Below, one piece after another: positions 1 through 44,165 of a stretch of DNA of 44,165 nt (its first letter is position 1; every line of letters starts with the position of its first letter). The stretch spans positions 1-44,165 of the forward strand of contig JAHELV010000003.1 in assembly GCA_024644015.1 (NCBI GenBank), given 5' to 3'. Below the pieces are notes generated by a model. It ran no database searches. It was not told the origin of the DNA and saw only the letters and a list, made by a program, of their open reading frames with translations. This stretch comes from Nitriliruptorales bacterium. Lineage in GTDB: Bacteria; Actinomycetota; Nitriliruptoria; Euzebyales; JAHELV01. The position numbers and the translations under genes are program-made.

Positions 1-1
1 G

Positions 2-616
2 TCATCCCTGAGCGCGATCGCCATACGCGGCCTTCTCGACGATCGTCTCGACCCGTCGCGCCCGGGTGTCGTCCTTCACAGCGCTGATCACCCACCACAG
101 CATCGCCTTGCGCGCGCTTGGGGGGAACCCGTCCCACTGGGTCCTCGCCGTGGCGTTCCCGTCGAGTGCCGCCGACAGATCGTCGGGCTCGACGAGGTCC
201 TCGACCGGGTCGAGGATCGTCCACCAGCCGTTCTCCGTGGCGACCTCGACGGCACGGCGTCCGGCGTCGGTCATGAGCCCGGCTGCCTCCATGTCCGCTA
301 CGCGCTGCCGGTTCAACCGGGTCCATGTGCTCTTCGGCTTGCGCGGGGTGATGAGCTGCAGGCCACGATCCTCGTCGAGGATGTTCATGGTCGAGTCGAT
401 CCAGCCGAAGCAGATCGCCTCCTCGACCACCTCGGGATATGGGCACGCGGGCTTGCCCGAGGCGGCCCTCCACGAACACAGCCAGACTCCCCGCGCGAAC
501 TCGTGGTTCGCGTCCAGCCAGGCGCGCCATTGGGCTCGGGTCTCGGCGTGGTAGATCGGGTAGTCGAACTTCCACGTGGGCGCGTGGTCCGAAGACGAAG
601 GGGGTGGCGAGGCCAT
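2..616 (-). CDS. YdeI/OmdA-family protein (bacteriocin-protection-like)
   Basis: The 204-aa product resembles the YdeI/OmpD-associated (OmdA) family. Family-like features seen are the N-terminal W-x-A-W-L-x-x-N-H block, the P-x-x-E-V-V-E-E-A-I-C-F-G-W-I-D-S core and the L-I-T-P-R-K-P-K-S-T-W-T-R-L-N segment, then a C-terminal PPSARKAMLWWV helix. The biochemical role is not settled; members are linked to resistance to cationic peptides in a few bacteria. The ATG at 616 is chosen because family members begin shortly before the W-rich block; an upstream in-frame start at 652 would add 12 basic residues. Neither start has a strong ribosome binding site. The gene is complete: its TGA lies at the very left edge of the window. 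Confidence 0.75.
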   Translation of the reverse strand: MASPPPSSSDHAPTWKFDYPIYHAETRAQWRAWLDANHEFARGVWLCSWRAASGKPACPYPEVVEEAICFGWIDSTMNILDEDRGLQLITPRKPKSTWTRLNRQRVADMEAAGLMTDAGRRAVEVATENGWWTILDPVEDLVEPDDLSAALDGNATARTQWDGFPPSARKAMLWWVISAVKDDTRARRVETIVEKAAYGDRAQG

Positions 617-676
617 CGATGTCGAGTGTAGGCGGCGTCGATATGGGGACACCGACCGCGGGCGCGTCGCTGCTGG

Positions 677-1015
677 TCAGCCTCCGGCGATCGCGCCGAC
701 CAGTCGCAGCGGCTCCCGTCCCTCGAGAACCGAGCCGGGCAGTTCGGTGTCGGTCCAGGCGTCCGAGTAGTCCTCGCCGCCGGCGTAGATGCGGATCATC
801 GCGCGGCGACGGCCGGTGTCCCGGTCACGGATGGTGCCGGCCAGGGTGGGGTGGGCGACCTCGAGCGCGTCGATGACCGCCCCGGCGGTGACCGGCGCCG
901 CGACCTCGACGACGACCTCGCCCGTCACGTGCGCGAGAGTACGGAGTTGCTGGGGGACGTCAATCCGGATCGCCACCGTGCCCGCGGGCGCCGTGGCATC
1001 GTCGGGCATGCTCAT
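677..1015 (-). CDS. MoaD/ThiS-family ubiquitin-like sulfur carrier protein
   Basis: This 112-aa beta-grasp protein ends in V-G-A-I-A-G-G, the free diglycine tail that E1-like enzymes adenylate and convert to a thiocarboxylate in MoaD, ThiS and CysO proteins. The tail plus the V-x-V-x-V-P-x-x-L-R and L-x-x-x-H-P-x-L blocks support the fold. ATG at 1015 overlaps the TGA of the upstream beta-propeller gene by 4 bases (ATGA), so the two are probably co-translated. No MoaE, MoeB, ThiG or CysM partner lies in the window, so the sulfur acceptor is unknown. It could serve molybdopterin, thiamine or cysteine synthesis, or a dedicated partner. Confidence 0.8.
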
Positions 1016-2127
1016 GGGAGAGTCTGCACCTCGACCGACAGAACCCTCGGCAGGTCGCGCACGATCGGCGTCCAGTGATCGCCGCCATCAGGCGAGGCGT
1101 ACACCTGCCCGCCGGTCGTGCCGAAGTACACGCCACAGGGATCCATCGAGTCCACCGCCATCGCGTCTCGGAGCACGTTCACGTAGCAGTCGGACTGCGG
1201 CAACCCGTCGGTCAGCGGCTCCCATTCGTCTCCGCCGGTGCGGGAGCGGTACACCCGCAGCCGTCCCTCCGGGGGATAGTGCTGTTCGTCGCTGGTGATC
1301 GGCACCACGTAGACGGTGTCCGCCTCGTGCGCGTGGACCTCGATCGCGAAGCCGAAGTCGGTCGGGAGGTTTCCGCTGACCTCACGCCACGACATCCCGT
1401 CGTCATCCGAGCGCATCACATCCCAGTGCTTCTGCATGAAGACCACATCGGGTCTCGACGGATGCCGTGCGAGCTTGTGCACGCAGTGGCCGACCTCGGC
1501 CTCGGGCTCGGGCATGAACTCCGAGCGCAGCCCCTTGTTCGCGAGCTGCCAGGTCTGCCCGCCGTCGTCGGTCGCGAGCACCCCCGCCGCCGAGATCGCC
1601 GCCAGCATCCTCGTCGAATCGTCTGGCCGCGGCAGGATCGTGTGCAGACACAGGCCGCCCGCCCCGGGCCCCCACGACGACGCCGAAGCGTGTGTCCGCA
1701 ACCCCTTCAGCTCAGACCACGACCGGCCGCCGTCCTCGGTGCGGAACAACGCGGCGTCCTCGACGCCAGCCAGCACCGTGTCAGGATCGTCCGCCGACGG
1801 GAGCAGATGCCATACGCGGCTGAACTTCCAGGGCTTCGAGGACCCGTCGTAGAACAGATGCGTCTCAGGGTCACCCTCGTACGCGAAGTCGTTGCCAACA
1901 GGGTCCCATGTCGTCCCGCCATCGTCTGACCGCTGCACGACCTGCCCGAACCATCCGTTGGACTGCGACGCGTACAGCCGGTCCGGATCCGCCGGAGACC
2001 CCGCGACGTGGTACACCTCCCAGCCGCCGAACAGCGGTCCGGAGACCTGCCAGTCCCTCCGGTGGCCGTCCGACGTCAGCACGAACGCGCCCTTGCTCGT
2101 TCCCACGAGCACCCGCACACCGCTCAT
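1012..2127 (-). CDS. BNR/sortilin-like beta-propeller protein (exo-alpha-sialidase-like)
   Basis: The 371-aa product is built from repeated Asp-box (BNR) motifs of the S-x-D-x-G-x-T-W type. Visible ones are [48 protein letters not shown] and [12 protein letters not shown], so a six- or seven-bladed propeller is expected. Such proteins are often annotated as sialidase or glycosyl hydrolase, but no catalytic residues can be recognised and there is no signal peptide, so a binding or photosystem-assembly-like (YCF48) role is equally possible. The ATG at 2127 is preceded by AAGGAG about 8 bases upstream. Its stop overlaps the start of the MoaD-like gene, so the two form one operon. Confidence 0.8.
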
Positions 2128-2254
2128 CGGCCCACGCTCCTTGTGATCTGCGCGTCCCCGGCATATGGACGTCGATGCCACCAGATGGTGCCGAGACTGT
2201 CCACAATCGTAGAAGCTGATGCCCGCAATACCGCATCGGCTGTGTCAGCCCGGG

Positions 2255-3907
2255 TCAGCCGCGCAGGTCGCGGCGGTTGAACAGCGGGATCGACGCCGCG
2301 ACGAGCACGGCGAAGATCGCGGCCAGGACAGCAGCGTGGCCCCAGTCCATGCCGTTGACCAGCGGGTCGCTGGACAGGTAGTAGTGGAACGGCGAGAGCA
2401 CCGCCCAGTCCTTGAAGCTGTCCGCCAGAGGGAAGAACGCGTCGATGAAGTAGGACAACAGGCCCAGACCGGCGGCCCCGTAGACCGCGATCGAGACCGT
2501 GCCGGTGGCGGCCGACAGGGCCAACGCGAACGCACCGAACACCAGGCCGAGCAGGGTCCCGAGCGCGGTGATGGCGGCGAGGTTGACGATGCCGACGTCG
2601 AGTCCGCCCAGGATGATGCCCGCGGCATTGCTCAGGAACGCGACGGCCCCCAGGACCACCGCGTAGGCGATCATGGCGACGACCTTGTCGAGCAGGATCC
2701 TGGTGCGTGACACGGGGCTGGCCAGCAGCAGGCCCATCGTATGGTCGGCTTCCTCCCCGGCGAGTGCCCGCGATCCGACGACAGCCAGCACCGCGATGAA
2801 AGCGATCGGGATCACCAGCGAGAATGTCTCGCCCTGTATCCATCCGGTGGGCGTGGACATGTCGACGCCGCCGATCATGTTCACTATGGCGTCCGGCAGA
2901 CCCGCCATGGCCTGGGTGAACGTTGCGGGCAGCAGGTTGTACAGCGGTGGCACCAGCAGCCCGAGGTAGAACAGGATCGCGGCGACCGCGACCATGAGCC
3001 CCTGGTGGTCCGAGAAGGTCTTGGCGGTGATGCCCGACACGCGGGCCGAGCCCGCGATGCGTTCGCCGATCCTCCGGGTTCGCGGGTTGTCGCGGAGCCG
3101 GTCGACCAGCGTGACCGCCGTGCTGCGATCGCGCAGGTCACGGCGGTTCACCCCGATGAACGCCACGACGACCAGGCCCGCCGACAGACTCGACAGGACC
3201 GCCAGGTGGCCCCAGTCGATGCCGTTCAGTTCGGGTTGGCTGCTGTTGAAGTAGTACCAGGGAAACGCTCTGGCGACGTCGTGCAGGCGCTCGATGAGGG
3301 GAAGGATGGACACCGCCAACCACGACACGACCATCAGGCCGGCCGCGCCGCCGGACGCGGCGGTGCGGTTGCCGGTCCAGGCGCCGATGGCGACCGCCAG
3401 CAGCCCCCAGAACAGCGCGTTGACCGCGAGGTGCACCACGAGTGCGCTCACGTCGACGCCGGTGATGTCGACGTCGAGTATCGCAGGTACCGCCAGCGCA
3501 GCGCCCCACAGCAGCAGCCCGCTGAACACGATCAGAGCGATCAGCGCGGCGATCTTTGAACCCAGCACGTAGCTGCGACTGCGGGGGTTGCCCAGCAACA
3601 GCCCGATGGTGCCGTTGCGTTCCTCACCGGCGATGGTCGACGCCCCGAACGAGATCGCCAGGCCGGCGACCGTCATGGCCCCCAACAGGTTGTACATCGC
3701 GCCGTAGGCGATGCCGCCGATGCCGCCGACGTCGCGGCTGATGCCGACGGCATCGAGGTACGCGGCGGGCAGTTGGTAGTAGAAGGACGTGTCGATGCTC
3801 CTGTAGACGGCCATGCCCATCCACAGCAGAAGGCCGATGGACACGCCACCGACCAGCATGGCGACCCACTTGTCGCGAACCGACTTGGTGAAGACGTTGG
3901 CGTACAT
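2255..3907 (-). CDS. ABC-2 type exporter permease, internally duplicated (two fused halves)
   Basis: This 550-aa integral membrane protein is the transmembrane partner of the ATPase gene it overlaps by one base (TGATG at 3905-3909). It carries two homologous halves. The A-G-E-E-x-x-x-T-x-G-L-L-L-x-x-P-x-S-R block occurs at residues 93 and 383, D-W-G-H-x-A-V-L at 231 and 521, and N-R-R-D-L-R at 254 and 544. The period is therefore 290 residues in all three cases. Each half has about six hydrophobic segments, so one chain could supply the full set of membrane helices that ABC-2 exporters usually form by dimerisation. The substrate is unknown; drug, lipid or antibiotic export are possibilities. 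Confidence 0.88.
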   Translation of the reverse strand: MYANVFTKSVRDKWVAMLVGGVSIGLLLWMGMAVYRSIDTSFYYQLPAAYLDAVGISRDVGGIGGIAYGAMYNLLGAMTVAGLAISFGASTIAGEERNGTIGLLLGNPRSRSYVLGSKIAALIALIVFSGLLLWGAALAVPAILDVDITGVDVSALVVHLAVNALFWGLLAVAIGAWTGNRTAASGGAAGLMVVSWLAVSILPLIERLHDVARAFPWYYFNSSQPELNGIDWGHLAVLSSLSAGLVVVAFIGVNRRDLRDRSTAVTLVDRLRDNPRTRRIGERIAGSARVSGITAKTFSDHQGLMVAVAAILFYLGLLVPPLYNLLPATFTQAMAGLPDAIVNMIGGVDMSTPTGWIQGETFSLVIPIAFIAVLAVVGSRALAGEEADHTMGLLLASPVSRTRILLDKVVAMIAYAVVLGAVAFLSNAAGIILGGLDVGIVNLAAITALGTLLGLVFGAFALALSAATGTVSIAVYGAAGLGLLSYFIDAFFPLADSFKDWAVLSPFHYYLSSDPLVNGMDWGHAAVLAAIFAVLVAASIPLFNRRDLRG

Positions 3908-4842
3908 CAGGTCCTGGCCCCCTCCCTGGCGACGGCTGCGTCGGCATCGTCGCGGTAGTACGCGAGGAAGATCTCTTCGAGGTCGGCTTCCTGGCTGTTG
4001 ATGTCCACGAGGTGGTAACGGCCGGTGGCGGCCAGCAGGAGATCCTCCATCTGGCCGTCGAAGGACAACTCCACGCGGTGGTCACCCTCGAACATGACCT
4101 CGCGCACCCCGTCGACGGCCTCGAAGACGCTGCGTTCGACCGGCGAGTCGAACGTCAGCTCCACCCGGCGTATCGCCTTGGAACGCAGGTCCTGGATCGT
4201 CTCGACGTCCACCAGGTGGCCGTGTCGGATGATCCCGACCCGGTCGGCCACCCGTTGGACCTCCGACAGGGTGTGGCTCGACAAGAAGATCGCGCGACCG
4301 TCCGCGGCGACCTCGCGCATCATCGCCTGGAACTCCCGCTGCACCAGCGGATCAAGGCCTGCGCTGGGTTCGTCCATGAGGATCACGTCCGGACGGTTCA
4401 TGAACGCCTGGATGATGCCGATCTTCTGGCGGTTGCCGCCGGACAGGTCGCCCACCTTCTTCGCCAGGTCCGCGTTGAGCCGCTCAGCAATCGCATCCAC
4501 CACCGACCAGTCCACCCCGCCCCGCAGGTTGGCGAAGTACGTCAACGTGTCACGGCCGGTCAGCTTCGGATACATCGTCAGGTCACTGGGCAGGTACCCG
4601 ATGCGGCTGCGGATCTGCACGGGCTGCTTGTGGGTGTCGAGACCCACGATCCACGCCCGCCCCCTGGTGGGACGAATCAGGTCCAGCATCGTGCGGATCG
4701 TGGTGGTCTTGCCTGCCCCGTTGGGCCCCAGGAAGCCAAAGACCTCGCCCAGGCGCACATCGAGGTCGAGATCGACCAGCGCGGCGAGGTCGCCGTAGTA
4801 CTTCGTCAGCCCCTCGGTGTGGATCGCGGACTCGTTGCTCAT
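3907..4842 (-). CDS. ABC transporter ATP-binding protein
   Basis: The 311-aa nucleotide-binding subunit powers the duplicated permease encoded immediately downstream. The Walker A motif GPNGAGKTT lies at about residues 39-47, the signature LSGGNRQK at 133-140, Walker B VILMDEPSAGLDP at 153-165 and the switch His in SSHTLSEV. After about residue 215 comes a C-terminal extension of the kind found in DrrA/CcmA-type drug-export ATPases. AAAGG lies about 8 bases upstream of the ATG. The gene begins 67 bases after the end of another ABC system, so it could be read through from that operon or use its own promoter in 4843-4909, where no clear one is visible. Confidence 0.9.
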   Translation of the reverse strand: MSNESAIHTEGLTKYYGDLAALVDLDLDVRLGEVFGFLGPNGAGKTTTIRTMLDLIRPTRGRAWIVGLDTHKQPVQIRSRIGYLPSDLTMYPKLTGRDTLTYFANLRGGVDWSVVDAIAERLNADLAKKVGDLSGGNRQKIGIIQAFMNRPDVILMDEPSAGLDPLVQREFQAMMREVAADGRAIFLSSHTLSEVQRVADRVGIIRHGHLVDVETIQDLRSKAIRRVELTFDSPVERSVFEAVDGVREVMFEGDHRVELSFDGQMEDLLLAATGRYHLVDINSQEADLEEIFLAYYRDDADAAVAREGART

Positions 4843-4909
4843 GGCCCGGCCTTTCGGATTTGCGCGTTGCCCTTGGTGGTCGCGTCGCTGGAACGCAGTT
4901 GGCAGATCG

Positions 4910-5974
4910 TCACGCCACCCCGAGCTTCGTCTCCAGCCTGCGGGTGAGCAGCGCGATCGGCACGAGCATCAACGCGATGACGCCGAGCGCGATCGCGAGC
5001 TCTGCCGACACGGCGCTGAGGCCGGCACCGTTGACGGTCACCTCGTAGATCGGGTTGATCACCCAGTAGGTCGGGAAGAGCTTCGCGATCCACTGCGGCC
5101 AGTCCGGGAAGATGTAGAAGACGGTCGGCCCCAGGAGGATGAACCCGGTCCCCTTGATGAGCGTGAAGACCCCGGTGACGTCCTTGGACGCCGTACCGTA
5201 GACGAGACCGATCTCGACCAGCAGCAGCCCGGCGATCACCAGGACCACGGTGAGCGCCAACGCCTGCACCGCCAGCGCGCCATTGAGCCACAGTGTCACG
5301 AACGCCATCGCGATCGCCAAGCCGAACCCCAGGACGCCCTTGGCGACCACGACCTCGGACAGCTTCGTCGGCGTGACGAGCAGCGCGTCCAGCGTGTGCT
5401 TCTCACGCTCGTCGGCCAGGCTGAACGACGGCAGGAACACCGCGGCGATCAGCAACGCGTACATGACGACGAACGGCACCAGCCGCACCGTCAGCGGTAG
5501 AACCTCAGTGCCGAGCGACACAACCTCGACTTCGACCGGAGGTGCTCTCCCCTCGACCTCACGCACCAGGTCGATCGTCGTGACCGCCAGGATGATCCGG
5601 TTCGAGGCGCGGCTCTCCCCACCGACGTAGAACTCCAGCGGCGGGCGCGCGCCCGAGCGGACGTCCGTGTCGAAGCCGGCCGGCAGCACCAGGCCGGCAT
5701 CGAGGTCGTTGCTCTCCACCCGCCGCTTCAGCGCGTCGGTGTCGTCGAGGACGGTGAGCTCGATCCCATCCAGAGACCGGACGGCGCTCGTGATCGCGGA
5801 GCTGTCGCGATCGACGATCCCCAGGCGGGGTTGCGGATCGAACAGGTCTCCGAACGCGACCTGGACGAGGAAGGTGATGAGGAACGGCAGGATCAGCACC
5901 CATAGGAAGACGGGGGATCGAGGTCCCAGCTGCAGGTCCTTGGCCAGGACCCTCGACGCGCGCTTCAGGCTCAT
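4910..5974 (-). CDS. ABC-2 type transporter permease (NatB/YhaP-like), second permease
   Basis: The 354-aa permease has one N-terminal membrane helix (about residues 22-42), a large extracytoplasmic domain rich in D, E, R and G, and then five or six C-terminal helices. The cytoplasmic motif E-R-E-K-H-T-L-D-A-L-L-V-T-P follows the second helix, as is usual for ABC-2 permeases of the NatB/YhfK type. ATG at 5974 overlaps the preceding permease stop by 4 bases (ATGA). A longer upstream reading frame exists but lies inside the preceding gene and is rejected. With the neighbouring permease it probably forms a heterodimeric export channel for the ATPase at 7149-8012. Confidence 0.88.
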   Translation of the reverse strand: MSLKRASRVLAKDLQLGPRSPVFLWVLILPFLITFLVQVAFGDLFDPQPRLGIVDRDSSAITSAVRSLDGIELTVLDDTDALKRRVESNDLDAGLVLPAGFDTDVRSGARPPLEFYVGGESRASNRIILAVTTIDLVREVEGRAPPVEVEVVSLGTEVLPLTVRLVPFVVMYALLIAAVFLPSFSLADEREKHTLDALLVTPTKLSEVVVAKGVLGFGLAIAMAFVTLWLNGALAVQALALTVVLVIAGLLLVEIGLVYGTASKDVTGVFTLIKGTGFILLGPTVFYIFPDWPQWIAKLFPTYWVINPIYEVTVNGAGLSAVSAELAIALGVIALMLVPIALLTRRLETKLGVA

Positions 5975-7152
5975 AGCGTCTGCACCTTCCGCCGCAGGAC
6001 GATCCATCCGAGCCCGAACAGCCCGACGCACCACGCGAAGAGCGCGGCGAGCTCGGGCAGGGTCTCGCTCCATCCAGCACCGTACGTCGTGACGTCGACC
6101 AGCCCCCTGACGAGCGGATACGACGGGAGCACCTGCACCCACGCGGAGGCGGTGCCCGGGAACAACGCCGCGAACGCGGGGATCAGCAGCGGGATCATGT
6201 ACGCCATGCCGTAGAACAGCGTGCTCATGAAGTCCTTGCCCGTCGAGCCGACGATCATCGCCGTCCCGCTGATCAGCACCGACCCGAGCAGCATGAGGGT
6301 CAGGATCAGGACCGGGTGGGGCGACAGCGAGTCGATGGCGACCAGGACGATCACCGCTTGCACGAGGCCGCTCAGCGCACCGGTGATTCCCTTGGCTGCG
6401 AGCACGTCGCCGACCGTGGCGGGCGTGACAAGCACCGCGGTCACGGTCCGCTCCTGGATCTCCTTGGCGATCAGCGACGCCATCACGAACAGCTCCATCA
6501 TGAGAATGAGGAAGACGAAGATCGGCCGGAATGCGTCACGGGCCGACGCCTGGTTGCCCACCCTGTCCTCGCCGAGCACCACGAACACCTCGGTCGGACT
6601 CGTGGTGTCCACCGGGAAGTCCTCGCCGACGACGGCGAATGCGATCTCTCTGACCAGGCTCGACATCGCGCCCTTGATCTCGTCGGGGACGGCGGCGTCC
6701 ACGTAGACCGTGGCCTGCGTCGTCTGACCTGCCGCCGCGCTCTGGATGAAGTCAGGCGGGAAGGCGAGGCCGATCGACACGTCCGCCTGCTCGGCCCCGG
6801 CCGGCGCCGACGCATCCGAGCCCCGGTCCACGACGACCGTCTCGCCGTCGACCGTCCAGGCGTCGGCGTCGCCGGCGACGACCGCCCTCAGATCGTCCGC
6901 CGAAGCGAAGGGCACAGCCACGAGCCCCTCCTCCGACGCCTCGAGGTCGGCCAGCGCTCCCGGCTGGTCGAGGCCCGACACCCCGACCGTGATGGTCTCG
7001 TTGACGTTGTCGGGGAGGATCCAGAACATCCCGATCACGACGACCAGCACCATCACCGTGAGGAACGCCCAGAGCCGGTCGCTGGCGTACTCGGCGAGGT
7101 CCTTGCGGACGATCGCCGTGACGACGGTCGCCCGCGACACCGGCCGGCTCAT
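5971..7152 (-). CDS. ABC-2 type transporter permease (NatB-like), first permease
   Basis: The 393-aa permease has a first helix near residues 27-48, a long extracytoplasmic region (about 50-215) and a C-terminal bundle of about six helices. The cytoplasmic motif K-E-I-Q-E-R-T-V-T-A-V-L-V-T-P-A matches the partner permease and the NatB/YhaP group. ATG at 7152 overlaps the ATPase stop by 4 bases and its own stop overlaps the next permease, so regulator, ATPase and both permeases form one tightly coupled operon. The substrate is not evident; sodium, drug or peptide export have been described for relatives. Confidence 0.88.
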   Translation of the reverse strand: MSRPVSRATVVTAIVRKDLAEYASDRLWAFLTVMVLVVVIGMFWILPDNVNETITVGVSGLDQPGALADLEASEEGLVAVPFASADDLRAVVAGDADAWTVDGETVVVDRGSDASAPAGAEQADVSIGLAFPPDFIQSAAAGQTTQATVYVDAAVPDEIKGAMSSLVREIAFAVVGEDFPVDTTSPTEVFVVLGEDRVGNQASARDAFRPIFVFLILMMELFVMASLIAKEIQERTVTAVLVTPATVGDVLAAKGITGALSGLVQAVIVLVAIDSLSPHPVLILTLMLLGSVLISGTAMIVGSTGKDFMSTLFYGMAYMIPLLIPAFAALFPGTASAWVQVLPSYPLVRGLVDVTTYGAGWSETLPELAALFAWCVGLFGLGWIVLRRKVQTL

Positions 7153-8012
7153 CCTCCCAGCCCCCTCCCGGTCATCTCGATGAAGATGTGCTCGAGCGTC
7201 GCTTCCTCGGTGTGGATCGTCATGAGGCCCGCCGACGCGACCGCGGCCTTCAGCGTGTCGCCGGCCGCCGCATCGTCGAGCGCCACCGTGCGTTCCTCGA
7301 CGCCGTCGCCGGCCCGAACGCGCACCTTGACCGACCGCTGGCCGTACTCGAGCTTGAGGTTCTCGGGGGTGTCGACCGTGTACAGCCGGCCCTCGTTGAT
7401 GAAGGCGACCCGGTCGGAGAGCTCGTCGGCCTCGTGCATGTCGTGCGTGGTCAGCAGCACGGCCGCGCCCCGTTCGGCCTCCTGCCTGATCAGGTTGCGG
7501 ATCGACTGCGCGGACACAGGGTCCAGACCGTCGGTCGGCTCGTCGAGGAACAGGACGTCGGGCGAGTTCACCAGGGTCCGGGCCATCATGAGGCGCTGCC
7601 GCATGCCCTTCGAGTACTTCGCCACGCGGTCCTTGCCCCGGTCCGCCAGCCCGACCCTGCGCAGCAGCGTGTCGGTGTCGGGGTTCCTGATCCCGAACAG
7701 CGAGGCGTAGAAGCGGAGGTTCTCCTTGCCCGACATGCTCTCGTAGAGGTTCTTCTCCTCGAAGCACACGCCGATGCGGGCCTGGATCTGCTCCCGTTGC
7801 CGCCGCTGGTCCATGCCGAGGATCCTGACGGTGCCCGCCTGCGGCGTGAGCTGGCCGGTCAGCATCTTGATCGTGGTGGACTTCCCGGCACCGTTGGGAC
7901 CGAGGAATCCGAGGATCTCGCCGGGCGCGACCGAGAACGACACGCCGTCCACGGCTCGGACGTCACCGTACGAGTAGGCCAGGTCAACGGCGTCGATGGC
8001 GTTGTCGGTCAT
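7149..8012 (-). CDS. ABC transporter ATP-binding protein (NatA-like)
   Basis: The 287-aa ATPase has Walker A GPNGAGKST at about residues 38-46, the signature YSKGMRQRL at 133-141, Walker B VLFLDEPTDGLDP at 153-165 and a switch His in TTHDMHEADEL. The short-signature variant (YSKGM) is common in NatA- and DrrA-like exporters. ATG at 8012 overlaps the regulator's stop by 4 bases. It should energise the two permeases encoded directly downstream. Longer frames upstream run through the regulator gene in another frame and are not credible. Confidence 0.92.
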   Translation of the reverse strand: MTDNAIDAVDLAYSYGDVRAVDGVSFSVAPGEILGFLGPNGAGKSTTIKMLTGQLTPQAGTVRILGMDQRRQREQIQARIGVCFEEKNLYESMSGKENLRFYASLFGIRNPDTDTLLRRVGLADRGKDRVAKYSKGMRQRLMMARTLVNSPDVLFLDEPTDGLDPVSAQSIRNLIRQEAERGAAVLLTTHDMHEADELSDRVAFINEGRLYTVDTPENLKLEYGQRSVKVRVRAGDGVEERTVALDDAAAGDTLKAAVASAGLMTIHTEEATLEHIFIEMTGRGLGG

Positions 8013-8488
8013 CGCTCGCTCCCGCGTTGTTCCAGCTCGCGCTGCATGCGTTTCATCAGTGGCGGCCACTCCTCCATCATGAACTCGGTGACCCAGGCCA
8101 GCTCGGTGACCCGCTCGGGCTCCGTGTCGGGCAGCACCGGCTGGGCGGCCTCGGTCATGTCGTGCAGCGCCCGCAGGCCATCCATCCGGGCGCGCACCAC
8201 TTCGATCCACACGTGCGCGTGGAGCCGGAAGTACGACGCCCTGTCGCCCGGGTAGGTGACCCTGTCCGCGATCCCCAGCTGCATGAGCTGGCGTGTCGTG
8301 GTCGACACCGAGCCTGCGCTGATCCGCAAGGCGTCGGCGAGGTCGGACGACGACTGCTCCGGGGGGTCACAGATCATCAGCCAGCCGAGGATTCGGCCGG
8401 CCGTGCGCGGCTGTCCGAACGACTCCCACAACCGCCCGACGTACTCGACGTACGACAGCTGGCCCTCGGTGGAATTCACAGTCCTCAA
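8009..8488 (-). CDS. GbsR/MarR-type winged-helix transcriptional regulator
   Basis: This protein of about 159 aa has the GbsR-like layout: an N-terminal helix Y-V-E-Y-V-G-R-L-W-E-S-F-G-x-P-R-T-A-G-R-I-L-G-W-L, then a helix-turn-helix S-S-S-D-L-A-D-A-L-R-I-S-A-G-S-V-S-T-T-T-R-Q-L, a basic wing and a C-terminal dimerisation helix. It heads the ABC operon and overlaps the ATPase by 4 bases, so it probably represses or activates its own exporter. The start is uncertain: a TTG at 8488 or a GTG at 8479 (156 aa) are both in frame; GAGGA lies just before the GTG but very close to it. The 75-base region shared with the divergent phosphatase gene is the likely operator. Confidence 0.85.
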   Translation of the reverse strand: MRTVNSTEGQLSYVEYVGRLWESFGQPRTAGRILGWLMICDPPEQSSSDLADALRISAGSVSTTTRQLMQLGIADRVTYPGDRASYFRLHAHVWIEVVRARMDGLRALHDMTEAAQPVLPDTEPERVTELAWVTEFMMEEWPPLMKRMQRELEQRGSER

Positions 8489-8563
8489 TCATACGTGAAA
8501 CTTCTGAACATAGCCAGACCCGTATCCTGCCGACCGGATCATGAACGGAAGGACAGAACGCCA

Positions 8564-9139
8564 ATGGAGACGAACCAGGTCACGGTCGTGCGGCACGGGC
8601 AGACGGAGTGGAGCGCAGCAGGACGCCACACCGGTCGCACCGACATCGCACTGACCGACGAGGGTGAGCGCGAGGCCACCAGTGCCGGACGCTGGTTGGG
8701 CGATCAGCACTTCGATCACGTGTGGACGAGTCCGCTTCGCCGGGCACGCGACACGTGTCGGCTGGCGGGCTACGGCGCGGTCGCCACCATTCACGACGAC
8801 CTCGTCGAGTGGGACTACGGCCGGCACGAGGGCCGGACCCGCGACGAGATCACCACCGACGAGCCCGGCTGGGACGTCTGGACCTTCGGCGCCCGCGGCG
8901 GTGAGTCGGTCGACGACATGCAGCAGCGCGTCGACGGCGTCGTGGCCCGCCTGCTCGACGCACAGGGCCGCACGCTGATCTTCGCGCACGGCCACATGCT
9001 GCGCGCGCTCGCAGCGGCGTGGGTCGAACTGCCGGTCACCGAAGGGCGACGACTGCCGCTGGACACCGCCGCGATCGGCGTACTCGGGTGGTACCACGAT
9101 CGGCGCGCACTGGTCCGGTGGAACCTGCGGCCACGCTGA
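8564..9139 (+). CDS. Histidine phosphatase family protein (phosphoglycerate-mutase-like acid phosphatase)
   Basis: The 191-aa product carries the R-H-G motif of the histidine phosphatase superfamily in VVRHGQTEWSAAGRHTGRTD (about residues 9-28), the second-arginine block T-S-P-L-R-R-A-R-D-T and the C-terminal catalytic His in F-A-H-G-H-M-L-R-A-L. The length suits small broad-specificity phosphatases of the CobC/GpmB type rather than true phosphoglycerate mutases. The ATG at 8564 has GGAAGGA about 11 bases upstream. It is divergent from the exporter regulator. The substrate cannot be read from sequence; alpha-ribazole phosphate is one candidate, since CobT is encoded 9 kb away. Confidence 0.87.
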   Translation: METNQVTVVRHGQTEWSAAGRHTGRTDIALTDEGEREATSAGRWLGDQHFDHVWTSPLRRARDTCRLAGYGAVATIHDDLVEWDYGRHEGRTRDEITTDEPGWDVWTFGARGGESVDDMQQRVDGVVARLLDAQGRTLIFAHGHMLRALAAAWVELPVTEGRRLPLDTAAIGVLGWYHDRRALVRWNLRPR

Positions 9140-9158
9140 GTCGACGGTTCGCAGAGAA

Positions 9159-9181
9159 CGGCCGGTCCGGCGGCCGGTTTT
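9159..9181 (+). terminator. Candidate intrinsic terminator after the histidine phosphatase gene
   Basis: A 6-bp GC stem CGGCCG/CGGCCG (9159-9164 with 9171-9176) around a 6-base loop is followed by TTTT at 9178-9181, 20 bases after the phosphatase stop. Both arms are self-complementary, so a cruciform or another pairing is also possible. Confidence 0.4.
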
Positions 9182-9288
9182 CCGGTTGTCCGCATCACCA
9201 TCGCAGCGCGGGGTATGGCTGTCTGATACTGGGGGCTACCGGTGTTGCATGACGCCCCCCGTACACGAGCGAGGGCAAAGGAGCCGTC

Positions 9289-10503
9289 ATGGCAGACAAC
9301 CGGATCGTCAGATACGAAGGACCCGGTGAGGTAAGCGTCAACGACGACAACTATCCGAAGCTGGAGATCCCCCAGGAGGTGGCGGACCACTTCGGCATCA
9401 GCAGACAGGCTCCGCACGCCGCGGTCCTGCGGATCGTCACGACCAACATCTGTGGCAGCGACCAGCACATGGTCCGCGGTAGGACGACCGCGCCGATAGG
9501 CCAGAGCCTCGGACATGAGATCACGGGCGAGGTTGTCGAGAAGGGCGACGACGTCCTGTTCCTCAACGAGGGTGACATCTGCTCGGTGCCGTTCAACATC
9601 GCCTGCGGGCGGTGCCGCATGTGCAACGAGGGCAAGACCGGCATCTGCCTCAACGTCAACCCCGCCCGCCCGGGTGCGGCCTACGGCTACGTCGACATGG
9701 GCGGCTGGGCCGGCGGGCAGGCCGAGTACGTGATGATCCCGTTCGCCGACTTCAACCTGTTGAAGTTCCCCGACCGCGACCAGGCGCTGGACAAGATCAT
9801 GGACCTGACCATGCTGTCGGACATCTTCCCCACCGGCTACCACGGCGCCTACACGGCCGGGACAACGACCGGGTCGACCGTGTACGTCGCCGGTGCCGGA
9901 CCGGTCGGGCTGGCGGCGGCCCACTCGGCGCAGCTGCTCGGCGCATCCGCCGTCATCGTCGGTGACATGATCGGCGAACGCCTCGAGCAGGCGCGCAGCT
10001 TCGGCTGCGAGACCGTCGACCTCACGCAGGACGCGTCGCTCGGCGACATGATCGAGCAGATCGTCGGCGAGCCCCTGGTCGACGCCGCGGTCGATGCGGT
10101 GGGCTTCGAGGCGCGTGGCCACGGCGCGGGCGCCCACGAGGAGCCGGCGACGGTGCTCAACTCGGTCATGACGATCGCTCGCGCCGGCGCGAGCCTTGGC
10201 ATCCCCGGGTTGTACGTGACCGGCGACCCGGGCGGCGTCGACGAGGCCGCCAAGGAGGGCACGCTGGGCGTGCGCATCGGGCTGGGCTGGGCCAAATCGC
10301 ACCAGTTCACGACCGGTCAGTGCCCGGTCAAGCGCTACAACCGCCAGCTGATGAACGCGATCCTGTCCGACCGGGCCCACATCGCCGACGCGGTCAACGC
10401 GACGAAGATCAGCCTGGACGAGGCGCCGCAGGGCTACCGCAACTTCGACTCGGGCGCCGCCAAGAAGTACGTCATCGACCCGCACCAGATGGTCGCTGCC
10501 TGA
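9289..10503 (+). CDS. fdhA: Glutathione-independent, zinc-dependent formaldehyde dehydrogenase
   Basis: The 404-aa medium-chain dehydrogenase matches Pseudomonas-type formaldehyde dehydrogenase, which oxidises formaldehyde (or dismutates aldehydes) with a tightly bound NAD. The catalytic-zinc block I-C-G-S-D-Q-H-M-V-R-G-R lies at residues 54-65 (Cys55) with GHE at 75-77. The structural-zinc cysteines are at 106, 109, 112 and 120. The cofactor-binding G-A-G-P-V-G-L-A-A-A follows later. The long family insertion with Y-G-Y-V-D-M-G-G-W-x-G-G-Q-A-E-Y is present. An AAAGGAG ribosome binding site sits about 5 bases before the ATG. It appears to be a single-gene unit, with a strong hairpin just after the stop. 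Confidence 0.92.
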   Translation: MADNRIVRYEGPGEVSVNDDNYPKLEIPQEVADHFGISRQAPHAAVLRIVTTNICGSDQHMVRGRTTAPIGQSLGHEITGEVVEKGDDVLFLNEGDICSVPFNIACGRCRMCNEGKTGICLNVNPARPGAAYGYVDMGGWAGGQAEYVMIPFADFNLLKFPDRDQALDKIMDLTMLSDIFPTGYHGAYTAGTTTGSTVYVAGAGPVGLAAAHSAQLLGASAVIVGDMIGERLEQARSFGCETVDLTQDASLGDMIEQIVGEPLVDAAVDAVGFEARGHGAGAHEEPATVLNSVMTIARAGASLGIPGLYVTGDPGGVDEAAKEGTLGVRIGLGWAKSHQFTTGQCPVKRYNRQLMNAILSDRAHIADAVNATKISLDEAPQGYRNFDSGAAKKYVIDPHQMVAA

Positions 10504-10525
10504 CAATCGATCGTCTGCCACACAT

Positions 10526-10559
10526 CGACACCCCGCCGGACGCGTCCAGCGGGGTGTCG
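10526..10559 (+). terminator. Strong hairpin downstream of formaldehyde dehydrogenase
   Basis: A perfect 11-bp stem (10526-10536 with 10549-10559, arm CGACACCCCGC) encloses a 12-base loop that itself contains a GGACGCGTCC palindrome. It lies 22 bases after the fdhA stop. There is no U-tract, which is common for actinobacterial terminators. Confidence 0.6.
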
Positions 10560-10637
10560 GCTGTCACGGCTGCAGCGGCGGTCGGGCCCGTCCCGCAGTG
10601 GGTACAAGTGGTGGGCGCGACACGAACGGAGCGGGCC

Positions 10638-10733
10638 ATGAGCCAGCACATCATCACGCCGCCGAAGACGATCGACAACGACGTGTCCGGGACCGACAGC
10701 GCGCGCGAGGTCGGCACCTCGTTCGGCGACTGA
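10638..10733 (+). pseudogene. 31-codon micro-ORF carrying a phosphofructokinase substrate-site motif
   Basis: A short reading frame (ATG to TGA, 31 codons) encodes P-P-K-T-I-D-N-D-V-S-G-T-D. This closely matches the conserved PKTIDND..GTD substrate-binding motif of ATP- or PPi-dependent 6-phosphofructokinases, followed by a vestige (V-G-T-S-F-G) resembling the usual F-G-F-x-T-A. Nothing else of a phosphofructokinase is visible on either side, so it may be a decayed remnant. However, GGAG lies about 7 bases before the ATG and a GGGTACAAGTGG sequence resembling an actinobacterial -10 region lies at 10600-10611. A real micro-peptide or leader for the next dehydrogenase gene, 12 bases downstream, is therefore possible. 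Confidence 0.4.
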
Positions 10734-10745
10734 CCGGCCGCCGCG

Positions 10746-11762
10746 ATGCGGGCGTGGACGGTGGAGGTCCCCGGTCCGATCGCGCAGCGGCCACTGCGGC
10801 TGGTCGAGCGGCCGACGCCGGTGCCCCGGACAGGCGAGATCCTCGTGCGCGTGCGGACCTGCGGCGTCTGTCGCACGGACCTGCACGTGGCCGAAGGCGA
10901 TCTGGCGCCCAGGCGGGCCGGCGTCGTCCCCGGGCACGAGGCCGTGGGCACGGTCGAGGCTCGCGGGCCGGGCGCCGAGCGGTTCGAGCGCGACGAGCGG
11001 GTGGGTGTGCCGTGGCTGCGGTCCACGTGCGGCAGGTGCCGTTTCTGTGCCGGCGGCCACGAGAACCTGTGCGTCGAGCCGGCGTTCACCGGGTGGGACG
11101 CCGACGGCGGATTCGCCGAGTGGTGCACGGTCCCCGAGGCGTACGCGTACCGCATACCGCAGGTCTTCGACGACGAGCGCGCCGCCCCGCTGCTGTGCGC
11201 GGGCATCATCGGCTACCGGGCGCTGCGCCAGGCCGACCTGGAGCGCAGCGGCACCCGGCGCCGCCGGTTGGGGGTCTACGGCTTCGGCGGCAGCGCCCAC
11301 CTGGCAGCGCAGGTCGCGCTCCACGAAGGGGCGACGGTGCACGTCATGACGCGTAGTCCCACGGCACAGAAGCAGGCGCTCCGCCTCGGCTGCGCGTCGG
11401 CGCAGGGACCGGACGACGGTCCGCCCGAGGCCCTCGACGCGGCGCTGCTGTTCGCACCCGTCGGGTCGCTGGTGCCGACGGCGCTGGCGGCGCTCGACCG
11501 TGGGGGGACGTTGGCGATCGCCGGAATCCATCTCAGCGACGTGCCACCGCTGAGCTACGAACGGCATCTGTTCTACGAGAAGCGGATCGTGAGCACGACC
11601 GCGAACACCCGTCGGGACGGCGAGCGGTTCCTCCGCGCCGCGGCCACCATCCCGATCGAGGTGATCACCACGGGCTACCCGTTCGACGCCGCCGACCGGG
11701 CGCTGCTGGACCTGTCCCGAGGCCGTGTGGACGGCGCAGCCGTGCTGCACATGCCGGCCTGA
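10746..11762 (+). CDS. Zinc-dependent alcohol dehydrogenase family protein
   Basis: The 338-aa medium-chain dehydrogenase has the catalytic-zinc motif C-G-V-C-R-T-D-L-H at about residues 39-47, GHE at 63-65, and structural-zinc cysteines at 95, 98, 101 and 109. The Rossmann motif G-V-Y-G-F-G-G-S-A-H-L-A is a variant of GxGxxG. The general form fits AdhP/AdhA-type NAD(P)-dependent alcohol dehydrogenases; the substrate is unknown. It starts 12 bases after the phosphofructokinase-like micro-ORF. No clear ribosome binding site precedes its ATG, so translation could depend on the micro-ORF. Confidence 0.85.
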   Translation: MRAWTVEVPGPIAQRPLRLVERPTPVPRTGEILVRVRTCGVCRTDLHVAEGDLAPRRAGVVPGHEAVGTVEARGPGAERFERDERVGVPWLRSTCGRCRFCAGGHENLCVEPAFTGWDADGGFAEWCTVPEAYAYRIPQVFDDERAAPLLCAGIIGYRALRQADLERSGTRRRRLGVYGFGGSAHLAAQVALHEGATVHVMTRSPTAQKQALRLGCASAQGPDDGPPEALDAALLFAPVGSLVPTALAALDRGGTLAIAGIHLSDVPPLSYERHLFYEKRIVSTTANTRRDGERFLRAAATIPIEVITTGYPFDAADRALLDLSRGRVDGAAVLHMPA

Positions 11763-11877
11763 CGCATGCTCGGCGTGCACGCACCGCGGTCGGCGCGAGA
11801 ACCGGACCGAGCGGCCTCTGGGAACGCGGCGATGGCGGTAGTAGGGTGTGCCGGTCGGTTGTCGTTGTCTGGAGTCG

Positions 11878-13191
11878 ATGCTGAACGCGCTCACCCCCCA
11901 GGCGCTCCTCAGGCCGGGCGCCGCCGCCCTGATCGCCGTCGCTGTGCTGCTGGTGGGCTGCCAGGCGGCAGGCGACACGCCCGCGGCGACGACCGCGAGC
12001 GACACACCGTCCAGCCCGCCCGTGGCGCTCGACGACGCGGCACGCGTCAATCCGCGGTTCTTCCCTCCGATCATCGACCCGGACCAACCGCCCGCCGAAC
12101 TGCCGCCGCTCGACGTGACCAGCGGCCCGGGGGTACAGCCCGGCACCGTGCTGTTCACCATGTTCACGACGCCCCGGATGACACCGGACATGCCGTTCTA
12201 TCCACCGTTCGTCGTCGAGCTCGACAAGCAGACTGGTGAGCTGACGAAGGCGCAGCGCATGCTGTCGAATGCCACGATGTTCCAGCCCGAGTCCGACGGC
12301 CGGTACTCGTACAACATCGTCGACAAGGCGGGCCGCGACGGCGCTGGGTTCGAGGTCACGCACTACGTGACCGACGACCAGCTGGAAGTGATCGAGCAGT
12401 TCAACCTCTCCGACCTCGACGGCGGCGATGCCGACCTGCACGACTTCGAGCTGGTCGAGAACGGCAACGCGCTGCTCATGGCGTATCGCGAGCGCCAGGT
12501 TGACCTCACCGAGTTCGGCGGCTCCGCCGACGGCCTCGTCTATGACACGGTCCTCGCCGAACGTACCCCCGACGGCGAGACCGTGTGGCTGTGGGATGGC
12601 GCCGAGCACATGGACCTCGCCGATGTCCCCGCGCCGGTCGTCGAGGCGGAGTTCACCAAGCAGCCGCCCGCGGTCGCCGACTACGCCCATCCGAACTCGT
12701 TCGACGTCTTCGACGACGGCGACGTGCTGGTGTCGATCCGTCACTACGACTGCCTGTACCGGATCGACCGCGACACCAAGGACATCGTCTGGGCCTTCGG
12801 CGGCCCGAACTGCGTCGACAACGACTTCGACGTCACCGGCGATCCGCACGACGGGTTCAGCCATCAGCACGACGCGACGATCCTCGACAACGGCAACATC
12901 CTGTTGTTCGACAACGGCAACCTGCGCGCCGAGCCGGTCAGCCGGGTCGTCGAGTACGAGATCGACGAGCAGGCAATGACGGCCGAGCTGGTCTGGTCCC
13001 ATGACGACGGCCGATTCACGTCGATCATGGGGTCGGCCGAGCGGCTCGCCAACGGCAACACGCTGATCGGGTGGGGCCAGCTGAACGACCGGGTCGTCAC
13101 CGAGGTCACCGCCGACGGCGAGGAGGCCTTCTCGTTGTCGGTGCCCCCGGGCCAGCTGGTGTACCGCGCGTACCAGGGCGCCGGCGGCTAG
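11878..13191 (+). CDS. Arylsulfotransferase (ASST)-like lipoprotein
   Basis: The 437-aa secreted protein starts with a lipoprotein signal (hydrophobic stretch to L-L-V-G-C, lipobox Cys28) followed by a Thr/Ser/Pro linker. The rest is a beta-propeller typical of the arylsulfotransferase family: H-P-N-S-F-D-V-F-D-D-G-D-V-L-V-S, then I-V-W-A-F-G-G, then S-H-Q-H-D-A-T-I-L-D-N-G-N-I-L-L-F-D-N-G, then N-G-N-T-L-I-G-W-G. The S-H-Q-H-D segment holds the candidate catalytic His. Many family members have no proven sulfotransferase activity. The ATG at 11878 gives a clean signal peptide; a GTG at 11848 would add ten residues. The stop overlaps the stop of the convergent membrane-protein gene. Confidence 0.85.
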   Translation: MLNALTPQALLRPGAAALIAVAVLLVGCQAAGDTPAATTASDTPSSPPVALDDAARVNPRFFPPIIDPDQPPAELPPLDVTSGPGVQPGTVLFTMFTTPRMTPDMPFYPPFVVELDKQTGELTKAQRMLSNATMFQPESDGRYSYNIVDKAGRDGAGFEVTHYVTDDQLEVIEQFNLSDLDGGDADLHDFELVENGNALLMAYRERQVDLTEFGGSADGLVYDTVLAERTPDGETVWLWDGAEHMDLADVPAPVVEAEFTKQPPAVADYAHPNSFDVFDDGDVLVSIRHYDCLYRIDRDTKDIVWAFGGPNCVDNDFDVTGDPHDGFSHQHDATILDNGNILLFDNGNLRAEPVSRVVEYEIDEQAMTAELVWSHDDGRFTSIMGSAERLANGNTLIGWGQLNDRVVTEVTADGEEAFSLSVPPGQLVYRAYQGAGG

Positions 13192-14576
13192 AGAGCCGGA
13201 AGCCACAGCGCCTGGCACCGGGACGGTACGGAGCGGTCCACCGAGCGCAACGGCAGCAAGCGGCGGACCACCTCGGGCAGCGGCCGGCCCAACCGGCGGC
13301 CCGACCCCGACACCACGGTGCCATCGGAGCGCTCGAAGACAACGATCGCGTCGGGACGCGCCGCCAGGTGGTCGCGCACGTTGCGTTCGGGTACCGCCCA
13401 CCGCGTGCCGACGTACTGCGCGAGCTCCTCGTCGCTCGTCGCCGTCACGCGGACATACTCCGCGGCCGCGAGCGCCGACATCGACGGGACCACCAGGTGG
13501 TTCGTGCGCCCGTCCACCGTGACGAGATTGGCGTACATGTTCCACCCGAACGCGGTCTTGACGCCGACGTACGGCAACACGCCGTTGAGCGCGACGAGGA
13601 GCACGAGACCCGCAGCGGCCAGGTCAAGCCGGCCGAGGCGCTGCACGGCCGCACCCCGGACCCCGCGCAACGCCAGCCACACGACCGCAGCACCCAGCGG
13701 CACCCACAGCACGAAGACGATCAGTCCGATGAGGACCAGGCTCACGATGTTGCGGGGGACGACGGCCGCCACGATGAGGACGGCCCAGAAGGCGCACACG
13801 ATGGCGACCGTGCGTGGGCGGCGGAGCATCCAGTTGCCGACCGGCCGGGTGACAGCAGCGCCGGCGAAGACCGCCAACCCGACGAAGATCACTGCCGTGA
13901 AGTCGTAGAAGTGCTGCGCGAGGTCGAGCGATATGACGTAGTGAAACCCGGCGGCCAGGGCGACGCCGGCGGCGCGTGTCCGCGGGATCGCCAGCAGGAC
14001 GGGTACCGACAACTCGATCAGCAGGGCCGCGGCGATCGGAACCGCGGCGAGCACGGTGCCCGCAGGCAGGGACGGCAGTCCCCACGACCGCAGCCCCTGA
14101 TCGGCGTAGAAGACCGCACACGACGTCGCCGGGTCGAGGAACGCCGTGTTCAGCTTGGCGAACGCGGCGAAGGCGTAGAACGTTACGAAGCTGACGCCGA
14201 CCGCGGTCGCCAGCCACGGCCATGGCTCCATCCGCGGCAGTGCCAGCAGGACCGCGACCGAGAAGAAGCCCATCAGCACCCAGTGGTTGCCGACAACGGG
14301 TGCCTCGAGCCACACGGTCCACAGTTGGAGCAACGCGACACCGGCCCACAGCCAGCGCTTCGCCGGCCACCACACCAGCGCGAGCGCGGTCGCGCCGAGC
14401 GCCAGCGTGACGATGCCGCGGGTGTCGAGCCCCACCGCCGGATTGCCGACGATGTGGGCGGCGACAGCCAGCGCGAAGAACGCGGCGAACCACCGCGGCG
14501 CCGGTGCGGCGGGCGATCGCGCGGCGTGCGGCGCACCGACCGACACCTCCGTTGCGCGTGCGGCTTCCAGGCCCAT
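13188..14576 (-). CDS. Polytopic membrane protein, HTTM (VKD-carboxylase-like) domain candidate
   Basis: The 462-aa protein has about ten to twelve hydrophobic segments and a hydrophilic C-terminal tail of about 110 residues. The segment F-A-A-F-A-K-L-N-T-A-F-L-D-P-A-T-S-C-A, between helices, resembles the HTTM domain of vitamin-K-dependent gamma-carboxylase homologues and related MauE/DoxX-like membrane proteins. Function is not known. The ATG at 14576 is chosen for its strong GGAGGAG ribosome binding site; an upstream frame extension has none. It is convergent with the ASST-like lipoprotein, and the two stop codons share a CTAG at 13188-13191. Confidence 0.7.
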   Translation of the reverse strand: MGLEAARATEVSVGAPHAARSPAAPAPRWFAAFFALAVAAHIVGNPAVGLDTRGIVTLALGATALALVWWPAKRWLWAGVALLQLWTVWLEAPVVGNHWVLMGFFSVAVLLALPRMEPWPWLATAVGVSFVTFYAFAAFAKLNTAFLDPATSCAVFYADQGLRSWGLPSLPAGTVLAAVPIAAALLIELSVPVLLAIPRTRAAGVALAAGFHYVISLDLAQHFYDFTAVIFVGLAVFAGAAVTRPVGNWMLRRPRTVAIVCAFWAVLIVAAVVPRNIVSLVLIGLIVFVLWVPLGAAVVWLALRGVRGAAVQRLGRLDLAAAGLVLLVALNGVLPYVGVKTAFGWNMYANLVTVDGRTNHLVVPSMSALAAAEYVRVTATSDEELAQYVGTRWAVPERNVRDHLAARPDAIVVFERSDGTVVSGSGRRLGRPLPEVVRRLLPLRSVDRSVPSRCQALWLPAL

Positions 14577-14798
14577 GCTCCTCCCACCGCGGCAGGCGAT
14601 CGCCGCTACAGCAGCGCGCCCGCCGGTGGGCGCGCGCCGACATCGTCGCACACACCTGCGCCAGACCGACCGTCGGACATCATGGCGCGTGGGTCACCCC
14701 CGCACGGACGTCTGACGTCTAGGCTCACCTGGCGTCCGGACGAGGCAGGGAGCGGCACGTGATGACACGAAGTGACGGGACGAGTGTGCCACTGATCG

Positions 14799-15593
14799 GT
14801 GACCGCGGTCGCCGTGCCTGAACTGGGTCCGGGCGGCCTCGCGCTGCTCGCCGGTGGCGCGTTGCTCGCCGGCGCGGTGAACGCCGTCGCCGGTGGCGGC
14901 TCACTCATCTCGTTTCCCGCCCTGCTGGCCGTTGGCTATCCCGCGCTGACGGCGAACATCACCAACACGGTGGCGCTGACCCCCGGCTACCTGGGCGGCA
15001 CGATCGGCTATCGGCTGGAGCTCCAGGGGCAACGCCGCCGAACGATCGTGCTCTCGGTGATCAGCGTCGCGGGCGCACTGGCCGGCTCGGCACTGCTCCT
15101 CGTCAGCTCGCCGGAGCTGTTCGAACGCATCGTTCCGTACCTCATCCTGCTCGCCTGCGCTCTGCTCGCCGTGCAGGAGTGGCTCGCAGGCATGGTGCAG
15201 CGCAGGGTCGGCCGGGTCGAGCACGACGCCGGATGGACCAGGTGGGCGCCACTGCTCGCCATGCAGTTCCTCGCCGCGGTCTACGGCGCGTACTTCGGCG
15301 CCGGCCTCGGCATCATGGTGCTCGCGATCCTGGGGATCTTCATCGCCGACACGCTGCAGCGACTCAATGCCCTGAAGGGTGTGACGTCACTGGTCATCAA
15401 CGTCGTCGGCGCCGTGTACTTCGCGCTGTTCGCCGAGGTGGTGTGGATCGCGGTGGCCGTGATGGCGGTTGCCAGCCTGGCGGGCGGCCGCGTGGGGGTG
15501 ACCATGGCCCGGCGTCTCGATGACCGTGCCCTGCGGTGGCTGGTCGTGCTGTTCGGTGTCGGGGTCGCGATCCGGCTGCTGGTTCCGTCGTGA
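14799..15593 (+). CDS. TauE/SafE-family sulfite/organic-anion exporter
   Basis: The 264-aa membrane protein has about eight helices and the two family repeats. The first has A-G-A-V-N-A-V-A-G-G-G-S-L-I-S-F-P-A-L-L and the second has Y-G-A-Y-F-G-A-G-L-G-I-M-V-L. Members export sulfite, sulfoacetate or other C1/C2 anions. The start is uncertain: GTG at 14799 or GTG at 14814. A good GGGAG site instead precedes an ATG at 14762 in another frame, which opens a 19-codon frame ending at 14821 that overlaps this start, so a leader peptide with translational coupling is conceivable. The nearby arylsulfotransferase-like lipoprotein hints at sulfur metabolism, but the two are not in one operon. Confidence 0.85.
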   Translation: MTAVAVPELGPGGLALLAGGALLAGAVNAVAGGGSLISFPALLAVGYPALTANITNTVALTPGYLGGTIGYRLELQGQRRRTIVLSVISVAGALAGSALLLVSSPELFERIVPYLILLACALLAVQEWLAGMVQRRVGRVEHDAGWTRWAPLLAMQFLAAVYGAYFGAGLGIMVLAILGIFIADTLQRLNALKGVTSLVINVVGAVYFALFAEVVWIAVAVMAVASLAGGRVGVTMARRLDDRALRWLVVLFGVGVAIRLLVPS

Positions 15594-15669
15594 CCCGACC
15601 AGGTCGCCTGCCGGGGCCGGTCGCGCACTCTGTCATTGGCGCGCCGCAACGAGACGAGGAGGCAGGCTT

Positions 15670-16551
15670 ATGCACGTCGTGGTGACCGGAGCCAACGGCA
15701 AGGTGGGATCGGCGGCGGTCGCCGTCCTCCAGAACGCCGGCCATGAGGTGCGGGCAACCGACACCGCCAGAGGGGTGTTCGAGCGTGCCCTCGATGGCGA
15801 CGCCGAGTACTGGCAGGCCGACCTCACCGACGCGGGCGACGCGTACGCGGTCGTCCGCGGCGCCGACGCCGTGGTCCACGCCGCAGCGATCCCCGATCCG
15901 TCACACAACCCCCCGCACGTGGTATTCCACAACAACACGTTGGCGACCTTCAACGTCGTCGAAGCCGCGGTGCGCTGGCGCGCGCGGCGTCTGGTGTACA
16001 TCTCCAGCGAGACCGTCCCCGGTTTCATGTTCCCCGAGCGCCACGACGTCGCGGACTACGTCCCGGTGGACGAGGAGCACCCCATCCGTCCACAGGATCC
16101 GTACGCAGTGTCGAAGTACGTCGGGGAAGTGCTGTGCGACGCGGCGGTGCGCCGCAGCGACCTGCGCTGCATCTCGCTTCGTCCGAGCTGGGTCCAGCAC
16201 GAGGACAACTACGAGCGCAACCTCGGCCCGATCATCCGCGATCCCGAACCCAGCCCCAGCTTCTGGAGCTACGTCGACATCGACGACCTGGCAGAGGCGA
16301 TCCGGCTTGCGGTCGAGTCCGACCTGCCCGGTCACGAGGTCATCTACATCGCGTCGCCCGACAACAGTGCGGGCAGGCCGCTGCGCGAGCTGATCGCCGA
16401 GGTCCACGGCGACGACGCGATCGAGGTGCGGGCCCTGCCGCGAGAGGACGCGTCGGGCATCTCGACCGCCAAGGCAGAGCGGCTTCTGGGGTGGACGCCG
16501 ACCAGATCGTGGCGCGACCACCTGGGCGCCGACGGTCGCCGGCGGATCTGA
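15670..16551 (+). CDS. NAD(P)-dependent epimerase/dehydratase (extended SDR)
   Basis: The 293-aa product has the N-terminal nucleotide-binding motif V-T-G-A-N-G-K-V-G (about residues 5-13), the D-x-T-D acidic pair, V-V-H-A-A-A in strand 4, the S-S-E-T strand and the catalytic Y-A-V-S-K. This is the layout of extended short-chain dehydrogenases acting on nucleotide sugars or related carbonyl compounds. A GAGGAGG site lies 7-8 bases before the ATG. The substrate cannot be deduced, and no sugar-nucleotide genes flank it. Confidence 0.88.
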   Translation: MHVVVTGANGKVGSAAVAVLQNAGHEVRATDTARGVFERALDGDAEYWQADLTDAGDAYAVVRGADAVVHAAAIPDPSHNPPHVVFHNNTLATFNVVEAAVRWRARRLVYISSETVPGFMFPERHDVADYVPVDEEHPIRPQDPYAVSKYVGEVLCDAAVRRSDLRCISLRPSWVQHEDNYERNLGPIIRDPEPSPSFWSYVDIDDLAEAIRLAVESDLPGHEVIYIASPDNSAGRPLRELIAEVHGDDAIEVRALPREDASGISTAKAERLLGWTPTRSWRDHLGADGRRRI

Positions 16552-16628
16552 CGCTGGCGGATGGTCACTGAGCACCGGACAATTGCCCCCATGCCCAACC
16601 TGCACGGCGTCTGCAAGACTGCGCTCCG

Positions 16629-17393
16629 ATGACCGACTACGACCGGCCGGTGGCACTGCCGACGCTGCACTGGGGCGTGAGAGGTCGCCAGCGGGCGCTG
16701 CTGCTGCACGGACTGACGTCGTCGGCCGCGACGTGGTGGCGGATCGCCGATGGACTCGCCGGCGCCGGGTTTCACGTGACCGCCCCCGACCTGCGCGGGC
16801 ATGGCGGCGCGCCACACACCACGGACTACCGGCTGAGCGGTTACGCCGCCGATCTGTGGGAGCTCGGCGGCGGATGGGACCTCGTGGTCGGGCACTCGCT
16901 CGGCGGGACGCTGGCCGCGCTCGTGGCCGGGGACCCGGCCTTCACCAAGCGACTGGCCCTGCTGGACCCGGTCTTCATGATCCCGGAGGACCGCTTCGAC
17001 GCCCTGCTGACCGATCAGCTCGGCGAGCTGGACGACGCAGGCGACGCGGACGCCGTCGCCGCCCGGAACCCAGCATGGCATCCGCACGACGCGGCGCTCA
17101 AGGCGCGGGCGGCGGCGCAGACCGGCCGCTACGTGGTGGAGCGCACGCTCGAGGACAACCGTCCGTGGTGGTACCTCGACCTGCTCGGTGACGTACGCAT
17201 CACCACCGACATCCTCGGCGCCGACCCCGCGCTGGGGACGCTGTTCGACCCGACCATCGGCGATGAGATCGCGCGGCGCAACGTCAGGATCACCACACGC
17301 GTCCTCCGTGGCGTCGGCCACAGCATCCAGCGCGAGGCGCCGGGCGCGGTGCTGGACGTGCTCCTGGCCAATCACGTCTCGTACCGCCGGTGA
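16629..17393 (+). CDS. Alpha/beta hydrolase fold protein
   Basis: The 254-aa product carries the oxyanion block L-L-L-H-G-L-T-S-S (about residues 24-32), the nucleophile elbow G-H-S-L-G-G (Ser90) and a C-terminal G-V-G-H-S with the likely catalytic His near residue 230. The acid residue is probably an Asp in strand 6 or 7. Its TGA overlaps the GTG start of cobT by 4 bases (GTGA), so the two are translationally coupled. The substrate is unknown; the coupling suggests, without proof, a link to the lower ligand of cobalamin. Confidence 0.87.
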   Translation: MTDYDRPVALPTLHWGVRGRQRALLLHGLTSSAATWWRIADGLAGAGFHVTAPDLRGHGGAPHTTDYRLSGYAADLWELGGGWDLVVGHSLGGTLAALVAGDPAFTKRLALLDPVFMIPEDRFDALLTDQLGELDDAGDADAVAARNPAWHPHDAALKARAAAQTGRYVVERTLEDNRPWWYLDLLGDVRITTDILGADPALGTLFDPTIGDEIARRNVRITTRVLRGVGHSIQREAPGAVLDVLLANHVSYRR

Positions 17394-18472
17394 CGACGGG
17401 AACGGGCGCCGGCGCCACCTCGATCGACGATCTGCGGGTGGCCATCGGACCGGCGGACACCGTTGCGCGAGGTGCCGCCGTCGCCCGGCACGCCGGGCTC
17501 GTCAAACCACCGGGCAGCCTGGGCCGGCTCGAGGATCTGGGCGTGCAGCTCGCGGCCGTCGCCGGACGCTGTCCGCCCCCCGTGCCGGACTCGCCCGCGG
17601 TCGTGGTCGCCGCCGCCGACCACGGCGTACACGCCCAGGGGGTCACGCCGTGGCCGCAGGAGATCACGACGCGGATGGTGGAGCTGTTCTGCGCGGGACG
17701 TGGCGGGGTGAACGCCATCGCGCGGACCGTCGCGGCGCGTGTCGTGGTGCTCGACGTGGGGTGCGCAAGCGCACCCGCGGACCACCCCGCGCTCCGCAGC
17801 GCGCGCGTGCGCGCCGTGACCGCCGACCTGAGCGTGGCGCCGGCGATGTCGCGAGCGGAAGCGGCCCGGGCGCTGACCGCCGGTGCGGCGCTGGCGACCG
17901 AACTGGTGGACGGCGGCGCGGATCTGCTGGTCACGGGCGACATGGGGATCGGCAACACCACCGCGTCGGCATGCCTGATCGCGGCGTTCACCGGCCGGGA
18001 CGCGGCCACGGTCACCGGATCCGGCGCGGGCGCGGCCGGGCGGACGCTGTCGGACAAGGCGGCGGCGGTCGGCCGCGGGCTCGAGCGCAACACGGCGGAC
18101 CCCGCCGACGCCCTGGGCGTGCTCGCGTCACTCGGCGGACTGGAGCACGCCGCACTGGTCGGGGTGATGCTGGCGGGCGCGGCACGCCGGGTCCCGGTGC
18201 TGCTCGACGGCGTCATCACGAACGCTGCGGCGCTGGGCGCGGTGGGACTCCACCCCGCGGCGGTCGACTACCTGATCGCCTCGCACCGTTCGCCGGAGCC
18301 GGGGGCGGCAATCGCGCTGGCGTACCTCGGTCTGGTGCCGCTGCTCGACCTGGGCCTGCGGCTCGGCGAGGGTACGGGCGGGCTGCTCGCGGTGCCGCTG
18401 GTGCAGGCCGCGGCCCGGATCCTCGGCGAGATGGCCACGCTGGACGATCTGGAGCCCCCTGCGGGGACGTGA
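17390..18472 (+). CDS. cobT: Nicotinate-nucleotide-dimethylbenzimidazole phosphoribosyltransferase
   Basis: The 360-aa enzyme makes alpha-ribazole phosphate from a benzimidazole base and nicotinate mononucleotide in the nucleotide-loop branch of cobalamin synthesis. Family marks seen are L-V-K-P-P-G-S-L-G-R-L-E near the N-terminus, A-A-A-D-H-G-V, G-D-M-G-I-G-N-T-T-A-S-A and the catalytic Glu in L-G-E-G-T-G-G (about residue 327). It starts with GTG overlapping the alpha/beta hydrolase stop. No other cobalamin gene lies in the window, so the pathway is scattered or the cell salvages corrinoids. Confidence 0.93.
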   Translation: MTTGTGAGATSIDDLRVAIGPADTVARGAAVARHAGLVKPPGSLGRLEDLGVQLAAVAGRCPPPVPDSPAVVVAAADHGVHAQGVTPWPQEITTRMVELFCAGRGGVNAIARTVAARVVVLDVGCASAPADHPALRSARVRAVTADLSVAPAMSRAEAARALTAGAALATELVDGGADLLVTGDMGIGNTTASACLIAAFTGRDAATVTGSGAGAAGRTLSDKAAAVGRGLERNTADPADALGVLASLGGLEHAALVGVMLAGAARRVPVLLDGVITNAAALGAVGLHPAAVDYLIASHRSPEPGAAIALAYLGLVPLLDLGLRLGEGTGGLLAVPLVQAAARILGEMATLDDLEPPAGT

Positions 18473-18509
18473 CGACCGGCGTGACCGCCCGACCGCCGCG
18501 GCCGCGCGA

Positions 18510-19454
18510 TCAGCCCAGCAGCATCGCCGCGCGACCGAGCGCGGCCGCGCCGATGATGCCGGGCTCGTCGCCCAGCTCGGCCACGGCGAACGTCCGGCTG
18601 TCGTTGGGCACCATCGTGAAGGGCAGCGCCGCCTCGGCGATGTCGTCGGCGAGCTGCTGTCCGAGCTTCTCCGCGAGGCCACCGCCGATCACGATGCGAT
18701 CGAGGTCCAGCAGGTTGATCACCGAGGCGACGCCGACACCCACCGCTTCGATCGCCTCGGCGTACAGCTGGGTCGCCAGGCCGTCGCCGGCGTCGAGCGC
18801 CCTCGCCCACACCTTCGACGTCAGTCGCTTCTTGCTCTCGTCGCGGCGGATGTCGAACAGCGCGCTCGTGCGGCCGCCGTCGTGGGCGGCCTCGGCGGTA
18901 CGTTCCATCGACGCGCGGCCCGCGTACGCCTCGATGCACCCGCGCCGACCACAGCCGCACTGGGCGCCGCCGTGGTGCACGACCATGTGCCCGAGCTCAC
19001 CCGCGCCACCGAACGCGCCCGTGTACGGGCGCCCGTCGAGTATCAGGCCGCCACCGATGCCGGTGCCCATCCACACGCCCAGCATGAACCGCGACCCGCG
19101 ACCCGCGCCGGCGACCCACTCCCCCAGCGCCCCCACGTTGGCGTCGTTGCCCACCTCGACGGGAACGTCCAGCGCGGCGCGCAGGAGGCCGGCGAGCTCG
19201 ACCCGCGGCGGCCAGTTCGCCAGGTTCGGTGGCTGGGCCACCACCCCATCGCTGACCGGGCCGGGGATGCCGACGCCGACCGCGGACGGCCGCTCGTCCA
19301 GCGCGTCGACCAGGTCGACGACGCGCTGGACGACGGCGTCAGGACCGTCGGTCGGGGTCCTGTGCTTCACCCGCTCGCTGACACCGTGCTCGTCATCGAC
19401 CAGCGCACCCTCGATGTTCGTGCCCCCGATGTCGATCCCCGCAACCAGCGTCAT
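18510..19454 (-). CDS. ROK-family sugar kinase (glucokinase-like)
   Basis: The 314-aa kinase begins with G-I-D-I-G-G-T-N, the phosphate-binding loop of ROK proteins. N-D-A-N near residue 103 supplies the sugar-binding Asp. A zinc site C-G-C-G-R-R-G-C-I-E-A-Y-A-G lies near residues 165-178. There is no N-terminal helix-turn-helix, so it is a kinase rather than a ROK repressor. Glucose is the most likely substrate in actinobacteria, but mannose, N-acetyl sugars or fructose are possible. A GAGGAGG site precedes the ATG. It follows serS by 36 bases and is convergent with cobT. Confidence 0.87.
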   Translation of the reverse strand: MTLVAGIDIGGTNIEGALVDDEHGVSERVKHRTPTDGPDAVVQRVVDLVDALDERPSAVGVGIPGPVSDGVVAQPPNLANWPPRVELAGLLRAALDVPVEVGNDANVGALGEWVAGAGRGSRFMLGVWMGTGIGGGLILDGRPYTGAFGGAGELGHMVVHHGGAQCGCGRRGCIEAYAGRASMERTAEAAHDGGRTSALFDIRRDESKKRLTSKVWARALDAGDGLATQLYAEAIEAVGVGVASVINLLDLDRIVIGGGLAEKLGQQLADDIAEAALPFTMVPNDSRTFAVAELGDEPGIIGAAALGRAAMLLG

Positions 19455-19490
19455 GCGCTGCCTCCTCAGGTGTGGGTGGCACGCGGGCGG

Positions 19491-20780
19491 TCACCGCTCG
19501 CGCGCGCCGTCCAGCGTCCGTCCGGTGATGATGTCGGCGCCGACGTACGGCTGCAGCACCTCGGGAACCGTCACGCTGCCGTCGGCCCGCTGGTGGTTCT
19601 CGAGCAGCGCGATGAGCGTCCTGCCCACGGCGATCAGCGTGCCGTTGAGCGTGTGCACCATGGCGGTGTCGCCGTCGGGCGTGCGGTAGCGGCAGCGCAG
19701 CCGGCGGGCCTGGTAGTCGGTGCAGTTCGACGCCGATGTGAGCTCCCGGTAGGCCTGCTGCCCGGGCAGCCACACCTCGCAGTCGTACTTGCGCGCCGCG
19801 GAGTCACCGAGGTCACCGACCGGGATGTCGACGACGCGGCCGTGCAGGCCGAGTTGCCTGAACAGCCCGACCTCGATGTCACGCAGCCGCTCGTGTTCGG
19901 CCTCGGAGTCCTCCGGGAGCACGAAGCTGAACATCTCGAGCTTGTCGAACTGGTGCACGCGGAAGATGCCCCGCGTGTCCTTGCCGTAGGTACCCGCTTC
20001 GCGCCGGAAACAGGTCGAGAATCCGCCGTAGCGCAGCGGCAGCGCGTCGCCGTCGAGGATCTCACCCATGTGCAGCCCGGCCAGCGGGACCTCCGACGTG
20101 CCGACCAGGTACAGGTCGTCACGCTCCATGCGGTACAGCTGATCGGCGCTGGTTGGCAGGAACGCGGTGCCGTACAGCACCTCCTCGCGCGTGAGGACCG
20201 GAGGGACGACGGGCAGGAAGCCGTGCGCCGTCAGCTCGTCGAGCCCCCAGCGGATCAGCGCGAACTCGAGCATCACGGCCGACCCCAGCAGGTATGCGAA
20301 GCGGCTGCCCGAAACCTTGACCGCGCGCGGGATGTCGATGATCCCCAGGGCCTCGCCCAACTCGACGTGATCGGCGATCTCGAAGCCGAACGACGGCATC
20401 TCGCCGAACGTGAACAGTTGGATCGCGTCGGTCTCGTCCTGGCCATCGGGCGCGTCGCGGTGCGGCAGGTTCGGTACGACGGCGAGGGCCTGCTCGAGCG
20501 CCCGATCGGCGTCGGCCTGCAACGGCTCCAGCTCGTCGAGACGCGCAGACACCACCTTGACGGCCGCGATCATCTCGGCGCGCTCGTCCGCGGGCGCGGA
20601 GCCGATCCTGCGTGAACCCTCGCGCTGCTCCGCGCGGAGGTTGTCGCCTTCGGTGATCAGCGCACGCCGCCGTTCGTCGAGTTCGCGGATCCCTGCCAGC
20701 TCCCGTTCGGTGACGCCGCGACGCGCAAGCGCCCGCGCCATGGCGTCGAAGTCGTCGCGGATCTGTCTGATGTCGATCAC
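19491..20780 (-). CDS. serS: Seryl-tRNA synthetase
   Basis: The 429-aa class II synthetase charges tRNA-Ser. It has the N-terminal antiparallel coiled coil (about residues 25-105) that grips the long variable arm. The catalytic domain shows T-S-E-V-P-L, motif 2 C-F-R-R-E-A-G-T-Y-G-K-D-T-R-G-I-F-R-V-H-Q-F-x-K, T-S-A-S-N-C-x-D-Y-Q-A-R-R and motif 3 near N-G-T-L-I-A-V-G-R. The length is normal. The start is a GTG at 20780, 10 bases after the YibE/F-like gene's stop, so serS is the distal member of a long minus-strand run. Confidence 0.96.
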   Translation of the reverse strand: MIDIRQIRDDFDAMARALARRGVTERELAGIRELDERRRALITEGDNLRAEQREGSRRIGSAPADERAEMIAAVKVVSARLDELEPLQADADRALEQALAVVPNLPHRDAPDGQDETDAIQLFTFGEMPSFGFEIADHVELGEALGIIDIPRAVKVSGSRFAYLLGSAVMLEFALIRWGLDELTAHGFLPVVPPVLTREEVLYGTAFLPTSADQLYRMERDDLYLVGTSEVPLAGLHMGEILDGDALPLRYGGFSTCFRREAGTYGKDTRGIFRVHQFDKLEMFSFVLPEDSEAEHERLRDIEVGLFRQLGLHGRVVDIPVGDLGDSAARKYDCEVWLPGQQAYRELTSASNCTDYQARRLRCRYRTPDGDTAMVHTLNGTLIAVGRTLIALLENHQRADGSVTVPEVLQPYVGADIITGRTLDGARER

Positions 20781-20790
20781 GGTGATGCCT

Positions 20791-22101
20791 TCAGTCCCGG
20801 GCGGATGGCCCGCGGTGCAATCCGTAGGATTCTCGCAGCCGCCGCTCCCACTCGAGGTCGGCGTCGTCGGCGTCGGCGTCGATGTCGAACGGCGGCGGCT
20901 CGTCGGTCGTGACGCTTCGCTGGCGGCGGCGCGGCCTTTGGTGCTCGCCCTCCACAGGCACGTCGGCGTCGTCGAGCGCCACGACGTCCTCGGGCTCGCC
21001 CGCCAGCCACGCCGCCAGCGCCGTCGTCACGGGCACGCTGGCGACCAACCCGATCGACCCCACGAGCGTGCGGACGATCTCGACCGCGACGATCTCGCTG
21101 GAGACGATCATCGGCAGGGGGTCGGGCGAGCTGCTGAACAGGATGAGCAGCGGCAGCGAGGCGCCGGCATACGCCAGGAACAAGGTGTTGATGGTCGCCG
21201 CCACATGGTCGCGGCCGACCGACATCGCGCCCGCGAACAACGCGCTGAACCCGGCCGCCGGGTCCGTGCGCCGCAGCTCGAACACCGTCGACGCCTGCGC
21301 CATCGTGACATCGTCGAGCACACCGAGCGCGCCGATGATGATCCCGGCGAGCAGCAGTCCACGCAGCGACAGCCCGCCGGCCTGCACGCTGGCCAGCCGC
21401 GCCTCCTCGCTCGACAGCCCGGTGAGCACCGTCAGCTGGATGAACAGCCACGACAGGCCGACGGTGATGCCGAGCGCGGCGATGGTCCCGACCACCGCGG
21501 CGGTCGTCTTGCGCCGCAGACCGTGTGTCAGGTACAGGGTCACCACCATGATCACGACCGCCGCCGACATGGCGACGAGCACGGGATCGCGGCCCGTGAG
21601 CACGGCGGGCACCACGTACCGCACCACCACACCCAGCGTCAGCGCCAGTCCGATCAGCGCCCGCACGCCCTGCCAGCGCCCGAACGCCAGCACGACGAAG
21701 AGGAACACGGCGGCCAGGACGAGCAGTGGTCGTCCACGCTGGATGTCGTTGACGTAGAACGTCGTGCCGCCATCGGGGGACTCGGCCTCCGCGACACGGA
21801 CGCGCTGGCCCACCGCGAACGTGTCCCCGGTCTCGTCGACCATCTCGAAGCCGACCTCGCGGCCATCGCTCAGGAGGGCGGTCAGCTGCAACGTCCGCGC
21901 CCCCGGTGCCAGGCCGGCGATGTCGGAGTCCTCGAGCTGCTCGATTGCGGTCAGTGTCCCGTCGTGCACCGTCACGCCGTCGCCGGCGACCGGCGCATCG
22001 GCCCCTGGCGTGGTGGCCGGCCACAGCCACACGACGCCGGCTGTGGCCGCTGCACACGCCAGCGCCACGAGGACCAGCAGGGCTCCGTGTGCCCTACGCA
22101 C
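20791..22101 (-). CDS. YibE/F-family membrane protein
   Basis: The 436-aa protein belongs to the YibE/F family of uncharacterised polytopic membrane proteins. It has an N-terminal helix, an extracytoplasmic beta-rich domain (about residues 35-130) and seven or eight helices. The family core G-L-L-L-A-G-I-I-I-G-A-L-G-V-L-D-D-V-T-M-A-Q-A-S-T-V-F-E-L and the G-R-D-H-V-A-A-T-I-N-T-L-F-L-A-Y-A-G-A-S-L-P block are present. The C-terminal tail of about 60 residues is charged and acidic. The GTG at 22101 overlaps the end of the MscS gene by 8 bases. Function is unknown; in Lactococcus relatives a link to bacteriocin or membrane-stress resistance has been proposed. Confidence 0.87.
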   Translation of the reverse strand: MRRAHGALLVLVALACAAATAGVVWLWPATTPGADAPVAGDGVTVHDGTLTAIEQLEDSDIAGLAPGARTLQLTALLSDGREVGFEMVDETGDTFAVGQRVRVAEAESPDGGTTFYVNDIQRGRPLLVLAAVFLFVVLAFGRWQGVRALIGLALTLGVVVRYVVPAVLTGRDPVLVAMSAAVVIMVVTLYLTHGLRRKTTAAVVGTIAALGITVGLSWLFIQLTVLTGLSSEEARLASVQAGGLSLRGLLLAGIIIGALGVLDDVTMAQASTVFELRRTDPAAGFSALFAGAMSVGRDHVAATINTLFLAYAGASLPLLILFSSSPDPLPMIVSSEIVAVEIVRTLVGSIGLVASVPVTTALAAWLAGEPEDVVALDDADVPVEGEHQRPRRRQRSVTTDEPPPFDIDADADDADLEWERRLRESYGLHRGPSARD

Positions 22102-23002
22102 GGGGTGCCTGTTCCCGCGCCGTGCGGAACGTGCCGTCGGGGACGAGCGTGCGGATGGGCCACGGGATGGTGAGACCCGCATCCTGGATGCCCCGCTTGG
22201 CTGCGGCGAGCACGCGGTCCTGGGTCCGCCGCACGCTGCGGATGTCGGGCCGGGTCCAGTAGCGGACCTCGAAGTCGACGCTGGAATCGCCGAGTTCGGT
22301 GAGCAGGACCTCCGGCTCAGGGTGGTCGAGGACCCCGTCGACCGTAGAGATGGCCTCGAAGATGACGGTGCGCGCGTCGTCGTGGTCATCGCGATAGTCG
22401 ACGCCCACCATGACGACGGTCCGCCGTTTGCCACGCCGGGTGAGGTTGACCAGCGCGTTGTTGTAGACGTCACGGTTGGGGATCAAGATCAGCTCGCCGT
22501 TGTAGTCGATCAGCCGCGTGACACGCAGATCCACGGAATCGATGGTGCCTTCGTAGTCGCCGGACCTGACCTGGTCACCCGCCGAGAACGGCTTGCGGAC
22601 CAACAGGATGACACCGGCGACGAAGTTCTCGAGGATCCCCTGGACGGCCAGGCCGACCGCGACGCCGGCGACGGCGAGGCCCGCCACGACCGAGCCGACC
22701 TCGACACCGGCGATGGCCAGCGTGATCAGCAACGCGCCGATGGTGCCGAGCAGGCGGACGATGCGCGACAGCAACACCACCGCGACGTGGTCGGCGCGGG
22801 TGCGGGCGAGTGCGCGCTCGACCGCCTTGGCGAGCAGCAGCGCGATGACGAACGCGACCAGGCCGATGCCGACAGCCACGCCGATTCTCGGCAGTTGGTC
22901 GGCGACCCTGGTGCCGAACGAGCGCGCCTCTTCGGCAACTTCGTTGACGGTGTCGGCCGCTTCGGTCGCCGTCGCCGTGATCGGCGATGTGGCGAGAATC
23001 AT
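22094..23002 (-). CDS. MscS-family mechanosensitive ion channel
   Basis: The 302-aa small-conductance channel has three membrane segments. The pore-lining third helix is Ala/Gly-rich (V-A-G-L-A-V-A-G-V-A-V-G-L-A-V-Q-G-I-L-E-N-F-V-A-G). The beta domain follows with K-P-F-x-x-G-D-Q-V and I-P-N-R-D-V-Y-N-N. Channels of this type release solutes during osmotic downshock. ATG at 23002 overlaps the pheA stop by 4 bases (ATGA), an unusual partner for a mechanosensitive channel; its own stop overlaps the YibE/F-like gene. Confidence 0.92.
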   Translation of the reverse strand: MILATSPITATATEAADTVNEVAEEARSFGTRVADQLPRIGVAVGIGLVAFVIALLLAKAVERALARTRADHVAVVLLSRIVRLLGTIGALLITLAIAGVEVGSVVAGLAVAGVAVGLAVQGILENFVAGVILLVRKPFSAGDQVRSGDYEGTIDSVDLRVTRLIDYNGELILIPNRDVYNNALVNLTRRGKRRTVVMVGVDYRDDHDDARTVIFEAISTVDGVLDHPEPEVLLTELGDSSVDFEVRYWTRPDIRSVRRTQDRVLAAAKRGIQDAGLTIPWPIRTLVPDGTFRTAREQAPRA

Positions 23003-23925
23003 CCGTCGTCGACGTGCTGCAGGATCCCGCCGTACCAGTCCTCGGACTCGGCGTACGCGACCGCACTGTCGCTCGAGCTGGGCAGATCGCTGTGGCCGAC
23101 GGAACGGCCGTACGAACCGAGGACCCGCAGCTCCGCTGCGTGACGGTGCACGCTGCGCAGCGCCTCGCCCACCCGCGGCTCGGTGATGTGACCGACGCAG
23201 TCGATGAAGATGCAGTACTCGCCGAGCTGTTTCTTCGTCGGACGCGACTCGATCTTGGTCAGGTTGATGCTGCGCATCGCGAACTCGTTGAGCACCTGGA
23301 CCAGCTGGCCTGGCCGGTCGTTGCCGAAGAACACGACCATCGAGGTCTTGTCCGACCCCGTCGCCGGTGCGAAGCGGTCGGACAGCACGACGAACCGGGT
23401 GGCTGTGTCGATGTGGTCACCGATGTCGGCGGCGATGATGGCCAAACCGAAACGGCTTGCCGCCGCGGTCGTGCCGATCGCCGCCAGCGTCGGATCCGCG
23501 CCGACCTGGCGGGCCGCCTCCGCGGTCGACGTGACGGCCTCCTGGCGGGCGTTGGGCAGGTGGGCGGTCAACCAGCCGCGCGACTGGGCGAGGGCGTGCG
23601 AGTGGCTGCGGACGAGGACGATGTCGTCGAGGTCCGCGTCAGCACGACCGAGCAGGTTCATGGTCACCGGCATGGTGATCTCGGCCCTGATGTAGACGCC
23701 GGTGTCGCCGAACGCGAGCTCGTCGAGTGTCACGTTGACCGAACCCTCGACTGAGTTCTCCATCGGCACGACGCCCCAGTCGCATGACCCCGCGCGGACG
23801 GCCTCGACCACGTCGACGACGGTGGGCATCGGCTCCAACGACGCCGGTTTGTGGCTGGCGCGCCGAGCCGCCTCCGACGCGAAGCTGCCGTCGGGCCCGA
23901 GGTAGGCGATGCGGCGGACCGTCAT
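22999..23925 (-). CDS. pheA: Prephenate dehydratase
   Basis: The 308-aa monofunctional enzyme converts prephenate to phenylpyruvate in phenylalanine synthesis. The dehydratase domain starts with Y-L-G-P-x-G-S-F and holds P-M-E-N-S-V-E-G-S-V and the catalytic T-R-F in T-A-T-R-F-V-V-L. A C-terminal ACT domain with the E-S-R-P motif (T-K-I-E-S-R-P) should bind phenylalanine for feedback control. There is no chorismate mutase domain. It overlaps both neighbours by 4 bases: the DUF4446 gene before it and mscS after it. Confidence 0.95.
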   Translation of the reverse strand: MTVRRIAYLGPDGSFASEAARRASHKPASLEPMPTVVDVVEAVRAGSCDWGVVPMENSVEGSVNVTLDELAFGDTGVYIRAEITMPVTMNLLGRADADLDDIVLVRSHSHALAQSRGWLTAHLPNARQEAVTSTAEAARQVGADPTLAAIGTTAAASRFGLAIIAADIGDHIDTATRFVVLSDRFAPATGSDKTSMVVFFGNDRPGQLVQVLNEFAMRSINLTKIESRPTKKQLGEYCIFIDCVGHITEPRVGEALRSVHRHAAELRVLGSYGRSVGHSDLPSSSDSAVAYAESEDWYGGILQHVDDG

Positions 23926-24443
23926 CGGACATCACCGGCCTGCACCTCGTCGGCGCGCCGGCGATCGAGCACGAGGGCGCGCTGGAGCACGTCGGCCTCT
24001 TCGCTCGACAGCCGCTGGCGACAGCCACCGGCTACGACACGCTTGCCCCACGCCCGCGTCTCGCTTCGTCCGTTGACCACTGAGAGCACGATGCCATCTC
24101 CCTGCTCATCGAGCATCGCAACTGAGAACGATAGCTTGCCACCCATGTCGGGGAAGGCGTCGTAGTGCACCATGGCCACACGGCTGGTGCACAGCTCGAG
24201 ATCCCGTTCGACCGTGGTCACGCGGGCGCGCAGATCGACGACCGCCGCGTCGAGGACGTCGAGCTCGTCGTCGTGGTCCCGCAGCGCAACGAGCAGCTCG
24301 TTACCCGAGGCACCCCGGCCAACCCGCAGCGTCCGCCGGATCCGGCGCTGGACCAGGATCGCCGCGACCGCGACCGTCAAGGCCGTTGTCGCGATCAGCA
24401 CGACGACGACCAGCAGTGCGATGTCCAGCGCCCCGCTTCCCAT
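23922..24443 (-). CDS. DUF4446 family protein
   Basis: The 173-aa protein has an N-terminal membrane helix (about residues 6-30), a charged coiled-coil-like region (about 45-80) and a C-terminal domain with the family signature V-H-Y-D-A-F-x-D-M-G-G-K-L-S-F-S-V-A-M-L-D-E-Q-G-D-G-I-V-L-S-V-V-N-G-R-S-E-T-R. DUF4446 proteins are common in Gram-positive bacteria and have no assigned role. The ATG at 24443 is chosen because the hydrophobic segment starts there. Its stop overlaps pheA by 4 bases. The 100-base gap to ppk1 contains a hairpin that may end the ppk1 message. Confidence 0.85.
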   Translation of the reverse strand: MGSGALDIALLVVVVLIATTALTVAVAAILVQRRIRRTLRVGRGASGNELLVALRDHDDELDVLDAAVVDLRARVTTVERDLELCTSRVAMVHYDAFPDMGGKLSFSVAMLDEQGDGIVLSVVNGRSETRAWGKRVVAGGCRQRLSSEEADVLQRALVLDRRRADEVQAGDVR

Positions 24444-24521
24444 GATCGTCAATCTTCGCACACCGCAGACCGCGCTCCAGCCGCCCGCCGCTGTCGCCGC
24501 ACGCCGTCCGTCCACGGTGAG

Positions 24522-24542
24522 CTCCGGGCGCGAGGCCCGGGG
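24522..24542 (-). terminator. Hairpin just after ppk1
   Basis: A GC-rich stem (24522-24529 with 24535-24542, core CCGGGC/GCCCGG, one wobble pair) with a 5-base loop lies immediately after the ppk1 stop in its direction of transcription. No U-tract is present. Confidence 0.45.
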
Positions 24543-24543
24543 G

Positions 24544-26610
24544 TCAGCGCTGCAAGCGCTCGATGGCTAGTTGGCGCAGGCGATCGTGGATGTGCACGCC
24601 GTCCCGCTCGGCCACGCGGTGCCAACTGCCGTCCTGGCCGTCGAGCTCCCACGCGAGCTGGTCGTCGGCGAGTTCGATGTCGAGGATCTGCTGCAGTCGC
24701 GCCCGCGCGTCCTCGTCGGTGACTGGCAGCACCGCCTCGACCCTGCGGTCGAGGTTCCGGGCCATCAGGTCGGCGGAGCCCATCAGATAGTCGTAGCCGC
24801 GATCTTGGGAACCGAAGCGGAAGATGCGCGAGTGCTCGAGGAAGTCGCCGACGATCGACCGCACACGGATGTGATCGCTGAGGCCCGGCACACCCGGCCG
24901 CAGGCTGCAGACGCTGCGCACGATCAGATCGACCCGCGTGCCGGCGTGCGACGCGTCGTAGAAGGCGTCGATCAGGTCGACGTCGACCAGGTTGTTGACC
25001 TTGACGACGATGTGCCCGTCGTCGGCGTCGATCTCGCGCTGCACCAACTCGGTCAGGCGGGGCCTGAGCGAACGCGGCGCGACCAGTAGCTTGCGATAGT
25101 CGTCGTGGCGGCTGTAGCCGGTGAGCATGTTGAACAGCTGTGACAGGTCACGGCCCACCGCTGGGTCGCACGTGAGGATACCGAGATCCTCATAGATCTT
25201 GGCCGTGCTCGGGTTGTAGTTGCCGGTCCCGATGTGGGCGTACCGGCGGAGCCCGCCGTCCTCCGCGCGCACGACGAGGGCGACCTTCGAATGGGTCTTC
25301 AACCCGATCAGTCCGTAGGCGACGTGCACGCCGGCGTCCTCCAGACGGCGGGCCCGCTGGATGTTGGCCTCCTCGTCGAAGCGCGCCTTGAGCTCGACCA
25401 TGGCGACGGCCTGCTTGTCGGCCTCCGCGGCGCGGATCAGCGCCTCGACGATCGGACTCTCCTGCTCCGTGGTGCGGTAGATCGACACCTTGATCGCCAG
25501 GACGGCCGGATCCCGTGACGCGTCGACAATGAACCGTTGCACCGACGCGTCGAAGCTGTCGTACGGATGATGGACCAGGATGTCGCCTCTGGCGATCTCG
25601 GCGAAGATCGCGTCCGGCGCATCGTCGAGGCGGGCGAGGCGCGGCGGCACCAGCGGCTCCCACCGAGGGTCGCGCAGCTCCTCGGGACCCGCGCCGTACA
25701 GCTGCCACAGGTCGGACATGTCCAGCGGCGCGTCCACGGTTGTCACCGCCGACGCATCGAGGTCGAGCTCACGCAGCAGGCGCTCCGCCAGCCAGTCGGG
25801 CATCGACGGTCTCAGCTCGAGGCGCACCGCTCTGCCGAAGCGGCGTTCGAGCAGGTGGTCTGCGATCGTTTCGAGCAGATCCTCGGCTTCGTCCTCCCGG
25901 ATCGCCAGGTCGGCGTTGCGCGTGACGCGGAACTGATGCCGCTCGTGTACCACCATTCCGGGGAACAGGGTGTCGAGGTTGTTGGCGATGACGACTTCGA
26001 TCGGCAGGAACCTGGTGCCGCTGGGCAGTCGGACGAAACGGTCGAGCAGCGGCGGCACCTTCACCCTGGCCAACTGGGGTCGCGATCGGCCCGGGTCGTG
26101 GAGCACGACCACCAGGTTCAGCGACAGGCTCGAGATGTGGGGAAACGGGTGGCCCGGGTCGATCGCCAGCGGTGTGAGGACCGGAAAGACCTGGTCGTCG
26201 AAGTACTCGGCGACGTATGCGTGCTCGTCGGCGTCGAGGTCTGACCATGCGCACAGCTCGAGGCCGCCGGCCGCCAGCCCCGGGGCGATCTCGTCGTTGA
26301 ACAGCTCGGACTGGCGGTCGGCGAGCTGCTGGGCGTAGGTCCGAACGGCCGCGAGCTGCTCGGCGGGCGGGATCTGGTCGGGTGACACGGTCTCGGCGCC
26401 CGTCCTGGCCTGCTCCAGCAGGCTGCCGACCCGCTTCTGGAAGAACTCGTCGGTGTTGGTCGCGTAGATGGCGAGGAACTTGGCGCGCTCGAGCAGCGGC
26501 CGCCGCTTGTCCGCCGCGATCGCCAGGACGCGGGCGTTGAACGACATCGTCGACAACTCGCGATTCAGGTACCGCGCGCTACCGAGGCCGGCCGGTGACG
26601 TCTCGGTCAT
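24544..26610 (-). CDS. ppk1: Polyphosphate kinase 1
   Basis: The 688-aa enzyme reversibly transfers the gamma-phosphate of ATP to polyphosphate. Features seen are the N-terminal R-Y-L-N-R-E-L-S-x-x-S-F-N, the catalytic His in G-L-I-G-L-K-T-H-S-K-V-A-L-V-V-R, H-I-G-T-G-N-Y-N-P-S-T-A-K-I-Y-E-D-L-G, and the second HKD-like block G-S-A-D-L-M-A-R-N-L-D-R-R-V-E. The length is standard. AGGAGAA precedes the ATG at a good distance. It is divergent from the DUF4191 gene across only 57 bases. No exopolyphosphatase gene is adjacent. Confidence 0.95.
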   Translation of the reverse strand: MTETSPAGLGSARYLNRELSTMSFNARVLAIAADKRRPLLERAKFLAIYATNTDEFFQKRVGSLLEQARTGAETVSPDQIPPAEQLAAVRTYAQQLADRQSELFNDEIAPGLAAGGLELCAWSDLDADEHAYVAEYFDDQVFPVLTPLAIDPGHPFPHISSLSLNLVVVLHDPGRSRPQLARVKVPPLLDRFVRLPSGTRFLPIEVVIANNLDTLFPGMVVHERHQFRVTRNADLAIREDEAEDLLETIADHLLERRFGRAVRLELRPSMPDWLAERLLRELDLDASAVTTVDAPLDMSDLWQLYGAGPEELRDPRWEPLVPPRLARLDDAPDAIFAEIARGDILVHHPYDSFDASVQRFIVDASRDPAVLAIKVSIYRTTEQESPIVEALIRAAEADKQAVAMVELKARFDEEANIQRARRLEDAGVHVAYGLIGLKTHSKVALVVRAEDGGLRRYAHIGTGNYNPSTAKIYEDLGILTCDPAVGRDLSQLFNMLTGYSRHDDYRKLLVAPRSLRPRLTELVQREIDADDGHIVVKVNNLVDVDLIDAFYDASHAGTRVDLIVRSVCSLRPGVPGLSDHIRVRSIVGDFLEHSRIFRFGSQDRGYDYLMGSADLMARNLDRRVEAVLPVTDEDARARLQQILDIELADDQLAWELDGQDGSWHRVAERDGVHIHDRLRQLAIERLQR

Positions 26611-26667
26611 TGCCGTTCTCCTGCCTCAACGTGGCACAGCATGCGCACAACGACCTACCATCCTTTC

Positions 26668-27333
26668 ATGGCTTCCCGATTCCGCGACCGAGTAGGCGAA
26701 CGCTTTCGACAAATCCGGCTGACATTCAGCCAGACGCGCGCGGCGGATCCCCGCATGCTGCCCTACATGCTGCTCGCGGCCGTCGCCGGGCTGGCGGTGC
26801 CGCTGTCCGCGCTGACCTACCTCGGCGCACCGATCGCCGGCGTGGTCAGCGGATTGACCGCTGCGGCGATGAGCGCCATGCTCGTGCTCGGCGTCCGCGC
26901 CCAACGCGCCGCGATCGCGCGGATCGAGGGCCAGCCCGGCGCTGCGCTGGCGGTCGTCCAGTCGCTGCGTGGTGCGTGGAAGATCACGCCGGCCGTCGCG
27001 TTCAGCGGCAAGCAGGACCTCGTGCACCGCGTCGTCGGCCGGCCGGGTGTGATCCTGATCGGCGAGGGGCGCCGTGCCCGGGTCAACGCGCTGCTCAAGC
27101 AGGAGGCCCGCAAGACCGCCCGGATCAGCGGCGACGTTCCCGTGCACGAGATCAACGTCGGCACGGCGTCCGGTCAGGTCGAGCTGTCGGGTCTGCGAAA
27201 TCAGCTGATGAAGCTCCCACGGGCGATCAAGACCAAGCAGATCGGACCGCTGGACCGCAAGCTGCACGCGTTGGGCGGCGCCGAGCTGCCAATCCCCAAG
27301 GGCCCGATGCCCCACGTCAAACGGCCGCGCTGA
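26668..27333 (+). CDS. DUF4191 family membrane protein
   Basis: The 221-aa protein matches the actinobacterial DUF4191 family (Rv2219-like). It has a basic N-terminus, two adjacent membrane helices (about residues 35-80) and a cytoplasmic domain with G-A-W-K-I-T-P-A-V-A-F, D-L-V-H-R-V-V-G-R-P-G-V-I-L-I-G-E-G and K-L-P-R-A-I-K. Function is unknown. Start: ATG 26668 fits the family N-terminus; an in-frame ATG at 26641 would add nine residues. No ribosome binding site precedes either, but TACCAT at 26656-26661 ends 6 bases before ATG 26668, the geometry of a leaderless transcript. Confidence 0.85.
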   Translation: MASRFRDRVGERFRQIRLTFSQTRAADPRMLPYMLLAAVAGLAVPLSALTYLGAPIAGVVSGLTAAAMSAMLVLGVRAQRAAIARIEGQPGAALAVVQSLRGAWKITPAVAFSGKQDLVHRVVGRPGVILIGEGRRARVNALLKQEARKTARISGDVPVHEINVGTASGQVELSGLRNQLMKLPRAIKTKQIGPLDRKLHALGGAELPIPKGPMPHVKRPR

Positions 27334-27340
27334 GCTGCGA

Positions 27341-27359
27341 CACGTGACCGGTACACGTG
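27341..27359. terminator. Small hairpin between convergent DUF4191 gene and tRNA-Leu
   Basis: Two CACGTG hexamers (27341-27346 and 27354-27359) around a 7-base loop lie between genes that face each other. It may act as a bidirectional terminator, but without a U-tract this is weak. Confidence 0.3.
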
Positions 27360-27398
27360 CCACGCGTCGAACCCAGTTGCTCGTGCTGCGACACCGGT

Positions 27399-27486
<88 letters not shown>

Positions 27487-27514
27487 CTGGGACGATCAAC
27501 GCCGCAGCGCGCGG

Positions 27515-27524
27515 AGTGTAGCAT
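27515..27524. promoter_or_regulatory. Back-to-back -10 elements for tRNA-Leu (minus) and fhaA operon (plus)
   Basis: On the minus strand TACACT (27520-27515) sits about 29 bases before the tRNA-Leu 5' end, a good actinobacterial -10. On the plus strand TAGCAT (27519-27524) overlaps it and lies 90 bases before fhaA. No convincing -35 was found for either. Confidence 0.35.
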
Positions 27525-27615
27525 CGCGGAAAGCATGCTGCGGCGCGCGTGGCCAGCCCATCATGAGAAGGCACGAGGTTCGCGTCCGCCCTACCTCAAG
27601 GAACCGAGCGAACGG

Positions 27616-28341
27616 ATGAGTGTTCTGCGAGATTTTGAACGACGTCTCGAAGGCGCCGTCGAAGGGTTCTTCGCTCGGGCGTTTCGCTCAGGGCTTCAGC
27701 CGGTCGAGTTGGCCAAAGCGGTCCAGCGCTATGCGGGCAACTACCAGAACGTCGGCGTCGATGGCGTGTTCGTGCCGAACGTCTATCGCTTCGAGCTGAA
27801 CCCGGCTGACCATCAGCGCTTTCGCGAGTTCGGCGAATCGCTCGCGAACGAGTTGAGCGATGTGCTGGTCCGCACCGCCGCCGAACGTGGCTGGCAGCTC
27901 CGCGGTCCGGCGAGGATCGAGCTGGCCATCGACGACGACGTGCCGGTGGGCACCTACGAGCTGCGCGGCAAGGTCGAGGCGGCGCCCGGTTACGTCTCCG
28001 GAGGCGGCGCGAAACCCGCAGGCGGCGCCAAGCCCGCCACCAGTCAGGCGAGCGCAGCGCGCGCATCGCTCGAGCTGCTTGACCAGGCCGGCCAGCTCAT
28101 CCCGTTGCCCAACCAGGCCGTGATCGGGCGGATGCCCGGCTGCGACGTCCAACTCGACGACCCCTCGGTGTCGCGACGGCACGCACGGATCAGCGAAGGC
28201 TCCAACGGTTGGCTGATCGAAGACCTCGGCTCGACCAATGGGATCATGGTCAACGGCGCGAGCGTGGACCGCGAGTACCTTGGCGGTGGTGAGGACATCG
28301 AACTCGGCAACGTCAGGTTGCGCTTCGTCGCGGGTGCCTGA
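27616..28341 (+). CDS. fhaA: FhaA: DUF3662 and FHA domain phosphothreonine-binding protein
   Basis: The 241-aa protein has an N-terminal DUF3662 domain (residues 1-120: R-D-F-E-R-R-L-E-G-A-V-E-G-x-F, P-V-E-L-A-K-A-V-Q-R, V-P-N-x-Y-x-F-x-L), a Gly/Ala/Lys-rich linker and a C-terminal FHA domain with I-G-R-x-x-G-C-D-V, S-V-S-R-R-H-A-R-I and S-T-N-G. In mycobacteria FhaA is a PknB substrate that binds phosphorylated MviN/MurJ and controls peptidoglycan precursor flow. The linker is shorter than in mycobacteria. It heads the plus-strand division operon and is 6 bases from fhaB. Confidence 0.92.
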   Translation: MSVLRDFERRLEGAVEGFFARAFRSGLQPVELAKAVQRYAGNYQNVGVDGVFVPNVYRFELNPADHQRFREFGESLANELSDVLVRTAAERGWQLRGPARIELAIDDDVPVGTYELRGKVEAAPGYVSGGGAKPAGGAKPATSQASAARASLELLDQAGQLIPLPNQAVIGRMPGCDVQLDDPSVSRRHARISEGSNGWLIEDLGSTNGIMVNGASVDREYLGGGEDIELGNVRLRFVAGA

Positions 28342-28347
28342 GCCTCG

Positions 28348-28818
28348 ATGCCACCCATCATCTTGTGGCTGCTGCAGGCCTTCTTCCTGTTGTTGCTGTA
28401 CATCTTCGTGTGGCGTGCGGTCCGCGCGGTGGTCCGGGACCTGCGCGCCGTCCCGGCGCCGCCCCGACCGGCACGAACACGGCGGCCCAGCGCAGAGCCG
28501 TCGCCGCAGCCCGCGTCGAGCCGTGCGACGCCACGCCAGCTCGTCGTGCACATCCCTGATGGCCGCCCGCGGGTGATCGAGCTCGGCAACCAGGCCGTGC
28601 TCTTCGGCCGATCCCCATCGAGTACAGTGCGACTGGACGATCCGTACGTCAGCGACGACCACGCGCGCATCTTCCAGGCGAACGGCGGTTGGATGGTTGC
28701 GGATCTCAAGTCGACCAACGGGACGTTCCTCAATCGGGTCAAGGTGACCGCACCCACACAGATTGCGGCAGGCGACCAGCTCGGGATCGGAAAGACGATC
28801 GTCGAGGTCAGGAAGTGA
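28348..28818 (+). CDS. fhaB: FhaB/FipA: membrane-anchored FHA domain protein
   Basis: The 156-aa protein has an N-terminal membrane helix (about residues 4-24), a Pro/Arg-rich linker and an FHA domain with F-G-R-S-P-S-S-T-V-R-L, Y-V-S-D-D-H-A-R-I and S-T-N-G-T-F-L-N. In mycobacteria the homologue FipA joins FtsZ and FtsQ under stress. One FHA position differs: the usual S-R-x-H is S-D-D-H, but the His and STNG remain. The last bases overlap the pstP start (GTGA). Confidence 0.92.
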   Translation: MPPIILWLLQAFFLLLLYIFVWRAVRAVVRDLRAVPAPPRPARTRRPSAEPSPQPASSRATPRQLVVHIPDGRPRVIELGNQAVLFGRSPSSTVRLDDPYVSDDHARIFQANGGWMVADLKSTNGTFLNRVKVTAPTQIAAGDQLGIGKTIVEVRK

Positions 28819-30191
28819 CCCTTCGCGGGCATACGTTGACCGTGCGAGCGTTCGGTGCGACGCACACGGGCCGGGTGCGCGCGGGCAATGAAGACAGCTT
28901 CCTCATCGGTGACGCGATCTTCGCGGTCGCCGACGGGATGGGTGGTCATCAGGCTGGCGAGATCGCATCGGACGCCGCGCTCGAACCGTTGCGCGAGCTG
29001 GACCCGCTCGACGTGACGGACCCGTCGGACGTCGGAGAAGTGCTGGCCACGTCGGTACGGAGCGCCAACGCGGTCGTCGTCGAGCGCGCCGCGAACGACC
29101 CGGACCTGGAAGGCATGGGGACCACGCTGACCGCCGTGGCGGTCCGCGAGGGCCAGTTGTACGTGGCCCACGTCGGCGACAGCCGCGCGTACCTGCTGCG
29201 CGACACGGAGCGCATGAGCCAGCTGACGACCGACCACACGCTGGTCGAACGGCTGGTGCAGGAAGGGCGCCTGTCACGGGACGAGGCATCGACCCACCCA
29301 CAACGCAATGTCATCACGCGGGCGATCGGCCACGAGGCGACCGTCGAGATCGAGATCCTGCCGCCGATCACGCTGAAGGACGGCGACCAGATCCTGCTGT
29401 GCTCGGACGGCTTGTCGGGACCGGTCACCGATGAGGCCATCGCGACCACGCTGTCAGAGACAGTGGACGGTGACGCCGCGGTCGCCGCGCTGCTGGCCAA
29501 GGCGAACGCCGCGGGCGGACCGGACAACATCACCGCGGTGCTGGTCCGCGTCGGTGAACGTTGGGCGTCACAAGCCCCGGCGTCCGATGAGGCCGACACC
29601 AAGACCACGCAGCAGATCACGGCCCAACCCAACGGCGAAGCCGCCGCCACGACGGAGGACAGCGAGGAAGAGGGCGGGGAGCAGACGACCGACGGCGCAC
29701 CCGTTCAGATCAGCATCGACACCAGCCCACCGACGACAGACGAGCCGTGGGCGGAGAAGATGGGCCGGGTCGGCGCACCGAAGGGCGCCGAACCGACGAC
29801 CGAACGGCGTGGTCGCCGGTTCACCGCAGGAAAGATCGTCGCCGCCGTGCTGGCACTCACCATCATCGCCGGCCTCCTGGTCGGCGGCGGCTTGCTGCTG
29901 CTGTCACGTTCGTACTTCGTTGGCGAGCACCGGGGCATGATCGCCGTCTTCCGCGGGGTGCCCCAGCCGATCCTCGGTGTCTCGGCCGCGCGGGTACTGC
30001 CGCAGGAGATCACGACCACGCCGGTATCTGACTTCCCCGACTTCCGCCAGCAGGCGATCAGCGACGGGCTCCCGGCACAGAGCCTGGACGACGCGCGGCG
30101 CATCGTCGAAGACCTCCAGACCCAGTGGCGCGAGAGCCGGTCGTCTCCAGACGTCGGTGAGCCGCTGGTCGAACCAACGCCGGGACCGTGA
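28815..30191 (+). CDS. pstP: PstP: membrane-bound PP2C-type Ser/Thr phosphatase
   Basis: The 458-aa phosphatase reverses PknB-type phosphorylation. PP2C motifs seen are G-R-V-R-A-G-N-E-D-S-F, V-A-D-G-M-G-G-H, G-M-G-T-T-L-T-A, H-V-G-D-S-R-A-Y-L, L-C-S-D-G-L-S and G-G-P-D-N-I-T-A-V-L-V, covering residues 1-250 and including the metal-binding Asp residues. A charged linker rich in Glu and Thr leads to a membrane helix at about 338-362 and an outer domain of about 95 residues. It starts with a GTG overlapping fhaB by 4 bases and ends overlapping the rodA/ftsW start (GTGA). Confidence 0.94.
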   Translation: MTLRGHTLTVRAFGATHTGRVRAGNEDSFLIGDAIFAVADGMGGHQAGEIASDAALEPLRELDPLDVTDPSDVGEVLATSVRSANAVVVERAANDPDLEGMGTTLTAVAVREGQLYVAHVGDSRAYLLRDTERMSQLTTDHTLVERLVQEGRLSRDEASTHPQRNVITRAIGHEATVEIEILPPITLKDGDQILLCSDGLSGPVTDEAIATTLSETVDGDAAVAALLAKANAAGGPDNITAVLVRVGERWASQAPASDEADTKTTQQITAQPNGEAAATTEDSEEEGGEQTTDGAPVQISIDTSPPTTDEPWAEKMGRVGAPKGAEPTTERRGRRFTAGKIVAAVLALTIIAGLLVGGGLLLLSRSYFVGEHRGMIAVFRGVPQPILGVSAARVLPQEITTTPVSDFPDFRQQAISDGLPAQSLDDARRIVEDLQTQWRESRSSPDVGEPLVEPTPGP

Positions 30192-31546
30192 GCACGTCCG
30201 ACGCCAAGCTCGAAGCCCGGCGCCGGGCCAACACCGAGCTCGGGCTGCTGGTGCTGGCGCTGGTCATCTGTCTGGCGGCCTACGCGCTGGTCGGCCTCGC
30301 CCGCGAGCCGCAGTTGCCCGCGGGACTGGCGGGGTACGGTGGCATCCTTGCGGCCGTGGGCGTCGGAGCGCACCTGCTGCTGCGTCGCGTGACGCCCGGC
30401 GCGGACCCGTTGCTGTTCCCGCTCGCCTTCGTGCTCAACGGGCTGGGCCTGGTCATGATCCGCCGGATCGACTATGCACTGGCGGCGACCGATGCTTCAG
30501 AGCTCGCGCCGTCGCAGACCGTCTGGACCGTTGTCGGCGTGGGACTGCTGATCGTGACGCTGGTCGTCATCCGCGACTACGAGCTGCTCGACCGCTACCG
30601 CTACAGCATCGGCATCGCCGCGATCGTCCTGCTGCTGATGCCGTTGCTGCCGTTCATCGGCGCCAACATCAACGGTGCTGACCTGTGGATCCGCTTCGCC
30701 GGGTTCTCGATCCAGCCTGGTGAGTTCGCGAAGATCGGCCTGGCCATCTTCTTCGCCAGCTACCTCGCTGAGAACCGCCAGCTGCTGACGGTCGCAACGA
30801 ACCGGGTCGGACCGCTGATGGTCCCTCCGGCCCGGGCATTCGGGCCGGTGCTGGCGGTGTGGGGCCTCAGCCTCGGCGTGCTGGTCTTCGAGCGCGACCT
30901 CGGGCTGTCGCTGCTGCTGTTCGGCCTGTTCATCAGCATGCTGTACGTCGCGACGTCCCGCGCTGCCTACATCATCGGCGGGCTTGCGCTGTTCGCGGCC
31001 GGCGGCTACGCCGCGTACCTGCTGTTCGGGCACGTCCAGGACCGCATCGGGATCTGGCTCCACCTGTGGGACAGCGAGGCCTTCGGCGCCGGGCAGCTGC
31101 AGCAGTCGCTGTTCGCTCTCGGGACAGGCGGTGTCGCGGGCGTCGGGCTCGGGCAGGGCCACCCCGATTTCATCCCGATCGTGTCGACCGACTTCATCTT
31201 CAGTGCGTTCGGCGAAGAGGCCGGGCTGCTGGGCACCACAGCTCTGTTGCTGTGCTACCTGCTGTTCATCGGTCGCGGCTTTCGGATCGCGTTGCGTTGT
31301 CGGCACGAGTTCGGACAGCTGCTCGCACAGGGCCTGGTCACCCTCTACGCCCTGCAGGTGTTCATCATCGTCGGCGGCGTGACACGCCTGATCCCACTGA
31401 CCGGGCTGACGCTGCCGTTCGTGTCGTACGGCGGATCCTCGCTGCTGGCCAACTACGTGTTGGTGGCGCTGCTCATCCGCGTGTCGACGGACGAGGTGGG
31501 GGCGCGGCCCGCACCGCTGGGACACCGGGCCGGGGCGGGCGCGTGA
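30188..31546 (+). CDS. RodA/FtsW-family SEDS peptidoglycan polymerase
   Basis: The 452-aa membrane glycosyltransferase polymerises lipid II, working with a class B PBP, here encoded next. It has about ten helices and SEDS motifs: S-I-Q-P-G-E-F-A-K-I, F-E-R-D-L-G-x-S-L-L, G-x-G-Q-G-H-P-D-F-I-P, S-T-D-F-I-F-S-A-F-G-E-E-x-G-L-L-G, and L-T-L-P-F-V-S-Y-G-G-S-S-L-L-A-N-Y. The genetic place between pstP and pbpA matches mycobacterial rodA, so an elongation role is favoured over division. GTG start overlaps pstP by 4 bases; the stop overlaps the pbpA GTG. Confidence 0.94.
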   Translation: MSTSDAKLEARRRANTELGLLVLALVICLAAYALVGLAREPQLPAGLAGYGGILAAVGVGAHLLLRRVTPGADPLLFPLAFVLNGLGLVMIRRIDYALAATDASELAPSQTVWTVVGVGLLIVTLVVIRDYELLDRYRYSIGIAAIVLLLMPLLPFIGANINGADLWIRFAGFSIQPGEFAKIGLAIFFASYLAENRQLLTVATNRVGPLMVPPARAFGPVLAVWGLSLGVLVFERDLGLSLLLFGLFISMLYVATSRAAYIIGGLALFAAGGYAAYLLFGHVQDRIGIWLHLWDSEAFGAGQLQQSLFALGTGGVAGVGLGQGHPDFIPIVSTDFIFSAFGEEAGLLGTTALLLCYLLFIGRGFRIALRCRHEFGQLLAQGLVTLYALQVFIIVGGVTRLIPLTGLTLPFVSYGGSSLLANYVLVALLIRVSTDEVGARPAPLGHRAGAGA

Positions 31547-33030
31547 GCGGGAGCATCCGGCGGGTGGCGCTCACGATCGTGCTGTTGTTCGGCGCGCTGT
31601 TCATCAATTTGAACTACCTACAGGTCGTTCGCGCCGACGACCTGGCGTCTGACAGCGCGAATGCGAGACGGCTGGTCGCCGAGTACGACTCGGAGCGTGG
31701 CAGGATCCTGTCGGGACGCGGACCCGACACGAGACCGGTCGCCGAGTCGGTCGAGACCAGAGATGAGCTGAAGTTCCTGCGCCAGTACGACAGTGGTCCG
31801 CTGTACGCCCACGTCACCGGTTTCTCGTCGCCGATCTTCGGACGGTCGGAGATCGAGCGGGCGTTCGACGACGAACTGACGGGCAATGCGCCCGAGGCGT
31901 TCGCCAGGAACCTCGCCGACCTCCTGGCCGGCCGCGAACGTGCCGGCGACGCCGTGCACACGACCGTGCGCGACGAGGTCCAGCAGGCGGCGCGAGACGC
32001 CCTCGGCGAACTCGAGGGTGCGGTGGTCGCGCTGGCGCCCGCCACCGGCGAGATCCTCGCGCTGTGGTCATCGCCGACCTACGACCCCAACGACCTGGCC
32101 AGCCACGATCCCAAGGAGGTCCGCGAATCGTGGCGGCGCCTCAACGACGACGCCAGCAAACCGCTGCTGAACCGGGCGCTCAGGGAGTCGTATCCGCCCG
32201 GATCGACGTTCAAGCTGGTCACCGCGGCGGCGGCGTTGGAGAGCGGCGTCAGCCCCGACCAGACGTTCCCGGACCCCCAGCGGCTCGACCTGCCGCAGAC
32301 CTCCGCGACGATCGGCAACTTCGGCGGTTCGCTGTGCAACGGCGGTCAGCCGCTCAGCCTGACGCAGGCCCTGACCGTGAGCTGCAACACGACCTTCGCG
32401 CAACTCGGCCTCGATCTGGGCGCGGAGACCCTCGCCGAGCAGGCCACGCGCTTCGGCTTCAACACGGACTGGGACTTCCAACTGCCGGCGACGGCCGTCA
32501 GCCAGGTGCCGTCCGATGCGGACCCGCCGGCGACGGCGCAGAGCGCGATCGGCCAGCGTGACGTGCGGGCGACACCGCTGCAGATGGCGGTCGTCACGGC
32601 GGCCATCGCCAACGACGGCGTGATGATGACGCCCTACATCGTGGATCGCGTCGAGGACACGTCGGGTCGCGTGATCCGGGAGTTCACCCCCGAGGAGCTG
32701 CGCCTGCCGGGGCAGCCGAACGCCCAGGCGATCAGTCGCGGTTCGGCCGACGCGTTGCAGGCGATGATGGAGAACGTCGTGAACGCGGGCAGCGGCAGCA
32801 ACGCGGCGATCACCGGCGTACAGGTCGCGGGAAAGACCGGAACCGCGCAGACTGGTGAAGGTCGCCCGCCCACCGTGTGGTTCGTAGGCTTCGCACCGGC
32901 CGACAATCCGGCCGTCGCGGTCGCCGTCGTCGTTCCCGATGTGGGCGGTGCAGGAAGCGAAGCGACAGGTGGTGCGGTCGCTGGCCCGATCGCACGCGCG
33001 GTCATCGAGGCGGCGCTCGGCACCCAGTGA
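31543..33030 (+). CDS. pbpA: PbpA: class B penicillin-binding transpeptidase
   Basis: The 495-aa protein has an N-terminal membrane helix (about residues 8-26), a dimerisation region and a transpeptidase domain with the three serine-penicillin-recognising motifs: S-T-F-K (Ser221), S-C-N (280-282) and K-T-G-T-A-Q (Lys431). It crosslinks peptidoglycan made by the partner SEDS protein. The GTG at 31543 overlaps that gene's stop by 4 bases. No PASTA domains are present, unlike PonA2 or PBP2x types. It is followed by pknB 34 bases on. Confidence 0.94.
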   Translation: MSGSIRRVALTIVLLFGALFINLNYLQVVRADDLASDSANARRLVAEYDSERGRILSGRGPDTRPVAESVETRDELKFLRQYDSGPLYAHVTGFSSPIFGRSEIERAFDDELTGNAPEAFARNLADLLAGRERAGDAVHTTVRDEVQQAARDALGELEGAVVALAPATGEILALWSSPTYDPNDLASHDPKEVRESWRRLNDDASKPLLNRALRESYPPGSTFKLVTAAAALESGVSPDQTFPDPQRLDLPQTSATIGNFGGSLCNGGQPLSLTQALTVSCNTTFAQLGLDLGAETLAEQATRFGFNTDWDFQLPATAVSQVPSDADPPATAQSAIGQRDVRATPLQMAVVTAAIANDGVMMTPYIVDRVEDTSGRVIREFTPEELRLPGQPNAQAISRGSADALQAMMENVVNAGSGSNAAITGVQVAGKTGTAQTGEGRPPTVWFVGFAPADNPAVAVAVVVPDVGGAGSEATGGAVAGPIARAVIEAALGTQ

Positions 33031-33064
33031 TCCCGCCGTCGCCACGGCAGTGAGCGAGGAACCA

Positions 33065-35071
33065 ATGTCAGACGACACCAGGCCGCTGAGCGGCGTGCCG
33101 ACGCTGCTGGCAGGCCGGTACCGGTTGCTGGGCAGCATCGGTCACGGTGGCATGGCCGACGTGCAGCGCGCGCACGACGAGCAGCTCGACCGCGAGGTCG
33201 CGGTCAAGATCCTGCACGCGCGCTATTCCGACGATCCCAACTTCCTGCTGCGGTTCCGCCGCGAGGCGCAGTCGGCGGCGAGCTTGAACCACCCGAACAT
33301 CGTGAGCGTCTACGACGCCGGCGAGGCCGAGGGCCGCCCGTTCATCGTCATGGAGCTCGTGCGCGGCCGCAGCCTGCGGGAGCTGACGCGCACTGAGCGC
33401 ACCACCGCGGGCCGCGCGACCGAGATCGTCGGAGATTCAGCCCTTGCGTTGAACTACGCACATGAGCACGGGCTGATCCACCGGGACATCAAGCCGGGCA
33501 ACATCCTGATCTCGACCGAGGGCGAGGTCAAGGTCACCGACTTCGGGATCGCCCGCGCGGTCAACGCTGAGACGATCACCGAGACCGCGGCGGTGTTCGG
33601 CACCGCCGCCTACGTGTCACCCGAGCAGGCGCAGGGCGAAACCGTGGACCGCCGCACAGACGTCTACTCGCTCGGCTGTGTGCTGTACGAGCTGCTCGCT
33701 GGAAGGCAACCGTTCCATGCCGACTCCCCGGTTGCGCTCGCCTACCAGCACGTGTCCGCCACGCCGCAGCCACCCTCGCAGATGTCCGAGGAGTCGACGG
33801 CCGAGCTGGATGCCATCACGCTGAAGGCGATGGCCAAGGATCCAGCCGACCGGTACCAGACAGCACGGGACTTCAACGCCGACCTCGAACGCGCGCGGGC
33901 GGGCGTGCCGGTGACCGCGCCGCTGGCCGCAGCGTGGGCGGCCACTCAGGCGGCCGACCGCTGGAACGACCAGACCGTCGTCTCGTCGTCGGCGCAGGAC
34001 TACGGACAGACCCAGACCGCCGACGCGGAGCCGTACTACGAGGAGCCGTACTACGAGGACGAGGAGCCGCGCGGCCGGGCCGGCTGGATCATCGCCACCA
34101 TCCTGCTCCTGGCGCTCCTGGGGCTGGGCGGATGGTGGCTGTTCGCGAGCCTCGCTGGTGAGCAGACCGCGGTGCAGGAGCTGCCCAACGTCGTGGGCGA
34201 GCAGATCGACGAGGCGCGGGCCCGGCTGGCGACGCTCGGCTTCGAGAACGTGACCATCGAAACGGTCGAGCAGTCCGGGTCGGAGGAGAACGAGGTCGTC
34301 AGCCAGGATCCCGCCGGTGGTCAGCGGCTGCCGGTCGACACCGAGATCGTGCTCACGGTCAACAGCGGCGCGCCGCCGGTCGACGTCCCGGACGTGACGG
34401 GAAAGACTCGCAGCCAGGCGAGGCAGATCCTCACCGACGCCAACCTGCGGGTCGGAGAGGTGACGCGCGAGAGCAGCGATCGGTACGACGAGGGACAGGT
34501 GATCCGCACCGAACCCGCAGCCGGCAGGGAGGTCCCGGAGGAGACCGAGATCAATCTTGTCGTGTCGAGCGGGTCGGACCGCGCGACGGTGCCGGACGTC
34601 GTGGACCGGCGCCGCGGGGACGCCGAGCAGGAGCTCAACGACGCCTGTGAGCCGCAGCCGTGTTTCGGTGCCTTCGTCACCGAGGAGTTCAGCGACACGA
34701 TCGACGAGGGACGTGTCATCCGGCAGTCGCCCGAGGGCGGACAGCAGGCCCGCAAGGGCAGCGACGTGACGCTGGTCATCTCGCGCGGCCCGGAGCAGCA
34801 GCCCCAGCCCGAGCCCGAACCGACCACGACCACGGTGCCGGACGTCAGCGAGATGCCGGTCAGGGAGGCAGTCAACGAGCTGATCCAGGCGCAGCTCGTG
34901 CCCTCGACCCAGCTCGAGGAGCAGCCGAGCGACACGGTCGACGCGGGCGACGTGATCGAGACCGACCCGCCGGCCGACGAGGAGGTCGAGGTGGGCACGA
35001 CGGTCACCCTGATCGTCTCGACCGGCCCGGAGACCGCTGCGAACGGCGCGTCGGGGACCGGCGGGAACTGA
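33065..35071 (+). CDS. pknB: PknB: PASTA-domain Ser/Thr protein kinase
   Basis: The 668-aa receptor kinase senses muropeptides or lipid II and phosphorylates cell-wall factors. Kinase domain: G-H-G-G-M-A-D-V loop (residues 26-33), Lys48, Glu67, H-R-D-I-K-P-G-N with Asp141, D-F-G (159-161), the activation loop I-T-E-T-A-A-V-F-G-T with candidate autophosphorylated Thr171 and Thr173, then S-P-E-Q. The juxtamembrane stretch contains a tandem E-P-Y-Y-E. A membrane helix lies at about 340-361. Four PASTA repeats begin at about 371, 438, 506 and 589; the third has Cys528 and Cys533. GAGGA precedes the ATG. Its stop abuts that of a convergent gene. Confidence 0.96.
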   Translation: MSDDTRPLSGVPTLLAGRYRLLGSIGHGGMADVQRAHDEQLDREVAVKILHARYSDDPNFLLRFRREAQSAASLNHPNIVSVYDAGEAEGRPFIVMELVRGRSLRELTRTERTTAGRATEIVGDSALALNYAHEHGLIHRDIKPGNILISTEGEVKVTDFGIARAVNAETITETAAVFGTAAYVSPEQAQGETVDRRTDVYSLGCVLYELLAGRQPFHADSPVALAYQHVSATPQPPSQMSEESTAELDAITLKAMAKDPADRYQTARDFNADLERARAGVPVTAPLAAAWAATQAADRWNDQTVVSSSAQDYGQTQTADAEPYYEEPYYEDEEPRGRAGWIIATILLLALLGLGGWWLFASLAGEQTAVQELPNVVGEQIDEARARLATLGFENVTIETVEQSGSEENEVVSQDPAGGQRLPVDTEIVLTVNSGAPPVDVPDVTGKTRSQARQILTDANLRVGEVTRESSDRYDEGQVIRTEPAAGREVPEETEINLVVSSGSDRATVPDVVDRRRGDAEQELNDACEPQPCFGAFVTEEFSDTIDEGRVIRQSPEGGQQARKGSDVTLVISRGPEQQPQPEPEPTTTTVPDVSEMPVREAVNELIQAQLVPSTQLEEQPSDTVDAGDVIETDPPADEEVEVGTTVTLIVSTGPETAANGASGTGGN

Positions 35072-36100
35072 TCAGACGTCGCCGAGGGCGGCGGCTGCAG
35101 CCAGCCCGCTGCGCGCCGCTCCCTCGATCCGTGCGTGCCCGAAGGCGTCACCCGCGAACACGACCGGTGTGCCGTCGACGTCGGTGCTGAGCACGTGCCG
35201 GTCGATGGGGGCCGACGGCTGTGCGTAGCGCCACCGTTTGACCTGCGAGGCCTGCACCGTCGCGGGCCCCAGCCACGGCGTCAGCCAGGCCGACAGCGTC
35301 GCCCCGACGTCGGCGTCGGTTGCGTCGTACCACGCGAAGGACCAGTCGGGGGCCGCATGCATCGTGATCGCCGGCCGATCAGAAACGGGCTTGCGCGCGT
35401 TGTCGGCGAGCCAGCGCACCGGACCCGCCGCGAACTGCACGCCGCCGGGTGGTGGCAGTCCCGGTCCGCGGTCGAGCACCGCGAGCAGGGCCAGGCACGG
35501 ATCGTAGGCGATCTCGCGCAGCACGGTGTCGGCGGCTGGCGGCAGCGTCGTCGCGCCGCGGCCCAGCAGCGCGAGGGCCTGCGGCACCGGGCACGTGCAC
35601 AGCAGCGCCGGCGCGCGATGGGTCCGCGGAGTGTCGGGGCCGGTGGTCGCGACGTGCCATTGACCGTCGCGGGTCCACGCCGCCGACGCATGGGCGCCGG
35701 CGACCACGTCGAGGCCGTCCGCGAGGACTGCCGCGAGCCTGTTCATGCCACCCGCGACGACGTACCGGGGATGCCCGTCATGTCCGGTGGCTGTGATGCC
35801 ATCGGGTCCGGCGCGCACGTCGGACGCCTGGGCGAACCCTGCGCTCCACCGCTTGATCACGGCGCCGGCGGCGCGCCAGCGATCCGTGAGGCCGGCGAAC
35901 TCGTCGCTGCGGACGGTGAAGAACTGCGCGCCGTGGTCGAGGGTGGCCTCGGCGATCCGGCGGGTGGCCAGACGCCCGCCCGGCCCGACGCTCTTGTCCA
36001 GCAGCCTGACACGGCTCCCGGCGTCGGACAACGCACGCGCCGCGACCAGACCGGACAACCCCGCGCCGATGATCAGGACGTCCGGATCAGGCGACCGCAC
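35072..36100 (-). CDS. FAD-dependent oxidoreductase (renalase-like amine oxidase fold)
   Basis: The 342-aa flavoprotein starts with the dinucleotide-binding motif I-I-G-A-G-L-S-G-L-V-A-A-R-x-L (about residues 10-24), then D-K-S-x-G-P-G-G-R-L-A-T-R-R, D-H-G-A-Q-F-F-T-V-R and a C-terminal V-V-F-A-G-D-A-F-G-H-A-R-I-E-G-A-A-R-S-G. This set is typical of bacterial renalase-like proteins, some of which oxidise off-pathway dihydronicotinamide isomers. The GTG start at 36100 overlaps the end of the amidotransferase gene by 14 bases. It is the last gene of the sortase operon and convergent with pknB. Confidence 0.88.
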   Translation of the reverse strand: MRSPDPDVLIIGAGLSGLVAARALSDAGSRVRLLDKSVGPGGRLATRRIAEATLDHGAQFFTVRSDEFAGLTDRWRAAGAVIKRWSAGFAQASDVRAGPDGITATGHDGHPRYVVAGGMNRLAAVLADGLDVVAGAHASAAWTRDGQWHVATTGPDTPRTHRAPALLCTCPVPQALALLGRGATTLPPAADTVLREIAYDPCLALLAVLDRGPGLPPPGGVQFAAGPVRWLADNARKPVSDRPAITMHAAPDWSFAWYDATDADVGATLSAWLTPWLGPATVQASQVKRWRYAQPSAPIDRHVLSTDVDGTPVVFAGDAFGHARIEGAARSGLAAAAALGDV

Positions 36101-36680
36101 GGGTGATCCCGTGGACGAAGTTGCGCAACAGCTCCATGCCGACGCCGGTCAGGATCGACTCGGGATGGAACTGCACGCCTTCGACCGGCAGGCTCCGGTG
36201 ACGCAGTCCCATGATCAGGCCGCCGGCGGTTCTGGCCGTGACGGTCAGTACCTGTGGGAGGTCATCGTCGGCGACGATCAGCGAGTGGTAGCGGGTCGCT
36301 ACGAACGGGTTGGCCAGGCCGGCAAAAACGCCAGTGCCGTCGTGATGTATCTGCGAGGTCTTGCCGTGCAGCAGCTCTGGTGCGCTGACGACCTGCCCGC
36401 CGAAGACGTGCGCGATGCACTGATGGCCGAGGCAGACGCCCAGCAGGGGGATCGTGTCACCGAACGCCGCGATCACCTCGGTGGAACGCCCGGCGTCGAG
36501 CGGTGTACCGGGGCCCGGAGACACGACGATCCCATCCGGAGCAGCGTCCGACACGTCGTCGAGTGCAAACGCGTCGTTGCGTGCCACTTCGACATGGGCG
36601 CCGAGTTCTCCGAGCTCCTGGACGAGGTTGTAGGTGAAGCTGTCGTAGTTGTCGATCATGAAGATCCGCGGCCCTGTCAT
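36087..36680 (-). CDS. Anthranilate/aminodeoxychorismate synthase glutamine amidotransferase
   Basis: The 197-aa class I glutamine amidotransferase releases ammonia from glutamine for a TrpE- or PabB-type chorismate enzyme. The catalytic triad is visible: Cys83 in G-V-C-L-G-H-Q and His172/Glu174 in F-H-P-E-S. The N-terminal I-D-N-Y-D-S-F-T-Y-N-L and S-P-G-P-G-T-P blocks are standard. The place next to pknB matches trpG (Rv0013) of mycobacteria, which probably also serves folate synthesis. No trpE or pabB is in the window, so TrpG versus PabA cannot be decided. It starts 9 bases after the adenylate-enzyme-like gene. Confidence 0.93.
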   Translation of the reverse strand: MTGPRIFMIDNYDSFTYNLVQELGELGAHVEVARNDAFALDDVSDAAPDGIVVSPGPGTPLDAGRSTEVIAAFGDTIPLLGVCLGHQCIAHVFGGQVVSAPELLHGKTSQIHHDGTGVFAGLANPFVATRYHSLIVADDDLPQVLTVTARTAGGLIMGLRHRSLPVEGVQFHPESILTGVGMELLRNFVHGITRAVA

Positions 36681-36689
36681 GCCGGAATC

Positions 36690-37979
36690 CTATGGCCCGT
36701 CGTCGCTGTGGTCGTGCACGACGAGATACCCGTCCGCGCCGAGCGTCGCCTGTGCTCGAGTGTCGACCCACTCGGTTCCGCACAGTTGTGGGCCACGTAC
36801 CCACAGATGCCCGCGGGTGCCCAGCGGCGCGATCGTGCCGTCTGCAGCCGCGACGACCGCGTCGGTGTCCGGCAGTGGCAGGCCCACGCTGCCGCGCTCG
36901 GCGCGCCCGTAGACCGGGTCGGCGTGTGTCAGCAGCCCGCCTATGCCCCAGGCTGTACGGATCCTGCCCTTGTCCGTGAGCTCCTCGAGGTGCCTGATCG
37001 CCCGGTCGTCGAGCTGCTCGCTGGACACGGCGATGCGGACCGAACGCAGGTGGCCCCGCCGCCAGGACGATCGCAGCAGATCGCTCGTCACGTCCCCGTC
37101 CAGCGGAAGGATCGTTGGCTTGGCGCGCATCGCGGCACGCTGCCGCTGTGCGGGCCGGGCGTCATCGACGAGGATCATCGTGGCGGCCGAGAGCACGGCT
37201 GTGAGGATCCACACCGCTCCCAGCGTCGACGTCAGGGGAACCGACAGCAGGAACCGTTCGTCACCGGCCACCACGTCGGGCAGCCACAGCCGGAGCTGGA
37301 AGCTGTTGACCACCAGTTGCCGCTGCGAGAACGCCTTGCCGTTCGCCGCCAACCCCTGGCGCGTCGCCGCAGCGGTCGGCTCCTGCGGGGCCGGCACGCT
37401 GCGGCGGACCAGGTCCGCGAAACGAAGGACGTTCTCGGCGTCCGACACCGGCCTGCGGCGGCGCAACGTCGACAGTGCGTTGCGCGGGAACGGCAGATAG
37501 TCGTCGCGACCGGTCACGATGACGTCGGTGCGGGCGCGCAGCGTCGACCGCACCGGCGCGATCGTGCCGTCATACCAGCGATCGAGCGTCACGATGACCC
37601 GGGGGTCGGTCGTCGCGACCGCAGTTGGAGGGTCTGACGGCGTCAGCAGCGTCACGGTCGCGCCGATGCGCCAGGAGGCGAACAGCGCGACGATCAGCTG
37701 CGGACAGTTCGGCAGCACGAGAGCCAGGCCGTCGCCGGCATTGACGCCCAGCGCCGACAACGCCGTTGCGAGGCGGTCGGCGTGGTCCAGCAGCTTGCGG
37801 TACGTCAGGCGGTACCGGTGGTATTCGACGGCCACCATGTCGGGGAAGTCCTGCGCCGCGTCGTCGAGCAGACGGCCCGCAGGCACGGTGGGATACCGGT
37901 AGGACGACGGAACGCCTGCGGGATAGACCTGCACCCACGGCGCCGCGGTGGTCCCCCACCCTGAAGCCGGCGGCCGCAT
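36690..37979 (-). CDS. Degenerate, truncated acyl-CoA synthetase/AMP-binding-like protein
   Basis: The 429-aa protein aligns along its length with the N-terminal domain of adenylate-forming enzymes: L-T-Y-R-x-L-L-D-H-A-D-R-L-A-x-A-L near residue 58, G-D-G-L-A-L-V-L-P-N at 82-91, G-S-V-G-L-P-L-P at 363-370 and G-x-L-W-V-R-G-P-Q at 390-398. The ATP-binding T-S-G-T-T-G-x-P-K-G loop is replaced by A-T-R-Q-G-L-A-A-N-G-K (205-215). The Y-G-x-T-E site reads W-G-I-G-G, T-G-D reads V-H-D, and the C-terminal domain of about 110 residues is absent. The frame is intact over 1.3 kb with normal codon use, so it is probably expressed and not ordinarily catalytic. It lies 3 bases after the 40-aa membrane protein gene. 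Confidence 0.75.
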   Translation of the reverse strand: MRPPASGWGTTAAPWVQVYPAGVPSSYRYPTVPAGRLLDDAAQDFPDMVAVEYHRYRLTYRKLLDHADRLATALSALGVNAGDGLALVLPNCPQLIVALFASWRIGATVTLLTPSDPPTAVATTDPRVIVTLDRWYDGTIAPVRSTLRARTDVIVTGRDDYLPFPRNALSTLRRRRPVSDAENVLRFADLVRRSVPAPQEPTAAATRQGLAANGKAFSQRQLVVNSFQLRLWLPDVVAGDERFLLSVPLTSTLGAVWILTAVLSAATMILVDDARPAQRQRAAMRAKPTILPLDGDVTSDLLRSSWRRGHLRSVRIAVSSEQLDDRAIRHLEELTDKGRIRTAWGIGGLLTHADPVYGRAERGSVGLPLPDTDAVVAAADGTIAPLGTRGHLWVRGPQLCGTEWVDTRAQATLGADGYLVVHDHSDDGP

Positions 37980-37982
37980 CGC

Positions 37983-38105
37983 CTAGCCCAGCACGGGATT
38001 CGCAAAGAACTGACGATCGACCCATGGAAACACGACAGTGAACAGCACAAAGACCACGAGCAGCAGCGCGATCGCGATCGTGACCGTGCGGGCGGTTCGG
38101 CTCAT
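37983..38105 (-). CDS. 40-aa single-pass membrane micro-protein in the sortase operon
   Basis: A short complete frame encodes a basic N-terminus (M-S-R-T-A-R-T), one hydrophobic helix (about residues 8-27: V-T-I-A-I-A-L-L-L-V-V-F-V-L-F) and a short outer tail ending F-F-A-N-P-V-L-G. GGAGG lies about 8 bases before the ATG. The gene sits 25 bases after the sortase stop and 3 bases before the acyl-synthetase-like start, so it fits an operon exactly. I do not recognise a family. The tail is not a sortase signal: it lacks LPxTG/LAxTG and a C-terminal helix. Confidence 0.65.
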   Translation of the reverse strand: MSRTARTVTIAIALLLVVFVLFTVVFPWVDRQFFANPVLG

Positions 38106-38130
38106 GTCGTCGGCCTCCGGTCGCGTTGGA

Positions 38131-38817
38131 TCAGGACACCAGCTCGGCGTGGACGACCAGCCGCTCGGCCGCTGAGAACCTCGGATTGCACGTCGTCAGC
38201 GTGAGTGTCGGCCGTCCGGTCCCGAGTGGGTCGTCGCCGATCACCCAGGTGTCACCCGGCAGCACCACCTGTTGCTCGGCGACCTCGTAGGTGTGCCGCT
38301 GACCACGCCGGTCCGTCACCAGCACGAGGTCGCCGCTGCGTAGTGCGTCAAGGTGGTAGAAGGGTGCGCCGTAGGTCGTCCGGTGACCGGCGACTGCGAA
38401 GTTCCCGGACCTGCCGGGCATGGCAGTGTCAGGATAGTGACCGGGTCCCCTGCGCAGGTCGTCGAGCGTCACGTCGTCGACGACAACCAGCGGTTCGTCG
38501 TGCACCACGCTGCCGGACCCGGGTCGCATGAACTCCATCAATGCGACGCCGCGACCGGGAGGAGTGACCTCCGGGGGTGCAGGTGTCGGTGCCACCTCCG
38601 CCGCCGACTCGCCGGACGCCGACGGCTCGGTCGATGGTGTGATCCGTTCCCATTGCGCACGGAGATCGCCCTGTGCCCGCTCGGCCTCGACGTTGGTGAA
38701 CAGCAGCGCGTAGACCAGGTACAACAGCACGCTGGAACCCGCGGCGAGCAGCATCCATCCGGACATGCTGACGAGGCGGACGCTCCAAGGGCGCACAGTC
38801 GTCTTCTTCGAGGTCAA
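38131..38817 (-). CDS. Class E sortase
   Basis: The 228-aa transpeptidase has a basic start, a membrane helix (about residues 17-40), a Pro/Ser/Glu-rich stalk and a sortase domain with catalytic His145 (V-A-G-H-R-T-T-Y-G), Cys210 (T-L-T-T-C-N-P) and Arg219. The G-H-Y-P-D-T-A-M-P-G-x-x-G-N-F block before the His is typical of actinobacterial class E. Such enzymes anchor proteins at LAxTG-like signals. No substrate with such a signal is visible in this window. The start is a TTG at 38817, or the GTG at 38796. TACGGT (minus strand 38830-38825) ends 7 bases before the TTG, so the message may be nearly leaderless. Confidence 0.9.
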   Translation of the reverse strand: MTSKKTTVRPWSVRLVSMSGWMLLAAGSSVLLYLVYALLFTNVEAERAQGDLRAQWERITPSTEPSASGESAAEVAPTPAPPEVTPPGRGVALMEFMRPGSGSVVHDEPLVVVDDVTLDDLRRGPGHYPDTAMPGRSGNFAVAGHRTTYGAPFYHLDALRSGDLVLVTDRRGQRHTYEVAEQQVVLPGDTWVIGDDPLGTGRPTLTLTTCNPRFSAAERLVVHAELVS

Positions 38818-38824
38818 CCCCGAG

Positions 38825-38834
38825 ACCGTACCAT
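38825..38834. promoter_or_regulatory. Overlapping -10-like hexamers between sortase and crgA
   Basis: The 51-base gap between the divergent starts holds TACCAT on plus (38829-38834, towards crgA) and TACGGT on minus (38830-38825, towards the sortase). Both fit TAnnnT. No clear -35 elements were found. Confidence 0.3.
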
Positions 38835-38868
38835 GAGCACAGTTCCATCGAAGACCACGGAGTGACCC

Positions 38869-39096
38869 TTGCCGAAGTCCAAGTCGAAGCGCTCGTCCTA
38901 CATCCCGCCCAAGCCACCGAAGCCTGCGCCGAGCCCCCGTTGGGTGCCGGTCACCGGCCTGTCACTGATCGGCCTCGGGACCGTGCTGCTGATCGTGATC
39001 TACCTCATCCCGGGCCTGCCGGGCGGCAACATCAACCTCATCATCGGCTTTGTGATGTTGGCCGGTGGCCTCGTGGCGCTCAGCCGTTGGCGCTGA
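38869..39096 (+). CDS. crgA: CrgA cell-division protein
   Basis: The 75-aa protein has the CrgA layout: a basic N-terminus (P-K-S-K-S-K-R-S-S-Y), a Pro/Lys-rich segment (P-P-K-P-P-K-P-A-P-S-P-R-W), then two membrane helices (about residues 27-48 and 53-70) joined by P-G-L-P-G-G-N-I-N. CrgA recruits FtsI, FtsQ and Wag31 to the division site in actinobacteria and restrains FtsZ in Streptomyces. The start is TTG at 38869 with GGAG about 6 bases upstream. The usual DUF881 neighbours of crgA are absent here. Confidence 0.92.
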   Translation: MPKSKSKRSSYIPPKPPKPAPSPRWVPVTGLSLIGLGTVLLIVIYLIPGLPGGNINLIIGFVMLAGGLVALSRWR

Positions 39097-39151
39097 CCGA
39101 ACGTCGCGTCGGCGGGCGTATTGGAACTCCACGCGTGAGATTTCCCCAATG

Positions 39152-39216
39152 TTGTACACAGGTGTGGATAACTCGTGTGACAATGTTTCCACATAGTTAT
39201 CCACAGGTGTGGACCG
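39152..39216. promoter_or_regulatory. Cluster of DnaA boxes in inverted pairs
   Basis: Perfect TTATCCACA boxes lie at 39163-39171 (minus strand) and 39197-39205 (plus). Near matches are TTGTACACA at 39152-39160 (7/9), GTTTCCACA at 39185-39193 (7/9) and a minus-strand CGGTCCACA at 39208-39216 (6/9). Boxes 1-2 and 4-5 form two inverted pairs with a GG spacer, sharing the 12-mer CACAGGTGTGGA at 39157 and 39202, 45 bases apart. The stretch 39140-39205 is clearly AT-richer than its surroundings. It may bind DnaA as a titration, reactivation or origin-related site. Confidence 0.7.
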
Positions 39217-39217
39217 C

Positions 39218-39559
39218 TCATCGCTGGTCCGGGAGCCGTTCCCGCAGGATCTCGACGCGCTCGCGCATTCGTTCTCCACAGTGCCGTGGCGGCGACTCGG
39301 TTCCCCGGGCCAGCAGCAGCACCTCCGCGCCGCAGCCGGCGCACCAGTAGGTGACGCGTTCGAGCGTCGGATCGACCGGGGCAGGATCGCCGTCCGGGAT
39401 GTGCGCCGCGCCCTGCTGCAACGACAGCAGCGACCCCAGACCGAACCACAGGATCCCAATGCCGAGCAGTGGTGCGAACACGTACGCGGCGGGCACGTCG
39501 GTCGTCACCGTGACCAGGGCGGCGAGCAGCACGGCGACCAGGAACAGCCTGCGAGGCAT
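39218..39559 (-). CDS. Small membrane protein with C-terminal zinc-ribbon-like cysteines
   Basis: The 113-aa protein has two hydrophobic segments (about residues 4-20 and 23-42) and a soluble C-terminal part with C-A-G-C-G and a later H-C-G-E-R-M, suggesting a Cys/His metal-binding knuckle. I do not recognise a named family. GAGAGGA precedes the ATG at 39559. The gene ends 2 bases from the DnaA-box cluster and is divergent from the DedA gene. Confidence 0.65.
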   Translation of the reverse strand: MPRRLFLVAVLLAALVTVTTDVPAAYVFAPLLGIGILWFGLGSLLSLQQGAAHIPDGDPAPVDPTLERVTYWCAGCGAEVLLLARGTESPPRHCGERMRERVEILRERLPDQR

Positions 39560-39642
39560 CGGTCGTCCTCTCTTTCGGTCGCCGTGCAACAGTACCGTCG
39601 CGGCGTAGGTGTCTGGTCGCGGCGTTCGGGTACTCGACACAC

Positions 39643-40323
39643 GTGATCGCCCAGCCCGCACTGCAGGCCACGCCGCTAATCCTTGCGGCGAGCAGCGCCG
39701 ACGGCGAGCTGACCGGCCTGGTCGGCTGGGTCGCGAACGTCATCGACACCCTCGGCGCCATCGGTGTCGGACTGCTGACGCTTGCCGAGGTGTTCTTCCC
39801 GCCCATTCCGAGCGAGTTCGTGCTCCCCATGGCGGGGTACCTCGCGGGCCGCGGACGGCTCGGCCTGGCAGCGGCGCTGATCGCATCGACCATCGGCGCC
39901 ACGGTTGGCGCCGTCGGGCTGTACTGGCTCGCTCGCGCGTGGGGAATCGACCGGGTCCGCGCGCTGCTCGCGTCGATGCCGCTCATGGAACCGAGCGATC
40001 TCGACCGCGCGGAACAGTGGTTCGCCCGACACGACCGCGCGGCGGTGCTGATCGGCCGCCTGGTGCCTGGGGTACGCAGCCTGATATCGCTGCCGGCCGG
40101 GTTCCAACAGATGCCGTTGGGGCTCTTCGTGCTGCTCACGGCTGTCGGCAGTGCGGCGTGGAACACCCTGCTGCTTTTCGGCGGCTACGCGCTGGGCAGC
40201 CAATGGCGATCGATCGGCCGGTACTCCGACTGGCTCAATCTGGCGGTCGTCGTGGTGCTGATCGGTGCGGTCGGCAAGTTCGTGTGGTCCCGTCGCGACC
40301 GCATCTCGATCTTCGGGGGCTGA
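39643..40323 (+). CDS. DedA-family membrane protein
   Basis: The 226-aa protein has the DedA signatures E-V-F-F-P-P-I-P-S-E-F-V-L-P-M-A-G-Y-L-A-G (about residues 49-69) and G-R-L-V-P-G-V-R-S-L-I-S-L-P-A-G (about 139-154), with four to five membrane segments. Family members act in proton-driven lipid transport, including undecaprenyl-phosphate recycling, so a cell-envelope role fits the neighbourhood. It starts at a GTG with no obvious ribosome binding site. Confidence 0.88.
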   Translation: MIAQPALQATPLILAASSADGELTGLVGWVANVIDTLGAIGVGLLTLAEVFFPPIPSEFVLPMAGYLAGRGRLGLAAALIASTIGATVGAVGLYWLARAWGIDRVRALLASMPLMEPSDLDRAEQWFARHDRAAVLIGRLVPGVRSLISLPAGFQQMPLGLFVLLTAVGSAAWNTLLLFGGYALGSQWRSIGRYSDWLNLAVVVVLIGAVGKFVWSRRDRISIFGG

Positions 40324-40352
40324 CGTCGGACGGTGAGCGGGTTCCCCGGAGG

Positions 40353-40381
40353 TTGACCCGGCGCGAATCGTACGAGAGGAT
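40353..40381 (+). promoter_or_regulatory. Promoter candidate for the amidohydrolase gene
   Basis: TTGACC (40353-40358) and GAGGAT (40376-40381) are separated by 17 bases, a good sigma-70-like arrangement, and lie 47 bases before the amidohydrolase ATG. Confidence 0.45.
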
Positions 40382-40427
40382 CCCGGATCGGCGCCGAGGT
40401 GTTCGTCGTCGCGGGAAACGGATCACG

Positions 40428-41654
40428 ATGGAGCGGATCGAGGCCCAACTGCTGATCCCGGGCCGGGGCCCGCCGATCCCCCGTGGCGTGGTCGTGATGG
40501 ACGCGGGACGCATCACCTACGCCGGGCCGGCCGCCGGCGCGCCGCCGGTCGGCGCAGCGGACGTGACCGAGGCGGCCGCCGTGCTGCCTGGGCTGTGGGA
40601 CTGCCACGCGCACTTCACCGGTTCGACAGCGATCGACCCCGTCCGCTGGGCCCTCGAGCCTCCCGTCACCGCAGGGGCGCGATCGGCCGTCGACGCCGTC
40701 AACGCGCTGCGTGCGGGGATCACAAGCGTGCGTGAGGTCGGCGGAGTGGGCGTGCACCTGGCCCGCGCGGTCAGCGACGGCACCCTGCCCGGCCCCGCGG
40801 TCTATGCGGCCGGAGCCATGCTGTCGATGACGGGTGGCCACGGCGACCTGCACGAGATCCCGCTGCCCGTGATGCGCACGCTGGCCGAGCACGTCAGCTA
40901 CATCCGCGTGTGCGACGGTGAGGCCGACTGCCGCCGCGCCGTCCGCGAGATGCTGCGCATGGGCGCCGAGCTGATCAAGGTGCACGCCTCCGGCGGCATG
41001 CTGTCGGCGCTCGACGATCCCCACCACCAGCAGTTCAGCGACGCGGAGCTGGCGGCCATCGTCGACGAGGCCGGTCGCATGGAGCGGATCGTCGCCGCGC
41101 ACTGCCACGGCAAGGCGGGGATCATGGCGGCGCTCCGGGCGGGCGTGCGCACGATCGAACACGGGACGTGGCTCGACGAGGAGGCTGCCGAGGCCATGGT
41201 CGCCGCCCGCGCCATCCTCGTGCCGACCTGTTTCATCGGCAGGCACCTGCGCGCGCTGGGCGACAGCGGGGGCCTGCCCGCCTACAGCGTGACCAAGGTC
41301 GCCGCCGCCGGCGATCGCCACGACGAGGCGGTCCGCATCGCCCTCGCCGCCGGTGTGACGATCGCGATGGGCACCGACATCTTCACCTCTTCGCTGTGGG
41401 GCCAGAATGGACGTGAGGCCGTTCTGCTCCACGACCTCGGCATGACGCCACTCGACGTGATCGAGGCCGCTACGGCCACCGGGCCAAGCACGCTCGGGCC
41501 CCGCGCGCCCCGCTCCGGACAGCTCGTCACGGGATACGACGCGGACGTCATCAGCGTCGAGAGGGACCCGCTGTCGGACATCGGCGTTCTCGCCGACCCG
41601 GCCTCGATCTCGGGTGTGTGGCGCGCGGGCAGACGAGTGCCCGACGGCACCTGA
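40428..41654 (+). CDS. Metal-dependent amidohydrolase (prolidase/imidazolonepropionase-like)
   Basis: The 408-aa amidohydrolase has D-C-H-A-H-F for the first metal site (about residues 58-63), a probable carbamylated Lys in E-L-I-K-V-H-A-S-G-G, metal His in A-A-H-C-H-G and E-H-G-T, and the late Asp in M-G-T-D. The pattern matches the amidohydrolase group that includes Xaa-Pro dipeptidases and arginine carboxypeptidases. The substrate is unknown. It stands alone with its own promoter candidate and a hairpin after the stop. Confidence 0.88.
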   Translation: MERIEAQLLIPGRGPPIPRGVVVMDAGRITYAGPAAGAPPVGAADVTEAAAVLPGLWDCHAHFTGSTAIDPVRWALEPPVTAGARSAVDAVNALRAGITSVREVGGVGVHLARAVSDGTLPGPAVYAAGAMLSMTGGHGDLHEIPLPVMRTLAEHVSYIRVCDGEADCRRAVREMLRMGAELIKVHASGGMLSALDDPHHQQFSDAELAAIVDEAGRMERIVAAHCHGKAGIMAALRAGVRTIEHGTWLDEEAAEAMVAARAILVPTCFIGRHLRALGDSGGLPAYSVTKVAAAGDRHDEAVRIALAAGVTIAMGTDIFTSSLWGQNGREAVLLHDLGMTPLDVIEAATATGPSTLGPRAPRSGQLVTGYDADVISVERDPLSDIGVLADPASISGVWRAGRRVPDGT

Positions 41655-41659
41655 CACCG

Positions 41660-41674
41660 CTGGCGGGGCGCCAG
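41660..41674 (+). terminator. Hairpin after the amidohydrolase gene
   Basis: A 6-bp stem CTGGCG/CGCCAG with a GGG loop begins 6 bases after the stop codon; no U-tract follows. Confidence 0.4.
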
Positions 41675-41827
41675 GCGCGATCTCCCCTTCAGGCTCGGGG
41701 CGTCCGGTCGGTCGCGCCTTCGGTGCCGATGCACAACACGCGGGTCGACGGACCGAGTTGCACCGTGGCGCGCGACGACGGCCCGACCATGGTTGCCCGC
41801 GGGTTCATGACAGCTCGGGCGACGACC
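41675..41827. other. Intergenic stretch without recognised gene
   Basis: Between the amidohydrolase hairpin and the end of the convergent peptidase gene I see no gene or clear signal. An ATG at 41730 opens a frame that runs on antisense through the peptidase gene and looks like a shadow. Confidence 0.4.
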
Positions 41828-42961
41828 TCATCGACAGAAATGGGTGGCGACGGTCGTCAGTGTCTCGGCGCATGCGACCGTCGAGTCGATGCTGGCCCAC
41901 TCGACCTCGGCGTGCGCGCCGTCGCCCGCGGGTCCGAACAGCACCGTGGGGATGCCGGCCGCCGCGATGAACGCCGAGTCCGCCCAGTAGCTGACTCCGG
42001 CCACGTCGGGACGCCGAGCGAGCGTCCGGGTGGCGGCGTCAATGACCTCTGTGACGATCGGCGTCGATTCGGGCACTTCGAACGGCTCACGCACGAGCGT
42101 CGTGCGGTGGGTCGCCACCAGGTCGGGATCCACAGCACGGCAACGCGCGAGCAGATCCTCGACGTCGCGTTCCACGTCCGCGGCCGTTTCTCCGGGCAGG
42201 GTCCGCCGCTCGAACGTGAGCACGCAGCGGTCGGGGATCGTCGACTCCTCGCGGCCACCGTCGATCAGTGAGGCGTGCAGCGTGCCGGGACCGAGCCGTG
42301 GGTGCCGGCGGACGCCCAGCCGCTGGTTGAGGTCGGACAACGCGACGAGCACCGGGCCGGCCCGCAGGATCGCGTCGACGCCGAGATGTGGGCGCGAGCC
42401 GTGGGCGGCCCTGCCCTGGATCTCGATCTCGATCCAGACGAACCCCTTGTGCGCGACGGCCACCGTCAGCTCTGTCGGCTCGGTCACGATTGCGGCGTCG
42501 GCACCGGCGCGGTCGAGCACCTCGCGTACGCCGAGGCTCGCGTGCTCCTCGTCGGCGACCGCGGCGACCACCACCTCGCCGGCGATGCCGGCACGGTCGG
42601 CGTCACGGCACGCGACCAGCGCCGCGGCGAGTCCGGCCTTCATGTCGTAGGCGCCGCGCCCGTAGAGGCGGTCGCCATCGACGCGCGGCACCAGCGGGTC
42701 GGACATGCCGCTGACGCCGACGGTGTCGAGGTGCCCGCACAGCAACAGCGTCGCGCCGCCCTCTGCGGCACCGCCCCGCACGACGACGCTGGGTCGGGAG
42801 GGCTGCGCATCGAGGACGTCCGCCGACAGCGCCGCGCCCACCGCCCACCGCCGGACGTACTCGGCCACCTCGCGCTCGCCGGCCGCGCCCGGCACCAGCG
42901 ACGGGTTCACCGAGTCGATGGCGACCAGGTCACTGAGCAGCGCGAGGACCTCCCGGGACAT
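41828..42961 (-). CDS. M20-family metallopeptidase (ArgE/DapE/CPG2-like)
   Basis: The 377-aa di-zinc amidohydrolase has L-L-C-G-H-L-D-T-V (first metal His), Y-G-R-G-A-Y-D-M-K-A-G (bridging Asp), D-E-E-H-A-S (catalytic and metal Glu), T-E-P-T-E-L, the dimerisation-domain G-R-A-A-H-G-S-R-P-H-L-G-V-D-A-I and a late metal His in G-D-G-A-H-A-E-V-E. It should deacylate an N-acyl amino acid or small peptide, possibly acetylornithine or succinyl-diaminopimelate; none of those pathways is adjacent. An 18-bp element lies 68 bases upstream and recurs before the next gene. Confidence 0.92.
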   Translation of the reverse strand: MSREVLALLSDLVAIDSVNPSLVPGAAGEREVAEYVRRWAVGAALSADVLDAQPSRPSVVVRGGAAEGGATLLLCGHLDTVGVSGMSDPLVPRVDGDRLYGRGAYDMKAGLAAALVACRDADRAGIAGEVVVAAVADEEHASLGVREVLDRAGADAAIVTEPTELTVAVAHKGFVWIEIEIQGRAAHGSRPHLGVDAILRAGPVLVALSDLNQRLGVRRHPRLGPGTLHASLIDGGREESTIPDRCVLTFERRTLPGETAADVERDVEDLLARCRAVDPDLVATHRTTLVREPFEVPESTPIVTEVIDAATRTLARRPDVAGVSYWADSAFIAAAGIPTVLFGPAGDGAHAEVEWASIDSTVACAETLTTVATHFCR

Positions 42962-43028
42962 GGCCCCAGTGTCAGCGCATTCCCCCTGACGTCAAGCCGC
43001 CATGCCTGCGCAGCGTCGCCCGCGCGTC

Positions 43029-43046
43029 GATTGTGTACGCGTACGC
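43029..43046. repeat. 18-bp repeat, copy A (operator-like, upstream of the M20 peptidase gene)
   Basis: The sequence GATTGTGTACGCGTACGC is identical to 43465-43482. Its centre GTACGCGTAC is a perfect palindrome; here the palindrome extends to 16 bases with one mismatched pair. It lies 68 bases before the peptidase start and could be a repressor site. Confidence 0.6.
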
Positions 43047-43116
43047 ATAGCTGAGCGGCACGGCCGTCGCCGCCCGGCGCACTTGTCCGAGAAGACCGCC
43101 GGCGGGTACCCCGGCT

Positions 43117-43440
43117 TCAGAGGTCGAGGCCGATCGCGGCGACCGGGGTGGTGGTCGACATCTGCGGCGGCCCCGCCACCAGCGGTCCGAACGCGGACAT
43201 GGCCGCCTGCATCGCCTCGCTCTGCCCGTGGTTCTGCATCGCCTGTTCGTCGGTCATCAGGGCGAAGAACCAGAAGGTGTTGCCCTCGCCGCGGTGGTAC
43301 GAGTAGATCTCGACCCCGGGTTCACTGTTGGCCGCCTCGACCATCGCGGCGAGGACCGCCTCCATCTGGCCGGCCTTGCCGTCCTGGCACGTGAACGTGC
43401 TGATCGTCGCAGCGCCACCCTGAGCGCCGGGTGGCCACAT
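43117..43440 (-). CDS. Antibiotic biosynthesis monooxygenase (ABM) domain protein
   Basis: The 107-aa dimeric alpha-beta barrel protein shows A-T-I-S-T-F-T-C-Q-D-G-K, E-P-G-V-E-I-Y-S-Y-H-R and F-F-A-L-M-T-D-E-Q-A-M-Q-N-H, the usual pattern of ABM/quinol monooxygenase-like proteins. Such proteins may oxidise quinols or act on small aromatic compounds, but many are uncharacterised. The ATG at 43440 is preferred over an in-frame TTG at 43485, which lies beyond the upstream 18-bp operator-like repeat. Confidence 0.8.
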   Translation of the reverse strand: MWPPGAQGGAATISTFTCQDGKAGQMEAVLAAMVEAANSEPGVEIYSYHRGEGNTFWFFALMTDEQAMQNHGQSEAMQAAMSAFGPLVAGPPQMSTTTPVAAIGLDL

Positions 43441-43464
43441 GGGGCCCGCACGTCGCTCGGCCTG

Positions 43465-43482
43465 GATTGTGTACGCGTACGC
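43465..43482. repeat. 18-bp repeat, copy B (operator-like, upstream of the ABM gene)
   Basis: This is an exact copy of the element at 43029-43046 and lies 25 bases before the ABM gene start. The bases flanking the 18-mer differ between copies (CATAG versus CAAAC side), so only the core is shared. Confidence 0.6.
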
Positions 43483-43562
43483 CAAACCGGGCGAGCCGAT
43501 CAGCGACGATCAGGACGGGAAAGACCGAGGCATGATCCGGCGGTATACGGCACGCCGACAAG

Positions 43563-43635
43563 TGGACCCTGCCGGAATCGAACCGGCGACCTCCACCTTG
43601 CAAAGGTGGCGCTCTACCAATTGAGCTAAGGGCCC
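43563..43635 (-). tRNA. tRNA-Ala(TGC)
   Basis: A 73-nt cloverleaf with acceptor GGGCCCT pairing with AGGGTCC (one G-U), D-arm TAGCTCAATTGGTAGAGC, anticodon stem-loop CCACC-TTTGCAA-GGTGG giving anticodon TGC, and GGTTCGATTCC T-arm. CCA is not encoded. Confidence 0.97.
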
Positions 43636-43652
43636 GGAATCGCCGGAGGCGG

Positions 43653-43766
43653 CTAGGCCTCGCTCGGCTCCTGCCAGATCGACTCGTCGAACTCGCGGTC
43701 ACGCTGGCGCTTGACCAGGGCGGCGGCGGCTGCGGCGGCGAGAGCGATGAGCATCAGCTTGCGCAT
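43653..43766 (-). CDS. DLW-39-type micro-protein
   Basis: A 37-aa product starts M-R-K-L-M-L-I-A-L, continues with an Ala-rich hydrophobic helix to about residue 17, then a charged tail K-R-Q-R-D-R-E-F-D-E-S-I-W-Q-E. This matches the shape and genomic place of the actinobacterial DLW-39 family, found near gyrA beside tRNA-Ala/Ile; here the D-L-W reads S-I-W. Function is unknown. The Shine-Dalgarno AGGT lies inside the first unit of a tandem repeat upstream. It is flanked by tRNA-Ile and tRNA-Ala on the same strand and may be co-transcribed with them. Confidence 0.75.
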   Translation of the reverse strand: MRKLMLIALAAAAAAALVKRQRDREFDESIWQEPSEA

Positions 43767-43770
43767 GGTT

Positions 43771-43875
43771 CAGACCTCATGTAGCGAAGCGGTAGGTCAC
43801 GTGGACAGACCTCATGTAGCGAAGCGGTAGGTCACGTGGACAGACCTCAAGTAGCGAAGCGGTAGGTCACGTGAC
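43771..43875. repeat. Three tandem copies of a 35-bp repeat in the micro-protein leader
   Basis: Units at 43771-43805, 43806-43840 and 43841-43875. The first two are identical; the third differs at position 10 (T to A) and in its last two bases. Each unit contains GACCT and AGGTC as inverted arms and a CACGTG. Read on the minus strand, each ends in ATGAGGTCTG or TTGAGGTCTG, so the ribosome binding site region of the downstream gene is part of the repeated unit. Confidence 0.95.
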
Positions 43876-43893
43876 GTGTGTCCTTGTCGACCG

Positions 43894-43967
43894 TGGGCCA
43901 TCGAGGACTTGAACCTCGGACCTCGCCCTTATCAGGGGCGCGCTCTAACCGCCTGAGCTAATGGCCC
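43894..43967 (-). tRNA. tRNA-Ile(GAT)
   Basis: A 74-nt cloverleaf with acceptor GGGCCAT/ATGGCCC, D-arm TAGCTCAGGCGGTTAGAGC, anticodon stem-loop with CTGATAA giving anticodon GAT, and GGTTCAAGTCC T-arm. CCA is not encoded. Confidence 0.97.
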
Positions 43968-43983
43968 TCCGTGGGGTCTGATG

Positions 43984-43989
43984 AGTCTA
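43984..43989 (-). promoter_or_regulatory. -10 element of the tRNA-Ile promoter
   Basis: TAGACT on the minus strand, about 17 bases before the tRNA-Ile 5' end, is a near-ideal actinobacterial -10. The -35 region is weak (CTGCAC at a suitable distance). It could drive tRNA-Ile, the micro-protein and tRNA-Ala together. Confidence 0.45.
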
Positions 43990-44045
43990 GCGGCCAGCGA
44001 ACTGCGGTGCAGATGCCAGGCCGCGTTGCGAACTGTGGGCAGCGG

Positions 44046-44165
44046 TCACTCGTCCTCTGCGAGATCGACCCGGATGCCTCCGATGAGGTCGGCGACCAGG
44101 TTGTACAGGAACGCAAGGAACACGTTCACCGCGCTCGCGAAGATCACGCCGAGAACTCCGACCAG
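44046..44165 (-). CDS. DUF3566 membrane protein, C-terminal part (runs off the right edge)
   Basis: The last 39 codons of a minus-strand gene encode L-V-G-V-L-G-V-I-F-A-S-A-V-N-V-F-L-A-F-L-Y-N-L-V-A-D-L-I-G-G-I-R-V-D and then E-D-E-stop. This is the C-terminal membrane helix and tail of the DUF3566 family, found directly after gyrA in actinobacteria; the mycobacterial homologue (Rv0007/CwsA region) is linked to cell-wall functions. The start lies beyond the window. Confidence 0.85.
   Translation of the reverse strand: MVGVLGVIFASAVNVFLAFLYNLVADLIGGIRVDLAEDE

Follow-up and report, generated by a model that had tools for sequence, protein, structure and literature searches.

The stretch of DNA analysed here, 44,165 nucleotides from a Nitriliruptorales bacterium and referred to as the window, carries a compact cluster of DnaA boxes immediately downstream of crgA. 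We hold with moderate confidence that this cluster binds DnaA as an element outside oriC, that it is ancestral to the Actinomycetota, and that, lying near the origin at the 3' end of crgA, it tunes the availability or the nucleotide state of DnaA and is neither a promoter nor an origin. Extra-oriC clusters of DnaA boxes are a known kind of element, and the mycobacterial site discussed below is already published. What appears to be new, judging from a search of one open-access library, is the conservation beside crgA in most of the sampled actinobacterial families, the geometry of the boxes and a second palindrome. Little is known outside well-studied species about how DnaA is restrained or recharged, and a site kept beside crgA in most sampled families implies a shared control point for this protein.

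Organization of the cluster

The gene for the cell-division protein CrgA (38869–39096, forward strand) was recognized by its match to the Pfam family CrgA (PF06781, E = 8e-12) and in a phylum-wide search. Convergent with it is a zinc-ribbon-like gene (39218–39661, reverse strand, start putative), named for a CxxC...HC motif in its translation; the product had no match in Pfam. The stop codons of the two are separated by 121 bp (39097–39217) with a GC content of 54%, compared with 69% for the contig. Within this intergenic region, and 3' of the crgA stop codon, the boxes extend over about 77 bp as two modules of three, each consisting of an outer box, 3 bp, a second box, 2 bp (GG), and an inverted box (starts 39140/39152/39163 in module 1 and 39185/39197/39208 in module 2).

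Module 1 comprises a weak outer box, ATTTCCCCA (39140–39148, forward, 6/9), which is invariant in all four genomes of the genus, the box TTGTACACA (39152–39160, forward, 8/9), read from the sequence, and a perfect TTATCCACA (39163–39171, reverse) that stands head-to-head with the 39152 box across the GG. Module 2 repeats this arrangement with the outer box GTTTCCACA (39185–39193, forward, 7/9; identified from the sequence and the genus alignment), a perfect TTATCCACA (39197–39205, forward) located by pattern search, and CGGTCCACA (39208–39216, reverse, 7/9), which faces the 39197 box across its own GG. The 12-mer CACAGGTGTGGA occurs in both modules (39157–39168 and 39202–39213), at an offset of 45 bp. 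GC content falls to 45% over 39140–39216, and the 60-bp window with the lowest GC content of the whole 123-kb contig (40%) starts at 39140. The initial annotation had described two perfect and three weaker boxes in 65 bases of locally AT-rich DNA, two inverted pairs with a GG spacer, and a 12-mer shared at 45-base spacing, and it was accurate on each of these points. A model with four boxes was tried and rejected, as mostly only three score and the fourth is usually weak. One extra TTCTCCACA, at 39272, lies outside the cluster and within the zinc-ribbon reading frame. Within the genus, both modules are retained, but they are separated by as little as 13 bp or as much as 75 bp.

Rarity in the genome and distance from the origin

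Pattern searches of the 4.0-Mb draft genome, by which clusters were also counted, found six perfect copies of TTATCCACA, two of them in the crgA cluster; the remaining four are single boxes. By our own arithmetic, two of six randomly placed sites would be expected within 50 bp of one another about 4e-4 times, which bears out the earlier estimate that chance occurrence of two such neighbors is low. The sequence TTRTCCACA occurs 20 times and, across the genome, boxes matching in at least 8/9 positions are no more frequent than matches to the reversed-motif control (511 versus 503).

The 123-kb contig contains only three box clusters: the crgA site, one between dnaA and dnaN, and one upstream of dnaA. 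The dnaA-dnaN cluster, which had been predicted to lie several kb away, was located at 51959–52309 of the contig, 12.7 kb from the crgA cluster; it has six boxes, weaker than those of the crgA site. GC skew along the contig is too weak for placing the origin, with a local minimum at ∼52 kb and the contig minimum at 24.5 kb. The third cluster, outside the window (contig C10:53682–53778; L015 13682–13778), has the same head-to-head pair as the crgA site (TCCACAGCTGTGGA), and many genomes have such a pair again in front of dnaA. A further box cluster common to the genus (L193 4527–4785, on its own contig C64, and L195 2927–3185) lies between a forward-strand reading frame and a convergent gene, the product of which contains MSDPFGGGFDPRMFEQVPLFRELAKVM.

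Conservation downstream of crgA

Loci of ∼3 kb around crgA were gathered from relatives and from the whole phylum (140 genomes, 39 families), and boxes were binned by distance from the crgA stop codon, with the reversed motif as a control of equal base composition. At least one box of 8/9 or better lies within 400 nt past the stop codon in 108 of 137–138 genomes, compared with 6–12 of 137 in other 400-nt windows, and two boxes within 60 bp occur in the first 400 nt of 82 of 137 genomes, compared with 0–2 in other windows. The perfect TTRTCCACA was counted 89 times in the first 400 nt and three times elsewhere in the loci (reversed motif, 2); for boxes of at least 8/9 in the first 400 nt, the figures are 290 and, for the reversed motif, 22. 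Genomes within a family are not independent, and the number of families with at least one box near crgA, 29 of 39, is the safer figure. The cluster had been proposed to fail if its boxes were not conserved in close relatives; they are kept, and far beyond the genus. On the best reading of these sequence comparisons, the cluster downstream of crgA would be ancestral in the Actinomycetota.

No box of 8/9 was found near crgA in 30 of 138 genomes, among them every sampled genome of families f44, f50, f51, and f55. Elsewhere in family f55, an inverted box pair lies upstream of a dnaB-like helicase gene (L198 3131–3238) and resembles what has been reported for dnaB of M. tuberculosis. Inverted pairs were also noted just upstream of an nrdR-like gene (L196 3341–3369) and a dnaE-like gene (L197 2995–3015), in one genome each.

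The distance between crgA and dnaA ranges from 11 to 129 kb (median 23 kb, 63 genomes) and, where the crgA site is present, from 11 to 117 kb. A position 3' of crgA and within this range of dnaA suggests that the site matters for itself and for its own early replication. It could be argued instead, from its having the strongest boxes and the lowest GC content of the contig, that the cluster belongs to the origin as an outlying part or is itself a second origin. However, oriC lies between dnaA and dnaN, where the crgA site does not, and the separate six-box cluster 12.7 kb away, the variable distance to dnaA, and the mere 121 bp of the region make this earlier suggestion of an extended origin highly improbable.

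The mycobacterial counterpart

Rv0011c of Mycobacterium tuberculosis is crgA (PMC3989709), and the Rv0010c-Rv0011c intergenic region is bound by DnaA, as demonstrated by IDAP-seq and EMSA (Hicks et al. 2020, PMC7738170). DnaA of this organism pulls down five regions, namely oriC, Rv0010c-Rv0011c, the dnaB upstream region, Rv3843c-RVnc0040, and rpmH-dnaA, and the same five were recovered by ChIP-seq in Mycobacterium smegmatis (PMC7738170). As in the window, the M. tuberculosis boxes occupy the intergenic region directly 3' of crgA, a gene that Hicks et al. do not name. There are differences: the next gene is the co-directional Rv0010c rather than a convergent zinc-ribbon gene, and the window, unlike M. 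tuberculosis, combines two modules with a palindrome in degenerate form only. Hicks et al. saw no obvious correspondence of the site in other species (PMC7738170). The phylum survey supplies the correspondence that the discoverers of the M. tuberculosis site could not find. Phylum-wide conservation and DnaA occupancy in mycobacteria (PMC7738170) thus give good support to the earlier suggestion that DnaA has a site here apart from oriC.

The site is recurrently mutated in clinical isolates of M. tuberculosis. Mutants of the site form longer cells and phenocopy dnaA mutants, a phenotype that the authors liken to reduced DnaA activity, and their rate of replication initiation is described as unchanged (PMC7738170). 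Given this unchanged rate, the M. tuberculosis data do not establish that the site acts simply by titration. The survey provides an evolutionary context for this DnaA site, at which mutations change the length of the cells.

By binding in the gap between crgA and the next gene, DnaA might also serve as a transcriptional roadblock or terminator, stopping read-through and insulating both genes. In E. coli, DnaA is capable of blocking transcription, and the genes in the window converge with no intrinsic terminator predicted in the intergenic region. Yet the site is kept in mycobacteria despite the co-directional Rv0010c, expression of Rv0010c and Rv0011c is unchanged in dnaA mutants of M. tuberculosis (PMC7738170), and a roadblock needs neither head-to-head and tandem boxes nor proximity to the origin; we regard it as unlikely. 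The idea of a DnaA-regulated promoter, raised in the initial annotation, fits poorly in view of the convergence of the window genes, the co-directional mycobacterial neighbor, and the unchanged expression of both flanking genes. A scan for promoters of the sigma-70 type found none in the intergenic region. Location 3' of crgA with either orientation of the neighboring gene, together with the variable distance to dnaA, argues against both a promoter and a part of the origin. An RNA element was considered and rejected: there was no Rfam match, and folding of the intergenic strand was within ∼1.5 S.D. of shuffled sequences.

Box geometry and DnaA as the probable ligand

The dominant box pairs at crgA sites are convergent with an offset of 11/12 bp (gap of 2–3 bp) or tandem with an offset of 12 bp; divergent pairs are scarce. 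Different families share the arrangement of a head-to-head pair plus a third, tandem box. It is also seen upstream of dnaA, where pairs are convergent at 11/12 bp and tandem at 12 bp, but not in oriC; the oriC regions of 41 genomes do not contain the 11-bp convergent pair. The strict pattern TCCACA-N2/3-TGTGGA occupies only 0–4 places per genome and, in our reading of the coordinates, the recurrent places are of two kinds, one downstream of crgA and the other a few hundred bp before the part of dnaA that encodes the AAA+ domain. Boxes are nearer to consensus at crgA than in oriC (28% versus 14% perfect), and TTATCCACA accounts for 25 of 137 crgA-site boxes as against 4 of 174 in oriC.

The same pair at the dnaA promoter, a known site of DnaA autoregulation, the match to the consensus, and the intact GRDHTTVIHA in domain IV of the window organism's DnaA together point to DnaA as the ligand, and on these grounds we infer that it binds the crgA cluster in this organism. 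In actinomycetes, domain I of DnaA dimerizes head-to-head (PMC13270200), an arrangement that would go well with boxes facing each other.

Possible titration or reactivation

In the mechanism that we favor, DnaA would occupy the head-to-head pairs, each of which has a third box in tandem at its side, and the element would tune DnaA availability or nucleotide state soon after duplication of the origin region. Tuning would be by sequestration, as proposed for datA and for clusters in Streptomyces and Bacillus, with DARS-like remodelling possibly added. Clusters of DnaA boxes near oriC reportedly repress untimely initiation in Streptomyces coelicolor (Smulczyk-Krawczyszyn et al. in 2006, as cited in reviews) and are said to do so in Bacillus subtilis (Okumura et al. 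in 2012, likewise); both share with the crgA site their nearness to oriC, although B. subtilis belongs to a different phylum from the window organism. The E. coli datA is, like the crgA site, a non-coding box cluster outside oriC, and its region contains one convergent pair at 12 bp. Together with IHF, datA promotes hydrolysis of the ATP carried by DnaA. It needs an IHF site and a cluster of 262 bp (review), whereas the crgA site spans ∼77 bp and has no known bending partner.

The alternative, in which ADP-DnaA would lose its nucleotide on the head-to-head boxes and the element would reactivate DnaA instead of sequestering it, draws on the E. coli K-12 DARS1 and DARS2 cores. In these, as at crgA, one box opposes two tandem boxes with a tandem offset of 12 bp start to start. 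The likeness of the M. tuberculosis site mutants to dnaA mutants of reduced activity (PMC7738170) and the domain I dimer (PMC13270200) are also in keeping with reactivation. On the other hand, facing boxes in DARS1 and DARS2, as read from their sequences, are 14 bp apart rather than 11/12 bp, no IHF or Fis partner is known for the crgA site, and the E. coli elements are mid-arm, far from oriC (17.5 and 64 min), whereas the crgA site is near the origin. Purely DARS-like action is therefore a doubtful, if genuine, possibility. A datA- or DARS-like element, as first suggested, is still the best-fitting class, with the DARS topology present at crgA and the DARS box spacing absent. For the cluster itself we infer a titration or nucleotide-switching function; this may be datA-like titration or inactivation, or DARS-like reactivation.

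A second palindrome beside the boxes

Alignment of the modules revealed a palindrome, AATTACACNNGTGTAATT, adjoining the boxes. At a threshold of at least 11/16, it is present in 72 of 138 genomes, whereas shuffled sequences reach that score in 10 of 690 cases and upstream controls in 1 of 138; this excess is somewhat flattered by the consensus having been drawn from the same genomes. In many families, its center is 7–8 bp away from the first box, and the partner boxes follow at 18–20 and 30–32 bp. In the window, a palindrome scan found a degenerate copy (39125–39142, 12/16) that abuts module 1. Of 80 named mycobacterial loci, 74 have the palindrome at 14/16, M. leprae included, and ∼65 combine it with boxes at +88 (8/9) and +111 (perfect). 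Near-matches number 0–4 per genome and are recurrent at crgA.

In M. tuberculosis, an IS6110 site (GAATC, 13624–13628) and a palindrome 65 bp upstream of Rv0010c have been published, the latter read as two DnaA-box-like sequences (PMC7738170). Judged by spacing in mycobacterial relatives, both would fall on AATTACACNNGTGTAATT and not on the perfect box. The consensus matches the DnaA box at 5/9 at most, which does not support, but does not contradict, the two-box reading. The open-access library yielded no relevant paper on the palindrome.

Alternatively, the motif could serve first of all as an operator for some other dimeric regulator, with DnaA in a secondary role. HigA2, whose binding is relevant here, is a toxin-antitoxin regulator, and its presence throughout the phylum would not be expected. 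In vitro it binds ATCAC-Nx-GTGAT in the same M. tuberculosis intergenic region (PMC11205783), and the frequency of AATTACACNNGTGTAATT beside the boxes is in line with such an operator; however, DnaA binding has been demonstrated directly at the mycobacterial site (PMC7738170), and the paired boxes not only agree with the consensus for DnaA but also turn up again upstream of dnaA. We consider this operator reading quite improbable. Within the extra-oriC DnaA element that we prefer, the other factor may nonetheless matter as much as DnaA, and the survey predicts a second binding factor, for AATTACACNNGTGTAATT. We tentatively suggest a composite element inherited from the ancestor of the Actinomycetota, in which a head-to-head three-box module for DnaA is combined with a fixed-phase AATTACACNNGTGTAATT read by another factor; at crgA this might link DnaA activity to cell division, and the palindrome half would, by its coordinates, be the hot spot of clinical mutation in M. 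tuberculosis. Two mycobacterial genomes have a near-perfect copy of the palindrome ∼3.3–3.6 kb upstream of dnaA (G096:C1:5962790 and G126:C1:1416820).
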